From the NCBI RefSeq assembly GCF_900102015.1, contig NZ_FNAT01000003.1:372001-436000 (forward strand): a stretch of DNA of 64,000 nt, given 5' to 3'. The first letter of the stretch is position 1. Each line of letters opens with the position of its first letter. Made by a program: the position numbers and the translations under genes. This DNA comes from Limimaricola pyoseonensis (GTDB lineage Bacteria > Pseudomonadota > Alphaproteobacteria > Rhodobacterales > Rhodobacteraceae). A model generated the notes under the pieces. The model was not told where the DNA came from and searched no databases. It was given only the letters and a program-made list of their open reading frames with translations. Below, one piece after another: positions 1 to 64,000 of the stretch.

Positions 1-1
1 G

Positions 2-1264
2 TCGGTGCGCGCCGCCGATGCGCGCGCCGCCCAGAGCTGGGACCGCGCCGCGCTGCCCGAGGCGAAGATCGGAACCGAGCTGCAGAAGGCGCTGCGCGCC
101 GAGGGCGTCGATCTCGACTCGATCGAGCTCTCCGACCGCCGCGTGCGGCTGCGCTACACCAACAACCGCTACCGCGCCGAAGCGCAGGCCATGGGCCGGA
201 TCGCGAGGATGCTGAGCGTCGGCCTGCCGCCCTCGATCGAGACCTTCGTGCTCGAGCCGATGCGCGAGGGCATGCCGCTCTCGGCCGTCACCCTGAGCCG
301 CAGCGACATCGAGACCTACGAGACGGTGGCCGGCGGCACGTCCGCCATCGCCCAGAAGCTCGACCTGTCGGAGGCCGGCCCGCGCGAGGGGCTGGTCGAG
401 CTGCCCCGCACCGACGACCGCTTCGGCTGGGGCATCCGGCCCTATCTGCGCCTCACCTTCTTCGGCGGCCGCGACCCGGCCCGGGTCAATGCCGGGCTCG
501 AGTTCTCGGCCAGCTACGAGTTTTCCGAGAACTTCTCGCTCTCCGGCGCGCTGCGCCAGGAACTCTACGCCAACCGCGGCGAGCCCGAGATCCTCGAGCA
601 GGAGGGCGACGGGCCCTTCCCGGTGCGCCGCAACGCCTCGCGCTACGCCTATGAGGGCACCACCGGCATCGAGCGTCTGACCCTCGACCATTACGGCCGG
701 CCCGCCGAGGCGGTCTATTCGCGCGTCACGGTCGGCTATCTCGAGCAGATGTATGGCGGCGTCTCGGGCGAGCTTCTGTGGAAGCCGGTGGATCGCGACT
801 ACGGCTTCGGGGTCGAGGTGAACTACGCCCGCCAGCGCGATTTCGACCAGGGCTTCGGCTTCCGCGACTACGACATCGTCACCGGCCACGGCTCGCTCTA
901 CTACGACTTCAGCGACCGCTTCCACGGCCAGGTCGATGTCGGCCGCTACCTGGCGGGCGACTGGGGCGCCACCGTCGCGCTCGACCGCGAGTTCGAGAAC
1001 GGCTGGAGCGTCGGCGGCTACTTCACCCTGACCGACCTGCCCTTCGACGAGTTCGGCGAAGGCTCCTTCGACAAGGGCATCCGCGTGACCGTCCCGATCG
1101 ACTACGTGCTCGGGCAGCCGACGCGGCGCGACGTCAGCACCTCGATCGCCTCGCTCACGCGCGATGGCGGGGCGCGCCTCAACGTCGACGGGCGGCTCTA
1201 CGATAAGGTGCGCGACGGTCACCTCGAAGATCTGAGCGACGGCATGGGACGGTTCTGGAGATGA
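2..1264 (+). CDS. yjbH: YjbH family outer-membrane exopolysaccharide protein (5' end cut by window edge)
   Basis: C-terminal about 420 residues of a YjbH-type protein. The reading frame is open at the left edge, and family members are usually around 700 residues, so the N-terminal part lies outside the window. The visible part has a small alpha/beta region followed by alternating aromatic/polar strands (for example RPYLRLTFFGG near residue 145 and GVEVNYARQRDFDQGFGF) and ends in FWR, as expected of an outer-membrane beta barrel. YjbH proteins take part in making or exporting a secreted polysaccharide. The stop codon overlaps the yjbF start by four bases (ATGA), so the two genes are translationally coupled. 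Family call is confident; the polysaccharide is unknown. Confidence 0.85.
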   Translation, partial: SVRAADARAAQSWDRAALPEAKIGTELQKALRAEGVDLDSIELSDRRVRLRYTNNRYRAEAQAMGRIARMLSVGLPPSIETFVLEPMREGMPLSAVTLSRSDIETYETVAGGTSAIAQKLDLSEAGPREGLVELPRTDDRFGWGIRPYLRLTFFGGRDPARVNAGLEFSASYEFSENFSLSGALRQELYANRGEPEILEQEGDGPFPVRRNASRYAYEGTTGIERLTLDHYGRPAEAVYSRVTVGYLEQMYGGVSGELLWKPVDRDYGFGVEVNYARQRDFDQGFGFRDYDIVTGHGSLYYDFSDRFHGQVDVGRYLAGDWGATVALDREFENGWSVGGYFTLTDLPFDEFGEGSFDKGIRVTVPIDYVLGQPTRRDVSTSIASLTRDGGARLNVDGRLYDKVRDGHLEDLSDGMGRFWR

Positions 1265-1932
1265 GCATGAAGACCAAACTGGGCACGGCCCTGCTCGCGG
1301 CGACGCTGGTGGCGGGCTGCACCGGCTCGGGCGGTGGCGGTCTGGCCCAGGCCACGGCCGGCCAGCTGGCTTCGCTGCTGCGCGGCGAGGGGCCGCGCTC
1401 GGCCTCGGGCGCGGTCGCGGCGGAAGGGGTCTCGGCCGAGGCGATCGCCGCCGAGCCCGCCGCCTATCTCGGTCTCGAGGCGCGCCGCCTCGGGCTGGCC
1501 GAGGTGGCCCGCAAGGTCACCGACAACGGCGCGCGGGAGACCTTCGCGACCTCCGGCGGCATCACCGCGGCCTTCGACGACGGCATGCTGGTGGCGACGC
1601 GCGGCATGATCTTCGACCTGCTCGCGGCCGATGCCAGCCAGACCCGCCGGGCACTGCGGCAGGGCGGGGGCACGGCCCGGCGCGTGCACGAGTCCCTGGA
1701 CGGGCTCGACCGGGTCGCGCGCTCGGAGTTCGCCTGCGAGATCACGCCCGAGGGCACGGAGACGATCGACCTCGGGCTGCGCAAGGTCGCGACCCGCAGT
1801 TTCGTCGAGCGCTGCGAGGGCAGCGGCCTGGCTTTCGAGAACGCCTACTGGATCGACAATGCGGGCGAAATAGTCCGTTCTCGCCAGTTCGTCGGCCAGA
1901 CTGTTGCATATTTGCGAGCCAGTCGGCTTTAG
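1261..1932 (+). CDS. yjbF: YjbF/GfcB family lipoprotein
   Basis: Predicted 223-residue lipoprotein. A short basic N terminus and hydrophobic stretch end in the lipobox LVAGC with the acylated cysteine at residue 20. No aspartate follows the cysteine, which favours outer-membrane sorting. The mature part (LEARRLGLAEVARKVTDN, then an ATRGMIFDLLAAD segment) matches the YjbF/GfcB pattern of polysaccharide-export accessory lipoproteins. It starts inside the stop of yjbH; an in-frame ATG two codons later (1267) is an alternative start. The pair yjbH-yjbF is typical of exopolysaccharide loci. No terminator is visible right after it; a separate promoter for the next gene begins 37 bases downstream. 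Confidence 0.85.
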   Translation: MSMKTKLGTALLAATLVAGCTGSGGGGLAQATAGQLASLLRGEGPRSASGAVAAEGVSAEAIAAEPAAYLGLEARRLGLAEVARKVTDNGARETFATSGGITAAFDDGMLVATRGMIFDLLAADASQTRRALRQGGGTARRVHESLDGLDRVARSEFACEITPEGTETIDLGLRKVATRSFVERCEGSGLAFENAYWIDNAGEIVRSRQFVGQTVAYLRASRL

Positions 1933-1968
1933 TTTGCCTTGGGGTAAGCCGCCCACTGGTCAACGAGC

Positions 1969-1997
1969 TTGTCTGAAACAGGTATGTTGGCTATAGC
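1969..1997 (+). promoter_or_regulatory. Housekeeping-type promoter for the yjbE-like gene
   Basis: TTGTCT (1969-1974) and TATAGC (1992-1997) are separated by exactly 17 bases. The expected start of transcription is near 2003, leaving a leader of about 28 bases before the ATG at 2031. With the terminator at 2311 this makes the small gene its own transcription unit. Confidence 0.6.
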
Positions 1998-2030
1998 CGC
2001 AATAACGCTTTGTTTAACTGGAGTAGTGAC

Positions 2031-2276
2031 ATGCGCCTCACCAAAACCCTCGTCGCCGCCGCGCTGGCCGGCACCATGACCGCCTCCTCGGCCCTGGCCG
2101 GTGGCCTGGCCGTCGAGATCGTCGAGCCGCCGGTCGTGGTGGTCGAGCCCGAGCAGGAGTCGCCCTCGACCCTGGGCGGTGCCGCTGCCTACCTGCTGCC
2201 GCTGCTGGCCGTCGGTGGCCTGGTGGCCCTGGCTGCCGCGTCGGACTCCGACGACGACACCACCGAAGAAGACTGA
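2031..2276 (+). CDS. Small YjbE-like secreted or membrane protein
   Basis: Encodes 81 residues. The first 23 look like a signal peptide with cleavage after ALA (SSALA/GG). Next comes a short Pro/Val/Glu-rich segment (VEPPVVVVEPE), a hydrophobic stretch near residues 54-71 (AAYLLPLLAVGGLVALAAA), and an acidic tail (SDSDDDTTEED). Size and layout resemble the short YjbE component that accompanies YjbF/YjbH, and position next to yjbF-yjbH supports a role in the same surface polysaccharide process. The function of this family is not established. The ATG at 2031 sits about 28 bases after the predicted transcription start; an upstream extension to 2010 would lack a signal peptide at the N terminus, so 2031 is preferred. 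Confidence 0.7.
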   Translation: MRLTKTLVAAALAGTMTASSALAGGLAVEIVEPPVVVVEPEQESPSTLGGAAAYLLPLLAVGGLVALAAASDSDDDTTEED

Positions 2277-2310
2277 TCGTCCCACGCCGGGCTTCGCCCG
2301 GTACGGACAA

Positions 2311-2343
2311 GGGGGCGGGCCGTTGGTCCGCCCCTTTTCTTTT
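2311..2343 (+). terminator. Intrinsic terminator after the yjbE-like gene
   Basis: A GC-rich hairpin (GGGGCGG, GCC-GTTGGT loop region, CCGCCCC) is followed directly by TTTTCTTTT. A second small hairpin (2287-2301, CCGG-GC-TTC-GC-CCGG) precedes it. Confidence 0.8.
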
Positions 2344-2374
2344 GCGCCGTGACGGGCGCGGGCCGGCCCCGCCT

Positions 2375-3397
2375 TCAGCGCCGCGCCATCATCGCCAGCC
2401 GGATCAGCGCCCGCTCGACCAGCGCCTGCGCCGGGGCCCGGCTGGCGGAGCGCAGCTGCAGGTCGGTCTCGATCAGCAGCATCACCGCCTTCTCCAGACG
2501 GTCGCGGCCCCAGTTGCCGGCCTGCCGCGTCATCGCGTCCCGGCGCGGGCCCCAGACCGGCGGCCGCAGCTTGGCGATGCCCGAGCCCGGCCCGCCCGGA
2601 TCGCTGGCGACGACGTGCAGCTGCCGGAAATGCCGCAGCGCGGCGATGCACAGCCCCACCGGCGCCGTGCCCTGCGCGTAGAGCCGGCGCAGCAGCGCCG
2701 CGATCTTCTGCGCCTGCCCCTCGGCCACCACGGCAAGCAGCGCGTCGAGCTCGGCCTCGGTCGAGCGCGGCGCCACGGCGGCGATGTCGGCGGCGGTGGT
2801 GGGGGAGGCGTCGCCATGCTTGTAGAGGCCGAGCTTCTCCACCGTCTGCCGGAAGGCGCCCGGATCGAGCGCGCGCGACAGCTCCTGCAGCAGCGCGCGG
2901 CCGTCATGGTCGGGTTCGGGCAGCTTCGCCGCGCGCAGCATGTCGGCGATCTCCTCCGGCCCCGGCGGGTCGTCGTAGATGCCGATCGAGACCGCCTTGG
3001 GGCTCGCCTCGAACAGCTTGCGCAGCGCCGACTTGGCGTTGAGCTGCGCCGCGGTGGCGACGATCTGCGCGTCGCCCGCCTGCCAGTCCTTCAGCGCGGC
3101 GTCGAACAGCGGCGCGAGCCCGTCGGTCGCGCCCTCGACGAAGACCGCGCGCGGGCCGGGAAAGAAGCCCTGCGCCTTGACCGCGTCGATCAGGAGTGCC
3201 GCCTCCTTGCGCAGCTCGGCGGCGGCGAGGCGGGTCAGCCGCATCTCGGCCTCGGCCTGCGGGCCGGTCAGGGCGGCGATCACCTCCTGCCGGCGCTGCG
3301 CCACGCGCATCGCGTCGTCGCCCCAGATCAGGATCCCGGCCGCCTTGGGGTCGGGCTTGCGGAAGAAGGCGGCGGCGTCGCGGGCGTTGAGCTTCAT
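2375..3397 (-). CDS. holA: DNA polymerase III subunit delta
   Basis: 340 residues. The delta subunit of the clamp loader opens the beta sliding clamp at the replication fork. The opening [12 protein letters not shown], the ILIWGDDAMRV segment near residue 22, and the C-terminal helical domain (LIETDLQLRSASRAPAQALVERALIRLA) are typical of alphaproteobacterial HolA. The ATG lies within the lptE stop (ATGA overlap), so longer upstream extensions in this frame are rejected. It is the last gene of a leuS-lptE-holA operon, an order common in Rhodobacterales. It converges on the yjbE-like gene. Confidence 0.93.
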   Translation of the reverse strand: MKLNARDAAAFFRKPDPKAAGILIWGDDAMRVAQRRQEVIAALTGPQAEAEMRLTRLAAAELRKEAALLIDAVKAQGFFPGPRAVFVEGATDGLAPLFDAALKDWQAGDAQIVATAAQLNAKSALRKLFEASPKAVSIGIYDDPPGPEEIADMLRAAKLPEPDHDGRALLQELSRALDPGAFRQTVEKLGLYKHGDASPTTAADIAAVAPRSTEAELDALLAVVAEGQAQKIAALLRRLYAQGTAPVGLCIAALRHFRQLHVVASDPGGPGSGIAKLRPPVWGPRRDAMTRQAGNWGRDRLEKAVMLLIETDLQLRSASRAPAQALVERALIRLAMMARR

Positions 3398-3882
3398 CGC
3401 GCCGGCGCGGCCGCGATCAGCCGCGTCACGATCCGGTCGGCCAGGAGCACCGCGAGCCGGTCGCGCGCGTCCTGCTCGGCCGCCTCGGAGGCCACGGTGC
3501 CGAGCGTGGCCGAGTAGCCGGTGAAGCCCTCGGCCACGCCGGAGGCGATCTCGGCGCCGCTGGCGGCGTCCTCGAGCCGCCACGGGGCGCGGCCCAGCAG
3601 GCGGTAGCGCGTCACCGCGCCGTCGGCGCTGATCGCCGCCTGTTCGACCGTCTCGGTCGGATCGACCGCCAGCAGGTAGCGCGCCGTGCCGGGCGCACCG
3701 AGCCGGTCGAGCAGCCGCTCGCGCAGCGCGTAGCCGGGGAAGGTGGCAGGCGCCTCGACCGTGACCGCGCCGCGCAGCTCCCCGGCCGCGCCGCCCGGCC
3801 CGTAGGCCGGGGCGAAGCCGCAGGCGCCGAGCGCCAGCGCGCCGAGCAGGACCGCCCGGCGCGGGGCCTCAGACCACCACAT
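3394..3882 (-). CDS. lptE: LPS assembly lipoprotein LptE
   Basis: 162 residues. A hydrophobic leader ends in the lipobox LALGAC with the lipidated cysteine at residue 21, followed by GFAPAYG, the characteristic start of mature LptE. LptE plugs the LptD barrel in the outer membrane and helps deliver lipopolysaccharide to the cell surface. The start overlaps the last 14 bases of leuS, and the stop overlaps the holA start by four bases, so it lies in the middle of a tightly coupled operon. The protein is divergent, as usual for LptE, but the leader, motif and neighbours agree. Confidence 0.9.
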
Positions 3883-6427
3883 TGACGATCCGGCCCGGCA
3901 CCACGATCAGCTTCTTCGGGCTGCCGCCGTCGAGCGCCTTCACCACCGCCGCGTCCTCGAGCACCAGCGCCTCGATCTCGGATTTCGGCATTTCCTTGGG
4001 CACCGAGATCTCCGAGCGGCGCTTGCCGTTGATCTGGATCGGCAGGGTGACGCTGTCCTCGACGAGGAAGCGCTCCTCGGTCACCGGCCAGGGGGTGGAG
4101 GCGACGAAGCCCTCGCCGCCGAGCATCGCCCAGATCTCTTCCGACAAATGCGGCGTCATCGGCGCCATCAGCTGCGCCAGCACGCGCGCGGCCGCGCGCC
4201 GCGTCTCGAGGCTGGCCTTCGACTTCGCCAGCACCGAGGTGAAGGCGTAGAGCTTGGCGATCGCGGCGTTGAAGCCGAAGCTCTCCACGCCCAGCGTCAC
4301 GTCGCGGATGGTGCGGTGCAGCTGGCGCAGCAGGTCCTCGTCCTGAGCCGCGTCGCCCTCCGTCGCCTGCGCGATCTCGTCGGCGATGCGCCAGACGCGG
4401 GCGAGGTGCTTGTGCGCGGCCTCGGCGCCGGCGGCGGTCCACTCGACGTCGCGCTCGGGCGGGCTGTCGGAGAGCACGAACCAGCGCGCGGTGTCGGCGC
4501 CGTACTGGGCGAGGATGGCGTCGGGATCGACCACGTTCTTCTTCGACTTCGACATCTTGGCCGAGGGCACGATCTCGACCGGCTCGCCGGTGGCCTTGAG
4601 CTTGCCGTCCTCCACGTCCTGCGGGAAGTGGTAGACCGGCCGGCCGGCCGCGTCGCGGGTCATGTAGATCTCGTGCGTGACCATGCCTTGCGTGAAGAGC
4701 GCGTTGAACGGCTCGATCGCGGCCTCGGGCAGGTGGCCCGTGACCTGCATCGCCCGCGCGAAGAAGCGCGAGTAGAGCAGGTGCAGGATCGCGTGCTCGA
4801 TGCCGCCGATATACTGGTCGACGTTCATCCAGTACTCGGCCTCGGCCATGTCGGTCGGCGTCTCGGCACGCGGGCTGGTGAAGCGCGCGAAGTACCACGA
4901 GCTGTCCACGAAGGTGTCCATCGTGTCGGTCTCGCGGCGCGCCGGCTTGCCGCAGCGCGGGCAGGGGGCGTCGCGCCACGTCGCGTGCCGGTCGAGCGGG
5001 TTGCCGGGCACGTCGAAGCTGACGTCGTCGGGCAGGCTGACCGGCAGGTTCTCCTTCTTCTCGGGCACCGCACCGCAGCTCTCGCAATGCACGATCGGGA
5101 TCGGGCAGCCCCAGTAGCGCTGCCGCGACAGGCCCCAGTCGCGCAGGCGGAAGCGGGTCACGCCGCGCCCGACGCCGTTGGCCTCGCAGAAGTCGATGGC
5201 GGCGTCGATCGCGGCCTCGCCGGTCTGCTCGGTCTCGCCGGCGAAGCCCTTGATGTAGATCACGGGCTCGGTCTTCGGCGGCACGAAGGCCGGGCCGCCA
5301 TCCTCGGCCAGCGGCTGTCCGTCATCCTTGGCCGGCGCGAAGGTGGAAATGACCGGCAGGCCGTATTTGCGCGCGAAGTCGAGGTCGCGCGCGTCATGCG
5401 CCGGGCAGCCGAAGATGGCGCCGGTGCCGTAATCCATCAGCACGAAGTTGGCGATCCAGACCGGCAGGTCGCGGCCCTGGTCGAAGGGGTGGCGCACGGT
5501 GAGGCCGGTGTCGAAGCCGAGCTTCTCGCCGGTCTCCAGCGCCTCCTCGGTGGTCCCACCCCTGCGCGCCTCGGCGCAGAACTCGGCCACCTCCGCGCGC
5601 TCCTTTTCGAGCGCGCGGGCCAGCGGGTGGTCGGGCGAGATGCCGATGAAGCTCGCGCCTAGGAGCGTGTCGGGGCGGGTGGTGTAGACCTCGATCCGGT
5701 CATGGCCATGCACCGGCTCGGTCAGGCCGAAGGCCATCTCGAGCCCGCGCGAGCGGCCGATCCAGTTGGCCTGCATCAGCTTGACCTTGGCGGGCCAGTC
5801 GTCGAGCCCGTCCAGCGCCGAGAGCAGCTCGTCGCTGTATTCGGAGATCTTGAAGAACCACTGCGTCAGCTCGCGCCGCTCGACCTCGGCGCCCGAGCGC
5901 CAGCCCTTGCCGTCGATCACCTGCTCGTTGGCGAGCACGGTCATGTCGACGGGGTCCCAGTTCACCACCGCGTTCTTGCGGTAAACGAGGCCCTTTTCGA
6001 GCATGTCGATGAACAGCGCCTGCTGCTGGCCGTAATATTCCGGGTCGCAGGTGGCGAATTCGCGGCTCCAGTCGATCGACAGGCCCAGCGGCTTCATCTG
6101 CGCGCGCATGTCGGCGATGTTGCTGTAGGTCCATTCCTTCGGGTGGCCGCCCGACGCCATCGCGGCGTTCTCGGCCGGCATGCCGAAGGCGTCCCAGCCC
6201 ATCGGGTGCAGCACGTTGTGGCCGGTGGCGATGCGGTGCCGCGCGATGACGTCGCCCATCGTGTAGTTGCGCACGTGGCCCATGTGGATGCGGCCCGAGG
6301 GGTAGGGGAACATCTCGAGCACGTAGTATTTCGGGCGGCTCTCGTCGCGCCGCGCGGTGAAGAGGCCGGCCTCGTCCCAGGCGGCCTGCCATTTGGCTTC
6401 GATCTCGGCGGCGGTGTAGCGCGACAT
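3869..6427 (-). CDS. leuS: Leucyl-tRNA synthetase
   Basis: 852 residues, normal for bacterial LeuRS. Charges tRNA-Leu with leucine and edits mischarged products. Class I signatures are present: HMGH at residues 48-51 (HIGH motif, in [12 protein letters not shown]) and AKMSKSKKN near residue 610 (KMSKS motif). The CP1 editing domain lies between them, and CESC/CPRC cysteine pairs look like the zinc-binding insertion. The start [13 protein letters not shown] was chosen because longer readings run into low-complexity, non-family sequence. First gene of the leuS-lptE-holA operon. Confidence 0.97.
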
Positions 6428-6530
6428 GTTCGGTCCTCGGATGGTCGTTTCGCGGCCCCGCACGGGCCCGCCGGCGGTGATACTGCACATCGGCGCGACG
6501 CGCCACACCCGGGCGGGGGGCGGGGGGCGC

Positions 6531-6566
6531 AAAAGCGAAGGGCGGCCCCGTGAGGGACCGCCCTTG
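6531..6566 (-). terminator. Intrinsic terminator after the porin gene
   Basis: Read on the minus strand, AAGGGCGGTCC pairs with GGCCGCCCTT across a small loop (6538-6564), followed by CGCTTTTGCG. It lies 25 bases after the porin stop and separates it from leuS. Confidence 0.7.
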
Positions 6567-6590
6567 CCTGAGTGGATGATCCGGGAAGGA

Positions 6591-7679
6591 TCAGAACTCG
6601 AAGGAGACCTCGATGGTCGCGCCGTCCTGGTACTCCGGATCGCCGATCTCGTCCTCGGAGTCGTCGTCGTCGTCCTCGGCGAAGGAGGCCAGCAGCTGCG
6701 CGCCGCCACCCAGCTCGTAGGTCGAGGCGACGTAGTAGTCGTCACCCGCGTCCGACACGCCGGCCAGAACGATCAGGCCGTTGTTGAGGTCGTAGGAGCC
6801 CTCGATGGCCCAGTCCTCGGAGCCGTCCTGCTCGTGCTCGTAGAAGGTCGCGACGGTGATCGGGCCCGAGGTGTAGTCGGCCGAGACGCCCCAGGTGTCG
6901 TCGTCGCCGTCAGCCGACTCGATGACGTAGTAGCCGCCGACGGTCACGGGGCCGACGGGGTAGGCCACTTCGATGCCGGTCGAGTCGTCTTCGTTGGTCA
7001 TGTCGCGGGCATAGGCCAGGCGGACATCGGCGCCGGCGAAGGCGGTGCTGACCGAGACGCCGAGCAGCTCTTCGGGGTTGAAGTCGCCGCTGGCGCCTTC
7101 CAGGTCGTCTTCCTCGGACTGGTAGGCCACGACGAAGCCGAACTGGCCGAAGTTGCCGTCCATGCCGATCGAGTACTGGTCGAGCACGTCGTCCGAGGCA
7201 CCGTCGTCATCTTCTTCGGTGGTGTTGTCGACGATGGCCGAGACCGAGGTGTCGATGCCGTAGACCGCGAAGTCGCCGCGGATCACGTCTTCGCCGTCGG
7301 TCTCCGAGAAGCCGTCCTGCGCCATGTCGCCGGCGCTGACCCACTTGCTGTCGGCAGCCTGGGCGGTGTCGCCGAAGTACAGGCCGGCCACGTCCGAGGT
7401 CAGCGACAGGACGAAGCTGTCGGCTTCGAGGTCGACGCCGAGGTCGTTGTCGACCACGTCGAATTCGAAGGTGGCGGCGGCGGTGATGCCGTTGTCCAGC
7501 TCCTGGGTCAGCGTGGTGCCGACTTCCAGATCCCAGTAGAAGCCGAGATCGTCGTCGGCGTCCGAAGCGGTGTCGGTGTCGTTGTAGCCCAGGGTGGCTT
7601 CACCACCGAAGGTCACTTCGGCGGCGGCGGCGCCGGCGAAGGCCACGATCGAGGCCGAGGCGAGCAGGATGCGTTTCAT
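6591..7679 (-). CDS. Gram-negative porin, very acidic
   Basis: 362 residues. The signal peptide [20 protein letters not shown] is followed by [14 protein letters not shown], the usual first strand of alphaproteobacterial porins, and the chain ends in phenylalanine (EVSFEF), the outer-membrane assembly signal. It should form a trimeric 16-strand barrel for diffusion of small solutes. The loops are unusually rich in Asp/Glu ([33 protein letters not shown]), consistent with cation preference or a marine or saline habitat (inference). The start at 7679 has a GAGGG ribosome site seven bases upstream; the longer in-frame reading to 7739 does not begin with a signal peptide. It is monocistronic with its own terminator. 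Confidence 0.92.
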
Positions 7680-7696
7680 GGATATCCCTCGTGTTT

Positions 7697-7712
7697 GCAT
7701 TCCCGAGAATGC
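7697..7712 (-). other. Hairpin in the porin leader
   Basis: Perfect inverted repeat with 6-base arms GCATTC/GAATGC and a 4-base loop, located 18 to 33 bases upstream of the porin start codon. It could fold in the mRNA leader or bind a regulator. No clear -35/-10 pair was found for the porin. Confidence 0.35.
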
Positions 7713-7858
7713 CAGACAGACCAGCATTGGCAGTTTCATTGCTCAGGCGACGCTTCACACACAAGGAATTTGGCCCCTTTGCGGGGCCCCCGTGCAAAAA
7801 TTGATGCAACGGTGTCACACAGATGGCAGGGAGGGGAAAAGCCAAGCCCGGAGGACAG

Positions 7859-8509
7859 ATGTCGCTCGACGCGATCACCGCCCGCATTGCCCAGGCCGCC
7901 CGCGAGGCGGGCCGCGCGCCCGAGGAGATCACGCTGATCGCGGTCTCCAAGAAACAGCCCGAGGAGCGGGTGCTGCCGGTGCTCGAGGCCGGCCAGCGCG
8001 TCTTCGGCGAGAACCGGGTGCAGGAGGCGCAGTCGCGCTGGGGCGCGCTCGCCCCGCGCTTCGCCGGCACCGAGATCCACATCATCGGCCCCCTGCAGAC
8101 CAACAAGGCGCGCGCGGCGATGGAGATGGCACATGCGATCCATTCGCTCGACCGCATGAAGCTCGCCACCACGCTGGCGCGGCTGGCGCAGGAGACGGGG
8201 CGCTGCCCCGAGCTCTTCGTGCAGGTCAACACCGGCGCTGAGCCGCAGAAGGCCGGCGTGCTGCCCGACGAGGCCGACGGCTTCGTCGCCGAGTGCCGCC
8301 GTCTCGACCTGCCGGTGGTGGGGCTGATGTGCATCCCGCCCGCCGAGGAAGACCCGGCGCCGCATTTCGACCTGCTGCGCGAGATCGCCGCGCGCAATGA
8401 TCTGAAGGGGTTGTCGATGGGGATGAGCGGCGATTTCGAGACGGCGATCGCGCGCGGCGCGACGCATGTGCGCGTGGGCTCCGCGATCTTCGGCGCGCGG
8501 GCTTCCTAG
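7859..8509 (+). CDS. YggS/PROSC family pyridoxal phosphate homeostasis protein
   Basis: 216 residues with the family hallmarks: the PLP lysine in IAVSKKQP (residue 31), GENRVQEA, HIIGPLQTNK, VNTGAEPQK, and the phosphate-binding end SMGMSGDFETAI...RVGSAIFG. These proteins are single-domain PLP carriers that buffer vitamin B6 and affect amino-acid and keto-acid pools. The ATG at 7859 is chosen for its GGAGGA ribosome site six bases upstream; a start at 7823 would add a basic, non-conserved stretch. Its stop codon overlaps the stop of the convergent MFS gene by three bases. Confidence 0.93.
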   Translation: MSLDAITARIAQAAREAGRAPEEITLIAVSKKQPEERVLPVLEAGQRVFGENRVQEAQSRWGALAPRFAGTEIHIIGPLQTNKARAAMEMAHAIHSLDRMKLATTLARLAQETGRCPELFVQVNTGAEPQKAGVLPDEADGFVAECRRLDLPVVGLMCIPPAEEDPAPHFDLLREIAARNDLKGLSMGMSGDFETAIARGATHVRVGSAIFGARAS

Positions 8510-9744
8510 GCGGCCGCGGCGATCGGCGTGCGCCGCTCGCGGATCGGCAGGTGCACGACAGCCGAGAGCGCGCCGACCCCGACGCCGACCCACCAGACCG
8601 CCTCGTAGCTGCCGTAGATGTCGTACATCCGGCCGCCGAGCCAGACGCCCATGAAGCTGCCGAGCTGGTGGGAGAAGAACACGATGCCGTAGAGCGTGCC
8701 CATGTAGCGCAGCCCGTAGAGATGCGCGACGAGGCCGGAGGTCAGCGGCACGGTGGCCAGCCACAGGCTGCCCATCACCACCGAGAAGACGATCACCGTG
8801 GCGGGCGTCATCGGCGTCAGGATGAACCACGCCGCCGCCAGCGTCCGCCCGGCATAGATCCCGGCCAGCAGGTACTTGCGGCTGAACCGCTTGCCGGCCC
8901 AGCCCGCCGCGATGGTGCCGGCGATGTTGGCGAGCCCGATCAGCGAGATCGCCACCGCGCCCAGCGCCGAGGTGGTCGAGACGCCCATCGAGGCCAGCAC
9001 GCCGCCGCCGAGGATCGGCGCGCACATCTCGGTCACGAAGGCCGGGAAATGCGCGGTGATGAAGGCCAGCTGGTAGCCGCAGGAGAAGAAACCGATGAAG
9101 ATCAGCGCGTAGGACGGGTCGCGCGCCGCGCGGCCGAGGATCTGCGCCATGCTCTCCTGCAGCTCCTCGGTCGAGGCCGGGGCGGGCGAGCGCATCATCG
9201 GCAGCGTCATCAGCGTCGCGAGGATCAGCGCGGCGAAGACCAGGAAGACCGACTGCCAGCTCATCACCGCCAGCAGCGCCTCGGCGAGCGGCGCGCCGAA
9301 GACCTGCCCCGCCGAGCCGGCGGCGGTCGCCACGGCCAGCGCCATCGAGCGGTTGTCGTCCGAGGCCGCGCGGCCGACCACCGCGAGGATCACCCCGAAG
9401 CCGGTGCCGGCGATGCCGAAGCCCACCAGCACCTCGAGCATCTGGTGCGCGAGCGGCGTGGTCGCCCCGGCCGAGAGCACCAGCCCCAGCGCGTAGGCCA
9501 CGGCGCCTGCGACGATCGCCTTCCGGTCGCCGATCTTCTCGGCCATCGCCGCGAAGATCGGCTGGCCGAAGCCCCAGGCGAGGTTCTGGATCGCGATGGC
9601 GAGCGAGAACTCGGCCCGCGGCCAGCCGAACTCCTCGGCCACCGGGATCTGGAACACCCCGAAGGAGGCGCGGATCGCGAAACCGGTCATCACGATGATG
9701 CATCCGGCGATCAGGACGGGGCTGAAGAGCGGCTGGCGGGTCAT
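8506..9744 (-). CDS. Major facilitator superfamily transporter
   Basis: 412 residues with about twelve hydrophobic segments, a cytoplasmic loop AEKIGDRKAI after TM2, and an N-terminal GFAIRASFGVFQIPVAEEFGW, a pattern common in MFS members near the oxalate/formate antiporter group. A small-molecule importer or exporter in the inner membrane; the substrate cannot be read from the sequence. It stands alone, convergent with the yggS-like gene and 96 bases downstream of an acetyltransferase gene on the same strand. Confidence 0.85.
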   Translation of the reverse strand: MTRQPLFSPVLIAGCIIVMTGFAIRASFGVFQIPVAEEFGWPRAEFSLAIAIQNLAWGFGQPIFAAMAEKIGDRKAIVAGAVAYALGLVLSAGATTPLAHQMLEVLVGFGIAGTGFGVILAVVGRAASDDNRSMALAVATAAGSAGQVFGAPLAEALLAVMSWQSVFLVFAALILATLMTLPMMRSPAPASTEELQESMAQILGRAARDPSYALIFIGFFSCGYQLAFITAHFPAFVTEMCAPILGGGVLASMGVSTTSALGAVAISLIGLANIAGTIAAGWAGKRFSRKYLLAGIYAGRTLAAAWFILTPMTPATVIVFSVVMGSLWLATVPLTSGLVAHLYGLRYMGTLYGIVFFSHQLGSFMGVWLGGRMYDIYGSYEAVWWVGVGVGALSAVVHLPIRERRTPIAAAA

Positions 9745-9840
9745 GCGCGATCTAGGCGCTGCCGCGGCGGCAGTGTCAATCTCCGGCCGCGAAGGCGGAG
9801 AGGGCAGCTCTTGCGTCTTTGAAGGGAAAAGCGACGCCGG

Positions 9841-10335
9841 TCAGGGGGCCGGTGCCGCGTCCCACAGGTAGAGCAGATCCGTGATCTCCGCGTCTCCGAT
9901 CCGCTCCGGGCGGCGTTCGGCCAGCCGCGCGCCTGTGGTCTCGTAGAATCGGCAGGCGCGGTCGTTCCCGTCCAGCACCATCGCCGAGAGCCGACCTGGC
10001 GCCGGGCCGAGCGCCGCGGCGAAGAGCGCGCGGCCGAGGCCCCGGCCCTGGGCTGCGCGGGTGAGGTAGAGCGCGTAGAGCTCCGCCACGTATCCGCGCG
10101 CGGCCAAGGCCGTCTCGCGCTGCGGGCCGACCTGCGCGAAGCCGGCGCCGGGCGCGATCATTATGCGGCTCGTGCCCTTCGCGATCTGTTGCTCCCATTG
10201 GCGCAGCCGGAATGTGCGATCGTAGCGCGCGATCTCCTCAGCAGGCACGAGGCCGGGATAGGTCTCGGCCCAGCAGGCCACGTGCAGCTCTGCCAGGGCG
10301 GTGGCGTCGCCGGGGCGGGCGGTGCGGATCTCCAT
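9841..10335 (-). CDS. GNAT family N-acetyltransferase
   Basis: 164 residues. The acetyl-CoA site is visible as LYLTRAAQGRGLGRALF (Q/R-x-x-G-x-G), followed by NDRACRFYETTGA, the usual last part of the GNAT fold. The opening MEIRTARPGDATALAELH is also typical. Acceptor unknown. It is divergent from zapE, with 65 bases between the two starts. Confidence 0.85.
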   Translation of the reverse strand: MEIRTARPGDATALAELHVACWAETYPGLVPAEEIARYDRTFRLRQWEQQIAKGTSRIMIAPGAGFAQVGPQRETALAARGYVAELYALYLTRAAQGRGLGRALFAAALGPAPGRLSAMVLDGNDRACRFYETTGARLAERRPERIGDAEITDLLYLWDAAPAP

Positions 10336-10400
10336 GGTGCGACCCTGACCGGGGCGGGCCGGCTTTGCAACGCGCGGCGCCCCGGCTATGTCGCTGGGCC

Positions 10401-11480
10401 ATGAGCATCGAGCAAGCCTACCGCGCGCGCATCGAGACCGGCGCGCTGAAACCCGACCCGGCGCAGGAGGCGGTGCTGCCCGCGCTCGCCCGCGTCGCCC
10501 GCGACCTCGCCCGCCAGCCCGAGCCGCAGCGCGGCGGCTGGTTCCGCAAACCCAAGCCGCCCGAGCCGGTGAAGGGGCTCTACCTCTGGGGCGGGGTCGG
10601 GCGCGGCAAGTCGATGCTGATGGACCTGCTCTTTGACGAGATCGACCTGCCGAAGGCGCGCTGGCACTTCCACGCCTTCATGCAGCGGGTGCATGCCGAC
10701 ATGAAGACGGCCCGCGCCCGCGGCGTCGACGACGCCATCGCGCCGGTGGCCGAGGGGCTGGCGGGCGAGCTGCGCTTTCTCGCCTTCGACGAGATGCAGG
10801 TCACCGACATCACCGACGCGATGATCGTCGGGCGGCTGTTCGAGAAGCTCTTCGCGCAGGGCGTCACTGTGGTGACAACCTCGAACCGGGTGCCCGACGA
10901 CCTCTACAAGGACGGGCTGAACCGGCAGCTCTTCGTGCCCTTCATCGAGCAGCTGAAGGCCCGCATGGAGGTGGTCGAGCTCGCGAGCGCCACCGATCAC
11001 CGGCAGGGCCGGCTCCGGGGCGGCGAGAGCTGGATCATGCCCAATGATTCGGGCGCGCGGGCCAAGCTCGACGCGATCTGGAAGGAGCTGACCGGCGCCG
11101 AGGGCGGCGAGCCGCTGACGCTGCAGGTCTCGGGCCGCGAGGTGGTGCTGCCGGAGTATCGCAACGGCGTGGCGCGCAGCGGCTTCCACGATCTCTGCGG
11201 CCGCCCGCTGGGCGCGGCGGACTACCTCGCGCTGGCCGACCGGGTGCAGGTGCTGATGATCGACGGCATCCCGCGGCTGTCGCGGTCGAACTTCAACGAG
11301 GCGAAGCGATTCGTGACGCTGGTCGATGCGCTCTACGAGGCGAAGGTGCGGCTCGTGGCCTCGGCCGCCGCCGAGCCGGCCTATCTCTACCTCGAGGGCG
11401 AGGGCAGCTTCGAGTTCGAGCGGACCGCGAGCCGGCTGGAGGAGATGCAGGCCGATGGCTGGGGCGCGGATGCAGCCTGA
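10401..11480 (+). CDS. zapE: Cell division ATPase ZapE/AFG1
   Basis: 359 residues of the AFG1-like AAA+ family. Walker A is GGVGRGKS (residues 64-71), Walker B is LAFDE (Asp130, Glu131), and TTSNRVPDDLYKDGLNR is the conserved segment after it. In enteric bacteria ZapE acts on the FtsZ ring; the mitochondrial relative handles respiratory-chain proteins. The ATG at 10401 gives the normal family N terminus (MSIEQAYRARIETG...PDPAQ); the longer open frame upstream is antisense to the acetyltransferase and is not coding. Confidence 0.93.
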   Translation: MSIEQAYRARIETGALKPDPAQEAVLPALARVARDLARQPEPQRGGWFRKPKPPEPVKGLYLWGGVGRGKSMLMDLLFDEIDLPKARWHFHAFMQRVHADMKTARARGVDDAIAPVAEGLAGELRFLAFDEMQVTDITDAMIVGRLFEKLFAQGVTVVTTSNRVPDDLYKDGLNRQLFVPFIEQLKARMEVVELASATDHRQGRLRGGESWIMPNDSGARAKLDAIWKELTGAEGGEPLTLQVSGREVVLPEYRNGVARSGFHDLCGRPLGAADYLALADRVQVLMIDGIPRLSRSNFNEAKRFVTLVDALYEAKVRLVASAAAEPAYLYLEGEGSFEFERTASRLEEMQADGWGADAA

Positions 11481-11506
11481 GGTTGTAATTCCTCGAGAAA
11501 TGCAAT

Positions 11507-11533
11507 GAAGGGGGCGCGCCTCGCGACCCCCTT
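11507..11533 (+). terminator. Possible terminator or convergent-gene hairpin after zapE
   Basis: GAAGGGGGCGCG pairs with CGCGACCCCCTTC (one bulged A). The tail is not U-rich on either strand, so termination efficiency is doubtful. Confidence 0.45.
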
Positions 11534-11713
11534 CGTCACTGCCCGAAAACCTGCCCCGTCCTGATCTGCGCCAGATGTCTTGGGCTGTTTCCTTGTGCCT
11601 CCAAAATCGCCAACCGCGGGCTCGCGGTCAACCGGGGCGCGTTTTTCCGTTACGTCCCATTCCCCGGTAGTGGTGCCGGGCCGAGGGCCGCGATCGGCAG
11701 AATCGTTAACGAT
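11534..11713. other. Non-coding interval between zapE and the secreted-protein gene
   Basis: No open frame here has a ribosome site or family features. It contains a small hairpin ACCGCG-GGCT-CGCGGT (11613-11628) followed twelve bases later by five T, and it ends in a 16-base perfect palindrome listed separately. It is noticeably less GC-rich than its surroundings near 11700. Confidence 0.4.
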
Positions 11714-11715
11714 TC
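11700..11715. other. 16-bp perfect palindrome with two GANTC sites
   Basis: GAATCGTTAACGATTC reads the same on both strands. Each end is a GANTC site, the target of the CcrM-type methyltransferase of alphaproteobacteria. It overlaps the first base of the stop codon of the secreted-protein gene. Function unknown. Confidence 0.5.
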
Positions 11716-12232
11716 AATTCCTTGCCTCGGACAGCAGCCGGGAGCCGATGCAGTCGGCCGAGACTGGCTCGGGGCCGGCGATCAGCGGGGTGTGCCAGGG
11801 AATCGTCGATTCGGTGACGAAGCGGCCGTTCACGCAGACGTCTTGACCGCCATTGCCGGCGTTGAAGCCGAAGCCCGGATCGCCGCAGTCGTCCACCGCG
11901 CCATCGGCGTTCCAGGCCTGAAAGACCCCGAAGCCCGGCATCGGAAATCGCATCTCTTGCGGGTCGAAGCTCAGCAGCCAAGAGGTCTCGGGCGTCAGAT
12001 CCTTCAGCCGCCAGCGGCCCAGCGTCTCGCCGTCGCGGTAGCCGGTGATCTCGAAATGCGTGACATCGGCCTCGGTGACGAGGTCGGTCGCGAGCAGCGC
12101 GTCGGGAAAGCGCATGCTGCCGGTCATCGTGTAGCCGGCATTGCCGCGCCAGCAGAAATGCAGCTCGACGGCCTGGGCGGGCAGGGCCGGCAGGGCGGCC
12201 AGCGCCGCAAGCAGCGCCGGCCCCGCTTTCAC
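11714..12232 (-). CDS. Secreted protein of unknown function, coupled to folC
   Basis: 172 residues. It begins at a GTG inside the folC stop codon (GTGA overlap). Residues 1-21 form a signal peptide (KAGPALLAALAALPALPAQA) and the mature protein starts VELHFCWRGNAGYTMTG. Four cysteines (HFCWRG, VDDCGDP, QDVCVNG, SADCIGS) could form two periplasmic disulfides. The TGSMRF...ITGYRDG...SFDPQEMRFP pattern suggests a small beta-rich domain. I do not recognise a named family. Co-transcription with accD-folC is likely from the overlaps, but that does not tell its function. Confidence 0.75.
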   Translation of the reverse strand: MKAGPALLAALAALPALPAQAVELHFCWRGNAGYTMTGSMRFPDALLATDLVTEADVTHFEITGYRDGETLGRWRLKDLTPETSWLLSFDPQEMRFPMPGFGVFQAWNADGAVDDCGDPGFGFNAGNGGQDVCVNGRFVTESTIPWHTPLIAGPEPVSADCIGSRLLSEARN

Positions 12233-13518
12233 CCGTTCTGCCGCAGCACGTGCCCGGCGAGATAGAGCGAGCCGCAGATCAGGATCCGCGCCTGCGGCGC
12301 CTGCGCCGTGATCGCGCGGATCGCCTCCTCGACGCCCGCCGCGGCGCTGGCGGCGGCGAAGCCGGCCTCGCGGGCGATTCGCGTGGTTTCGGCGGCGGGC
12401 ACGGTGTTGGCTTCGCCGGGGATCGACACCGCCTGCAGGCTCTCGGCCATGCCGGAGAGCGGGCGCAGGTAGCCCGCGATGTCCTTGGTGTTGAGCATGC
12501 CGCAGACCAGATGCGTCGGGCGGCGGGGCAGGGTGGCCAGCGTCTCGGCCAGCATCGCGCCGGCCGCCGGGTTGTGGCCGCCATCGAGCCAGAGCTCGGC
12601 CTCGGGCGCGGCCTCGACCAGCGGGCCGCGCGTCAGGCGCTGCATCCGGGCCGGCCATTCGGCGCGGGTCACCGCCGCCTCGCAGGCCGCCTCGTCGCGG
12701 CCGAGCGCCCGCAGCGCCGCGATGGCGGTGCCGGCGTTGATCACTTGGTGCGGGCCCCTGAGATTGGGCATCGGCAGGTCGAGCAGGCCGCGCTCGTCCT
12801 GGTAGACCAGCCGGCCGGCCTCGGTGGTGACGTGCCAGTGCTGGCCATGCGCCAGGAGCGGCACGCCGAGCCGCGCGGCCTTGGCCTCGATCACCTCGAG
12901 CGCCGCCTCGTGCTGCGGCGCGACCACGCAAGGGGTGCCGCGCTTGAGAATGCCGGCCTTCTCGCCCGCGATCTCCTCCAGCGTCTCGCCCAGATATTGC
13001 TGGTGGTCGAGATCGACGGGGGTGATCACGGTCAGCGCCGGGCGCGCGACCACGTTGGTCGCATCCAGCCGGCCGCCGAGGCCGGTCTCCAGAAGCGTCC
13101 ACTCGGCCGGGGTCTCGGCGAAGGCCAGCAGCGCCGCTGCCGTGGTGATCTCGAAATAGGTGATCGCCTCGGGGCCGTTGGCGGCATGGGTGCGGTCCAG
13201 GAGGGCCGTGAGGTCGGGCTCGGAGATCAGCTCGCCCGCCAGCCGGATGCGCTCGTGGAAGCGCGCGAGGTGCGGCGAGGTGTAGGCGTGGACGCGGTCA
13301 CCCCCGGCCTCGAGCCCGGCGCGGATCATCGCCTGGGTCGAGCCCTTGCCGTTGGTGCCGGCGAGGTGGATCACCGGCGGCAGCCGTTCTTCGGGGTGGC
13401 CCAGCGCCGCGAGCAGCCGCCAGACCCTGTCGAGCGTCAGGTCGATGACCTTCGGGTGCAGCGTCATCATCCGCGCGAGGATCGCGTCGGACCCGGCGTC
13501 CGCCGCTGCCGGCGTCAT
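12229..13518 (-). CDS. folC: Folylpolyglutamate synthase / dihydrofolate synthase
   Basis: 429 residues. Adds glutamate to dihydropteroate and to folates in the cytoplasm. The ATP-binding loop HLAGTNGKGST (residues 51-61), TSPHLARFHERIR, TLLETGLGGRLDATN, the TPVDLDHQQYLGETLEEIAGEKAGI block and LDGGHNPAAG are all diagnostic. The ATG overlaps the accD stop (ATGA). The order accD-folC is conserved in many proteobacteria. Confidence 0.95.
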   Translation of the reverse strand: MTPAAADAGSDAILARMMTLHPKVIDLTLDRVWRLLAALGHPEERLPPVIHLAGTNGKGSTQAMIRAGLEAGGDRVHAYTSPHLARFHERIRLAGELISEPDLTALLDRTHAANGPEAITYFEITTAAALLAFAETPAEWTLLETGLGGRLDATNVVARPALTVITPVDLDHQQYLGETLEEIAGEKAGILKRGTPCVVAPQHEAALEVIEAKAARLGVPLLAHGQHWHVTTEAGRLVYQDERGLLDLPMPNLRGPHQVINAGTAIAALRALGRDEAACEAAVTRAEWPARMQRLTRGPLVEAAPEAELWLDGGHNPAAGAMLAETLATLPRRPTHLVCGMLNTKDIAGYLRPLSGMAESLQAVSIPGEANTVPAAETTRIAREAGFAAASAAAGVEEAIRAITAQAPQARILICGSLYLAGHVLRQNG

Positions 13519-14510
13519 TTCTTCGGCGCCTCGGGCTTGGCGGGCTTCGGCTCGGGCTTGGCGGCCGGGGTCTCGGGCGTCTCGCCCTTCGCGTCCTCGG
13601 CCTCCTTGGCGGCGGCCGGCTCGGGCGTCTCGGGGGCGGGCAGGTCGGCCATCACCGCCTCGGGCAGGCCGAGCAGCATCCGCAGCACCTTGATCAGCTC
13701 CTCGCGCATCTGGCCGCGCGGCGTCACCCGGTCGAGCATGCCGTGGTCGAGCAGGTACTCCGCGCGCTGGAAGCCCTCGGGCAGCTTCTCGCGGATGGTC
13801 TGCTCGATCACGCGCGGGCCCGCGAAGCAGATCAGCGCGTTCGGCTCGGCGATCTGCACGTCGCCCAGCATCGCGTAGGAGGCGGTGACGCCGCCGGTGG
13901 TCGGGTGCGTCAGCACCACGATGTAGGGCAGCCCGGCCTCTTTCAGCATCTCGATCGCGACGGTGCTGCGCGGCATCTGCATCAGCGACAGGATGCCTTC
14001 CTGCATCCGCGCGCCGCCGGCGGCGGAGAACAGCACCAGCGGCGCGTTCAGCTTCACCGCGCGCTCGGCCGCCGCGATGATCGCGTTGCCGACATACATG
14101 CCCATGGAGCCGGCCATGAAGGAGAAGTCCTGCCCGGCGGCGACGACCTTGGTGCGGCCGATCTCGCCCTCGGCGACCAGCATCGCCTCCTTCTCGGCGG
14201 TCTTGCGGCGCGCCTCCTTGAGGCGGTCGGTGTATTTCTTCTGGTCGCGGAAGTTCAGCGGGTCGGCGATCGGCTCGGGCACCTTCACCTCGGTGAAGGC
14301 GCCGCCGTCGAACAGCGCCTTGAAGCGGTCGCGCGGCGTGATCGCCATGTGGTGCCCGCAATTGGTGCAGACGTTGAGATTGTCCGCCAGCTCGCGGTGG
14401 AACAGCATGGTTCCGCACTCGTCGCACTTGGTCCACAGGTTCTCGGGCACCTCGCGGCGCGAGAAAATCGAGTTGATCCGCGGGCGGACGTAGTTGGAAA
14501 TCCAGTTCAT
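13515..14510 (-). CDS. accD: Acetyl-CoA carboxylase carboxyltransferase subunit beta
   Basis: 331 residues. Forms the carboxyltransferase of acetyl-CoA carboxylase with AccA, making malonyl-CoA for fatty acids. The N-terminal zinc ribbon has Cys29, Cys32, Cys48 and Cys51; the crotonase-like core includes [22 protein letters not shown] and [11 protein letters not shown]. The last 45 or so residues are an Ala/Pro/Glu/Lys-rich tail of low complexity, a common extension in this order. It has a good promoter (14542-14570) and leads the accD-folC-secreted-protein operon. Confidence 0.96.
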
Positions 14511-14541
14511 CTTGCTGCTCCGGGCGCGTCGGGTCGGGCCC

Positions 14542-14570
14542 GAGATACGCTTCGCGCGGGCGGATTGCAA
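14542..14570 (-). promoter_or_regulatory. Housekeeping-type promoter for accD
   Basis: On the minus strand TTGCAA and TATCTC are separated by exactly 17 bases. Predicted transcription start near 14535, about 25 bases before the accD ATG. Confidence 0.6.
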
Positions 14571-14758
14571 TTCGGGCGGTGGTCGCGCCGCGGCGCCGCG
14601 CGCCAGACGCGCGCCAGACGCGCAAACGGCACGGGATCGGCGCCGGCGGGCTTTCGCGATCTGTCGCTCGCGCGGCGCGCGGTGGCGGGTTGTTGCGCCG
14701 GGGCGCGGCGAAAGCGCGGATTTCGTATCGCGCAGCCGTCTCGAAGAGCCATCGCGCC

Positions 14759-14787
14759 TTGCCGTCCCGGCGGGGCCTGTCTATCCC
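14759..14787 (+). promoter_or_regulatory. Housekeeping-type promoter for ilvD
   Basis: TTGCCG (14759-14764) and TATCCC (14782-14787) with a 17-base spacer. Predicted start near 14794, 25 bases before the ATG, with a GGGAGGG ribosome site in between. Confidence 0.5.
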
Positions 14788-14818
14788 TGCCCACAGCCAA
14801 CTCCGGGAGGGACAGCCC

Positions 14819-16552
14819 ATGACCGACGCCCGTTTCGACAAGACGAAACTTCCCAGCCGCCACGTGACCGAGGGCCCCGAGCGCGCCCCGCACCGGAGCT
14901 ACTACTACGCCATGGGCATCTCCGAGGAGGAGATCCACCAGCCCTGGGTCGGCGTCGCCACCTGCTGGAACGAGGCCGCGCCCTGCAACATCGCGCTGTC
15001 GCGCCAGGCGCAGTCGGTGAAGATGGGCGTGAAGAAGGGCGGCGGCACGCCGCGCGAGTTCACCACCATCACCGTCACCGACGGCATCGCCATGGGCCAC
15101 GAGGGGATGCGCTCCTCGCTCGCCTCGCGCGACGCCATCGCCGACACGGTCGAGCTGACCATGCGCGGCCATTGCTACGACGCGCTCGTGGGCCTCGCGG
15201 GCTGCGACAAGTCGCTGCCGGGGATGATGATGGCGATGGTGCGGCTCAACGTGCCGTCGGTCTTCATCTATGGCGGCTCGATCCTGCCGGGCAAGCTGAA
15301 CGGCCGCGACGTCGTGGTGCAGGACGTGTTCGAGGCGGTGGGCCAGCACGCGGCGGGCAACATGTCGGACGCGGAACTAGCGATCCTCGAGCGCGTGGCC
15401 TGCCCCTCGGCCGGCGCCTGCGGCGGCCAGTACACCGCCAACACCATGGCCTGCGTCTCCGAGGCGATCGGCCTCGCGCTGATGAACTCCTCGGGCGCGC
15501 CCGCGCCCTATGAGAGCCGCGACCAGTATGGCGACTTCTCGGGCCAGGCGGTGATGCAGCTGATCGCGAAGAACATCCGCGCCCGCGACATCGTCACCCG
15601 CAAGAGCCTCGAGAACGCGGCCCGCGTGGTGGCCTGCACCGGCGGCTCGACCAATGCCGGCCTGCACCTGCCGGCGATCGCGCATGAGGCGGGGATCGAT
15701 TTCGACCTGCTCGACGTCTGCGAGATCTTCCGCGACACGCCCTATTTCGTGAACCTGCGCCCGGGCGGCGAATACGTCGCCAAGGACCTGCACGAGGCGG
15801 GCGGCGTGCCGGTGGTGATGAAGGAGCTGCGCAAGGCCGGGCTGATCCACGAGGACTGCATCACCGCCTCGGGCCGCGCCATCGGCGAGGAGATCGAGCG
15901 GATCGAGCGCGAGGCCGACGGCCGGGTGATCCACACCGTCGCCAGCCCGATCACCCCCACCGGCGGCGTGGTCGGCCTCAAGGGCAACCTCGCCCCCGAC
16001 GGCGCCATCGTGAAGGTCGCGGGCATGAAGGCCGAGGACCAGGTCTTCACCGGCCCGGCGCGGGTCTTCGAGAGCGAGGAGGACGCCTTCGAGGCGGTGC
16101 GCCAGCGCCAGTACAAGGAAGGCGAGGTGATCGTCATCCGCAACGAGGGCCCGGCCGGCGGCCCCGGCATGCGCGAGATGCTGGCGACCACCGCCGCGCT
16201 TTCGGGCCAGGGCATGGGCAAGAAGGTCGCGCTGATCACCGATGGCCGCTTCTCGGGCGCGACCCGCGGGTTCTGCGTCGGCCATGTCGGCCCCGAGGCC
16301 GCGCATGGCGGGCCGATCGCGCTGCTGAAGGATGGCGACATGATCACCATCGACGCGGTGAAGGGCGAGATCTCGGTCGACCTCAGCGAAAGCGAGCTGG
16401 CCGAGCGCAAGGACGCCTGGAAGGGCCCGCGCACCAACGACTACACCTCGGGTGCGCTGTGGAAATACGCCCAGCTCGTCGGCTCGGCCCGCAAGGGCGC
16501 GGTGACCCATCCGGGCGCGCAGGGCGAGAGCCACATCTACATGGACCAGTGA
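14819..16552 (+). CDS. ilvD: Dihydroxy-acid dehydratase
   Basis: 577 residues. Third common step of valine/isoleucine synthesis, dehydrating dihydroxy acids to keto acids with an iron-sulfur cluster. Likely cluster cysteines are Cys49 (VATCWNE), Cys129 (LAGCDKS) and Cys201 ([14 protein letters not shown]). The C-terminal [21 protein letters not shown] is the family signature. The ATG at 14819 has a strong ribosome site; a longer open frame upstream lies in GC-rich non-conserved sequence. The next gene starts within its stop codon. Confidence 0.96.
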
Positions 16553-17112
16553 CACGGCCCGGCGGCGTGTTCCGGCGCGCCGCCTCGCGGCGGCCCGAGG
16601 GGCCGCCGCTGCCGCACGGGGCCGACTGGCTGTGGCAGGTGCCGCTGGCGGAGGTCGCCGCCGCACGCCCGGCCTCCGGCATGACGCTCGCCCCCGGCCT
16701 GCGGCTGTTCTTCGAGGGCGGCGACGCGCCGGAGGTCGCGCCGGGTGACGGCGGCCTCGCCGTCACGCCCGGTGCCGGCCTCGCCTATCTCAGCCTCGCC
16801 ATCGACCTCGCGCCCGAGGCGCTGCGCGGGCTTTCGCGCGACCATCTGCTGCGGCTCGACCTGTCGGTCCGGGTAACCGCCCCGCGCAGCACGGTGCGGC
16901 TGAACCTGCGGCATGGCCCGAATGTCGAGCAGGTCGTCGAAGCGCTGCCCGAGAGCGGCGACGGCGCGGTCGAGTTCGACATGTGGCCGCTGCCCGCCAT
17001 GGTGCTGCAGGCGGATGCGGGCTGGATCGACCTGATCCTCGAGCGCCCCGCGCCGGGGCCGCTCCTGATCCGCGAGCTGACGCTGTCGCGCCTGCCGCGC
17101 GCGCGGTTCTGA
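16549..17112 (+). CDS. DUF6478-like conserved protein
   Basis: 187 residues, starting at a GTG that overlaps the ilvD stop (GTGA). A lead of about 35 residues ([12 protein letters not shown]) is followed by [48 protein letters not shown], and a C-terminal WIDLILERP...[11 protein letters not shown]. From memory this closely follows a Rhodobacterales family catalogued as DUF6478; function unknown. No signal peptide or membrane span is visible. Coupling to ilvD implies co-expression only. Confidence 0.75.
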
Positions 17113-17182
17113 GGCTGACGCCGCGTCGCGGATGACGCGCGCGTCACCTGCCGCCATTCTGCGCCCGAACAGGGAGACCCGC

Positions 17183-19198
17183 ATGACCGCCTATCCGACC
17201 CTCCTCTCGCCGATCGATCTCGGCCCGCTGTCGCTGCCCAACCGGGTGATGATGGGCTCAATGCATACCGGTCTGGAGGAGACCGGCGACTGGCACCGCG
17301 TGTCGGAGTTCTACGCCGCCCGCGCGCGCGGCGGGGCCGGGCTGATCGTCACCGGCGGCATGGCGCCCAACCGCGAAGGCGGGGTCTATCCCGGCGCGGC
17401 GGGGCTCTTCACCGAGGACGACATCGCCAACCACGCCCGCGTCACGGCCCGCGTCCACGAGGAGGGCGGGCGGATCGCGATGCAGATCCTGCATGCCGGG
17501 CGCTACGCCTATTCCAAGCGCTGCGTCGGCCCTTCGGCGATCCGCGCGCCGATCAGCGCCTTCACCCCGGTCGAGCTGGACGAGGACGGGATCGAGCAGC
17601 AGATCGCCGACATCGCCACCGCCGCCGCGCGCGCGGTCGAGGCCGGCTATGACGGCGTCGAGGTGATGGGCTCGGAGGGCTACTTCCTCAACCAGTTCCT
17701 CGCGCCGCGCACCAACCGCCGCACCGACCGCTGGGGCGGCAGCCTCGAGAACCGGATGCGGTTGCCGGTCGAGGTGGTGCGCCGGGTGCGCGCCGCGCTC
17801 GGCCCGGAAAAGCTGCTGATCTACCGCATCTCGCTTCTCGACCTCGTGCCCGAGGGGCAGGACTGGTCGGAAGTCGTGGCGCTGGCCCGCGCGGTCGCGG
17901 CGGCGGGCGCGGACGTGCTGAACACCGGCATCGGCTGGCACGAGGCGCGGGTGCCGACCATCGTGACGAGCGTGCCGCGCGCCGCCTTCGCCGAGCTGAC
18001 CGCGAAGCTGCGGCCCGAGGTCTCGGTGCCGGTGATCGCCTCGAACCGGATCAACACGCCGGAGATCGGCGAGGCGATCCTCGCGAATGGCGGCGCCGAC
18101 ATGATCTCGATGGCGCGGCCCTTCCTCGCCGATGCCGACTTCGTCTCCAAGGCGGCGAAGGGCGAGGCGGCGCGGATCGCGCCCTGCATTGCCTGCAACC
18201 AGGCCTGCCTCGACCACACCTTCCAGGGCAAGCTCACCAGCTGCCTCGTCAACCCGCGCGCCTGCCACGAGACCGAGCTGGTGCTGGCGCCCGCCGAGAC
18301 ACCGCGCCGCCTCGCCGTGGTCGGCGCCGGTCCGGCCGGGCTCTCGGCGGCCCTGGCGGCGGCGGAGCGCGGCCATGCGGTCACGCTTTTCGACAAGGCG
18401 GGCCGGATCGGCGGCCAGCTGCACTACGCCGCCGCGATCCCCGGCAAGGAGGAGTTCAGGGGGCTGATCCGCTGGTTCGAGACCGAGCTGGCCGCGAGCG
18501 GCATCGAGACCCGTCTGAACGAGACGCCCGACGCGCAGGCGCTGGCGGCCTTCGACGCCGTGATCGTCGCCACCGGGGTCACCCCGCGCGACCCGAACAT
18601 CCCGGGGCAGGAGGGGCCGAACGTCGTCTCCTATGCCGAGCTGCTCTCGGGCCGCGCCAAGGCCGGGCCGCGCGTCGCGGTGGTCGGCGCGGGCGGCATC
18701 GGCTTCGACGTGGCCGAGTTCCTCGTGACCGGCCACAGCACCACCATCGACCTGCCGGCCTGGCGGGCCGAATGGGGCATCACCGACCCTGAGGCCGCGC
18801 GCGGCGGGCTGTCGCCCGACGGGCCGCGCCCCGAGGCGCCGGTGCGCAAGGTGACGCTCCTGCAGCGCAAGGCCGAGAAGCTCGGCAAGCGGCTGGGCAA
18901 GACCACCGGCTGGGTGCATCGCGCCGGTCTGCAGATGCGCGCGGTCGAGATGCTGGGCGGGGTGAGCTACGAGCGGATCGACGAACATGGCCTGCACGTC
19001 GGCACGCCCGAGGGGTCGCGTCTGATCGAGGCCGACACCATCGTGCTCTGCGCCGGGCAGGAAAGCGAGCGCAGCCTGGCCGACGCGCTCCGGGCGCTGG
19101 GCGTCGAGACCCACGTGATCGGCGGCGCCGACGTCGCGGCCGAGCTCGACGCCAAGCGCGCGATCGACCAGGGCACGCGTCTCGCCGCCGCGCTCTAG
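17183..19198 (+). CDS. fadH: 2,4-dienoyl-CoA reductase-type flavoenzyme
   Basis: 671 residues, matching the length of E. coli FadH. N-terminal old-yellow-enzyme TIM barrel with FMN (NRVMMGSMHTGLEE, GYDGVEVMGSEGYFLNQFL), a 4Fe-4S segment CIACNQACLDHTF...TSCLVNPRACHE near residues 335-365, then an FAD/NAD(P) half (LAVVGAGPAGLSAALAAAERGH, and RVAVVGAGGIGFDVAEFL). It reduces double bonds of unsaturated fatty acyl-CoA so that beta-oxidation can continue. The cysteine segment is nearly that of E. coli FadH, so the assignment is good, although related NADH:flavin oxidoreductases are numerous. It begins 70 bases after the DUF6478-like gene. Confidence 0.9.
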   Translation: MTAYPTLLSPIDLGPLSLPNRVMMGSMHTGLEETGDWHRVSEFYAARARGGAGLIVTGGMAPNREGGVYPGAAGLFTEDDIANHARVTARVHEEGGRIAMQILHAGRYAYSKRCVGPSAIRAPISAFTPVELDEDGIEQQIADIATAAARAVEAGYDGVEVMGSEGYFLNQFLAPRTNRRTDRWGGSLENRMRLPVEVVRRVRAALGPEKLLIYRISLLDLVPEGQDWSEVVALARAVAAAGADVLNTGIGWHEARVPTIVTSVPRAAFAELTAKLRPEVSVPVIASNRINTPEIGEAILANGGADMISMARPFLADADFVSKAAKGEAARIAPCIACNQACLDHTFQGKLTSCLVNPRACHETELVLAPAETPRRLAVVGAGPAGLSAALAAAERGHAVTLFDKAGRIGGQLHYAAAIPGKEEFRGLIRWFETELAASGIETRLNETPDAQALAAFDAVIVATGVTPRDPNIPGQEGPNVVSYAELLSGRAKAGPRVAVVGAGGIGFDVAEFLVTGHSTTIDLPAWRAEWGITDPEAARGGLSPDGPRPEAPVRKVTLLQRKAEKLGKRLGKTTGWVHRAGLQMRAVEMLGGVSYERIDEHGLHVGTPEGSRLIEADTIVLCAGQESERSLADALRALGVETHVIGGADVAAELDAKRAIDQGTRLAAAL

Positions 19199-19314
19199 CT
19201 GTTTCCGCTGCGGTTCCAGTCCGTATTCAGGCTTCGAATTGTCAGGCAGGCGTCCCAATCGCGCCCGAATCCTTCGTCAGAACGACGGGGCAGACGGAAA
19301 CGCGGAGAGACGTC

Positions 19315-20220
19315 ATGGATCGCCTGACCGAAATGGAGGCCTTCGCCACGGTGGTGGACCAGGGCGGGTTCACCGACGCGGCGCGCAAGATGGGGATCTC
19401 GAAATCCGCCGTCTCCAAGCACGTCTCCTCGCTCGAGGCGCGGCTCGGCGCGCGGCTTCTGAACCGCACCACGCGGCGCGTCAGCCCGACCGAGATCGGG
19501 CTGGCCTATTACGACCGCGCCCGGCGGGTGCTGAACGACGCGGGCGAGGCCGACGCGCTGGTGACATCGATGCAGTCGGCGCCATCGGGGCTTTTGCGGA
19601 TCTCGGTCGCCACGGATTTCGGGGTGAACCACCTCTCGCCGGTGCTGGGAAACTTCCTGCAGGAGTTTCCGGACATCACCGTCAACATGGTGCTCAACAA
19701 CCGCTACGTGGAGCTGATCTCCGAGGGCTTCGACATGGCGGTGCGGATCGGCGAGCTGGAGGATTCGACGCTGCGCGCCCGCAAGCTGACCGAGACCAGC
19801 AAGAAGATGATCGCCGCGCCCTCCTACTTCGCGCGCTACGGCCGGCCCGAGCGGATCGACGACCTGAACGAGCACAAGCTCCTGCACTACTCCAACGCCT
19901 CGAACGGCGCGGTCTGGAAGCTCACCTCGCCCTCGGGCGAGAAGCGCCACGTCCGCACCGCCGGCTGGCTCACGGTCAATGACGGGCAGTCGCTGCTCAA
20001 TGCCTGCATCGGGGGTCTCGGCATCGCCTACCTGCCCTCCTTCCTCTATGCCGACGCGCTGAAGAAGGGGCTGGTCGAGGAAGCGATCCCGAGCCTGCCG
20101 GTCGAGACGCAGGGTATCTACGCGGTCTACCCGCCGGGCCGCTTCACCCAGCCCAAGGTCCGCGCCTTCATAGATTTCCTCGTCCAGGCCTTCGCCGAGA
20201 AGGGCCCCGACGACTGGTGA
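19315..20220 (+). CDS. LysR family transcriptional regulator
   Basis: 301 residues. N-terminal winged helix (MEAFATVVDQGGFTDAARKMGISKSAVSKHVSSLEARLG, residues about 7-45) and a LysR substrate-binding domain (LRISVATDFGVNHLSPVL, GFDMAVRIGELEDSTLRARKL). The RTTRRVSPTEIGLAYYDRA linker is typical of the subgroup near regulators of quinone or aromatic-stress genes. It is transcribed in the same direction as fadH, 116 bases downstream, so the usual divergent-target clue is missing. Target unknown. Confidence 0.9.
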   Translation: MDRLTEMEAFATVVDQGGFTDAARKMGISKSAVSKHVSSLEARLGARLLNRTTRRVSPTEIGLAYYDRARRVLNDAGEADALVTSMQSAPSGLLRISVATDFGVNHLSPVLGNFLQEFPDITVNMVLNNRYVELISEGFDMAVRIGELEDSTLRARKLTETSKKMIAAPSYFARYGRPERIDDLNEHKLLHYSNASNGAVWKLTSPSGEKRHVRTAGWLTVNDGQSLLNACIGGLGIAYLPSFLYADALKKGLVEEAIPSLPVETQGIYAVYPPGRFTQPKVRAFIDFLVQAFAEKGPDDW

Positions 20221-20341
20221 TCCCCAGCGCACGCTGCCCCGTGCCTGCGCCTCGGCGCGGTCCCCTCGCGGATCGCGCCGCTTTTTCGTCGCGCCACGGC
20301 GGGGTGCGACGGATTTGCGCATGGCGCGGCGGATGCGCGCA

Positions 20342-20366
20342 GGAACCCGCGCAGCGCCGGGACGTT
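20342..20366 (+). promoter_or_regulatory. EcfG-like (general stress) promoter for dps
   Basis: GGAAC (20342-20346) and CGTT (20363-20366) are separated by 16 bases, an exact match to the -35/-10 pattern recognised by EcfG sigma factors of alphaproteobacteria. Expected start near 20373, 36 bases before the dps ATG. Dps is a classic member of that regulon. Confidence 0.55.
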
Positions 20367-20408
20367 GCCTGACCGACAGCCGACTTGGCAATTGGAAGGA
20401 GGCCAGAG

Positions 20409-20882
20409 ATGCCCGAGAATTTCACGTCCGAACTGACGCAGGACACCCGCCAGCAGATGGTGGACCTGCTCAACAAGAACCTTGCCAACATGGTCGCCCT
20501 GACGCTGGCGGTGAAGCAGGCGCACTGGAACCTCAAGGGCAAGGGCTTCATCGGCGTGCACGAGCTTCTGGACGACGCCGCCGACCGCCTGCGCGAGGGC
20601 GCCGACCTGATGGCCGAGCGCGCGGTGATCCTGGGCGGCTTCGCGCGCGGCACCGTCGAGGTCGCGGCCGAGAAGTCGCAGATGGAGGCCTACCCGGTCG
20701 AGCTGTCGGAGATCGGCAAGCACATCGAGGAGCTGAAGGCGCGCTACATGTTCGTCGGCGGCGAGATCCGCAAGGCGATGGACGAGGCCGGCGAGGCTGG
20801 CGACGAGGACACCGCCGACCTGTTCACCGAGGTGAGCCGCACCATCGACAAAGACGCGTGGTTCATCGGCGCCAACGGCTGA
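20409..20882 (+). CDS. dps: DNA starvation / ferritin-like protein Dps
   Basis: 157 residues. Forms a dodecamer that oxidises and stores iron and shields DNA in stress. The inter-subunit ferroxidase residues are all present: His39 (KQAHWN), His51, Asp55, Asp66 and Glu70 (HELLDDAADRLREGADLMAERA region), shifted by twelve from E. coli Dps. The basic N-terminal tail of E. coli Dps is absent; the N terminus here is MPENFTSELT. The ATG follows AAGGAGG, a very strong ribosome site. Monocistronic, with its own promoter and terminator. Confidence 0.96.
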   Translation: MPENFTSELTQDTRQQMVDLLNKNLANMVALTLAVKQAHWNLKGKGFIGVHELLDDAADRLREGADLMAERAVILGGFARGTVEVAAEKSQMEAYPVELSEIGKHIEELKARYMFVGGEIRKAMDEAGEAGDEDTADLFTEVSRTIDKDAWFIGANG

Positions 20883-20903
20883 CCGAACGTCGAACCGTCA
20901 TAC

Positions 20904-20936
20904 GCACGGCCCGCCTCGGCGGGCCGTGCGCGTTTC
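20904..20936 (+). terminator. Intrinsic terminator after dps
   Basis: Twelve-base perfect stem GCACGGCCCGCC / GGCGGGCCGTGC (20904-20929) followed by GCGTTTCC. It may also serve the convergent acetyltransferase gene. Confidence 0.7.
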
Positions 20937-20940
20937 CGGC

Positions 20941-21723
20941 TCAGGCAGGCTGGCGCAGCGCGGTGAACAGCGTCTCCTCGTGGGCGAAGCCGCAACGGCG
21001 GTAGATCCGTCCCGCCGGGCCGTGGCGGTCGGCCAGGATCACCGGAACCGCCCCGGGCCGCCGGGCTGCCGCCCAGTCGGCGCCGGCGCAGACCAGCGCC
21101 GCGCAGATGCCGCGGCGGCGGTGGTTCGCTGCGGTCTCGACCTCCTGGTAGCGGGCGACGTGGTCGTCGGCGAAGATGCCGAGAGCGGCGACCATCCCGG
21201 CCCCGTCATGGGCGGCGAGCCAGATGCCGAACCCCGTCGCGATCTGCCGCCGCCGGGTGGCCATGCGGCCCGCCAGAAAGGCGCGGAACTCGGGGCCCTC
21301 CATGCCCTCCTCCCGCGCGGTGGCGAGGTGCAAGTCGAACAGCTGCGCCCAGTCCGCCTCGCCCTCGACGGCGCGGATCGCGATGCCCTCGGGCGCCTCC
21401 AAACGCTGCAGTTCGCCCCGCAGCGCCAACACATCCGTCTCGCCGATCTCGAAGCCCTGGGCCGCGAGTGCGTCGAGCGCCGCGCCGCGTTCGAGGTCGG
21501 GCCGGTCCCAGCCCAGCGTGACGTGCTTCGCCTCGGGGAAGTCGGCGTGATACCGCGCGATCTGCGCCTCGGGGTCGGGCGGGTCGCGGAACACGACCAT
21601 GTTGCCGAACCAGAAATCCGGCTCGGCCGGGGTACGGATCACCAGCCGGTCGTCATGCGGCTCGATCCGCGCCGCGCCCGACAGCACCAGCGCATCGCTC
21701 GCGAATCCCAACGTGCTGAACAT
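20941..21723 (-). CDS. GNAT family N-acetyltransferase
   Basis: 260 residues. The C-terminal half has the GNAT layout: IAIRAVEGEADWAQLF, a substrate strand GFGIWLAAHDGAGMVAALG, then VETAANHRRRGICAALV (acetyl-CoA loop) and AGRIYRRCGF. The N-terminal 110 residues (WFGNMVVFRDPP, HVTLGWDRPD) look like a degenerate second GNAT half. Acceptor unknown. Convergent with dps. Confidence 0.85.
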   Translation of the reverse strand: MFSTLGFASDALVLSGAARIEPHDDRLVIRTPAEPDFWFGNMVVFRDPPDPEAQIARYHADFPEAKHVTLGWDRPDLERGAALDALAAQGFEIGETDVLALRGELQRLEAPEGIAIRAVEGEADWAQLFDLHLATAREEGMEGPEFRAFLAGRMATRRRQIATGFGIWLAAHDGAGMVAALGIFADDHVARYQEVETAANHRRRGICAALVCAGADWAAARRPGAVPVILADRHGPAGRIYRRCGFAHEETLFTALRQPA

Positions 21724-21898
21724 GTGGTTTCTCTCCTTGGGACGCGGCCTGAAGCCCGGGCACTTGGCGGATCTCGTCCCAGTGCCCGGGAGGCGTCAAG
21801 CGGCCGGCGACGGGGCGCGCGGAGTTTTCGGGTGACCGGGGAACGCCACGCCACCGTCCTCCGGACCGCCAGATTCGTGTCGCAGCCGCCCGCAGCTC

Positions 21899-22819
21899 TC
21901 AATGCCCGATGGCGTTCGCGCCCTCGCAGGCATGGGCCGCGCATTCCATCTCCAGCGTCACGTGGCCGATGCCGAAGCGGTCTGCCAGCGAGCGCTTGAT
22001 CCGGGCCTTGATGCCGTCGGCCTCGGACCAGCGGCCCTCGGGCACCGCGACATGCGCGTCGAGCGCCGGGGCGTGCTCCTGCATCTGCCACAGGTGGACA
22101 TGGTGCACCGAGCCGACGCCGTCGATGCCGCGCAGGTGTTCGAGCACCGCATCGGTGTCGAGGCCGGGCGGCGCGCCGAGCATCAGGATGCGGATCACGC
22201 CGCCGATCTCCGACAGCGACATCCACAGGATGTAGCCGGCGATGCCGAGCGTCACGACGGGGTCGACCCAGTGCCAGCCGAAGGCCAGCACCGCGAGGCC
22301 CGCCACGATCACCGCGACCGAGCCCAGCGCGTCGGCGAGGTTGTGCAGGAAGGCGGCGCGGATGTTGACGCTGTCCTTCGCCATGGCCCATGTCAGCGCC
22401 GCGGTGATGAGGTCCACCGCCAGCGCGAGGCCCGCGACCCAGACCATGATCCAGCCCAGCACCGGCTCGGGCGCGAAGAAGCGGGCGACCGCCTCGTAGC
22501 CGAGATAGAGCCCGATCAGGATCAGCGTGGTGTAGTTGACCAGCGCCGCCACCACCTCGGCCCGGCCATAGCCGAAGGTCATCGCCGCGTCGGCCGGGCG
22601 GCGCGCGATGCGCCGGGCGGCCAGCGCGATCACCAGCGACATCGCGTCCGACAGGTTGTGCAGCGCGTCGGCGATCAGCGCGAGGCTGCCCGAGACGAGG
22701 CCGCCCACGATCTGCGCCGCGGTCAGTGCGAGGTTGACCGCGATGGCGCCGCCGACCCGCCGGTCGCCGGCCTCCGGGTGGACGTGGTGGTGATGGCCGT
22801 GGTGATGCGAATGACCCAT
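21899..22819 (-). CDS. Cation diffusion facilitator (zinc-type) exporter
   Basis: 306 residues, six membrane segments. The N terminus is a metal-binding histidine run (MGHSHHHGHHHHVHPE). The transport site residues appear as ADALHNLSDA in TM2 and LHNLADALGS in TM5, the His/Asp arrangement of zinc-selective CDF proteins such as ZitB/CzcD. A C-terminal cytoplasmic metallochaperone-like domain follows (VHHVHLWQMQEHAPALDAHV). It exports zinc (possibly cobalt or cadmium) by proton antiport. The ATG at 22819 follows GGAGG; a start five codons upstream is possible but has no ribosome site. Confidence 0.92.
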   Translation of the reverse strand: MGHSHHHGHHHHVHPEAGDRRVGGAIAVNLALTAAQIVGGLVSGSLALIADALHNLSDAMSLVIALAARRIARRPADAAMTFGYGRAEVVAALVNYTTLILIGLYLGYEAVARFFAPEPVLGWIMVWVAGLALAVDLITAALTWAMAKDSVNIRAAFLHNLADALGSVAVIVAGLAVLAFGWHWVDPVVTLGIAGYILWMSLSEIGGVIRILMLGAPPGLDTDAVLEHLRGIDGVGSVHHVHLWQMQEHAPALDAHVAVPEGRWSEADGIKARIKRSLADRFGIGHVTLEMECAAHACEGANAIGH

Positions 22820-22862
22820 GCGCGCCTCCTGCATTCCAGATGACGCCCGCAGGCCGGCGGGT

Positions 22863-23786
22863 TCAACCCCCGGCCGTCACCACCGCCTCGACCCGGCGGT
22901 TGGCCTCGCGCCCCTCCGGCGTGGCGTTGCCGGCGCGCGGCGCCAGCCAGCCCGCGCCCTCGGCGCGCAGCCGGTCGCGCGCCACGCCGTGGTCGCGCGC
23001 CAGAACGTCCAGCACCGCCTGCGCCCGGCGGCGCGACAGCGCCACGTTCGGCTTGAGCGCGCCGGTGAGGTCGGTGTGACCGACCAGCGCCACCCGCCGC
23101 TCCGGATCGGCGGCCAGCCAGTCGGCCAGCGCCGCCAGCGCCGGGTGCGGGCCGGGCCCGAGGGTCGAGCGGCCGGGGGCGAAGGCGAGGCCGGGCAGGG
23201 CGGCGTGACCGTCGCGTTCGAGCAGGGCGGCGAGGTCGTCCGCCTCGTCCGGCGCCGGCGCGACGGGGGGCGAAGCCGGGGCGGGGGCGGGCGGTGCCGC
23301 ACCTGCGGGGGTGACGCGGATCGCCTGCAGATGGCCCGCATCCGCGCTGCGGCTGGCGAGCAGCCCGACCGCCTCGGTGCCGTCCTCGGTGTCGCGCCGG
23401 GCCGACAGGAAGCGAAAGCGGCCGAGATCGACATGCATGTCGGGCGGCGGCAGCACCTCGGTCCCGTAGCGGAAGTCGTAGCCGCCGCAGGTCTCGGCGG
23501 CGCAGTCGAGCAGGATCTCGAAGCCCTCGGCCTCGAGCGCCGCGCGCAGCGGCGCGACGATCTGAGCCGGCGGCCCTGCGCCGGCCAGCCGCCAGGCGCG
23601 GGCGGTTATGGTGCCGGTCAGGGTCTCGGCGGGCGGCGGGCCGCCTCGGGCCGGGCCGGTCGGCAGGGCGTAGCTCGCGCCGTCCTCGACCCGTTCGGCG
23701 GTGAGCCGCGCGCCCGCGGGCAGCGGCAGGTCGAGCGCCGCCGCCATGGCAGGGCAGAGGGCGAGGAGGGCGGCCAGTGCCCTCAC
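22863..23786 (-). CDS. OmpA-domain envelope protein
   Basis: 307 residues. It starts at a GTG inside the stop of the upstream acetyltransferase (GTGA). Signal peptide RALAALLALCPAMAAA, then a domain of about 170 residues of unknown type (EGFEILLDCAAETCGGYDFRYG), a Pro/Ala-rich linker, and an OmpA-like peptidoglycan-binding domain (RRVALVGHTDLTG, VALSRRRAQAVLDVL, EGREANRRVEAVV). Probably periplasmic or outer-membrane anchored to peptidoglycan. Partner unknown. Confidence 0.85.
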   Translation of the reverse strand: MRALAALLALCPAMAAALDLPLPAGARLTAERVEDGASYALPTGPARGGPPPAETLTGTITARAWRLAGAGPPAQIVAPLRAALEAEGFEILLDCAAETCGGYDFRYGTEVLPPPDMHVDLGRFRFLSARRDTEDGTEAVGLLASRSADAGHLQAIRVTPAGAAPPAPAPASPPVAPAPDEADDLAALLERDGHAALPGLAFAPGRSTLGPGPHPALAALADWLAADPERRVALVGHTDLTGALKPNVALSRRRAQAVLDVLARDHGVARDRLRAEGAGWLAPRAGNATPEGREANRRVEAVVTAGG

Positions 23787-24466
23787 GCCGCGACCCGGTA
23801 GTGGTAGCGCGCGAGCTCCGCGTAGCCGAGCCGGGCATAGAGCGCGCGGGCAGGCGCGTTGGCGCGGGTGACGGCGAGGGCGAGATGCGCCGCCCCCTGC
23901 GTCCGCGCCCAGCCCGCCGCCATGGCCATGACGGTCCGGCCCGCGCCACGGCGGCGGGCCGGGGCCGCCACTTCCAGTGCGTGCAGCATGGCGACCTCGT
24001 CGTGGCAGACGACGAAGGCGCAGGCGTCGGGGCCGCGCAGCACGGCCCTGGGGTGCGGCGTGCGCTGCATCACCGTGATGCGCTCCGGCCCGATGCCGCC
24101 ATCGGCCCAGATGGCGCGGTCGGTTTCGTCGGGCGGCCAATGGGCGTCGGGCGTCGTCGAGGCGAGGGCATCCAGGGGCGCGGCGAGGATCAGCGTCGGG
24201 TCCTTCACCGCGAAGCCGCGCGCGGCCAGCGCCGCGTCGAGCGCGTCCTCGCCGCTTCGGACCATGAAGAGGGGCGCACGCCCTTCGTTGCCCATCTCCG
24301 AGATGGCGGCGTCGAGATCGGCGTCGTCGAAGGCATCCTCGACCGTCGCGGCCGAGACCCGGCTGCCGCCGCCCGCGCCGTCGCGTAGCCGGACCGGTCC
24401 GCAGCGCCGCGACGCCGCAGGCGGCCATGTCGCCGCGAGCGCCGCGAAGCCGCGCGCCGGGGTCAC
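23783..24466 (-). CDS. GNAT family N-acetyltransferase
   Basis: 227 residues. It starts at a GTG overlapping the cinA-like stop codon. The acetyl-CoA loop is AAPARRRGAGRTVMAMAAGWARTQ and the final helix ANAPARALYARLGYAELARYHYR is canonical. The N-terminal 110 residues lack recognisable features. Middle gene of a three-gene run (cinA-like, this gene, OmpA-domain gene) with 4-base overlaps at both ends. Confidence 0.85.
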   Translation of the reverse strand: MTPARGFAALAATWPPAASRRCGPVRLRDGAGGGSRVSAATVEDAFDDADLDAAISEMGNEGRAPLFMVRSGEDALDAALAARGFAVKDPTLILAAPLDALASTTPDAHWPPDETDRAIWADGGIGPERITVMQRTPHPRAVLRGPDACAFVVCHDEVAMLHALEVAAPARRRGAGRTVMAMAAGWARTQGAAHLALAVTRANAPARALYARLGYAELARYHYRVAA

Positions 24467-25185
24467 GCCGCGAACCGCTCCGACAGCTTCACGAGCGCCG
24501 CCTCGATCTCGGCGCCGTCGGCGCCGCGGATCACGATGTTGGTGCCGTGCACGCCGTTCTCGCTGAACGGGTAGGAGCCGATGGCGAGCGTGGGGTGCGC
24601 ACGCGCCAGTTCCGAGAGCGGCTCGGCCACGTCGCCCTCGCCGCGTTCGACCCGCAGGGATTGCGACAGCACCGGCTTGCCGCCGGGAATGCCCGGCAGG
24701 AGCCCCGCCAGCATCGCCTGGAAGATGCGCGGCACGCCGGCCATGACGTGGACGTTGCCGATGCTGAAGCCCGGCGCGGCGCTGACCGGGTTGTCGATCA
24801 GCACGGCGCCGTCGGGGATGCGCGCCATGCGCAGCCGGGCGGCGTTCAGATCCTGACCCGAACGGTCGTAATGGGCCTGCAGGATGGCGCGGGCGTCGTC
24901 GCGCACGCCGATCGGTGCGCCCATCGCCTCGGCCACCGCCTCGGCGGTGATGTCGTCATGGGTGGGGCCGATGCCGCCGGAGGTGAAAAGGTGGTCATGC
25001 GCCGCCGAGAGCGCCTTCACCGCCGCGACGATGGCGTCGTGCCGGTCGGAGACCACCCGCGCCTCGACGAGGTCGATGCCACGCAGCGTCAGCTCCTGCG
25101 CCAGGTGGTGCATGTTGCTGTCGCGGGTCCGGCCCGAGAGGATCTCGTCCCCGATGACGAGCATGGCGGCGGTCGGGTTGGTCAT
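24463..25185 (-). CDS. CinA-like molybdopterin-binding domain protein
   Basis: 240 residues. Single MoCF/MogA-type domain as in the N-terminal part of CinA: MLVIGDEILSGRTRDSN, TSGGIGPTHDDITAEAVAEAMG, and GVPRIFQAML. The C-terminal nicotinamide-nucleotide amidase domain of full CinA is absent. In CinA this domain hydrolyses ADP-ribose; whether the short form does is not known. The ATG at 25185 fits the family N terminus. Divergent from map. Confidence 0.88.
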   Translation of the reverse strand: MTNPTAAMLVIGDEILSGRTRDSNMHHLAQELTLRGIDLVEARVVSDRHDAIVAAVKALSAAHDHLFTSGGIGPTHDDITAEAVAEAMGAPIGVRDDARAILQAHYDRSGQDLNAARLRMARIPDGAVLIDNPVSAAPGFSIGNVHVMAGVPRIFQAMLAGLLPGIPGGKPVLSQSLRVERGEGDVAEPLSELARAHPTLAIGSYPFSENGVHGTNIVIRGADGAEIEAALVKLSERFAA

Positions 25186-25312
25186 GGCGCGCTCCGGTCT
25201 GCTGCCCCCGAAGGTATAGGGCGGGGCGGGGGGCATTTCCACGCTGTCCGGACGGGCTGCTGGATTCCCGCGCTCCGAGGGCCTATTTCGGAGGGGACAG
25301 AAGGAACAGGTG

Positions 25313-26146
25313 ATGACATTGGACGAGCGCGCCGCCGACGAACGCAAGGGTCGACTGACCCGTGACGGTATCCGGATCCACGACCTCGAGGATTTCGCGG
25401 GGATGAACCGCGCCGGCCGGCTGGCCGCGCAGATCCTCGACGACATCGCCGAGCATGTCGTGCCGGGCCAGACCACCGGCGAGATCGACCGCATGATCAC
25501 CGAGATGATCGAGCGCGCCGAGGCCAAGAGCGCGACGATCGGCTACAAGGGCTACGAGCACGCCAGCTGCATCTCGGTGAACCACGTGGTCTGCCACGGC
25601 ATCCCGGGCGACAAGAAGCTGAAGGACGGCGACATCCTCAATGTCGACGTCACGGTGATCGTCGACGGCTGGTACGGCGACACCAGCCGGATGTACGTGG
25701 CCGGCAAGCTCAGCCGCAAGGCCGAGCGGCTGATCCAGGTGACGCATGACGCGCTGATGCGCGGCATCGAGGCGGCCAAGCCCGGCAACACCTTCGGCGA
25801 CATCGGCCACGCGATCCAGACCTATGTCGAGGAGCGGCGGATGTCGGTGGTGCGCGACTTCTGCGGCCACGGTCTCGGCCGGGTGTTCCACGCGCCGCCC
25901 AACGTGCTGCATTACGGCCGCGCCGGCACCGGCCCGGTGCTGGAGGAAGGCATGTTCTTCACGATCGAGCCGATGGTCAATCTCGGCCGCCCCGAGACCA
26001 AGGTGCTGGCCGACGACTGGACCGCCGTGACCCGCGACAAGTCGCTCTCGGCGCAGTTCGAGCATTCGATCGGCATCACCGCGCAGGGCTGCGAGATCTT
26101 CACGCTGTCGCCCGCCGACCGGTTTCACCCGACCTGGGACATCTGA
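25313..26146 (+). CDS. map: Methionine aminopeptidase type I
   Basis: 277 residues. Removes the initiator methionine from new proteins. All metal ligands are present: Asp112, Asp123, His186, Glu219 and Glu250, each shifted by 15 from E. coli MAP, plus substrate-site His95. A 15-residue N-terminal extension is common in alphaproteobacteria. The ATG at 25313 has an AAGGA ribosome site seven bases upstream; a GTG directly before it (25310) is less likely. Convergent with rsmD, stop codons abutting. Confidence 0.96.
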   Translation: MTLDERAADERKGRLTRDGIRIHDLEDFAGMNRAGRLAAQILDDIAEHVVPGQTTGEIDRMITEMIERAEAKSATIGYKGYEHASCISVNHVVCHGIPGDKKLKDGDILNVDVTVIVDGWYGDTSRMYVAGKLSRKAERLIQVTHDALMRGIEAAKPGNTFGDIGHAIQTYVEERRMSVVRDFCGHGLGRVFHAPPNVLHYGRAGTGPVLEEGMFFTIEPMVNLGRPETKVLADDWTAVTRDKSLSAQFEHSIGITAQGCEIFTLSPADRFHPTWDI

Positions 26147-26707
26147 TCAGCCGTCGCGCTCCAGAAGCGTGACATGGGTGTCGCCGTAGCGCCGCGTGTC
26201 GAGGGGGGAGAACCCCTCGGGCGCGGGCTGCGGCGCGTTCTCCTCCCAGACCACCAGCGCGCCGGGCGCGACCCAGCCGCCCGCCACGGCCGAGGCCAGC
26301 GCGCGGGCGCCGAGCCCCTTGCCGTAGGGCGGGTCGAGAAATACCAGCGTGGCCGGCGCATCGGTCGCGGGCAGGCGGGTGGCGTCGCAGCGCAGATGCG
26401 TCACGAGGGTCTCGACCCGCATCTTGGCGATGTTCTCGCGGATCAGCTTGCCTGCCACGCGCCCGTCATCGACCAGCGTCACCCGCGCCGCGCCGCGCGA
26501 CAGCGCCTCGAGCCCCAGCGCGCCGGTCCCGGCGAAGAGGTCCAGCACGACGGCATCCGAGAGCGGATCGCCGTAGCGGCCGCCCGAAAGCGCGTTGAAC
26601 AGGCTCTCGCGCACCCGGTCGGCGGTGGGGCGCAGATGCGCGCCCGCGTCGCCCTTGCCGACCGAGGCGAGCGCGAGGCCGCGATGGGTTCCGGCCACGA
26701 TCCTCAC
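26147..26707 (-). CDS. rsmD: 16S rRNA (guanine-966-N2)-methyltransferase RsmD
   Basis: 186 residues. Methylates G966 of 16S rRNA. Opening VRIVAGTHRGLAL, then RPTADRVRESLFNAL, the SAM site LDLFAGTGALGLEALSRGA, and the catalytic FLDPPYGKG are diagnostic. The start is a GTG that overlaps the stop of the upstream flavoprotein (GTGA); longer readings are antisense noise. Pairing with a ferredoxin-reductase-like gene is positional only. Confidence 0.93.
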   Translation of the reverse strand: MRIVAGTHRGLALASVGKGDAGAHLRPTADRVRESLFNALSGGRYGDPLSDAVVLDLFAGTGALGLEALSRGAARVTLVDDGRVAGKLIRENIAKMRVETLVTHLRCDATRLPATDAPATLVFLDPPYGKGLGARALASAVAGGWVAPGALVVWEENAPQPAPEGFSPLDTRRYGDTHVTLLERDG

Positions 26708-27915
26708 TTCAGGAGCGCCTTCAACTCGACGGACGGGTCGGCCACCTGCGCGGGGTCGGGCGACTTCCCGGCCTCGATCAGCCGCTTGCCGACCATGTAG
26801 GCGCGGCTGTCGTTCATCGCGTCGACGGCGATGAGCGTCGCGCCGCGGTAGTACCAGTGCGAGCACTGCTCTGGCGTGGCGCCGGGGCGGACATGCACCG
26901 CGTCCCAGCCGGCGTTCAGCCCGGCGATCTGCAGCTTCACGTCGTACTGGTCCGACCAGAACCACGGGCGGGGCCGGTATTCCACGTCGCGGCCCATGAT
27001 GTTCAGCGCGGCGGCCTCGGCCATGTCGATGGCGTTGCCGACGCTTTCCAGCCGCACCCGCGCGTCGCCCCAGAGCAGCGAGGCGCAGTCGCCCGCGGCC
27101 CAGATGCGCTCGTCGGAGGTGCGGCAGTGACGGTCGCAGCGGATGCCGTTCTCGAGCGCGAGGCCCGCGGCCTCCGCGAGCCCGGTCGCGGGCTCGACGC
27201 CGACGCCGGCGATGGCGAAGTCCACCGCGATCTCGGTGCCGTCGGTGAGCCGCGCGCCGGTCACGCGGTCCTCGCCCAAGAGCCGCTCCAGCCCGCAGCC
27301 TTCGCGGATCTCGACGCCGTGGCGGGCGTGCAGGTCGCGGAAGTAGGCCGAGGTCTCGGGGGCCGCGACCCGGCCCAGGATGCGCTCGGCGGTCTCGACG
27401 AGGATCACCTCCAGCCCGCGCTTGCGCGCCACCGCCGCCGCCTCGAGGCCGATATAGCCGCCGCCGACCACCAGCAGGCGGCGGCCCTCGACCATCTCGG
27501 GCGAGAGCCGGTCGGCATCGGCGAGGTCGCGCATGGTCAGCACGCCGGGCAGGTCGCCGCCGATCGCCGCCGGCAGGCGGCGCGGATGCGCGCCGGTGCA
27601 GAGCGCCAGCGCGTCGTAGTCGAGCGTCTCGCCGTCCTGCAGGGTGACGCGGCGGGCGGCGGGGTCGATCGCCTCGGCCCGTGCGCCGAGCCGCAGCGCG
27701 ACATCATGCTCGGCGTACCAGCTCTCGGGCCGCAGGAAGAGCCGCTCGCGCGCCATCTCGCCCAGCAGGTAGGCCTTGGAGAGCGGCGGGCGCTGGTAGG
27801 GCGGGGCGGTCTCGGCGCCGACGAGCGTGATCCGGCCCTCGAAGCCCTCGCCCCTGAGCTTGGCCACCAGCGCGGCCCCGGCCTGCCCGGCCCCGATCAC
27901 GACCACATGCGACAT
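26704..27915 (-). CDS. NAD(P)/FAD-dependent ferredoxin reductase-like oxidoreductase
   Basis: 403 residues. FAD fingerprint VVVIGAGQAGAALVAKLR at the N terminus, PPYQRPPLSKAYL, an NAD(P) fold LLVVGGGYIGLEAAAVARKRG near residue 145, IWAAGDCAS near 270, and a reductase C-terminal domain (FWSDQYDVKLQIAGL). This is the rhodocoxin/putidaredoxin reductase type, which feeds electrons from NADH to a 2Fe-2S ferredoxin for cytochromes P450 or dioxygenases. No ferredoxin or oxygenase gene lies nearby, so the partner is unlinked. Confidence 0.9.
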   Translation of the reverse strand: MSHVVVIGAGQAGAALVAKLRGEGFEGRITLVGAETAPPYQRPPLSKAYLLGEMARERLFLRPESWYAEHDVALRLGARAEAIDPAARRVTLQDGETLDYDALALCTGAHPRRLPAAIGGDLPGVLTMRDLADADRLSPEMVEGRRLLVVGGGYIGLEAAAVARKRGLEVILVETAERILGRVAAPETSAYFRDLHARHGVEIREGCGLERLLGEDRVTGARLTDGTEIAVDFAIAGVGVEPATGLAEAAGLALENGIRCDRHCRTSDERIWAAGDCASLLWGDARVRLESVGNAIDMAEAAALNIMGRDVEYRPRPWFWSDQYDVKLQIAGLNAGWDAVHVRPGATPEQCSHWYYRGATLIAVDAMNDSRAYMVGKRLIEAGKSPDPAQVADPSVELKALLK

Positions 27916-27927
27916 CGCGTCCGCTCC

Positions 27928-27957
27928 TTGCTTCCTTAGACCCGCGGCAACCTATAT
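27928..27957 (+). promoter_or_regulatory. Possible promoter for the peroxiredoxin gene
   Basis: TTGCTT (27928-27933) and CTATAT (27952-27957) with an 18-base spacer, about 39 bases before the ATG. CTATAT -10 elements are also reported for heat-shock-type sigma factors in Rhodobacter, so the sigma factor is uncertain. Confidence 0.4.
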
Positions 27958-27996
27958 CGCTGGCCACGGACCGCAATCTCGAAAGGGGAGAGACGG

Positions 27997-28485
27997 ATGA
28001 CGATCAAGGCTGGCGACAGGCTTCCGGAGGCGACCTTGCTGCGGATGGGGGCGGAAGGGCCGGAACAGGTGGCGCTGGGCGAACTCGCCAAGGGCCGCAA
28101 GGTGGTGATCTTCGGCCTGCCCGGCGCCTATACCGGCACCTGCTCGACCGCGCATGTGCCGAGCTTCGTGCGCAACATGGACGCGCTGAAGGAAAAGGGC
28201 GTCGCGGAGGTGATCTGCGTCTCCGTGAACGACCCCTTCGTGCTCAAGGCCTGGGGCCAGGACACCGGCGCCACGGCGGCCGGGATCACCATGCTGGGCG
28301 ACGCCGATTGCGACTTCACCGCCGCCATCGGCATGGCGTTCACCAACAAGGAGCGCGGCTTCATCCGCCGCTCCAAGCGCTACGCGCTGATGGCCGAGGA
28401 TGGCGAGGTGCGGGTGTTCCAGCAGGAGGAGCATCCCGGCCTGTGCGACCTCTCGGGCGGCGAGAGCATGGTCGAGGCGATCTGA
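27997..28485 (+). CDS. Type II (Prx5-like) peroxiredoxin
   Basis: 162 residues. The peroxidatic cysteine is Cys49 in LPGAYTGTCSTAHVPSF; a second cysteine near residue 150 (EEHPGLCDLSGGESM) matches the resolving position of Prx5. It reduces hydrogen peroxide and alkyl hydroperoxides using glutaredoxin or thioredoxin. The ATG has a GGGGAGAG ribosome site. Monocistronic, with a strong terminator. Confidence 0.94.
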   Translation: MTIKAGDRLPEATLLRMGAEGPEQVALGELAKGRKVVIFGLPGAYTGTCSTAHVPSFVRNMDALKEKGVAEVICVSVNDPFVLKAWGQDTGATAAGITMLGDADCDFTAAIGMAFTNKERGFIRRSKRYALMAEDGEVRVFQQEEHPGLCDLSGGESMVEAI

Positions 28486-28541
28486 GTCCTGCCACTTCAC
28501 TCTTCAAATACTCGGCCCGACGGCATGGGCCGGGTGCCGCG

Positions 28542-28565
28542 CGGGGGCCTTCGGGCCCCCGTTTT
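28542..28565 (+). terminator. Intrinsic terminator after the peroxiredoxin gene
   Basis: CGGGGGCC-TTCG-GGCCCCCG hairpin with a stable UUCG tetraloop followed by TTTT. Confidence 0.85.
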
Positions 28566-28568
28566 GCT

Positions 28569-28852
28569 TCAACTCTCCGCCAGCTTGTCCATCTTCGAGG
28601 CGAGCCTGGCGTCGAGATCGGTCAGCCCGCCCGCGTCATGGGTGGTGAGCGTGACGGTCACGGTCTTGTAGACGTTCGACCATTCGGGATGGTGGTTCAG
28701 CTTCTCGGCCCAGAGGGCTGCGCGGGTCATGAAGCCGAAGGCTTCGACGAAATTCGCGAAGCCGTAGGTCTTGGTCACCGCGTCGCGATCCTCGGCCGTC
28801 TCCCAACCGGCGGCCTTCAGCGTGGCGCGGCCCGCTTCGTCGAGTGGCTGGC

Positions 28853-28856
<4 letters not shown>
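28569..28856 (-). CDS. phhB: Pterin-4a-carbinolamine dehydratase
   Basis: 95 residues. Recycles 4a-hydroxytetrahydrobiopterin. The active-site histidines are His55, His56 and His73 in [12 protein letters not shown]...[12 protein letters not shown]. No phenylalanine hydroxylase is nearby; in Rhodobacterales this gene is often found away from phhA. The ATG overlaps the stop of the FemAB-like gene (ATGA). Last gene of the ridA-gdpD-FemAB-like-phhB run. Confidence 0.93.
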
Positions 28857-30061
<1,205 letters not shown>

Positions 30062-30092
30062 GCGCGCCAAACTGGCATCTGGGCCGCCCCGG

Positions 30093-30869
30093 TCAAGATG
30101 CCGGGGGGCGCGGCAGATAGCCCTCGAAGGTCACGTTGTCGGCAGTGGCGCGGGCGGCGGCCTCGGTTTCGGGGTCGCGCACGGTCCAGCACAGCAGCGC
30201 GGCGCCCTGCGCCTTCAGCTCGGCCAGCCGCGGCCGGTCGAGGTCGCGCACGTCGTGGCTGACGAAGCTCGCGCCGAGATTCTCGTAGTCGGGGATCTCG
30301 CGCAGCCGGTCGGCGAGGCGGGGCGGCAGCTCGGGCCACTCCTCGGGCGCGAAATCGCAGGTGGTCAGACCGCGCGGCAGATCGGGCGCGAGGCGGGCCA
30401 TCTCGGCCACGGCATGCGGGTTGAAGGACATCACCGCGACCGGGCCTGAATAGCCTTCGAGGTCGCGCGCCACCGCCGCCTCGACCGCGCCGACATTGGG
30501 GCCGAGCGCGTCGTCGTGATCCTTGATCTCGATCAGCAGCGGCACCCGCCCGGCCACGAGGTCGAGCACCTCGCGCAGGGTGGGGATGGTGTCGGCGCTG
30601 CCGATCAGGGAGATCGTGCGCAGCGCCGCGGCCTCGCGGGCGACCAGCGGGCCCGAGAGCCCGGTCAGCCGCTCCAGATCGGCGTCGTGGAACACCATCG
30701 CCGCACCGTCCGAGGAGCTGCGCACGTCGATCTCGATGCCGTAGCCCGCCTCGACGGCGGCGCGCACCGCCGAGAGCGAGTTCTCGGGCCGGCCCGCGCC
30801 GTGGAAGGCGCGATGCGCGATCGGGTGCTGCAGGAAGGCCTCGGGCAGGGCGGGGGCGGGGCGGCTCAT
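30093..30869 (-). CDS. Glycerophosphodiester phosphodiesterase
   Basis: 258 residues. GDPD family motifs: IAHRAFHGAGRPENSLSA, GIEIDVRSSSDG, MVFHDADLERLTG, and LLIEIKDHDDA. Hydrolyses deacylated phospholipids to glycerol-3-phosphate and an alcohol. There is no signal peptide, so it is cytoplasmic like UgpQ. The ATG overlaps the ridA stop codon. Confidence 0.92.
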   Translation of the reverse strand: MSRPAPALPEAFLQHPIAHRAFHGAGRPENSLSAVRAAVEAGYGIEIDVRSSSDGAAMVFHDADLERLTGLSGPLVAREAAALRTISLIGSADTIPTLREVLDLVAGRVPLLIEIKDHDDALGPNVGAVEAAVARDLEGYSGPVAVMSFNPHAVAEMARLAPDLPRGLTTCDFAPEEWPELPPRLADRLREIPDYENLGASFVSHDVRDLDRPRLAELKAQGAALLCWTVRDPETEAAARATADNVTFEGYLPRPPAS

Positions 30870-31339
30870 GCGAGCGCGAAGACCGCCTCGATCTCGACCG
30901 CGACGCCCAAAGGCAGCGCGGCCACGCCGACGGCGGAGCGGGCGTGGCGGCCCTTTTCGCCCATCAGCTCGACCATCAGGTCGGAGGCGCCGTTGATCAC
31001 CTTGGGCTGCTCGGTGAAGTCGGGCGTCGTGGCGACGAAGCCGGTCAGCTTCACCAGCCGCGCCACGCGGTCGAAATCGCCGCCGAGCGCGGATTTCGCC
31101 TGGGCGAGGATCGACAGCGCGCAGGCCTGGGCGGCCTTCGCGCCCGCTTCGGTGGTCATGCCGTCGCCGAGCCGGCCGGTGATCAGCCCGTCCGGGCCGG
31201 CGGCGATCTGGCCCGAGACGTAGAGCAGGCCGCCCTCGATCACGAAGGGCTCGTAATTGGCCGCCGGCTTCGGCGCGTCGGGCAGCGACAGGCCCTTTTC
31301 CGCCAGTTTCGATTCGATCATCCGCGTCAGCTCGCCCAT
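30866..31339 (-). CDS. RidA family enamine/imine deaminase
   Basis: 157 residues, the longer RidA subtype. FVIEGGLLYVSGQIA, TEAGAKAAQACALSILAQAKSALG, FTEQPKVINGASDLM and GRHARSAVGVAALPLGVAVEIEAV match the family, including the arginine that binds the substrate carboxylate. It removes reactive 2-aminoacrylate and related imines made by PLP enzymes. Ribosome site GGAGA upstream of the ATG at 31339. First gene of the operon. Confidence 0.93.
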   Translation of the reverse strand: MGELTRMIESKLAEKGLSLPDAPKPAANYEPFVIEGGLLYVSGQIAAGPDGLITGRLGDGMTTEAGAKAAQACALSILAQAKSALGGDFDRVARLVKLTGFVATTPDFTEQPKVINGASDLMVELMGEKGRHARSAVGVAALPLGVAVEIEAVFALA

Positions 31340-31433
31340 CCGTCTCTCCTCCTGCGAAGGGTTCGCGCGCACGCTAGACCGGCGCGGCCGGAGGGGCAAT
31401 CGGCGGGGCGCATGCCGGACGCTCCGGGGGGCA

Positions 31434-32738
31434 TCAGCCCTCCCGGAACGCCTTGGCGAAGTAGTCGGCCAGCGGCTTGACCAGATAGGCCAGCGGCGTG
31501 CGCTCGCCGGTGCGGATGAAGGCCTCGACCGGCATGCCGGGGATCAGCGTCATGTCCTCGGGCAGGCGCTCGGCCTCGTTCTCGGCCAGCCGGATCTCGG
31601 CCCGGTAGTAGGAGACCGGGCTGCCCTCCTCCTGGAAGGCGTCGGCCGAGATCTGCACCACCTCGCCGGTCAACTCGGGCGTGCGGCGCTGGTCGAAGGC
31701 GGGCAGGCGCAGCACCACCTCCTGGCCGACGAAGAGCTGGTCGATGTCGGTCGGCAGAACCTGCGAGGAGATCACCAGCGGCCGGTCCTGCGGGACGATG
31801 TACATCACCGGTTCCGCGGCGCGGATCACCGATCGCGGGGTGAAGACCTCGAGGCCGTAGACCACGCCGCCCACCGGCGCACGGATGTCGAGTCGGTCGA
31901 GCTGCGTGAGCAGCTGGCGGCGGCGGTTGCTGAGCTCGATCTCGTTGAACTGCAGGTCGCGCAGCTGGCTGATCGCCTCCTGCCGGCGGGTCGAGGCCAG
32001 ACGCAGGATCTCGATCTCGAGCTCGGAGACGCGGCCGCGCGCCTGCGCGACACTGGCCTTCAGCTCGCCGACCCGGCCGAGCAGGTTGGCCTGCTCGCGC
32101 TGCAGCCCGATCACCCGCGTCGCCTGCGCCAGCCCGCGGTCGAGCAGCGATTTCTGGTCGGCCAGCTCTTCCTCGACCAGCTCGAGCTGGCGGTCGGTGG
32201 CCTCCTGCTGGGCCTCGATGCCGACGATCTGGTCCTCGATCTGCTCGCGCTGGCGGGCGAGCTGCTCGGCCTGCTGGGCCTCGCTCTCGCGCCGCGCCTC
32301 GTTCAGCCGGCGCTGGCCTTCCATCAGCTCGGGCGCGACCGGGTTCTCGGTCTCGCGCAGCAGCTGGTCGAACTGCAGCTCATCGGCGTCGTCGCGCTCG
32401 GCCTCGAGCCGGGCGCGGCGCGCCAGCACCTCGAGCAGCTGGCCCTCGACCACGGCAAGCTCGGAGCGCAGCGTCTCGGAATCGAGCCGGATCAGCAGCT
32501 CGCCCGCCTCGACCTCGTCGCCCTCGTCGACGAGGATCTCCTCGACCACGCCGCCATCAGGGTGCTGGACCACCTGCCGGTTCTGGTCGACCTCGATCCG
32601 GCCCGAGGCGACCACGGCGCCCGAGATCTGGCTGAGCGCGGCCCAACTGCCGAAGCCGCCCAGCAGCACGACGAGCGCGAGGAAGCCGGCGATCAGCGGG
32701 CCGGCGGCGGACCATGCGGATTGGACGGGGCCCTTCAC
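31434..32738 (-). CDS. HlyD family type I secretion membrane-fusion protein
   Basis: 434 residues, starting at a GTG within the stop of the ABC gene. One membrane span near residues 15-33 (IAGFLALVVLLGGFGSWAAL), a biotinyl/lipoyl-like half (EEILVDEGDEVEAGELLIRLD), a long coiled coil rich in Glu/Gln/Arg/Leu (about residues 95-290), the returning half (LDIRAPVGGVVYGLEV) and an MTLIPGMPVEAFIRTGER end. It bridges the ABC exporter to a TolC-type outer-membrane channel. That channel gene is not in the window. Confidence 0.93.
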   Translation of the reverse strand: MKGPVQSAWSAAGPLIAGFLALVVLLGGFGSWAALSQISGAVVASGRIEVDQNRQVVQHPDGGVVEEILVDEGDEVEAGELLIRLDSETLRSELAVVEGQLLEVLARRARLEAERDDADELQFDQLLRETENPVAPELMEGQRRLNEARRESEAQQAEQLARQREQIEDQIVGIEAQQEATDRQLELVEEELADQKSLLDRGLAQATRVIGLQREQANLLGRVGELKASVAQARGRVSELEIEILRLASTRRQEAISQLRDLQFNEIELSNRRRQLLTQLDRLDIRAPVGGVVYGLEVFTPRSVIRAAEPVMYIVPQDRPLVISSQVLPTDIDQLFVGQEVVLRLPAFDQRRTPELTGEVVQISADAFQEEGSPVSYYRAEIRLAENEAERLPEDMTLIPGMPVEAFIRTGERTPLAYLVKPLADYFAKAFREG

Positions 32739-34474
32739 GACACACCCCCGCCATGGCCGGCCGAGGCCGCGATCTCGCGGTGGTTCTGGACGATTTCGCG
32801 CAACACTTCCTCCTTGGGGCCGAAGGCGCGGCGGCCGCCGTTCTCGATCATCAGGATCAGGTCGCATTCCTGGATCGCCGCCGGGCGGTGGGCCATGATC
32901 AGCACGCATTTGCCGCGCGCCTTGGCATCGCGGATCGCCGCGTTGAGCGCGGCGTTGCCGTCATTGTCGAGGTTGGAGTTCGGCTCGTCGAGCACCAGCA
33001 CCTGCGGGTCGCCGTAAAGCGCGCGGGCGAGGCCGATGCGTTGGATCTGGCCGCCCGAGAGGCGGCCGCCCTTCGAGGAGACCTGCGTGTCGTAGCCGTC
33101 GGGCAGCTTGAGGATCATCTCGTGCGCGGCCGCCGCACGGGCGGCGCGCACCACCTCGGCGTCGTCGGGCTCGAGCGACATCCGGGCGATGTTCTCCTTG
33201 ATGGTGCCGTCGAACAGGGTGATCTGCTGCGGCAGGTAGCCGATATAGGAGCCGAGCACGTCGGGGTCGTACTGGTCGAGGCTGGCGCCATCGAGGCGGA
33301 TCTTGCCGGCGGCGGGGCGCCACAACCCGATCAGCGCCCGCGCTAGGGTCGACTTGCCGGCGCCCGAGGGGCCGATCACACCGACTGCCTGGCCCGGCTC
33401 GACCCGGAAGCTGACCATGCGCAGCGCCGCCTGGCTTTCGCCCGGGGGCAGCACGGTGACCTGCTCGCAGGCCAGTCGCGCCGCCGGCCGGGGCAGGTTG
33501 GTGCGCGGCGCGTCGGGCGGCACCTCGCCCAGAAGCTCGGACAGCTTGCCCCAGCCCTCGCGGGCGCGCTGGAACAGCGGCCACTGGTTGACGATCATCT
33601 CGATCGGCGCCAGCGCCCGGCCGAGCAGGATCGAGCCGGCGATCATCGCGCCGGCGGTCATCTCGCCCTGCAGCACCAGATAGGCGCCGAGGCCGAGCAT
33701 CGCCGATTGCAGCAGCAGTCGGAACGCCTTGATGACCGAGCTGAAGCCGCCGGTGGTGTCGGTCGCGCCGATCGAGCTTTCGAGCGAGCGGCGGCGCGCG
33801 GTGTTCCAGCGGCCGAAGGCGGCGCCACGCATCCCCAGCGCCTGGATCATCTCGGCATCGCCGCGGATCTGGCCGCCGAGCTGCTCGGAGCGGAAGCTGG
33901 CCGAGTTGCTGTCCTCGAGCAGGCGGCGCGACATCATCTGGTTCGACAGTGCCAGCGCGACGAGGATCGCGGCGCCGCCCAGGCCGAGCAGGCCGAGCCA
34001 GGGGTGGAACAGGAAGATGCCGAAGAAGAAGACCGGCGCGAAGGGCAGGTCGAAGCTGGCCATCAGCGCCGGGGAGGCGAGCAGCTTCTGCACCGATTCG
34101 AGGTCGCGCTGGGCGGTGGCGGCCTCGGCGCGGGCGCGGCCGCCCGAGCTGGCGCGCAGCGCCGCCGAGAAGACGCGCTCGTCGAGCGCGGCCTGGAAAC
34201 GGGCCGCGACGCGGCTCATCACCCGGCCGCGCACGAGGTCCAGAAGGCCCATCATCGCGTAGAGGAAGACCACCAGCACCGTCAGCGCCACCAGCGTCGC
34301 CACCGAGCGCGATCCGAGCACCCGGTCGTAGACGTTGAGCATGTAGAGCGGGCCGGTCAGCATCAGCAGGTTGACGATCAGGCTGAAGATGCCGACCGCC
34401 CAGAACAGCCCGGCATTGCGGTTGCGGGCGGCCCGCAACTCGGCGGCGCCGGTCGTGGCCGCGTCGCGTTTCAT
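32735..34474 (-). CDS. Type I secretion ABC transporter (PrtD/AprD type)
   Basis: 579 residues: a six-span membrane domain, then one nucleotide-binding domain with Walker A GPSGAGKST (about 367), signature LSGGQIQRIGLARAL (about 471) and Walker B VLVLDEPNSNLD (about 493). There is no C39 peptidase domain, so it belongs to the class exporting unprocessed proteins such as RTX proteases and S-layer proteins. Coupled to the HlyD gene by a GTGA overlap. No RTX-repeat protein is encoded in this window, so the substrate is unlinked. Confidence 0.93.
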   Translation of the reverse strand: MKRDAATTGAAELRAARNRNAGLFWAVGIFSLIVNLLMLTGPLYMLNVYDRVLGSRSVATLVALTVLVVFLYAMMGLLDLVRGRVMSRVAARFQAALDERVFSAALRASSGGRARAEAATAQRDLESVQKLLASPALMASFDLPFAPVFFFGIFLFHPWLGLLGLGGAAILVALALSNQMMSRRLLEDSNSASFRSEQLGGQIRGDAEMIQALGMRGAAFGRWNTARRRSLESSIGATDTTGGFSSVIKAFRLLLQSAMLGLGAYLVLQGEMTAGAMIAGSILLGRALAPIEMIVNQWPLFQRAREGWGKLSELLGEVPPDAPRTNLPRPAARLACEQVTVLPPGESQAALRMVSFRVEPGQAVGVIGPSGAGKSTLARALIGLWRPAAGKIRLDGASLDQYDPDVLGSYIGYLPQQITLFDGTIKENIARMSLEPDDAEVVRAARAAAAHEMILKLPDGYDTQVSSKGGRLSGGQIQRIGLARALYGDPQVLVLDEPNSNLDNDGNAALNAAIRDAKARGKCVLIMAHRPAAIQECDLILMIENGGRRAFGPKEEVLREIVQNHREIAASAGHGGGVS

Positions 34475-34670
34475 GATATCCTAGCCTCCGCTCGCTGGGA
34501 TCGGCCCGGCCGGGCCTCGGGTGGGATGAGAATGACCCGCGCTCAATATCCCAGCCGGGTCACGGGGTGTAGCAAAAATGACGCATCGTCGGCAAAGGAC
34601 AGCCGGTGCTCTGGCCATCCGCGCCGCCGCCAGTCTGGACCCTGCGGCGAAGAATCCTAACTTTTTCTGC

Positions 34671-35213
34671 ATGACCATGCAGATCTGCGATATTTTGCGC
34701 GGGCTGTGCCTTGCCGGCCTCGCGGCCGGAACGGCCGCCGCCTCGCCCTATGACGGCCTCTACCGGCCCGGTTCCGGCTCGGATTGCGGCCGTGTCGGCG
34801 AGGAGGGCGGGGTTCTCAGGATCGAGGACGACCTGTTCGAGGGAATCGGCAGCCAGTGCCGCATGACCCGCCCCGTCGACGTGGTCGACATGGAGGCGAC
34901 GCTCTACACGATGCGCTGCGAGGCGGGCGACATGCAGTGGAGCGAGCGGGCGATGCTGATGCGCGCCGCCGATGGCGAGGGGCTGATCATGCTGTGGGAC
35001 GGCTACGCCTTCCGCTACGCGCCCTGTCCGCCGCCCGGCAGCGTCGCCGCCGCGGCGGCGCAGGCGCCGCGCGTCGTGCTGCCGCTGGTGGTGCTGCCGG
35101 GAACCGAGCAGCCGCTGGTGATCGCGCCCGCCGGGGACGGGCCCGCCACGCCGGCCGCCGGCGGCGCGGCGGGCAGCGAGGCCGAGCTCGACCCCGGAGA
35201 GGAGGCCGGCTAG
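34671..35213 (+). CDS. Orphan secreted protein of unknown function
   Basis: 180 residues from the ATG at 34671 (MTMQICDILRGLCLAGLAAGTAAA, a signal peptide). The mature part begins SPYDGLYRPGSGSDCGRVG and holds a compact domain of about 100 residues with cysteines (SDCG, SQCRMT, MRCEAG, APCPPP) that could form two disulfides, then an Ala/Pro/Gly-rich acidic tail. A longer start at 34578 would bury the signal peptide. No good ribosome site is visible for either start. I do not recognise the family. It is divergent from the type I exporter and convergent with the PBP gene. Confidence 0.65.
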   Translation: MTMQICDILRGLCLAGLAAGTAAASPYDGLYRPGSGSDCGRVGEEGGVLRIEDDLFEGIGSQCRMTRPVDVVDMEATLYTMRCEAGDMQWSERAMLMRAADGEGLIMLWDGYAFRYAPCPPPGSVAAAAAQAPRVVLPLVVLPGTEQPLVIAPAGDGPATPAAGGAAGSEAELDPGEEAG

Positions 35214-35214
35214 C

Positions 35215-37437
35215 TCAGTTGCCGCCGCCCAGGATGTTGCTCAGCACGTCGAGCAGGTGCTGCTCGGTCTCGTTCTGCTGCACCGGCGCGCTCAGGTCGC
35301 CCGAGGAGACGGTCTGCGGCGGCATGTCCGGCTGCGGCGGCTCGGGCCGGCGCATCGGCAGCGGCTTGGGCGCCTCCCCGGCCAGCACCCGCGCCATGGC
35401 CTCGCGCCAGATCGTCGCCGGCAGGCCGCCGCCGGTGACGCCGGTGAGCGGGCGGTTGTCGTCGTAGCCCATCCAGACGCCGGCCACGTAGTCGCCGGCG
35501 AAGCCCACGAACCAGGCGTCGCGCGCGCCCTGTGTGGTGCCGGTCTTGCCGGCCACCTCCCAGCCGTCGATCTGCGCCCGGCCGCCTGTGCCCGCGGCCA
35601 CGACGCGGCTCATCATGTAGACCAGCTCCTGCGCGGCCTGCTGGCCGATCACCCGCTCGCCGATGCCGCCGCCGGTGCCCATCAGCGGCGTGTCGTCGCC
35701 CTTCAGGCGCAGTTCCACCAGGCCGTAGGGCTCGACCGATGACCCGCCGTTGAGGATGCCGGCATAGGCGCCGGTCATCTCCAGCAGCGTGCTTTCCGAC
35801 ACGCCCAGCGCCAGCGCCGGCCCGGCGGCGAGGTCGCTGTCGATGCCGAACATCGAGGCCACGGTGCGGACGTTCTCGCGCCCGACCTGCTCGGAGACCC
35901 GCACCGCGGGGATGTTGCGGCTCTGGGCCAGCGCCTCTGTCAGCGTGACCATGCCGGCATATTGCCGGTCGTAGTTCTCGGGCGACCACGGCCCCGATCC
36001 GGGGATCGAGATGGTCAGCGGGCTGTCCTCGACCAGGTCGTAGGGCCGCATGCCGAGATCGAGCGCGGCGGCGTAGATGAAGGGCTTGAAGGCCGAGCCG
36101 GTCTGGCGCAGCGCCTGGGTGGCGCGGTTGAAGGCGCCGGCGGCCTCGATGTTGCGGCCGCCGACCATGGCGCGCACCGCGCCGTCGGCGCCCATCACCA
36201 CGATCGCCGCCTGCGCCTCTGAGCCGGGGCTCACGCGCTCCTCGAACACCCGCACCAGCGCCTCCTCGGCCGCGGCCTGCACCCGCTGGTCGAGCGTGGT
36301 GCGGATCACCACGTCCTCGGTGGTGTCGCGGGTGAAGAATTCGGGCCCGGTGTCCATCACCCAGTCGGCGAAGTAGCCGCCGGTGCGCTGGTCGGCCCCG
36401 TCGGCGAGCCCGGCCGGGTTGGCGCGGGCCTGCGCGGCCTCGTCCGCGGTCAGGTAGCCCTGCTGCTCCATCAGCCCGACGATCACGTTGGCGCGGTTCT
36501 GGCTGCGCGAGAGGTTGTTGGTCGGCGCGTAGGTGGTGGGCGCCTTCAGAAGACCGGCCAGCATCGCCGCCTCGGCCGGGCCGACCGTGCCGGCCGGCTT
36601 GGCGAAGTAGCGCTGCGACGCGGCCTCGAAGCCGCGGGTGCCGGCGCCGAGATAGGCGCGGTTGAGGTAGATCGTCAGGATCTCCTCCTTGGTGTAGCGC
36701 GCCTCCATCGCCATCGCGTAGACCGCCTCCTGCACCTTGCGCCACAGCGTGGTGCGCCGGCAGTCGGCCTCGTATTCGGCCTCGTTCTTCCAGACCTCCG
36801 GGTCGAAGGGCCGGCCGAGGCACAGAAGCTTCGCGGTCTGCTGGGTGATGGTCGAGCCGCCGTTGCCCGACAGCGGCCCGCGGCCTTCGGAGAGGTTGAT
36901 GCGGATGGCGCTGGCGATGCCCTGCGGGTCGACGCCCGGATGCCACCAGAAGCGGCGGTCCTCGGTGGCGATCACCGCGTCGCGCAGATCCTCGGAGACG
37001 GTCTGGGCGGTGACCATGCCGCCGAACTGGTCGCCGCGCGTGGCGAATGTCCGGCCCTCGCGGTCCAAGAGCGTGACCGAGCCGCGGGCGCGGCCGTCGA
37101 CCAGATCGGTGACGGGCGGCAGCTGCGCGGCGTAGTAGGCGACGCCGAGGCCGATGACGATGCCGAGCGCGAGGCCGGCGCGCCACGACACGCCCCAGAT
37201 GATCCGCAGCACCAGCCGCATGAGGCCCGAGACCAGCGCCGCGAGCCAGCCCAGCGGCCCGCGCGGCTGCCGCCGCGGCGTCCGGGTCCGGCGCGCCTTG
37301 CGGGCGGGCTTCGCCGCGCGCGGGGTCTTGCCGCCGCCGCCGCTCCTGCCGCCCGCGGTGCCGTTCGCCTGCCCGGCCGGCTTGCCATAGCGCCGGTCCG
37401 CGGTCAGGGGCGGCCTCCTGCCGTTGCTCGCGCTCAT
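35215..37437 (-). CDS. Penicillin-binding protein 1A (bifunctional transglycosylase/transpeptidase)
   Basis: 740 residues. A basic, Gly-rich cytoplasmic N terminus of about 65 residues precedes one membrane span. The GT51 glycosyltransferase has its catalytic glutamate in ATEDRRFWWHPGVD (about residue 157). The transpeptidase has SxxK (GSAFKPF, about 446), SxN (SRN, about 502) and KTG (AGKTGTT, about 626). It polymerises and cross-links peptidoglycan in the periplasm. The start is uncertain: 37437 (MSASNG) has a weak AGGA just upstream; 37476 (MVRPIN) is an alternative. Confidence 0.93.
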   Translation of the reverse strand: MSASNGRRPPLTADRRYGKPAGQANGTAGGRSGGGGKTPRAAKPARKARRTRTPRRQPRGPLGWLAALVSGLMRLVLRIIWGVSWRAGLALGIVIGLGVAYYAAQLPPVTDLVDGRARGSVTLLDREGRTFATRGDQFGGMVTAQTVSEDLRDAVIATEDRRFWWHPGVDPQGIASAIRINLSEGRGPLSGNGGSTITQQTAKLLCLGRPFDPEVWKNEAEYEADCRRTTLWRKVQEAVYAMAMEARYTKEEILTIYLNRAYLGAGTRGFEAASQRYFAKPAGTVGPAEAAMLAGLLKAPTTYAPTNNLSRSQNRANVIVGLMEQQGYLTADEAAQARANPAGLADGADQRTGGYFADWVMDTGPEFFTRDTTEDVVIRTTLDQRVQAAAEEALVRVFEERVSPGSEAQAAIVVMGADGAVRAMVGGRNIEAAGAFNRATQALRQTGSAFKPFIYAAALDLGMRPYDLVEDSPLTISIPGSGPWSPENYDRQYAGMVTLTEALAQSRNIPAVRVSEQVGRENVRTVASMFGIDSDLAAGPALALGVSESTLLEMTGAYAGILNGGSSVEPYGLVELRLKGDDTPLMGTGGGIGERVIGQQAAQELVYMMSRVVAAGTGGRAQIDGWEVAGKTGTTQGARDAWFVGFAGDYVAGVWMGYDDNRPLTGVTGGGLPATIWREAMARVLAGEAPKPLPMRRPEPPQPDMPPQTVSSGDLSAPVQQNETEQHLLDVLSNILGGGN

Positions 37438-37562
37438 CGTCCTGCCACTCGTTCCCTTGTTGATTGGCCGGACCATAGCCGCATCGCGGCGGAATGTTGA
37501 GGTGAGGGGAATCCCGGTCTCGGCTTTTTTATGCCGCCCAAGATTCGGGCGGTCGGGCCGTT

Positions 37563-37581
37563 TTGCGCGGAAATTGTGCAA
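37563..37581. promoter_or_regulatory. Possible NtrC-type operator upstream of glnK
   Basis: TTGCGC-N7-GTGCAA is an imperfect dyad close to the GCAC-N7-GTGC core of NtrC sites, about 130 bases before the glnK start. A second dyad TTGCC-N5-GGCAA lies at 37620-37634. No convincing sigma-70 or sigma-54 promoter was found between them and the gene. Confidence 0.35.
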
Positions 37582-37706
37582 TCGGCCCGGATTCGGGGGC
37601 GGTCGCGATGCCGGATTCGTTGCCGCCAAGGCAATCTCTGCCTCTTCCTGCAGCAGTCGCGGCCCGCCCGGGGCCGCAGCCGAACCGAGGCCACAGGGGA
37701 TTCGAC

Positions 37707-38045
37707 GTGAAACTCATCATCGCAGCGATCAAGCCGTTCAAGCTCGAGGAGGTGCGCGAGGCGCTCACCGCCCAGGGCGTGCGCGGCATGATGGTGACCG
37801 AGATCAAGGGCTTCGGCTCGCAGTCCGGTCATACCGAGATCTACCGCGGCGCCGAATACGCCGTGAACTTCGTGCCCAAGGTCAAGCTCGAGGTCGCCGT
37901 GCCCGACGCGCTGGTCGAGCCGGTGGTCGCGGCGATCACCGAGACCGCCCGCACGGGCAAGATCGGCGACGGCAAGATCTTCGTGCTCGACATGGACAGC
38001 GCGCTGCGGGTGCGCACCGGCGAGACCGGCGACGACGCGCTCTGA
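37707..38045 (+). CDS. glnK: P-II nitrogen regulatory protein
   Basis: 112 residues starting at GTG. Tyr51 in the T-loop ([15 protein letters not shown]) is the uridylylation site, and [11 protein letters not shown] is the second P-II signature. It senses 2-oxoglutarate and ATP/ADP and blocks the ammonium channel when nitrogen is plentiful. Linkage to amtB, 20 bases downstream, identifies it as GlnK rather than GlnB. A CAGGGG ribosome site precedes the GTG; the longer open frame upstream has no family similarity. Confidence 0.95.
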
Positions 38046-38065
38046 AGCGACAAGGAGAGACCCCA

Positions 38066-39415
<1,350 letters not shown>

Positions 39416-39435
39416 TCCGGACCGATCGCAAGCAA

Positions 39436-39461
39436 AAGGGGCGCCCCGCGGGGCGCCCCTT
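39436..39461 (+). terminator. Strong hairpin terminator after amtB
   Basis: Perfect 12-base stem AAGGGGCGCCCC / GGGGCGCCCCTT with a two-base loop, flanked by AAAA on the left and TTCGTCGTT on the right. It can serve both amtB and the convergent operon on the minus strand. Confidence 0.8.
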
Positions 39462-39482
39462 CGTCGTTCCGGGATGGCCGGA

Positions 39483-40580
39483 TCAGGACTGGCCGGCCTT
39501 CTGCTTGGCCTTCTCGGCCTCGGCCTGCGCCGAGGCGCCCACGTCCTTCTTCTGGGCCTCGGACTTCGCGGTGTCGGCCACGTGGTGGGCGGCGTCGCGG
39601 GCGCGGCCCTGCACGTCGGTCGCGGTGTCCTTCAGGTCCTCGCGGACATGCCGCGCCAGATCCTCGGCCTGATGCCGGGCATCCTCGGCGGTGGTCTTCG
39701 CCACGTCGGCCAGCCGCGCGCGCTCCTCGTTGTAGACGCGGTAGGCCTCGTCCATCAGATCGTCGCGGTAGCTGCCGAAATAGGCGTCCTCGCGCTGGGT
39801 GCGCGGCAGCATCATGCCCACCGCGGCGCCGGCGGCCAGCGCCAGGAGCCCGCCCAGAATCGGCTGGTCCTGGTACATGCCCGCCGCGCTGTCGCGACCC
39901 TTGCGGGCATAGTACTCGGCCTTCACCTGCGCCTCGTAGGCGCGGGTGCGCGCGGCGATCACGCGCTTGCGGCCCTCGTCGGACATGTTCTGCGTGCCGT
40001 CGGAGAGGCGCTCGCGCATCTGCCGGGCCGAGGCGCCCCACTCGGTGCCGCGGCGGCGCATCTCCTCGCGGTAACGGCCCATGCGGCCCTTGGCGCCGGC
40101 CATCTTGCCGCCGACCTTGCCGCGCATCCGCGCGAAGCGGCCGCGCTCTTCGTGCCAGGGCGAATCCTCGTCGATGTCGCCGGGCACCGGGCCGCGCGGC
40201 TCGTCCATCTTGCCGGTGCCGTATTTGCGCGACAGGTAGGGGTCGGCGCCGAGCCGGCCCGAGCGGGCGTAGTCGCGCTGGCCGCGATAGTCGACCTCGC
40301 CGGCATAGCGCTCGTCGTCGCCGCCGCCGCGGGCGTTGGAGACCGCGAGCCAGGCGAGGCCCGCGCCGACCAGCGCGATCGGCACCGGGTTGCGCTGCAC
40401 GGTGCGCGAGACGGTCTGGCCGATGTCGGAGGCGTTGTCGCTCAGGCTGTCGGTCACCGACCGCATCAGCCCGTCGAGCGACAGGCGCTCCTGAAGATCG
40501 TCGATCGTGCGCTGCAGTTCCGAGCGCTCGGTCTCGATCTCGCGCTCGATCTCTTCGGGGGAACGGGTGGTGTCAGTCAT
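39483..40580 (-). CDS. DUF3618 membrane-anchored protein
   Basis: 365 residues. Residues 7-55 form a DUF3618 region (RSPEEIEREIETERSELQ...LQERLS), then a membrane span near 65-83 (PIALVGAGLAWLAVSNA). A long basic segment follows (RGKVGGKMAGAKGRMGRY), then a second hydrophobic stretch (PILGGLLALAAGAAVGMMLP). The C-terminal 90 residues are a charged amphipathic helix rich in Ala, Asp, Lys and His (EDARHQAEDLARHVRED), reminiscent of LEA-like or apolipoprotein-like helices. Role unknown; last gene of a three-gene operon with an 8-base overlap. Confidence 0.8.
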   Translation of the reverse strand: MTDTTRSPEEIEREIETERSELQRTIDDLQERLSLDGLMRSVTDSLSDNASDIGQTVSRTVQRNPVPIALVGAGLAWLAVSNARGGGDDERYAGEVDYRGQRDYARSGRLGADPYLSRKYGTGKMDEPRGPVPGDIDEDSPWHEERGRFARMRGKVGGKMAGAKGRMGRYREEMRRRGTEWGASARQMRERLSDGTQNMSDEGRKRVIAARTRAYEAQVKAEYYARKGRDSAAGMYQDQPILGGLLALAAGAAVGMMLPRTQREDAYFGSYRDDLMDEAYRVYNEERARLADVAKTTAEDARHQAEDLARHVREDLKDTATDVQGRARDAAHHVADTAKSEAQKKDVGASAQAEAEKAKQKAGQS

Positions 40581-41010
40581 TGATGGCTCCTTTGACGGCA
40601 GCGGCGTCCTTGCGGATCGACTCGGCGCTGCGCTTGGGTGCGTTGGTCACGGCCTTGATGCGGTTCAGTCCGACCTTCACGAGGATCGCGGCGATCACGA
40701 GGATCACGCCGCCGACGATCAGGGCGGAGAGGCCCGCGCCGAGGCCGGCTTCGGCAAGCCAGGCCACGAAGGCGGCGGCGAGAACGTCGAGCGCGGTCAG
40801 GCTGAGGACCACGGCGGCGACCACGAGGCCGATGCCCATGCCGGCGCGCGACAGCGCGCGCTGGGCCTCGGCCTTGGCGAGGTCGGCCTCCTTGCGCACG
40901 AGGCCGCTCACATGGCTCATCGCCTCGGAGAGCAGGGCGGACATGGACTTCGCCTCGCCGCGCGGTGCGGCGTTGCGCGCATCCTCGAAACGGGGGTCGG
41001 TCTGGCTCAT
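40573..41010 (-). CDS. YqjE-like (phage-holin superfamily) inner-membrane protein
   Basis: 145 residues. A cytoplasmic helix (MSALLSEAMSHVSGLVRKEADLAKAEAQRAL) precedes two membrane spans (GIGLVVAAVVLSLTALDVL and LSALIVGGVILVIAAILV) and a basic tail. This is the layout of E. coli YqjE, grouped with holin superfamily III/VI, although such chromosomal genes are not lysis genes. It overlaps the genes on both sides (ATGA at its start, 8 bases at its end). Confidence 0.82.
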   Translation of the reverse strand: MSQTDPRFEDARNAAPRGEAKSMSALLSEAMSHVSGLVRKEADLAKAEAQRALSRAGMGIGLVVAAVVLSLTALDVLAAAFVAWLAEAGLGAGLSALIVGGVILVIAAILVKVGLNRIKAVTNAPKRSAESIRKDAAAVKGAIND

Positions 41011-41756
41011 TTCTTCACGGCCCCGGTCTCGCCCGGCTGCGGCTTGCCGGGAATTTCGGGCTTGCTGTCGGGCTGCTCGATGCCGCTCGGCGCGCCGGTG
41101 GTGGTGCCCGCCCCGGAGGTCGTGCCGGTCGAGGCGCCGGGCTGCGGCGCGGCGGTCGACTGCGTGGTGCGCGGCGCCGCCGGGCTCGGGGCGTTCGAGG
41201 TCATTGGCTCGGAGGTCGGCACCGGGCGGTCGATGCGGTCGTCGGCATCGTAGTCGTCGGGCATGGTGTCGGGGTGGTCGTGCCCGCCGACGCCGTGGCC
41301 GTCCGAGGCGTAGCCGATGCGGGGCTCGCCATGCCGGGCCGAGGACTTCATGAAGCGCGCCGCGGCAAAGCCCAGAAGCGCCGCGCCGCCGAGGAACAGC
41401 GCCGGGTTGCGGCGGGCATAGTCGTTCGCCGCGTAGGCCATGTCGTCGAGATCCATCGAGCGCATGTTGTCGGCGGTGTCGGCCACCGCGTCGGCGAGGC
41501 GGGCGAAGACCCGCTCCTGCGGCGAGCCGTCATGCAGGTCGTCGGCCGCCTTGCGCAGCGCCTCGGCGATCTTCGACGTCTCGTTGGCGGCCTCGTCCTT
41601 GTAGCCGCGGCCGTATTCGTAGGCACGCTCGCGCGCCTCTTCCGCCATCTCGCGGGCCCGTTCGCGGGCGGTGTCCGCGAATTCGGCCGCGCCGCTCTTG
41701 GCATCGGCGGCCGCCTGCTTCGCACGCTGGTCCAGCGTTTCGCCTGTATTGGCCAT
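41007..41756 (-). CDS. ElaB/YqjD-like C-tail-anchored protein with extended tail
   Basis: 249 residues. An amphipathic Ala/Glu/Arg helix region (AKQAAADAKSGAAEFADTARERAREMAEEA) leads to YARRNPALFLGGAALLGFAAARFMKSS, the RNP-plus-membrane-span ending of the ElaB/YqjD/YgaM family that anchors ribosomes or shapes stress physiology in E. coli. Unlike those, about 100 further residues follow, rich in Pro, Thr, Ser and Gly. The ATG at 41756 follows AAGGAGG; the longer open frame upstream only runs antisense through the tandem repeat and aminotransferase gene. First gene of the operon. Confidence 0.8.
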   Translation of the reverse strand: MANTGETLDQRAKQAAADAKSGAAEFADTARERAREMAEEARERAYEYGRGYKDEAANETSKIAEALRKAADDLHDGSPQERVFARLADAVADTADNMRSMDLDDMAYAANDYARRNPALFLGGAALLGFAAARFMKSSARHGEPRIGYASDGHGVGGHDHPDTMPDDYDADDRIDRPVPTSEPMTSNAPSPAAPRTTQSTAAPQPGASTGTTSGAGTTTGAPSGIEQPDSKPEIPGKPQPGETGAVKK

Positions 41757-41835
41757 GTCGACCTCCTTGATTCGCGTTGGCCGGCGGTCGGCGCGGGGAG
41801 GGGCGCCGGGCTCCGTCGGTCTGTCTCGACTCCAG

Positions 41836-41860
41836 AACGACGGGCCGGGACAAAAGTTTC
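41836..41860 (-). promoter_or_regulatory. EcfG-like promoter for the YqjD-like operon
   Basis: On the minus strand GAAAC, 16 bases, CGTT: one mismatch to GGAAC-N16-CGTT and the same spacing as the element before dps. Expected transcription start near 41829, giving a leader of about 70 bases. Confidence 0.4.
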
Positions 41861-41904
41861 GCGATGCGGGTGGTCGGTGCGGCGCGGGACCAAGCGGCAC
41901 CAAG

Positions 41905-41942
41905 GGGTGGAAACGCGAAACGCCGCCCCGGGTGGGGCGGCG
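41905..41942 (-). terminator. Terminator of the sseA-aminotransferase operon
   Basis: On the minus strand ACGCCGCCCC, a four-base loop and GGGGCGGCGT are followed by TTCGCGTTTCC. It lies beyond the tandem repeat, so the repeat would be transcribed as the 3' untranslated region of the aminotransferase mRNA. Confidence 0.65.
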
Positions 41943-41970
41943 TCCTGCGTTCCGGCCGGCCTGAAGCGGT

Positions 41971-42090
41971 CCGTGGCGGTCCGTGGCGGCCCGTGGCGGC
42001 CCGTGGCGGCCCGTGGCGGCCCGTGGCGGCCCGTGGCGGCCCGTGGCGGCCCGTGGCGGCCCGTGGCGGCCCGTGGCAGCCTGCGGCGGC
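41971..42090. repeat. 10-bp tandem repeat, 12 units
   Basis: Unit CCGTGGCGGC. Nine consecutive perfect copies run from 41981 to 42070; flanking units are CCGTGGCGGT (41971), CCGTGGCAGC (42071) and CTGCGGCGGC (42081). The array directly abuts the aminotransferase stop codon (42092). Period 10 is not a multiple of three, so copy-number changes would alter any reading frame through it. Likely a slippage-prone VNTR. Confidence 0.95.
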
Positions 42091-42091
42091 G

Positions 42092-43276
42092 TCAGATCCC
42101 GGCGGCGATGATGGCGCGGGCCAGCACCGGCACCGTCTTGGCGTTCAGCCCGGCGATGTTCATCCGGCTGTCGCCGACCATGTAGATGCCGTGATCGTCG
42201 CGCAGCCGCGCCACCTGCTCGGGGCTGGCGCCGAGCCGGGAGAACATGCCGCGATGCTCGGCGAGAAAGTCGAACCGGTCGGAATTGCTCAGCTGGCGCA
42301 GCTCGGCGGCGAGCTGCTCGCGCAGCTTCAGCATGCCCTCGCGCACCTCCTCGAGCTCGGCCTGCCAGTCGGCGCGCAGCTCGGGGTCGGTCAGGATCGT
42401 GCTCACCACCCGGGCGCCGTGATCGGGCGGGAAGGAGTAGTTCTGCCGGTTGAGATAGGCGAGGTTGTCCTGCGCCTTGCGCGCCTGCGGCACGTCGCGG
42501 GCGATCGCCATCAGGATGCCGGTGCGCTCGCGGTAGATGCCGAAGTTCTTCGAGCAGCTGGCCGCGATTAGCACCTCGTCGAGGCTGGAGGCGATGAGGC
42601 GGGTGGCCGCCGCGTCGGCGTCGAGCCCGTCGCCGAAGCCCTGATAGGCGATGTCGATCATCGGCACGAGCTGGCGCGCCTTGAGCGTGGCGACGATCTC
42701 GTCCCACTGCTCGGCGGTCGGGTTGGCGCCGGTGGGGTTGTGGCAGCAGCCATGCAGCAGCACCACGTCGCCCGGCTGCGCCTCGCCCAGATCGGCCATC
42801 ATGCCGGCCATGTCGACCGCGCGGCTCGCCGGGTCGAAATAGCGGTAGCTGCGGGTTCTGGCGTCGAGATGCTTGAGGATCGACAGGTGGTTCGGCCAGG
42901 TCGGGTCGGAGACCCAGATCGTGGCCTCGGGCGTGGTGCGGCCGATCAGCTCGAAGGCCTGGCGCACCGCGCCGGTGCCGCCGGGCGTGGCGATCGCGGC
43001 GATGCGGTCGCGCGGCAGCGTGTCGGCCAGAACGAGGTCGATCATCGCGTCGGAGAAGGCCGGATCGCCGGCGAGCGCGGTGTAGCTCTTGGTGGTCTCC
43101 CGCTCCAGCAGGCGCGCCTCGGCGGCCTTGACCGCGCGCATGATGGGGGTGCGGCCCTCGGCGTCCTTGTAGACGCCGACGCCGAGGTCGATCTTGTCGT
43201 CGCGCGGATCGGCCTTGTAGGCGCCCATCAGCGCCAGGATCTTGTCGGCCGGCTGGTCGGTGAGATGCTCGAACAT
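42092..43276 (-). CDS. Aspartate/aromatic aminotransferase (class I)
   Basis: 394 residues. PLP lysine is Lys243 in AASCSKNFGIYRERTG; CCHNPTGANP, SYRYFDPAS and DIAYQGFGDGL are typical of the AspC/TyrB subgroup. It moves amino groups between aspartate or aromatic amino acids and 2-oxoglutarate in the cytoplasm. The ATG is two bases after the sseA stop. Since aspartate aminotransferases can also transaminate cysteine to 3-mercaptopyruvate, the substrate of SseA, the pairing is suggestive. A tandem repeat lies directly after its stop. Confidence 0.92.
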   Translation of the reverse strand: MFEHLTDQPADKILALMGAYKADPRDDKIDLGVGVYKDAEGRTPIMRAVKAAEARLLERETTKSYTALAGDPAFSDAMIDLVLADTLPRDRIAAIATPGGTGAVRQAFELIGRTTPEATIWVSDPTWPNHLSILKHLDARTRSYRYFDPASRAVDMAGMMADLGEAQPGDVVLLHGCCHNPTGANPTAEQWDEIVATLKARQLVPMIDIAYQGFGDGLDADAAATRLIASSLDEVLIAASCSKNFGIYRERTGILMAIARDVPQARKAQDNLAYLNRQNYSFPPDHGARVVSTILTDPELRADWQAELEEVREGMLKLREQLAAELRQLSNSDRFDFLAEHRGMFSRLGASPEQVARLRDDHGIYMVGDSRMNIAGLNAKTVPVLARAIIAAGI

Positions 43277-43278
43277 GT

Positions 43279-44154
43279 CTATCCTTGGGAATTGTCTCTG
43301 GCGGGGCCGGTTTCCACCGGCAGGTCGGGGAACATGCCCCATTCGGACCACGAGCCGTCATAGAGCCGGTGGTCGGTCTTGCCGATCCGCTCGAGCGCCA
43401 GCGACAGCACCGCCGCCGTGACGCCGGAGCCGCAGCTGGTGATGACGGGGCGGTCGAGGTCGATCTCCGCCGCCTCGAAGGCGGCGCGGATCTCGCCCTC
43501 GTCGCGCAGCGTGCCGTCGGGGCGCAGCAGCTCGCGGAAGAACAGGTTGCGGGCGCCGGGGATGTGGCCCGAGCGCAGGCCGGGGCGCGGCTCGGGGGCG
43601 CGGCCCTCGAAGCGCTCGGGCGCGCGGGCGTCGACGATCTGGTCGCTGCCGAGCTTGACCGCGGCGGCCACCTCGGTGGCGTCGGCGGCCATGCCGCGCA
43701 CCGGGGCCACGGTGATGTGGCGGTCGCGCAGCAGGGTGGGGCGGTCGGTCAGCGGGCGGCCCTCGGCGCGCCATTTCGGCAGCCCGCCATCGAGCACCGC
43801 GACGTCGCGCTTGCCCATGGCGCGGAACATCCACCAGACCCGCGCCGCCGAGAACAGCCCGGCGCCGTCATAGACCACCACCTGGTGGCCGTCGCCCACG
43901 CCCATCGCCCGCAGCCGCGACACGAACTTCTCGGGCGGCGGCAGCATGTGCGGCAGGTCGCTGCGATGGTCGGCGATCTCGTCGATGTCGAAGAAGCGGG
44001 CGCCGGGAATGTGGGCATCCTCGTGCTCGGCGCGGGCGTCGCGGCCGGCATCGGGCAGGTACCACGAGGCGTCGAGGATGCGCAGATCGGGATCCGTCAG
44101 ACGCTCGGCCAGCCAGCGGGTCGAGACCAGCGTGCGGGGATCGTCGACGGTCAT
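43279..44154 (-). CDS. sseA: 3-mercaptopyruvate sulfurtransferase
   Basis: 291 residues, two rhodanese domains. The catalytic cysteine is Cys241 in the loop CGSGVTA, the signature that separates mercaptopyruvate sulfurtransferases from thiosulfate sulfurtransferases (CRKGVTA). HIPGARFFDIDEIAD and GHIPGARNLFF mark the two domains. It transfers sulfur from 3-mercaptopyruvate to thiols or cyanide, giving persulfides and H2S. First gene of the pair with the aminotransferase. Confidence 0.93.
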   Translation of the reverse strand: MTVDDPRTLVSTRWLAERLTDPDLRILDASWYLPDAGRDARAEHEDAHIPGARFFDIDEIADHRSDLPHMLPPPEKFVSRLRAMGVGDGHQVVVYDGAGLFSAARVWWMFRAMGKRDVAVLDGGLPKWRAEGRPLTDRPTLLRDRHITVAPVRGMAADATEVAAAVKLGSDQIVDARAPERFEGRAPEPRPGLRSGHIPGARNLFFRELLRPDGTLRDEGEIRAAFEAAEIDLDRPVITSCGSGVTAAVLSLALERIGKTDHRLYDGSWSEWGMFPDLPVETGPARDNSQG

Positions 44155-44278
44155 GCGCGTCTCCTCGGGTCGCTTGCGTCGGGCGACTGAGTAGACCCGC
44201 GGGGCGGCGGGTGCAAGCCGCGGCGTCAGGCGGCGCGCGCGGCCGGGCCGGTCCGCCCGACCGATCAGCCGGAACCGA

Positions 44279-44755
44279 TCAGCCGGACTGGCGCAGCAGG
44301 CGCTGTTTCTGGCGGTTCCAGTCGCGCTTGGCCTCGGTGGCGCGCTTGTCGACCGTCTTCTTGCCCTTGGCGACGGCGATCTTCAGCTTCACCAGCCCGC
44401 GGTCGTTGAAATACATCACCAGCGGCACGATGGTCATGCCCTCGCGCTGGGTGGCGTTCCACAGCCGCGCCAGCTCCTTGCCCTTGACCAAGAGCTTGCG
44501 GCGGCGGCGTTCCTCGTGGCCGAAGGTGCGGCCGGCGTCGTAGGGGGCGATGTAGGCGTTGGTCAGCCACAGCTCGCCGTTCTCGACGCTGGCATAGCTC
44601 TCGGCGATGTTGGACTGGCCGGTGCGCAGGCTCTTCACCTCCGAGCCCATGAGCTGGATGCCGCATTCGAGATCGCTCTCGATCGCGTAGTCGTAGCGCG
44701 CCCGCCGGTTCTCGGCGATCACCTTGTAGTTCTTGTTCTGCTCTTGCTTGGCCAT
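44279..44755 (-). CDS. smpB: SsrA-binding protein SmpB
   Basis: 158 residues. Binds tmRNA and brings it to stalled ribosomes. [37 protein letters not shown], and the C-terminal [22 protein letters not shown] are standard. tmRNA itself is not encoded in the window as far as I can see. It lies 113 bases downstream of dapA, an order often seen in alphaproteobacteria. Confidence 0.96.
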
Positions 44756-44868
44756 GCGCCCGATCTAGGGACGCGCCGGCTCCGAGTCCAGCGCGCCGCT
44801 GCCTTTCGACGTTTCACCGATGGGCCGGAGGCCCGGTCGCGCCGGGGCGACCCCGGGGCGGCCGGGGC

Positions 44869-45744
44869 TCAGTGCCCGATCAGCCCGGCGTGGCGCAGCG
44901 CGTCCTTGATCGCGAGGCGGGTGCCCTCGAGCGGCGTGGTCAGCGGCGAGCGCACCTCGTCGCGGCACAGGCCGAGCACGCTCATCGCGTATTTCGCGCC
45001 CGCCACGCCCGGCTCGAGGAAGATGGCCTCGTGCAGCGGCATCAGCCGGTCCAGAAGGTCGAGCGCGGTGTCGTAGCGGCCCTTCAGCGTCGCCTCCTGG
45101 AACTCGGCGCAGAGCTTCGGCGCGACGTTGGCGGTGACCGAGATGCAGCCGCGGCCGCCATGGGCGTTGAAGCCCAGCGCGGTCGCGTCCTCGCCCGAGA
45201 GCTGCAGGAAGTCGGTGCCGCAATGGATGCGCTGCTTGGCCACCCGGCTCAGGTCGCCGGTGGCGTCCTTGACGCCGACGATCATCGGGTGGCGCGCCAG
45301 CTCGCCCATGGTCTGCGGGCTCATGTCCACGACCGAGCGGCCGGGGATGTTGTAGATCACGATCGGCAGGCCGCATTCGGCCACGGCGTGGAAATGCGCC
45401 AGGAGGCCGCGCTGGGTCGGCTTGTTGTAGTAGGGCGTGACCACTAGCGCCGCGTCGGCGCCGGCGGCCTTGGCGGCCTCGACCAGGCGCACCGCCTCGG
45501 CCGTGCTGTTGGAGCCGGCGCCGGCGATGACCGGGATCCGGCCCGCGGCGGTCTTGACCACCGTCTCGACGACGATGTCGTGCTCCTCGTGGCTCAGCGT
45601 CGGGCTCTCCCCGGTGGTGCCCACGGGCACAAGGCCGTGGCTGCCTTGCGCCACGTGCCATTCGACGAGTTTCTTCAGCGTCTCGAGATCCAGCTGGCCG
45701 TTGGCGAACGGCGTGACGAGAGCCGGGAGCGATCCCTTGAACAT
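44869..45744 (-). CDS. dapA: 4-hydroxy-tetrahydrodipicolinate synthase
   Basis: 291 residues. First committed step of lysine/diaminopimelate synthesis, condensing pyruvate with aspartate semialdehyde. Schiff-base Lys159 ([10 protein letters not shown]), Tyr131 (IYNIPGRS), Tyr105 and Thr43/Thr44 (GTTGES) are in the expected places. The ATG at 45744 gives the family N terminus [13 protein letters not shown]. Divergent from slt, with its own promoter. Confidence 0.96.
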
Positions 45745-45781
45745 GACGCTTTTCCTAGAGTCGGGGTGATAAATCGCGCGG

Positions 45782-45810
45782 AACCTAGACGGCTTTCCGC
45801 CGCTTGCCAA
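45782..45810 (-). promoter_or_regulatory. Housekeeping-type promoter for dapA
   Basis: On the minus strand TTGGCA and TAGGTT with a 17-base spacer, about 37 bases before the dapA ATG. Its -35 box sits two bases from the -35 box of the divergent slt promoter. Confidence 0.55.
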
Positions 45811-45812
45811 GT

Positions 45813-45841
45813 TTGTGAGTTGCGAGCAGACAAACTATCCC
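45813..45841 (+). promoter_or_regulatory. Housekeeping-type promoter for slt
   Basis: TTGTGA (45813-45818) and TATCCC (45836-45841) with a 17-base spacer; the -10 is identical to that of ilvD in this window. Predicted start near 45848, 43 bases before the ATG. Confidence 0.5.
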
Positions 45842-45890
45842 TAGGGTCAAGTCTCGTGCCGAAATCCCCCGGACCTCGGAGCCAGCCCGC

Positions 45891-48008
45891 ATGACGAAGA
45901 TCAGCCGTTTTTCGACTGCCCTCGCCACGATTTTCAGCCTTTCCGCACCGCTCACGGCCCTGGCCGACCCGCTCGGCGACGCGATGTCGGCCGCCGATTC
46001 GCAGGATTGGGCCCGCGCCGAGGCGCTGGCCGCGCCGTTGGGCGAGGTCGCGCTCGACCTCGTCACATGGGAGCGGCTGCAGGCCGGGGCGGCCGAATGG
46101 CCCGATTACGTGGCCTTCGTCGCCGCCCATCCCGACTGGCCGCGGCTCGATCAGATCCGCGCCGAGGGCGAGCGCGACATGCCCAAGGGGCTGCCCTCCG
46201 AGCAGGTGCTGGCCTGGTTCGGCGACCGCACGCCCGAGACCGGCGAGGGCGCGGTGCGGCTGGCCGAGGCGCTGATGGCCGAGGGCCGGGTCGACGCCGC
46301 GCGCGAGATGCTGGTCGAGAGCTGGCTGACGCTGGGGCTCGACGGCACCGGATTCGCGGCGATGATGGACGCCTTCCCCGACATCCTCGCGCCGCATCAC
46401 GCGAAGCGGGTCGACGCGATGCTCTGGCGCTGGCGGATCACCGACGCGCAGAAGCTGTTCGACACGCTGTCGGCTGATGAGCGCCGCGTGGCCGAGGCGC
46501 GGGTGGCGCTGATCCGCGACCAGCGCGCCGCGCAGATGCTGGGCCGGGTGCCCGACCGGCTGCGCGACACGCCCGGCCTTGCCAATGCCCGCTTCAACCG
46601 CTTCGCCGACAAGGGCGACTACACCGAGGCGCTGGAGATCATCGAGCGCCACACCGGCAGCGAGGAGCGCCTGGGCGAGCCGTTCCGCTGGGCGGCCTGG
46701 CGCGCCAACCTCGCGCGCTGGCTGATGCGCGAGGGCGAGCCGCAGCGCGCCTACGACCTCGCCAGCCGACATTTCCTGACCGAGGGCAGCTTCTACGCCG
46801 ATCTCGAATGGATCGCGGGCTACGTGGCGCTGACCTATCTCGACGATCCCGAGCGCGCGCTCGAGCATTTCATGCGGCTCGAGGCCGACGTGGAGAGCCC
46901 GATCTCGCTGGCCCGCGCCGGCTACTGGCAGGGCCGGGCGCGCGAGGCGGCGGGCGCCTATGACAAGGCGGCGCTCGACTATGCCCGCGCGGCGCTGCAC
47001 CAGACCGCCTTCTACGGCCTTCTGGCGGCCGAGAAGCTCGGCCTCGCGCTCGACCCGGCCCTGACGGGCCGCGAGGAGGTGGCCGACTGGCGGCAGGGCG
47101 AGGTGCTCGAGGACGACCGCACGCAGGCGCTGGCGATGCTGCTCGACGCCGGCGAGAGCCGGGCGGCGCTGCGCTTCACGGTGGAGCTCGGCCGCACGCT
47201 CGAGCGCGAGGGCATCGCCCAGCTCGGCCGGATGCTTCTGGAGCGCGACGAGACCTACCTCGCGCTGACGCTCGGCAAGGCCGCGGCCTACCGGCAGATC
47301 GTGGTGCCCGAGATCTACTTCCCGCTGCACGACGTTGCCGAGATGGATCTGCCGGTCTCGCCCGAGCTGGCGCTGTCGATCGCCCGGCGCGAAAGCGAGT
47401 TCAACGCCGGCGCCGGCAGCCATGTCGGCGCGCTGGGGCTGATGCAGCTGATGCCGGCCACCGCCGAGGAGGTGTCGGGCTGGGTGGGCCTGCCCTATTC
47501 GCGCGCGAAGCTCACCGGCGACTGGCGCTACAACGCGACGCTGGGCGGGCGCTATCTCAACCATCTCGAGGAGATGTTCGGCCAGAGCCCGGTGATGGTC
47601 TCGGCGGGCTACAATGCCGGGCCGTCGCGGCCGCGGATCTGGATGGCCGAGCGCGGCGACCCGCGGATCGGGCAGGCCGACGTGGTCGACTGGATCGAGC
47701 ACATCCCCTTCACCGAGACCCGCAACTACGTGATGCGGGTGACGGAATCGATCCCGGTCTACCGGGCGCGGCTGACCGGCGAGACCGGCCGGGTGCGCTT
47801 CTCGGACATCCTCAACGGCAAGCCGCCCTTCGTGCGCCCCGAGCTGCGCCCGGGCGAGCGCGAGCCGGTGCTGGCCGAGGCCGAGCCGGCCCCGGTGCCG
47901 CCGCTGGTCGAGATCGCGCCCGAGGCGCGCACCTCGACCATGTCGGTCTCGGTCCTGGCGCCGCGCCGGATCGAGAGCCGGCCGCCGCAGCGCCCGCTGG
48001 AGGAGTGA
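45891..48008 (+). CDS. slt: Soluble lytic murein transglycosylase (Slt70-like)
   Basis: 705 residues. Signal peptide ending LTALA/DP, a long all-helical superhelical region (TPR-like helices, about residues 30-460), then a C-terminal lysozyme-like domain with catalytic glutamate near residue 503 in SIARRESEFN, followed by GALGLMQLMPATAEEV, AGYNAGPSRPRIW and EHIPFTETRNYVMRV. It cleaves peptidoglycan glycan strands, forming 1,6-anhydro ends. A Pro/Glu-rich tail of about 60 residues is an extension beyond the E. coli protein. Confidence 0.93.
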   Translation: MTKISRFSTALATIFSLSAPLTALADPLGDAMSAADSQDWARAEALAAPLGEVALDLVTWERLQAGAAEWPDYVAFVAAHPDWPRLDQIRAEGERDMPKGLPSEQVLAWFGDRTPETGEGAVRLAEALMAEGRVDAAREMLVESWLTLGLDGTGFAAMMDAFPDILAPHHAKRVDAMLWRWRITDAQKLFDTLSADERRVAEARVALIRDQRAAQMLGRVPDRLRDTPGLANARFNRFADKGDYTEALEIIERHTGSEERLGEPFRWAAWRANLARWLMREGEPQRAYDLASRHFLTEGSFYADLEWIAGYVALTYLDDPERALEHFMRLEADVESPISLARAGYWQGRAREAAGAYDKAALDYARAALHQTAFYGLLAAEKLGLALDPALTGREEVADWRQGEVLEDDRTQALAMLLDAGESRAALRFTVELGRTLEREGIAQLGRMLLERDETYLALTLGKAAAYRQIVVPEIYFPLHDVAEMDLPVSPELALSIARRESEFNAGAGSHVGALGLMQLMPATAEEVSGWVGLPYSRAKLTGDWRYNATLGGRYLNHLEEMFGQSPVMVSAGYNAGPSRPRIWMAERGDPRIGQADVVDWIEHIPFTETRNYVMRVTESIPVYRARLTGETGRVRFSDILNGKPPFVRPELRPGEREPVLAEAEPAPVPPLVEIAPEARTSTMSVSVLAPRRIESRPPQRPLEE

Positions 48009-48017
48009 GCGGGGCGC

Positions 48018-48887
48018 TCAGCCCCGCCGCACCCGGTGGGTGCGGATCAGCGTGAAGATGCCGGCGCCCACCACGATCGCCGCGCCCAGCGCCACGTTGG
48101 GCGCGACGGTCTCGCCGAAGGCGAGGATGCCGAGCCCGGCGGCGAAGGGCAGCTGCAGGTAGGCGAAGGGCTGCACCGCGCTGGCCTCGGCGACCTCGTA
48201 GGTCTTGATTAGCAGGTAATGCCCGGTCACGCCCGACACGCAGAGCAACGCCATCACCGCCCAGTCCCAGCCGATGAGCATCTGCCAGTTCGGCAGGCCG
48301 ATCGCGGTCATCAGCACCGCGCCGCTCACGCCCGTCCAGAAGAAGCTGGTCGCCGCCGTGTCGCGCCGCGCGGCGTAGCGGGTCAGCAGGCCGTAGAGCG
48401 CGAAGCACAGCGCCGCCACCAGCGGAAACACCGCCGCCGGGGCGAAGACGCCGAAGCCGGGCTGCAGGATCACCATCACGCCGACGAAGCCGATGCCGAT
48501 CGCGGCCCAGCGCCGCCAGCCCACCGCCTCGCCCAGCACCGGCCCCGAGAGCGCGGCGATCACGAGCGGGTAGGCCGCGAAGATCGCGTGGCTCTCGACC
48601 AGCCCGAGATGCACGAAGCCGACGACCATCACGCAGATCTCGGCCGCCAGTAGCAGGCCGCGGCCGATCTGCAGCAGCGGCTGGGTGGTGCGGGCGGCGG
48701 CGCGGACCGAGCCGCGCTGGCGCCGGGCGATGGCGATCACGAAGGCGGCGAAGAACCAGTAGCGGATCATCACCACCATCAGCACGTTGTACTCGCCCGC
48801 GAGGTAGCGCGAGAGCCCGTCCTGCATGGCGAAGACGAAGGTGGTGATCGTCATCAGCAGAATGCCGAGCCGGGCGTCGCTGCGCAT
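48018..48887 (-). CDS. EamA (DMT) family transporter
   Basis: 289 residues with ten hydrophobic segments in two EamA repeats (MTITTFVFAMQDGLSRYL and ALCFALYGLLTRYAA begin each half). Inner-membrane metabolite exporter of the drug/metabolite superfamily; substrate unknown. The ATG is two bases after the mnmD stop, so the two genes are probably co-transcribed. Converges on slt, nine bases apart. Confidence 0.88.
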   Translation of the reverse strand: MRSDARLGILLMTITTFVFAMQDGLSRYLAGEYNVLMVVMIRYWFFAAFVIAIARRQRGSVRAAARTTQPLLQIGRGLLLAAEICVMVVGFVHLGLVESHAIFAAYPLVIAALSGPVLGEAVGWRRWAAIGIGFVGVMVILQPGFGVFAPAAVFPLVAALCFALYGLLTRYAARRDTAATSFFWTGVSGAVLMTAIGLPNWQMLIGWDWAVMALLCVSGVTGHYLLIKTYEVAEASAVQPFAYLQLPFAAGLGILAFGETVAPNVALGAAIVVGAGIFTLIRTHRVRRG

Positions 48888-48889
48888 GT

Positions 48890-49564
48890 CTACACCTTTC
48901 GCGCGAGGGTCATGTGTCTCTTTCGCCCGTAACCCTTCGCGCGCGCGACCTCCAGCCCCGCCGCGGCCAGCGCCCGCCGCACGTGACCGGCAGCCGTGTA
49001 GCTCGCCACCGTGCCGCCCGGCGCGGTATGCGCGGCGACCTCCGCCATCAACGCCTCGCCCCACAGCTCCGGGTTCTTGGCGGGTGCGAAGCCGTCGAGG
49101 AACCAGGCATCGGCCAGCCCTTCATGCGCGGGCAGCGTCTCGCGCGCGTCGCCCACCACCACCTCGAGCGTCACCGCACCGTCGAAGAGATGCGGGCCGA
49201 AGCCCTGCTCCATCGCCGCGACCAGCCGTTCGGCGCGGGCGGCGAGGCCGGGAAAGGCCGCGAGCGCGCGCGCCATCTCGGCCGGGTCCATCGGGAAGGC
49301 CTCGAAGCTGGTGAAGCGCAGGCTTCCGCGCGCTCCGGCCGTCTCCCACGCTTCCCATGCGACGAGGAAGTTCAGCCCGGTGCCGAAGCCGGTCTCCATG
49401 ATCCGGAAGTCGCCGCCGAAGCGGTCGGGCAGGCCGTTGCCGGCGAGGAAGACGTGGCGCGTCTCCTCGAGCCCGTCCTCGAGCGAGAAGTAGGGGTCGT
49501 CGAAGCGCGTCGAGACCGGCACCCGGCCGTCGCGCCAGTCGAGCTTTGCCTTCTGGTCCTGCAT
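48890..49564 (-). CDS. mnmD: tRNA 5-methylaminomethyl-2-thiouridine methyltransferase (MnmD, MnmC methylase part)
   Basis: 224 residues. Equivalent to the N-terminal methyltransferase domain of bifunctional MnmC. The SAM site is METGFGTGLNFLV (residues about 57-68), and DGFAPAKNPELW (about 155-166) is the family signature. It performs the last methylation of the wobble uridine mnm5s2U34. The ATG at 49564 gives the normal start (LDWRDGRVPVSTRFDDPYFS); the longer open frame upstream is antisense to the neighbouring oxidoreductase gene. The flavin domain of MnmC is encoded divergently 45 bases away. Confidence 0.92.
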   Translation of the reverse strand: MQDQKAKLDWRDGRVPVSTRFDDPYFSLEDGLEETRHVFLAGNGLPDRFGGDFRIMETGFGTGLNFLVAWEAWETAGARGSLRFTSFEAFPMDPAEMARALAAFPGLAARAERLVAAMEQGFGPHLFDGAVTLEVVVGDARETLPAHEGLADAWFLDGFAPAKNPELWGEALMAEVAAHTAPGGTVASYTAAGHVRRALAAAGLEVARAKGYGRKRHMTLARKV

Positions 49565-49609
49565 GGGGTTCCGTCCTAGGCTGCGGTCCAGCGATGGCAG
49601 CGGGGGAGG

Positions 49610-50662
49610 ATGATGGCAAGCGCGGATCTGACGGTGATGGGGGCGGGGGTCTGGGGACTCTCGGTCGCCGTGGCCTGTGCCCGGCGCGGCGCGCATGTGC
49701 GCGTGATCGACCCCGCGGGTCCGGCGGCCGGGGCCTCCGGCGGCGTGGTCGGCGCGCTGGCGCCGCACGTGCCCGAGCAGTGGAACGACAAGAAGGCGTT
49801 CCAGCTCGAGGCGCTGCTGATGGCCGAGGAGTTCTGGGCCGACATCGCGCGGCTCTCGGGCGAGGATCCGGGCTATGCGCGCAGCGGCCGGCTGCAGCCT
49901 CTGGCCGATGCCGAGGCGGTCGCGCGGGCCGAGGCGCGGGCCGAGGGCGCGGCCGGGCTGTGGCGCGGCGCGGCCGAGTGGCGGGTGATCGCGGCGGAGG
50001 GGCTCGACGCGTGGTCGCCGGGCAGCCCGACGGGGCGGCTGGTGCATGACACGCTGAGCGCACGGCTGCATCCGCGCCGCGCCACGAAGGCGCTGGCGCG
50101 GGCCTTCGAGGTGCAGGGCGGAGAGGTCGAACGCGAGGGGCTGCCAGAGGGGCCGGTGGTCTGGGCCACCGGCGTGGCCGGGCTCGAGGAGCTTTCGGCG
50201 CAGGCGGGAAAGACCGTCGGCAACGGCGTGAAGGGGCAGGCGGCGCTGCTGCGTCCCAAGGAGTTCGACGCGCGCGCGCGGCCGCAGCTCTTCGTCGACG
50301 GGCTGCACGTCATCCCGCATGCCGACGGCACGGTGGGGATCGGCTCGACCTCCGAGCGCGACTACGCCGACGGCGCGGCGACCGACGACCAACTCGACGC
50401 GCTGGTGGCGCGGGCGCGGCGCATCTGCCCTCCGCTCGAGGACGCCGATCTGGTCGAGCGCTGGGCCGGCCTCCGGCCGCGCGCCAAGAGCCGCGCGCCG
50501 ATGCTCGGGGCGCACCCGTTCCGCGCCAACGCCTACATCGCCAATGGCGGCTTCAAGATCGGCTTCGGCCTCGCGCCGCTGGTGGGCGAGGTGATGGCCG
50601 ATCTCGTGCTCGAAGGGCGCGACCGCATTCCAGCCGCGTTCCAGCCGGAGGCCAGCCTGTGA
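49610..50662 (+). CDS. FAD-dependent oxidoreductase, likely MnmC oxidase counterpart
   Basis: 350 residues of the DAO family: FAD fingerprint LTVMGAGVWGLSVAVACARRG at the N terminus, GVVGALAPHVPEQWN, IGSTSERDYADG, and ERWAGLRPRAKSRAPMLG near the C terminus. The APHVP and GLRP segments match the C-terminal oxidase half of MnmC, which removes the carboxymethyl group from cmnm5s2U, and divergence from mnmD (45 bases) strongly supports that role. Two adjacent ATG codons (49610, 49613) follow GGGGGAGG; the second has the better spacing. Confidence 0.8.
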   Translation: MMASADLTVMGAGVWGLSVAVACARRGAHVRVIDPAGPAAGASGGVVGALAPHVPEQWNDKKAFQLEALLMAEEFWADIARLSGEDPGYARSGRLQPLADAEAVARAEARAEGAAGLWRGAAEWRVIAAEGLDAWSPGSPTGRLVHDTLSARLHPRRATKALARAFEVQGGEVEREGLPEGPVVWATGVAGLEELSAQAGKTVGNGVKGQAALLRPKEFDARARPQLFVDGLHVIPHADGTVGIGSTSERDYADGAATDDQLDALVARARRICPPLEDADLVERWAGLRPRAKSRAPMLGAHPFRANAYIANGGFKIGFGLAPLVGEVMADLVLEGRDRIPAAFQPEASL

Positions 50663-51057
50663 CCCCGCGTATCACCGCCATCGACCATCTCGTGCTGACC
50701 GTCTCGGACGTGGCCGAGACGGTGGACTTCTACGTCGCCGTGCTCGGCATGGCGCCGGTCTGGTCGAGCGGCGCCGCGGGCGAGCGCCGCGCTGCGCTGC
50801 GCTTCGGCGGGCAGATGATCGAGCTGCACGCCTCCGAGGCGCCGGTGCCGCCGCATGCCCGCCACCCCGGCACCGGCTGCATCGACCTGTGCCTTCTGAC
50901 CGAGGCGCCGATGTCGCACTGGCTGGAGCATCTCGACGATCTCGGCGTGCCGGTCGAATCCGGCCCCGACCGGCGAGAGGGCGCGAACGGCCCGGTGGCG
51001 TCGCTGAGCATCCGCGACCCGGACGGCAACCTCGTGGAGATCGCCGCGCGGCTCTGA
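50659..51057 (+). CDS. VOC family (glyoxalase fold) protein
   Basis: 132 residues, starting at a GTG overlapping the previous stop. One pair of beta-alpha-beta-beta-beta modules: IDHLVLTVSDVAETVDFYVAVLGM and SIRDPDGNLVEI are the family landmarks. Likely metal ligands are His10, the Glu of QMIELHAS and the Glu of NLVEIAARL. It resembles the glyoxalase/bleomycin-resistance-like VIRD-type proteins. Substrate unknown. Confidence 0.87.
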   Translation: MTPRITAIDHLVLTVSDVAETVDFYVAVLGMAPVWSSGAAGERRAALRFGGQMIELHASEAPVPPHARHPGTGCIDLCLLTEAPMSHWLEHLDDLGVPVESGPDRREGANGPVASLSIRDPDGNLVEIAARL

Positions 51058-51119
51058 GCGGCTTGCCTCCCGGCCCGGCCGCCGCCAAGGTCGGCGCCGG
51101 TCAGATCAGGGAGGACGAC

Positions 51120-52769
51120 ATGCGGCATGGCGGCGCGATACTGGTGGAGCAGCTGGTGCGGCTCGGGGTGGAGCGGGTGTTCTCGGTGCCGGGCGAGAGC
51201 TTTCTCGCCGTGCTCGACGGGCTGCATGACAGCGCCATCGCCAACGTGGTCTGCCGCCACGAGGGCGGGGCGGCGATGATGGCCGAGGCGCAGGGCAAGC
51301 TGACGGGGCGGCCCGGCGTCGCCTTCGTCACCCGCGGCCCCGGCGCCACCAACGCCGCCTCCGGCGTGCATGTCGCGCGGCAGGACAGCACGCCGATGGT
51401 GCTGTTCGTCGGCCAGATCGCGCGCGGCGACCGCGACCGCGAGGCGTTCCAGGAGGTCGATTACCGCGCCATGTTCGCGCCGCTCGCCAAGTGGGTGGCC
51501 GAGATCGACGACCCGGCGCGCATCCCCGAATATGTCGGCCGCGCCTTCGAGGTGGCCTGTTCGGGCCGCCCCGGCCCGGTGGTGCTGGCGCTGCCCGAGG
51601 ACGTGCTCTCGGCCCGCGCCGAGGCGGCGGATCTCGTGCCCGCGCCCGAGCGGATCGCGCCCGACCTCTCGAACGCCGCCCGGCGCATCGTCGCGCGGCT
51701 GGCCGAGGCCGAGCGGCCGCTGGTGGTGGCGGGCGGGCCGCACTGGTCGGCCGAGGCGGCGGCCGACCTCGCCCGCTTCGCCGAGGCGCAGGGCCTGCCC
51801 ATCGCCGCCGGGTTCCGGCGGCAGGACTACATGGACAACCGGCATCCGAACTATGCGGGCGACCTGAATGTCGGCGTGAACCCGCGTCTGGCCGCGCGGC
51901 TGCGCGAAGCCGACACGGTGCTGGTGCTGGGCTCGCGGCTGGGCGACATCGAGACGCAGGGCTACACGCTCATGGAGCCGGGCGGGCACGGCAAGACGCT
52001 GATCCATGTCCATGCCGACGCCGACGAGATCGGCCGGGTCTACCGCCCCGAGCTGGCCGTGACCGCGCCCGCGCCGGCGATGCTCGCGGCCTTGGCCGCC
52101 TGCGCGCCGGGCGAGCGCGACCGGACGGAATGGGTCAGCGCCGCGCGCGCCGATTACGAGGCCTGGCTCGCGCCGCAGGAGACGCCCGGCGCGGTCAAGC
52201 TGGAGCGGGTGATCGGCTGGCTCTCTGACAACCTGCCCGAGGACGCGATCCTCACCAACGGCGCGGGCAACTACGCGGGCTGGCTGCACCGCTACTTCCG
52301 CTTCAAGGGCTTCCGCACCCAGCTCGCGCCGACCTCCGGCTCGATGGGCTACGGCTTTCCCGCGGCGATCGCGGCGTCGCTCGCCCATCCCGACCGCGCG
52401 GTGGTCTGCCTCGCCGGGGACGGCTGCTTCCAGATGACGCTGAACGAGATGTCGACGGCGGCGCAGCACGGCGCGGCGCCGGTGGTGATCGTGGTCAACA
52501 ACGGCCGCTACGGCACGATCCGGATGCACCAGGAAAAGCATTATCCCGGCCGGGTGTCGGGCACGGCGCTGGCCAACCCGGACTTCGCGGCGCTGGCGCG
52601 GGCCTATGGCGGCCATGGCGAGACGGTCGAGCGCGACGCCGATTTTCCAGAGGCCTTCGCCCGCGCCCGCGCCGCGGGCCGGCCCGCGGTGATCGAGCTC
52701 AGGGTCGATCCGGACGCGCTTTCGACCGGGCAGACGCTGTCGGGCCTGCGTACGATGCCGCACGGATAG
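51120..52769 (+). CDS. ThDP-dependent enzyme, acetolactate synthase-like
   Basis: 549 residues with the three domains of the acetohydroxyacid synthase/pyruvate oxidase family. Catalytic glutamate Glu48 (CRHEGGAAMMAEA), VTRGPGATNAASGVHVA, central FAD/NAD-like domain (PLVVAGGPHWSAEAA), and the ThDP motif GDGCFQMTLNE...VVNNGRYG. No small regulatory subunit follows, and it is not next to ilv genes, so a true acetolactate synthase role is doubtful; related enzymes act on various 2-keto acids. Start ATG at 51120 with GGGAGG upstream. It ends 56 bases before the histidine kinase. Confidence 0.85.
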   Translation: MRHGGAILVEQLVRLGVERVFSVPGESFLAVLDGLHDSAIANVVCRHEGGAAMMAEAQGKLTGRPGVAFVTRGPGATNAASGVHVARQDSTPMVLFVGQIARGDRDREAFQEVDYRAMFAPLAKWVAEIDDPARIPEYVGRAFEVACSGRPGPVVLALPEDVLSARAEAADLVPAPERIAPDLSNAARRIVARLAEAERPLVVAGGPHWSAEAAADLARFAEAQGLPIAAGFRRQDYMDNRHPNYAGDLNVGVNPRLAARLREADTVLVLGSRLGDIETQGYTLMEPGGHGKTLIHVHADADEIGRVYRPELAVTAPAPAMLAALAACAPGERDRTEWVSAARADYEAWLAPQETPGAVKLERVIGWLSDNLPEDAILTNGAGNYAGWLHRYFRFKGFRTQLAPTSGSMGYGFPAAIAASLAHPDRAVVCLAGDGCFQMTLNEMSTAAQHGAAPVVIVVNNGRYGTIRMHQEKHYPGRVSGTALANPDFAALARAYGGHGETVERDADFPEAFARARAAGRPAVIELRVDPDALSTGQTLSGLRTMPHG

Positions 52770-52825
52770 GGCGACGGAGGGTCCGAGCTGTTCAATCCCG
52801 CACCGCGCGCCTATAGCTGTGAACG

Positions 52826-54229
52826 ATGGATGAACGGACCGGACCCGCGCGGATGGACGAACTGAGGGAACTCGAGGCAGGCGCGGATCACCTGCGGCTG
52901 GTGCTGGCCGTCGGCGAGATCGGCGTCTGGGACCTCGACACCGTCACCGGCAAGGCGTGGCGCAGCCTGCGCCACGACCAGATCTTCGGCTACGACACGC
53001 TGCTGCCCTCCTGGAGCTACGAGGATTTCCTCGGCCACGTGGTCGAGGAGGATCGCAAGAAGGTCGAGCAGAGCTTCGGCGTGGCCACGACCCATGGCGA
53101 GCCCTGGGCCTTCGAATGCCGCATCATCCGCGCCGACGGCCAGATGCGCTGGATCACCGCGCATGGCCGGCAGGTCCGCGACGAGAAGACCGGCCATGAC
53201 CGGCTGATCGGCCATGTCATCGACATCACCGAGAACAAGGAGGCCGAGGAGCGGCTGCGGCTGGTGACCTCGGAGCTCAACCACCGCACGCGCAACATGC
53301 TTTCGGTCCTGCAGGGCATGGTGCGGATGTCGGCGCGGCGCGCGGGCAGCGTCGCGGAGATGGAGCATAGCCTGCTGGGGCGCATGGAGGCGTTGTCGCG
53401 CAGCCACGCGCTGACGGTGCAGCTGTCGGAAAGCGCGCTCAGGGTTTCGGACGTGATCGACAGCGCGGTCTCGCCCTTCCGGCCCGAGGCGGGGCGCTTC
53501 TCGGTCACCGGCGCGACCGGTGCGACGCTGAGCGCCAAGATCGCCGAGAGCCTGTCGCTGGCGCTCTACGAGCTGACCACCAACGCGATCAAGTACGGCG
53601 CGCTGTCGAACGACGCCGGCCGGGTGTCGGTGGACGTGACCCGCACCATGCCGGGCCGGGCCCAGGTGGTCTGGCGCGAAAGCGGCGGCCCGGCCGTCGT
53701 GCCGCCCGAGAGATCGGGCTTCGGCAGCACGCTGCTGCGCTCGATCCTGCGGGCCGAGGAAGGCGAGGTGAAGGTCGACTACGCCGCCGAGGGCGTGACC
53801 TGCACCATCGAGCTGCCGGTCGGCCACGACGCCGAGGAGACCCAGCGCGCGACCGCCGGCGCGGCGCGGCTCGAGGGCAAGCGGGTGATGGTGGTCGAGG
53901 ACGAGTTCCTGATCGCGATCTCGCTCGAGATGGCGCTGGGCGAGCAGGGGGCGCTGGTCGAGGGGCCCTACACCAAGCTGTCGGAGGCGCAGAAGGCGGT
54001 GGCGACCCGGCCCGACGCGGCGGTGCTCGACGTGCGGCTCGGGGCCGAATCGAGCCTGCCGGTGGCGCGCGACCTGCACGCGCTGGGCGTGCCGATCCTG
54101 TTCGTGACCGGCAATGTCGACGGCGAGGAGCTGAAGGCCGACTTCCCGGGCTGCGAGGTGCTGTCCAAGCCGGTGAGCGAGGACCGCGTCGTCTCGGAGC
54201 TCAGGAAGCTGATCGCCGCGAAGGGCTAG
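52826..54229 (+). CDS. HWE-family sensor histidine kinase with PAS and C-terminal receiver domain
   Basis: 467 residues, no membrane span, so cytoplasmic. PAS domain about residues 20-140 (VGEIGVWDLDTVTG, ECRIIRADGQMRWITAHGR). HWE dimerisation region with phospho-acceptor His153 (SELNHRTRNMLSVLQGM). ATP domain with N-box LYELTTNAIKYGAL (Asn253) and the WxE motif Trp283-Glu285. Receiver domain about 352-467 with acidic Glu358-Glu360, phospho-acceptor Asp402, Thr428 and Lys448. The N-box position that is His in most HWE kinases is Tyr248. Hybrid HWE kinases often feed the general stress response. A TATAGC box ends nine bases before the ATG. No ribosome site is visible. Confidence 0.9.
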   Translation: MDERTGPARMDELRELEAGADHLRLVLAVGEIGVWDLDTVTGKAWRSLRHDQIFGYDTLLPSWSYEDFLGHVVEEDRKKVEQSFGVATTHGEPWAFECRIIRADGQMRWITAHGRQVRDEKTGHDRLIGHVIDITENKEAEERLRLVTSELNHRTRNMLSVLQGMVRMSARRAGSVAEMEHSLLGRMEALSRSHALTVQLSESALRVSDVIDSAVSPFRPEAGRFSVTGATGATLSAKIAESLSLALYELTTNAIKYGALSNDAGRVSVDVTRTMPGRAQVVWRESGGPAVVPPERSGFGSTLLRSILRAEEGEVKVDYAAEGVTCTIELPVGHDAEETQRATAGAARLEGKRVMVVEDEFLIAISLEMALGEQGALVEGPYTKLSEAQKAVATRPDAAVLDVRLGAESSLPVARDLHALGVPILFVTGNVDGEELKADFPGCEVLSKPVSEDRVVSELRKLIAAKG

Positions 54230-54232
54230 GGC

Positions 54233-54841
54233 TCAGAACTCCACCCCGATCTGCGCCTTGATGCCCGAGCGGAACGGGTGCTTGACCAGCTCCATCTCGG
54301 TCACGAGGTCGGCCGCCTCGATTAGGTCGTCATGCGCGTTGCGGCCGGTGAGCACCACGTGGGTCATGGCGGGCTTTTCCTCGCGCAAGAAGGCCACGAC
54401 CTCCTTGATGTCGAGATACTCGTAGCGCAGCGCGATGTTGATCTCGTCGAGCAGCACCATGCGGATCTCCGGGTTGCGGATCAGCTCCTTGGCTTTGGCC
54501 CAGGCGGCCTGCGCCATCTCGGTGTCGCGGGTGCGGTCCTGGGTCTCCCAGGTGAAGCCCTCGCCCATGGTGTGGAACTGGCAGACATCCGAGAACCGCT
54601 CGAGGATCAGGTCGCGCTCGCCGGTGGACATGCCGCCCTTGATGAACTGCACCACCGCGCAGGGCATCTCGTGGGCGATGCAGCGGAAGATCATGCCGAA
54701 GGCGGCCGAGGACTTGCCCTTGCCCTTGCCGGTATGGACGATGACGAGGCCCTTCTCGTCGGTCTTGGTCGCCATGATCTTGTCGCGCGCGGCCTTCTTC
54801 TTGGCCATCTTGGCGGCGTGGCGGTCGGTGTCGTCGGTCAT
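54233..54841 (-). CDS. cobO: Cob(I)yrinic acid a,c-diamide adenosyltransferase
   Basis: 202 residues. Transfers the adenosyl group from ATP to cob(I)alamin or its precursor. P-loop variant IVHTGKGKGKSSAAFG (residues 34-49), VVQFIKGGMSTGERDLIL, VLLDEINIALRYEYL and VVLTGRNAHDDLIEAADLVTEM are diagnostic of CobO/BtuR. The ATG at 54841 is taken; the first 28 residues are a Lys-rich tail typical of the family. It lies 59 bases downstream of lrgB on the same strand as cobN. Confidence 0.95.
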   Translation of the reverse strand: MTDDTDRHAAKMAKKKAARDKIMATKTDEKGLVIVHTGKGKGKSSAAFGMIFRCIAHEMPCAVVQFIKGGMSTGERDLILERFSDVCQFHTMGEGFTWETQDRTRDTEMAQAAWAKAKELIRNPEIRMVLLDEINIALRYEYLDIKEVVAFLREEKPAMTHVVLTGRNAHDDLIEAADLVTEMELVKHPFRSGIKAQIGVEF

Positions 54842-54900
54842 GGCGCGGCTCCTGTCTTCGGAACGGCAGACTGCGCCGAAGGGGCGCGCTTCGCAACCCG

Positions 54901-55638
54901 TCAGCCGGCGAGCAGCGCCACGAGCCAAGGCGCGATCAGGGGCGCGATGAGCGCGGTCAGCAGCGCGTTGAGCCCCATGCCGATGCCCGCGAAGGCGCCC
55001 GCCGTCTCGTTGACCTGGAAGGCCCGCGCCGTGCCGATGCCGTGCGCCGCCACCCCCACCGCGAGGCCGCGGGCGCGCCAGTCGCGGATGCGCACGAGGT
55101 TCAGAAGCGGCGTGGCGATGATCGCGCCGGTGATGCCCGTCAGGATCACCAGCACCGCCGTCAGGTTGGGCGCGCCGCCGATGGTTTCCGACACGCCCAG
55201 CGCCACCGGCGCGGTGACCGACTTGGGCGCGAGCGACAGCAGCGTCTCGCCCCGGAGGCCGAAGGCCGCGCCGATCGCCACGGCCGTGACCAGCGCCGTC
55301 ACCGAGCCCGCCACCAGCGCCGCCAGCATCGGCCAGACGGTCGAGCGGATCAGCCGCAGGTTGGCGTGGAGCGGCACCGCCAGCGCGACGGTGGCCGGGC
55401 CGAGCATGAAATGCACGAACTGCGCGCCGTCGAAGTAGCGCTCGTAGGGCGTGGCGGTAAGCCGCAGGAGCAGCGCCAGCAGCACCACCGCCACCAGCAC
55501 CGGGTTGACCAGCGGCCGCCGCCCCGAGCGGCGGAAGGCCAGATCGCCCAGAGCGTATGCCACCAGCGTCGCCGTCAGCCACAGGAGCGGGTCCTGCCGC
55601 AGGTAGGTCCAGATCTCGGCGGGGTCGGCGGGGCTCAT
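54901..55638 (-). CDS. lrgB: LrgB/CidB family membrane protein
   Basis: 245 residues with about seven hydrophobic segments. Conserved blocks LAPKSVTAPVALGVSETIGG, LVILTGITGAIIATPLLN and GLAVGVAAHGIGTARAFQ identify LrgB. Together with LrgA it forms a membrane pair first described as holin/antiholin-like and later linked to pyruvate or glycolate transport. The ATG overlaps the lrgA stop codon. Sits between cobN and cobO. Confidence 0.9.
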   Translation of the reverse strand: MSPADPAEIWTYLRQDPLLWLTATLVAYALGDLAFRRSGRRPLVNPVLVAVVLLALLLRLTATPYERYFDGAQFVHFMLGPATVALAVPLHANLRLIRSTVWPMLAALVAGSVTALVTAVAIGAAFGLRGETLLSLAPKSVTAPVALGVSETIGGAPNLTAVLVILTGITGAIIATPLLNLVRIRDWRARGLAVGVAAHGIGTARAFQVNETAGAFAGIGMGLNALLTALIAPLIAPWLVALLAG

Positions 55639-55985
55639 TCCGGCGTGCCCATGAGCCGCGCCACCGCGAGGAACACCCAGACGCCCACGAGGATCGCGGC
55701 GACGGTGGACAAGAGCAGCGCCGCGATCAGCGCCACGCCGTCGCGGCCCAGCGTGTCGAGATGGCCGACCACGCCGACGCCGGCCGGCACGAAGAGCAGC
55801 GACAGGTGCGACAGCAGCCCGGAGGTGGTGGGCGCGATGCGCGCGGCCAGCTTCGGGCGCAGGACCAGCGCCGCGAAGAGCAGCGCCATGCCGATCACCG
55901 GGCCGGGCACCGGCAGGCCGAAGGCCCGTGCCGCGACCTCGCCGGCAAGCTGGCAGGCGAGCAGGACGACGAGGTTGACGATCAT
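55635..55985 (-). CDS. lrgA: LrgA/CidA family membrane protein
   Basis: 116 residues, four membrane segments. LACQLAGEVAARAFGLPVPGPVIGMALLF and LSLLFVPAGVGVVGHL are the family signature. It starts 22 bases after the cobN stop, so it may be co-transcribed with cobN. Partner of the downstream lrgB gene. Confidence 0.9.
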   Translation of the reverse strand: MIVNLVVLLACQLAGEVAARAFGLPVPGPVIGMALLFAALVLRPKLAARIAPTTSGLLSHLSLLFVPAGVGVVGHLDTLGRDGVALIAALLLSTVAAILVGVWVFLAVARLMGTPE

Positions 55986-56007
55986 GGGGCCTCCGCTTGC
56001 ATGGCCC

Positions 56008-59000
56008 TCACAGTGACGCGGAGGGCGCAGCGGTCAAGCGGCCTTGCCGAAGCTCCTCGATCCGGGCGCGCGCCGAGTTCGAGCGCGGCTGCCAGAGGCC
56101 GCGGTCGATCGCCTCCTGCAGCCGCTCGGCGATCTCCCTCAGCGCCGGGGCGTTGTGCTCGGCGATGAAGTCGCGCGTGTCCTCGTCGGCCAGCACCGCT
56201 TCCTCCACGAGGTCGAAATGATGGTTCTTCACCGCCCGCGTCGTGGCGGCGAAGGCGAAGAGGTAGTCGACCGTCGCGGCGATCTCGAAGGCGCCCTTGT
56301 AGCCGTGCCGCTTCACGCCATCGATCCACTTGGGGTTCACCACGCGGCTTCGCACCACGCGGGCGATCTCCTCGTCGAGGCTGCGGATCACGGGTCGCTC
56401 GGGGCGGGAGTGGTCGTTGTGGTAGATCGGGCGGTCGCGGCCCTGCAGATGCGCCACCGCCGCCGCGGCGCCGCCCTCGAACTGGTAGTAGTCGTCGCTG
56501 TCGAGCACGTCGTGCTCGCGGTTGTCCTGGTTCTGGACGATCGCTTCGACCTGTCCGAGACGCGCGGCGAAGCCCTCGCGGTCGGCCGCGCCCTCCTGTC
56601 CCGCGCCGTAGGCGTAGCCGCCCCAGTCGAGATAGGCGCGGCCGAGATCGGCGCGCTCGGACCAGATCCGCTCGTCGATCAGCGCCTGCAACCCCGCGCC
56701 GTAGGCGCCGGGCTTGGAGCCGTAGACCCGCGCCGCCGCCTCGCCCGCGCGGACGCGGGCGGCGGCGGGGTTGATCTCCTCGGGCTCGTCCAGCGCCTGC
56801 ACGGCGCGGGCCGCGCTGTCGACCAGCGCCACGAGCTGCGGGAAGGCGTCGCGGAAGAAGCCGGAGATGCGCAAGGTCACGTCGACGCGGGGCCGGCCCA
56901 GCACGCCCTCGGGCAGCACCTCGAAGCCGGTGACGCGGCGGTTGGCCGAATCCCATGTCGGTTTCACGCCCATCAGCGCCAGCGCCTGCGCGATGTCGTC
57001 GCCGCCGGTGCGCATGTTCGCCGTGCCCCATGCGGTGACCAGCATGGTGCGGGGCCAGTCGCCGTGATCCTGCAGGTGCTTCTCGATCAGGAGGTTCGCG
57101 GATTTCCAGCCGAGCGCCCAGGCGGTCGGCGTCGGCACGGCGCGGGCGTCGACCGAGTAGAAGTTGCGCCCGGTCGGCAGCACGTCGGGCCGGCCGCGCG
57201 TCGGCGCGCCCGACGGGCCGGGGGGGACGAAGCGGCCGTCGAGGCCTGTCAGCAGGCCCTCGCCCTCGGCCGGGCCGCAGGCGGCGATGGCGGGGCGGAG
57301 CTTCTGCTCGATCTCGTCCAGAACGGCGGCGGAGGCGGGGCCGGGGGCCGTGGCCTCTCCGTCGAGCAGGCGCTGGCACAGCTCCTCCAGCCGCTCGACC
57401 GTGTCGCCGGCGCTGCGCCACTTGCCGGGGCCGCCGAGCGCCTCGGGGCGGGGGCCGTCCCATGCCGCGGCCATGTCGCAGTCGAGCGGGTCGAAGCCCA
57501 AGCCCAGATCCTCGGCCAGCGCCCGCAGGATCGACGCCGCGCCCGAGCCGCGCGGCACGCGGGCCAGCGCGATGGCGAGGTCGCGCTCCTGCCGCCCCTC
57601 GGGGGACTGCCCGAAGACGTGCAGCCCGTCGCGGATCTGCGCCTCCTTCAGCTCGCAGAGCCACGCGTCGAGCTTGGCGAGGTCGGTGTCGGCCTCGCCT
57701 TCGAATCCGGCATCGGCGGCGAGGCCGGTGGTCTCTGCGAGGCTCAATATCTCGCGCCGCAGATGGGTGATGCGGCGCGGATCGACGCCCGCGGCCTCGT
57801 AATACTCGTCCACCAGCGCCTCAAGGTCGCGCAGCGGGCCGTAGCTTTCGGCGCGGGTCAGCGGTGGCGTCAGGTGGTCGATCACCACCGCCTGCGCGCG
57901 GCGCTTTCCTTGAGTGCCCTCGCCGGGGTCGTTGACGATGAAGGGGTAGAGATGCGGCACGGTCCCCAGCGCGACCTCGGGCCAGCAGGTCTCGGACAGC
58001 GCCACCGCCTTGCCGGGCAGCCATTCGAGGTTGCCGTGCTTGCCCATGTGCACGATGGCGTCCGCGCCCCAGCGATGCCTGAGCCAGAAATAGAAGGCGA
58101 GGTAGTGGTGCGGCGGCACGAGGTCGGGCGAGTGGTAGGTGTCGGTCGGGTCGATGTTGTAGCCGCGCGCCGGCTGCAGCCCGACCAATGCGTTGCCGAA
58201 GCGGTGCAGCGACAGGGCGAAGCCCTCGCTGGTCAGGAAGGGGTCGTCGCCCGGCGGGCCCCAGCGGTCGAGGATCTTCTTTTTCGCTTCCCACGGCAGG
58301 TCGCCGAAATGACGCTCGTAATCCTCGAGCGGCAGCGTCTCGCCGCCCTCGCGCGCGGCGCGGTCTGTGAGCCAGTTGGTCGGGCCGGCCATCAGCCGGT
58401 CCATCAGCGCCTGCGAGTCGGCGGGCGGGTTCTCCACGCCGTAGCCCGCGCCACGCATCAGCCCGAGCGCGTGGACGGTGGCGGCGGGGGTGTCGAGGCC
58501 GACGCCGTTGGCGAGGCGGCCGTCCTTGTTGGGGTAGTTGGCGAGGACAAGCGCCACCTTGCGGTCGCGGGCGGGCGTGGCGCGCAGCCGCGCCCAGCGG
58601 GCGGCGAGGTCGGCCACGAAGGTGATCCGGTCGGCGCGCGGCTGGTAGGTGGCGACGCGGCACTGCGTGGCCTCGTCGAAGAAGGCCTCGCCCTTGAAGC
58701 CGATGGCGCGGCTCAGGATGCGGCCGTCGACCTCGGGCAGCGCCACGTTCATCGCGATGTCGCGGGCCGAAAGGCCGGTCAGGCCCTCTTCCCAGGTCTC
58801 CTCGCTGCTGGCCGAGAGCACGATCTGGAAGACGGGGGCTTCGTTGGCCTCGGGCGCGGCCAGCGGGTTCGGGGCCGAGGCGTCGCCCGCGCTCGCGCCG
58901 CCGGTGGCGAAGGAGGTGGCGTTGAGGATGACCGATGGCGGCGCCTCGGCCATCAGCCCGGCCAGCGTCTCGCGCGAGACCGGGTCCTTCAGCGAGGCCA

Positions 59001-59709
59001 CGAAGACCGGCATCGGGTTCAGGCCCTGACGCAGCAGCGCCCGCACCAGCCGGTCGATCGGGGCGAGCTGTGCGCCCTGCAGCAGCGCGCGGTAGAACAC
59101 CACCGGCACGACGGGCGCGTCACCGTCCCAGGCCTCGCGCAGCCGGTCGAGATCGGCCACTCCAAGGCCCGGCCAGTAGACCCCGGCGCGCAGCAGCGGC
59201 CGCGCCGCCTGCGGCGCCTCGTCTCCGTCGAGCATGTGTTTCGCGTGGGCGAGGAAGCCCGCCACGTTCTCGGGCCCGCCCTCGACGAGGTAGGACCAGA
59301 GCGCGTCGTAATCCTCCGCCGCCACGGTCGACAGCTCGCGCAGCTCGGGGTCGGGCTTGTCGTCGCCGGGCAGGGCGGCGAAGGGCACGCCGGCTTCGGC
59401 GAGACGGGAGGCGTATTGCACCAGCCCGTATTTCCAGTAGCCCGAGCCGCCCAGCACGCGGGCGACGACGAGGCGGGACCTGGTCGCGCAGTCGTCGAGA
59501 TGCAGGTCCACCGACATCGGGTGCTGCAGGTGCATGAGACTCGCCAGCCGCAGGTCGGGCGCGTCCGGCATTTGCGCCCGCGCCGCGCTCAGCGCGGCCA
59601 GTTCGGTGTCGGCGGCGGAGATGACGACGAGGTCGCCGGGCGTCTGGCCGAGATCGACGGCCTCGGTGCCGTCGGAGACGGTGCCCGGCGTGGCGGCGAG
59701 AAGATGCAT
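56008..59709 (-). CDS. cobN: Aerobic cobaltochelatase subunit CobN
   Basis: 1233 residues, close to the usual length. The large subunit of the ATP-dependent CobNST complex that inserts cobalt into hydrogenobyrinic acid a,c-diamide. Landmarks include HPMSVDLHLDDCATRSRLVVARVLGG near residue 65, KVALVLANYPNKDGRLANGVGLDTPA near 395, GKHGNLEWLPGKAVALSE near 560, and ARVYGSKPGAYGAGLQALIDE near 1000. CobS and CobT are not in the window. An antisense open frame of similar length exists but is a composition artefact. Confidence 0.96.
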   Translation of the reverse strand: MHLLAATPGTVSDGTEAVDLGQTPGDLVVISAADTELAALSAARAQMPDAPDLRLASLMHLQHPMSVDLHLDDCATRSRLVVARVLGGSGYWKYGLVQYASRLAEAGVPFAALPGDDKPDPELRELSTVAAEDYDALWSYLVEGGPENVAGFLAHAKHMLDGDEAPQAARPLLRAGVYWPGLGVADLDRLREAWDGDAPVVPVVFYRALLQGAQLAPIDRLVRALLRQGLNPMPVFVASLKDPVSRETLAGLMAEAPPSVILNATSFATGGASAGDASAPNPLAAPEANEAPVFQIVLSASSEETWEEGLTGLSARDIAMNVALPEVDGRILSRAIGFKGEAFFDEATQCRVATYQPRADRITFVADLAARWARLRATPARDRKVALVLANYPNKDGRLANGVGLDTPAATVHALGLMRGAGYGVENPPADSQALMDRLMAGPTNWLTDRAAREGGETLPLEDYERHFGDLPWEAKKKILDRWGPPGDDPFLTSEGFALSLHRFGNALVGLQPARGYNIDPTDTYHSPDLVPPHHYLAFYFWLRHRWGADAIVHMGKHGNLEWLPGKAVALSETCWPEVALGTVPHLYPFIVNDPGEGTQGKRRAQAVVIDHLTPPLTRAESYGPLRDLEALVDEYYEAAGVDPRRITHLRREILSLAETTGLAADAGFEGEADTDLAKLDAWLCELKEAQIRDGLHVFGQSPEGRQERDLAIALARVPRGSGAASILRALAEDLGLGFDPLDCDMAAAWDGPRPEALGGPGKWRSAGDTVERLEELCQRLLDGEATAPGPASAAVLDEIEQKLRPAIAACGPAEGEGLLTGLDGRFVPPGPSGAPTRGRPDVLPTGRNFYSVDARAVPTPTAWALGWKSANLLIEKHLQDHGDWPRTMLVTAWGTANMRTGGDDIAQALALMGVKPTWDSANRRVTGFEVLPEGVLGRPRVDVTLRISGFFRDAFPQLVALVDSAARAVQALDEPEEINPAAARVRAGEAAARVYGSKPGAYGAGLQALIDERIWSERADLGRAYLDWGGYAYGAGQEGAADREGFAARLGQVEAIVQNQDNREHDVLDSDDYYQFEGGAAAAVAHLQGRDRPIYHNDHSRPERPVIRSLDEEIARVVRSRVVNPKWIDGVKRHGYKGAFEIAATVDYLFAFAATTRAVKNHHFDLVEEAVLADEDTRDFIAEHNAPALREIAERLQEAIDRGLWQPRSNSARARIEELRQGRLTAAPSASL

Positions 59710-59784
59710 GGCGGCCCTTTCGTGAACGCTTGCGCCGCTGCCCGCGTTGGGGCAGGGAACGGCACCCCCCAGTTACAGGAGCGG

Positions 59785-59970
59785 ATGATGGATTACAGCA
59801 AGTCGGGCGGGCCCCGTCAGGGCCGCAACGCCCCCAAGCACCGCGAGCACAACGAACGCGGCAGCGCGAAGACCCCCTTCGACAAGCGCGCGGACAAGTC
59901 CGAGCTGCTCAAGCGCATGAAGGAAGCCGCGGCCAAGGCCGCCGAGAAGGCGCCCGAGCCCAAGGGCTGA
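59785..59970 (+). CDS. Small basic conserved protein
   Basis: 61 residues, highly charged and probably disordered at the start (MDYSKSGGPRQGRNAPKHRE), then TPFDKRADKSELLKRMKEAAAKAAEKAPE, a Lys/Ala/Glu helix. I recall similar short proteins (MDYSKSG..., KTPF.K.) across Rhodobacterales; none has a known function to my knowledge. The two ATG codons at 59785 and 59788 follow CAGGAG. It is transcribed against the flanking cobalamin genes, divergent from cobN and convergent with the acetyltransferase gene (stop codons two bases apart). Confidence 0.75.
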   Translation: MMDYSKSGGPRQGRNAPKHREHNERGSAKTPFDKRADKSELLKRMKEAAAKAAEKAPEPKG

Positions 59971-59972
59971 GG

Positions 59973-60425
59973 TCACAGCCGCTTCTCCATGAACAGGCTC
60001 GACCCGTTCGCGGCGTAGTCCCCGAACGGGCCGATCTCGCGGTAGCCGGCCCGGGCGTAGAGCCGGTGCGCGGCGGCCAGCAGGTCGCCGGTCTCGAGCC
60101 GCAGCACCGCGAGCCCTTCGTCGCGCGCCGCCCGCTCCAGCCGGTCGAGCAGCATGAGGCCGACGCCGCGCCCGCGCGCCGCCTCGGCCACGAAGACCGA
60201 TTTCAGCTCGCCATAGCCCGGTTTCACGTGAAGCGCGCCGCAGCCCAGCGGCGTGCCCTCGTCGAAGGCCGCGAAGAAGCGGATGTCGGGCGCGTCGAGC
60301 GCCTCGATGGGCAAAAAGTGGTTCTCCTCGGGCGGGAACAGCGACCGCATCAGCTCGTGGCTGGCTTCGATCAGCGCGCGCGGACCGGGATCGGTCGCGC
60401 GCGCCGGCTTCACCTCGACGCTCAC
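59973..60425 (-). CDS. GNAT family N-acetyltransferase
   Basis: 150 residues, starting at a GTG that overlaps the cobW stop (GTGA). IRFFAAFDEGTPLGCGALHVKPGYGELKSVFVAEAARGRGVG carries the acetyl-CoA loop, and LAAAHRLYARAGYREIGPFGDY the last conserved part. Similar to YafP/PanZ-like small acetyltransferases; acceptor unknown. Tight coupling to cobW suggests co-expression with cobalamin genes. Confidence 0.87.
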   Translation of the reverse strand: MSVEVKPARATDPGPRALIEASHELMRSLFPPEENHFLPIEALDAPDIRFFAAFDEGTPLGCGALHVKPGYGELKSVFVAEAARGRGVGLMLLDRLERAARDEGLAVLRLETGDLLAAAHRLYARAGYREIGPFGDYAANGSSLFMEKRL

Positions 60426-61486
60426 GCCGCCAGCGCCGCCTCGATCGCGGCGCGGTCGAGCCCGGCCTCGCCGATCACCACTAGCCGCGTCTCGCGCGCA
60501 TCCGTGCCGAAGGGGCGGTCGAAATGCGTATCGACGCGCGGTCCCACCGCCTGCAGCGTCAGCCGCATCGGCTTGCCCGCCACCGCGACGAAGCCCTTGA
60601 GCCGCAGGATGTCATGCGCGCGGATCACCTCGGCGACCTGCTCGGCGAAGGCGTCGCGGTCTGCCACCTCGGCGCGCGTCACGACGAAGCTTTCGAACTC
60701 GTCATGGCCGTGGTGATGCTCGGCGTCGTGGTGGTCGTCCTCATCGTCGTCGTGGTGATGATGGTGATGCACCTCGTGGCGCGCCTCCATGTCGGCCTCG
60801 GCGGCCGCGCCCTGGCCTAGCAGCACCTCGACCGGCAGCGCGCCCATGCTGGCGCGCACCACCTGCACGCCGCCGCGCGCCTCGGCCTTCAGCTTCGCGG
60901 CCAGCGCCTCGGCTTCCTCCGCGCCCAGGAGGTCGGTCTTGTTGACGACGATCATGTCGGCGGCGGCGATCTGGTCCTCGAACAGCTCCGACAGCGGCGT
61001 CTCGTGGTCGAGGCCATCGTCGGCGGCCCGCTGGGCGTCGATCGCGGCGATGTCGTGGGCAAAGCGCCCCTCGGCCACCGCCTTGCCGTCAACCACGGTG
61101 ACGACGCCGTCGACGGTGACGCGGGTCGAGATGCCGGGCCAGTTGAAGGCGCGGATCAGCGGCTGCGGCAGCGCGAGGCCGGAGGTCTCGATCACGATGT
61201 GGTCGACCGGCTCGTCGCGGTCGAGCAGCTTCTCCATGGTCGGGATGAAGTCGTCGGCGACGGTGCAGCAGATGCAGCCGTTCGACAGCTCGACCACGTC
61301 CTCGTCGCGGCAGCTCTCGATGCCGCAACCCTTGAGGATGCCGCCGTCGACGCCGAGATCGCCGAACTCGTTGATGACGAGCGCGATGCGCTTGCCCTTG
61401 GCGTTGTCGAGCAGGTGGCGGATCAGCGTGGTCTTTCCGGCGCCGAGAAAGCCGGTGACGACGGTGGCGGGAATCTTGGCGGGCAT
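60422..61486 (-). CDS. cobW: CobW GTPase metallochaperone
   Basis: 354 residues, COG0523 family. Walker A GFLGAGKTT (residues 12-20), metal site CICC (Cys71-Cys74), ETSGLALPQPL, and NKTD near 185. A histidine/aspartate run near residues 247-275 (HHHHHHDDDEDDHHDAEHHH) lies between the GTPase and C-terminal domains. It is thought to deliver Co(II) to CobNST. Neighbours cbiM and cobN and the riboswitch upstream support the cobalt-specific member rather than a zinc or nitrile-hydratase one. Confidence 0.94.
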   Translation of the reverse strand: MPAKIPATVVTGFLGAGKTTLIRHLLDNAKGKRIALVINEFGDLGVDGGILKGCGIESCRDEDVVELSNGCICCTVADDFIPTMEKLLDRDEPVDHIVIETSGLALPQPLIRAFNWPGISTRVTVDGVVTVVDGKAVAEGRFAHDIAAIDAQRAADDGLDHETPLSELFEDQIAAADMIVVNKTDLLGAEEAEALAAKLKAEARGGVQVVRASMGALPVEVLLGQGAAAEADMEARHEVHHHHHHDDDEDDHHDAEHHHGHDEFESFVVTRAEVADRDAFAEQVAEVIRAHDILRLKGFVAVAGKPMRLTLQAVGPRVDTHFDRPFGTDARETRLVVIGEAGLDRAAIEAALAA

Positions 61487-61504
61487 GTCTGCCTCCCCTT
61501 TCTA

Positions 61505-61539
61505 TCACGGAAAAGACGGCTCCCCTGCGGGAGCCGTCT
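61505..61539 (-). terminator. Intrinsic terminator between cbiM and cobW
   Basis: On the minus strand an 11-base perfect stem AGACGGCTCCC / GGGAGCCGTCT with a 4-base loop (61514-61539) is followed by TTTTCC. Only about 20 bases remain before the cobW start, too little for a separate promoter, so cobW probably depends on read-through. Confidence 0.75.
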
Positions 61540-61565
61540 CGTGGTCTGGGTCGCGGCGCGCGCGA

Positions 61566-62237
61566 TCAGGCGGTGTGGAACATCCGGCGGGCGACGAGGC
61601 CCGAGCGGTCGAGGTCGCGCACCGACTTGGCGCCCGCCAGCACGGCGAGGTCGACCAGCGGCTCGATCAGCACCACCATCATGTAGGCGGCGCCGAAGCT
61701 CGCCACGGCGGCGGTCGCCGCCACGCCCTGTCCGTAGAAGGCCCAGAACGCGACCCAGGCCACCACGCCGCCCTGGTAGGCGGTCGAGAGCGCCAGCGCC
61801 TGGCCGTAGCTCAGGTCGACATAGCGGGTGCCGGGCGCGATGATCTTCGCCGCCAGCCAGCGCAGCGCGAAGAGCGGCACCAGCAACGTGGTGACGTTCA
61901 TGCCGTATTGCGGCAGGTCGAACGGCGCGAGGAACAGGCCCTGCAGCAAAAGCGCCAGCGCCAGCCCGATCGCGGCGGGGGCGGCGCCCAGCACCAGGAA
62001 CAGCGTCGAGCCGAGGATGAAATGCACCTCGCTCACGCCGACCGGGAAATGCGGCAGCAGCTGGAAGAAGCTGAAGGCGGCGGCGGTGCCGATGACGCCG
62101 CGGGTCGCCAGAGAGGCCGCGCCGCGCGCGCCGATCTCGGTCAGGGTCGACTTGAGCGCGTAGGCGGCGGCGCCGGCGGCGGTGGCGTAGCTCAGCGCGA
62201 TCTTGGCGCCGGTCACGATGCCCGGTTCGATATGCAT
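61566..62237 (-). CDS. cbiM: CbiM-like energy-coupling factor permease for cobalt
   Basis: 223 residues. It begins MHIEPGIV, the CbiM N terminus in which His2 helps bind the metal, and has about six to seven membrane segments with SEVHFILGSTLFLVLGAAPAAIGLAL, the conserved CbiM loop. Imports Co(II) for cobalamin synthesis. It is the first gene behind a cobalamin riboswitch. Genes for the usual partners CbiN, CbiQ and CbiO are not adjacent. The ATG at 62237 follows GAGGAG; a longer frame upstream would begin inside the riboswitch. Confidence 0.88.
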   Translation of the reverse strand: MHIEPGIVTGAKIALSYATAAGAAAYALKSTLTEIGARGAASLATRGVIGTAAAFSFFQLLPHFPVGVSEVHFILGSTLFLVLGAAPAAIGLALALLLQGLFLAPFDLPQYGMNVTTLLVPLFALRWLAAKIIAPGTRYVDLSYGQALALSTAYQGGVVAWVAFWAFYGQGVAATAAVASFGAAYMMVVLIEPLVDLAVLAGAKSVRDLDRSGLVARRMFHTA

Positions 62238-62245
62238 GTCACTGT

Positions 62246-62269
62246 CTCCTCTCCCGTCCACCCGACGGG
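62246..62269 (-). promoter_or_regulatory. Ribosome site of cbiM with adjoining hairpin
   Basis: A 6-base stem CCCGTC/GACGGG with a 5-base loop (62253-62269) ends directly before the GAGAGGAG ribosome site of cbiM. It may be the switching element between the B12 aptamer and translation start. Confidence 0.4.
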
Positions 62270-62287
62270 GATATGGGTCTCGTTCAC

Positions 62288-62480
62288 GCAGGGCCGGTCT
62301 CCTGGCTCGCGGGTCGCGGCACCCCTCCGCCTTCCCGGGCATCGCCCAGTGGCCTGTCGGAGGGACGCTCACCGCTCACAGTCGCGGGGGCGGCTGCGGC
62401 CGGGGGCCTCCTGACTGGATCGGCCCCTTCCGCATTCCCGATTTCATCCCCTCGGGCGCTTCGCGCCGCATCTGGGAACC
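62288..62480 (-). ncRNA. Cobalamin (B12) riboswitch
   Basis: On the minus strand the region upstream of cbiM shows the conserved cobalamin aptamer: GGTTCC at its 5' end, GGGAATGCGG, CCGCCCCCGCGACTG, CCACTGGG, CGGGAAGGCGG, and the B12 box GCCAGGAGACC (62296-62306) at its 3' end. It lies about 50 bases before the cbiM ATG. Such aptamers repress downstream cobalamin synthesis and cobalt uptake genes when adenosylcobalamin is plentiful. Confidence 0.95.
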
Positions 62481-62490
62481 TTGCCCCACC

Positions 62491-62520
62491 GTTCTGCGCC
62501 CGCCCGCCGATCCGCGTCAA
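62491..62520 (-). promoter_or_regulatory. Possible promoter of the riboswitch transcript
   Basis: On the minus strand TTGACG and CAGAAC with an 18-base spacer; expected start near 62484, exactly where the aptamer begins. The -10 is weak. Confidence 0.4.
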
Positions 62521-62596
62521 GCGGCAAGCCGGGCGGCGCGGCCCGTCCAGGTGCCATGAAACGCGGCGGAACCCCGCCCGTTTTCCCCTTGCTGCG

Positions 62597-62626
62597 TTGA
62601 CTTCGCGGCCCCGTCTCCCGCATAGG
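62597..62626 (+). promoter_or_regulatory. Possible promoter of smc
   Basis: TTGACT (62597-62602) and CATAGG (62621-62626) with an 18-base spacer, about 30 bases before the smc ATG. Good -35, weak -10. Confidence 0.35.
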
Positions 62627-62656
62627 CGCGCGGTGAGGACGTGAAGGGCCCGTGCC

Positions 62657-64000
62657 ATGAAATTCACCCGACTGAGGCTGAACGGCTTCAAGAGCTTCGT
62701 CGACCCGACCGATCTGGTGATCGCCGAGGGGCTCACCGGCGTGGTCGGGCCGAACGGCTGCGGCAAGTCGAACCTTCTGGAGGCGCTGCGCTGGGTGATG
62801 GGCGAGAACCGCCCGACCGCGATGCGCGGCGGCGGCATGGAGGACGTGATCTTCGCCGGTGCCGCGACCCGGCCCGCGCGCAACCACGCCGAGGTGACGC
62901 TCACCGTCGACAATGGCGAGCGGCTGGCGCCCGCCGCCTTCAACGACGCCGACTCGCTCGAGATCATCCGCCGCATCACCCGCGACATGGGCTCGGCCTA
63001 CCGGCTGAACGGCAAGGACGTGCGGGCCCGCGACGTGCAGATGCTCTTCGCCGACGCCTCGACCGGCTCGCAGTCGCCGGCGCTGGTGCGGCAGGGCCAG
63101 ATCGCGGAGCTGATCAACGCCAAGCCGACCGCGCGCCGCCGCATCCTCGAGGAGGCCGCCGGCATCTCGGGCCTCTACCAGCGCCGCCACGAGGCCGAGC
63201 TGAAGCTGCGCGCCGCCGAGCAGAACCTGTCCCGCGTCGACGACGTGGTCGAGAGCCAGGCCGCGCAGCTCGCGACGCTGGCGCGGCAGGCCCGTACCGC
63301 CGCGCGCTACCGCGAGATCGGCGAGGCGCTGCGCCGGGCCGAGGGGATCCTTCTGTGGCTGCGCTGGCGCGCCGCCGAGGCCGGGCGCGGCACCGCCGAG
63401 GCCGAGCTGCAGGAGATGGCGCAGGCCGCCTCGCGCGCCGACGCCCTGGCGCGCAAGGCCGCCGAGACCCGCGCCGCGGCCGAGACCGCGCTGCCGCCGC
63501 TGCGCGAGGAGGCCACCGTTGCCGGCGCCGTGCTGAGCCGGCAGGAGGCCGAGCGCGACCGCCTGCTCGACCAGGAGAAGCGGGCGCGCGGCGCGATCCG
63601 GGCGATGGGCGCGCGGATCGAACAGCTCGACCGCGACGCCGAGCGCGAGAGCGTGCTCGACCGCGACGCCGGGGAGACCATGCGCGCGCTGGAGGCCGAG
63701 GCGGCCGAGCTCGCCCGCGCAGGCGAGGGCTTCGAGACCCGGCTGGCGCAGGCCGAGACGCAGGCGCGCGAGGCGGGCGAGGTGCTCTCCGAGCTGGAGC
63801 GCGCGCAGAACCAGCGCACCGAGGACGCGGCGCGGCTCGCGGCGCGGCACCAGTCGGCGCAGCGGCTGGTGGCCGAGGCGAAGAAGCGCGTCGCGACCAG
63901 CGCGCAGGAGGCCGAGCGCGCCAAATCCGGTCTGGAAGAGGCCGCGAAGGCCGCCACGACGGCCGAGGCCGGCACCACGCAGGCCGCCGAGGCCGAGGCC
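62657..64000 (+). CDS. smc: Chromosome segregation ATPase SMC (3' end cut by window edge)
   Basis: First 448 codons of an SMC protein; the frame stays open to the right edge. MKFTRLRLNGFKSFVDPTDL is the canonical start, with Walker A GPNGCGKSN (residues 31-39), RWVMGENRPTAMRGGGMEDVIFAG, and RRRILEEAAGISGLYQRRHEAE. From about residue 170 onward an Ala/Glu/Arg-rich coiled coil begins. It condenses and segregates the chromosome with ScpA and ScpB. Full-length family members are about 1150 residues, so roughly 60 percent lies beyond the window. Confidence 0.97.
   Translation, partial: MKFTRLRLNGFKSFVDPTDLVIAEGLTGVVGPNGCGKSNLLEALRWVMGENRPTAMRGGGMEDVIFAGAATRPARNHAEVTLTVDNGERLAPAAFNDADSLEIIRRITRDMGSAYRLNGKDVRARDVQMLFADASTGSQSPALVRQGQIAELINAKPTARRRILEEAAGISGLYQRRHEAELKLRAAEQNLSRVDDVVESQAAQLATLARQARTAARYREIGEALRRAEGILLWLRWRAAEAGRGTAEAELQEMAQAASRADALARKAAETRAAAETALPPLREEATVAGAVLSRQEAERDRLLDQEKRARGAIRAMGARIEQLDRDAERESVLDRDAGETMRALEAEAAELARAGEGFETRLAQAETQAREAGEVLSELERAQNQRTEDAARLAARHQSAQRLVAEAKKRVATSAQEAERAKSGLEEAAKAATTAEAGTTQAAEAEA

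Follow-up and report, generated by a model that had tools for sequence, protein, structure and literature searches.

A decameric minisatellite directly behind an aminotransferase stop codon in Limimaricola pyoseonensis

Introduction

Minisatellites are tandem arrays with a unit of about 10-100 bp, as an excerpt of PMC6868369 defines them. Among the closest described systems are those of MLVA panel 1 in Brucella, which have units of more than 9 bp according to excerpted text of PMC1513380. Slipped-strand mispairing is given as a usual explanation for bacterial repeats in a portion of PMC5179023. In addition, extracts from PMC4060949 state that repeats with units of at least 4 bp are generally not suppressed in prokaryotes, and name as a possible cause that mismatch repair handles loops of more than three bases poorly.

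Here, we describe a tandem array of twelve 10-bp units located between an aminotransferase stop codon and a conserved hairpin in Limimaricola pyoseonensis. Judged by titles and the beginnings of abstracts, nothing on this array was found in the literature on tandem repeats (in 3' UTRs, in intergenic regions and in bacterial genomes) or on VNTRs of Rhodobacteraceae.

Array structure and genomic context

The array occupies positions 41971-42090 of the window, the whole 64,000-nucleotide stretch of DNA that was analysed, as delimited by TRF and the register of the units. It is read on the minus strand, where the unit is GCCGCCACGG in the mRNA sense (plus strand CCGTGGCGGC). Nine perfect copies of CCGTGGCGGC span 41981-42070 and are flanked by variant copies at 41971-41980 (one mismatch), 42071-42080 (one mismatch) and 42081-42090 (two mismatches); the nine perfect and three near-perfect copies counted in the initial annotation are thus exact in this register. 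The TRF call itself runs from 41966 to 42090 (period 10, 12.5 copies, 95% matches). With a score of 215, it is at the top of the 21 TRF rows in the window, the runner-up scoring 68 with 2.6 copies, which agrees with the earlier view that no other long tandem repeat is present there. By comparison, the best TRF score across 100 simulations (order-4 Markov, trained on the window minus the array) was 106. CCGTGGCGGC occurs 11 times in the 64-kb window, nine of them inside the array; shuffled sequence gives 1.4 on average. With head-to-tail, near-identical units of at least 10 bp and a score beyond chance for the composition, the array is a real, ordinary bacterial minisatellite, new in sequence.

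The gene preceding the array in the mRNA sense (42092-43276, minus strand) encodes a class I/II aminotransferase of the aromatic amino acid transaminase subfamily (NF006719, PF00155). Its TGA stop codon, at 42094-42092, is followed by a single base and then by the array from 42090. Hence, the array does lie directly after a stop codon, as first described, in the minus-strand sense and with one base in between. Further upstream, the stop codon of an sseA-like 3-mercaptopyruvate sulfurtransferase gene (43279-44154, minus strand; NF008557, rhodanese domains) is located 2 nt before the aminotransferase ATG. On the other side, a spacer of 25 nt (41946-41970, minus strand) separates the array from a GC-rich terminator-like hairpin (41918-41945, minus strand) followed by TTT, which is found at the corresponding place in all eight Limimaricola genomes compared. 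The stem, the short T-run and the conservation are the grounds for the label "terminator", whereas a stricter consensus scan of 41700-42300, requiring at least five T, called no site. The array thus ends, as proposed, before a hairpin with terminator features, although not before a terminator recognized by the stricter scan. Because of the gene order and the conserved downstream hairpin, the assignment of the array to the 3' untranslated part of the sseA-aminotransferase unit is supported as a predicted placement. In an RNA fold model, the hairpin is intact and folded separately from the array. The first ten bases of the spacer, which have four mismatches to the unit consensus and three to the adjacent variant copy (by eye), look like a decayed thirteenth unit.

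The next downstream gene (MANTGET..., 41007-41756, minus strand) gave family matches that all fell short of the curated thresholds. The seven congeners share an identical ribosome-binding site and start with it. Upstream of this gene, a block GCGAAACTTTTG...GTTCTG (41833-41862, minus strand) is nearly conserved in congeners, one base being different in congener L015. In the window, this region reads GAAAC-N16-CGTT, which we take to resemble an alternative-sigma promoter and regard as a candidate. Three consecutive genes occupy 39483-41756 on the minus strand, corresponding to no family match above cut-off, Phage_holin_3_6 (PF07332) and DUF3618.

Comparison with congeners and distribution of the unit

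A search with the aminotransferase returned 546 relatives and the best 80 loci were kept, seven of which belong to Limimaricola (86-88% identity). The hairpin finder gave a candidate in 29 of the 80 loci, including the seven congeners; the remaining 51 had no candidate and were left out at this point. In all seven congeners, 22-27 nt separate the stop codon from the hairpin and the array is absent; in the window, stop codon and hairpin are 146 nt apart. What remains between the array and the hairpin (25 nt) is about as long as the entire stop-to-hairpin spacer of a congener. The sequence of the congener spacers is poorly conserved and that of the hairpin is conserved; an ancestral decamer seed was not recognisable in the seven congeners. 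Because all seven are array-free and about one congener spacer length still precedes the hairpin, the array would most simply have been added in this lineage, right after the stop codon. It is present in one of eight Limimaricola species, each represented by one genome. The label "VNTR", whose defining property is a copy number that differs between strains of one species, is plausible but putative.

The G+C content of the window is 0.715, compared with 0.679-0.693 in the orthologous 7-kb loci of the seven congeners, the lengths of the stretches being different.

In its own genome, the exact doubled unit is confined to this array. No doubled unit was found in any of the seven congeners with one mismatch allowed, and the exact doubled unit turned up as one match (L121) in a single genome among 393 others sampled from the family. 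The single unit occurs 156 times in the own genome (89+67 on both strands, nine in the array) against 162 times (83+79) for its reversed control; totals are 76-131 in the seven congeners, where the control gives 116-165. Set against this control, single units are slightly more frequent in the own genome, where 147 lie outside the array against 162 control hits, than in the congeners. The search for the unit elsewhere in the genome, as the initial annotation had advised, did not reveal further arrays of it. A dispersed repeat family of the REP, MIRU or STAR kind was rejected, the doubled unit being restricted to the array and the single unit not exceeding its control. A mobile or viral origin was also rejected: three exact units had no match in viral contigs, and the 441-bp surroundings of the array had no match in plasmid records at E up to 1e-5.

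Origin of the array

We consider it highly likely that the array is a lineage-specific minisatellite, made by slippage in a weakly constrained 3' spacer and probably neutral. In this scenario, chance would have duplicated a GC-rich decamer of the untranslated stretch that runs from the aminotransferase stop codon to the hairpin, and the duplicate would then have expanded to about twelve units, either by replication slippage or by unequal recombination between copies. The array may persist because the 3' spacer is little constrained, the hairpin and the upstream region of the next gene remaining intact. Slippage is favoured because nine identical interior units are flanked by variant edges, as predicted by homogenisation of the core, and the existence of arrays of unrelated units in the same genome supports the same reading. 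From these observations, we infer the slippage mechanism, near-neutrality and a likely variation of copy number between strains. On the other hand, two other noncoding arrays are also positioned at stop codons (see below); simple slippage at random would give no particular reason to expect this, although the shortness of intergenic spacers softens the surprise. The lack of a recognisable seed in the congeners and the slightly higher relative frequency of the single unit in the own genome also weigh against this reading.

A regulatory 3' UTR element is an unlikely alternative, in which a long imperfect hairpin would slow 3'-to-5' decay or tune termination, copy number acting as a rheostat. The mRNA strand of the array can indeed form one long interrupted hairpin (-71.4 kcal/mol), and its position between the stop codon and the terminator-like hairpin would suit such a role. 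However, this stability is that of shuffled sequences (mean -71.51 kcal/mol, z 0.03), 91 of 200 dinucleotide shuffles being at least as stable. Folding the array together with the hairpin gave a z of -1.19, and folding the plus strand as DNA a z of 0.84. Furthermore, the conserved hairpin already supplies an end, and the array is missing at the same place in the seven congeners. Overall, the idea that the array alters mRNA stability or termination found no support in the model, where the hairpin stays intact beside an array no more stable than its shuffles. A structured regulatory RNA in the 3' UTR was rejected on the same z of 0.03, on the absence from congeners and on a search of Rfam with 41500-42400, which gave no match at E up to 1.

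The position at a stop codon could also be more than incidental. We sampled 1,162,325 bp of the own genome including the window, less than one third of the whole, for arrays with at least four copies and at least 90% matches. Those passing the cut-offs were the window array, a 26-mer in L125, a 9-mer in L149 and the arrays of L133, L176 and L183, the latter three being inside genes according to a crude gene caller only. This caller picks antisense frames in places, for instance at 39.5-41.3 kb and 43.3-44.2 kb of the window and in L149, where the 9-mer was counted as noncoding after reading the frames, against the coding label of the caller. Conversely, a 27-mer in L131 and a 12-mer in L166 were counted as coding, since the long frames containing them look like low-complexity stretches of protein; caller-coded arrays with less than 90% matches were left out of the tally.

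The 26-bp array (L125:12521-12682, G000:C12:72521-72682) is located between a DUF1491 gene and a convergent gene. Its well-matched part (12564-12682, 93%) begins 44 nt after the DUF1491 stop codon, and a weaker overlapping row (84%) reaches 12521, 1 nt past that stop. The unit repeats the 3' end of the convergent gene including its stop codon, which at 12665-12667 is inside the array. The corresponding spacer in L142, L143, L144, L146 and L147 (five of the seven congeners, by eye) holds no comparable array; in L146, the 3' end of the convergent gene is duplicated at this locus. The 9-bp array, 9.4 perfect copies of GAACCCCAC (L149:15940-16024, G000:C2), is found between two same-strand genes. 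Its start falls within the TGA that closes a cupin gene, and it takes up most of the space before the following gene. Like the window array, both are noncoding and touch or overlap a stop codon, but their units are unrelated to its unit. Stop-codon contact is therefore observed for three of three noncoding arrays (at least four copies and 90% matches) in about 1.16 Mb.

These arrays are suggestive, and three are far too few to conclude from. The case is weak because intergenic spacers are short, the gene caller is crude, one of the three contacts is loose and less than one third of the genome was sampled. It is quite improbable that noncoding minisatellites of this species arise or persist preferentially at stop codons, in which case repeat arrays would be built as extensions of 3' UTRs by some process tied to the ends of genes, for example conflict between replication and transcription, or selection that permits expansion nowhere else. 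Should repeats of this lineage really cluster at stop codons, this would be a testable observation on the birth and tolerance of slippage arrays in compact genomes. In a 400-kb sample of congener G005, the only noncoding array of at least three copies was a TAG x10 run. TRF on the 80 aminotransferase loci gave two further arrays of at least four copies, a 12-mer (L043) and a 27-bp x4.3 minisatellite in Salipiger aestuarii (L072:3033-3148). The latter resembles the window array in being GC-rich, about 120 bp long, from the same family and at most 430 bp from the end of the orthologous aminotransferase gene. In contrast, it is intergenic and lies upstream of genes (by eye) and not at a stop codon, its unit being unrelated in length and sequence; it represents, in another genus, an array away from such a codon.

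An assembly artefact, by which the assembler would have produced the array or distorted its copy number, is very unlikely. Reads of common lengths can span an array of about 125 bp. The present one is anchored by variant edge units and lies on a 464-kb contig whose nearer end is about 50 kb away. Nevertheless, the assembly is in draft form, with 20 contigs, and tandem repeats can be collapsed or miscounted, as a part of PMC6868369 points out, so the exact number of units may be wrong.

The 10-bp period had also suggested a phased protein-binding or bent segment, since it is near one helical turn, and DNA in which GGCC-type motifs recur at about the helical repeat is reported to be curved in the presence of divalent cations. 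This reading is highly improbable. A-tract curvature is not expected because the 120-bp array has no AA, TT, AT or TA step, and a period of 10.0 bp does not keep step with a helical repeat of about 10.5 bp, about 17 degrees being lost per unit. Besides, no enrichment of the unit is seen in the rest of the genome, and the congeners have no array at this place.

Finally, a coding repeat is scarcely credible: plus-strand open frames at 40965-42185 and 41777-42571 do run through the array, as expected from a decamer without stops that leaves all frames open, but neither has a Pfam match, both overlap genes of the minus strand that are backed by family matches or by conserved starts, and congeners lack the array.

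Comparison with known systems

Read as a slippage-made minisatellite, the array matters little as it stands, being a possible marker for strain typing. It also provides a natural case in which the interval from a stop codon to a genus-conserved hairpin has grown by 120 bp. The Brucella MLVA loci are markers by virtue of copy-number variation between strains, as excerpts of PMC1513380 indicate, whereas the Limimaricola array is known from one genome. In its architecture, however, it is similar to the panel-1 minisatellites of Brucella as these excerpts present them: units of roughly 10 bp or longer, nearly identical and arranged head to tail at a single place.
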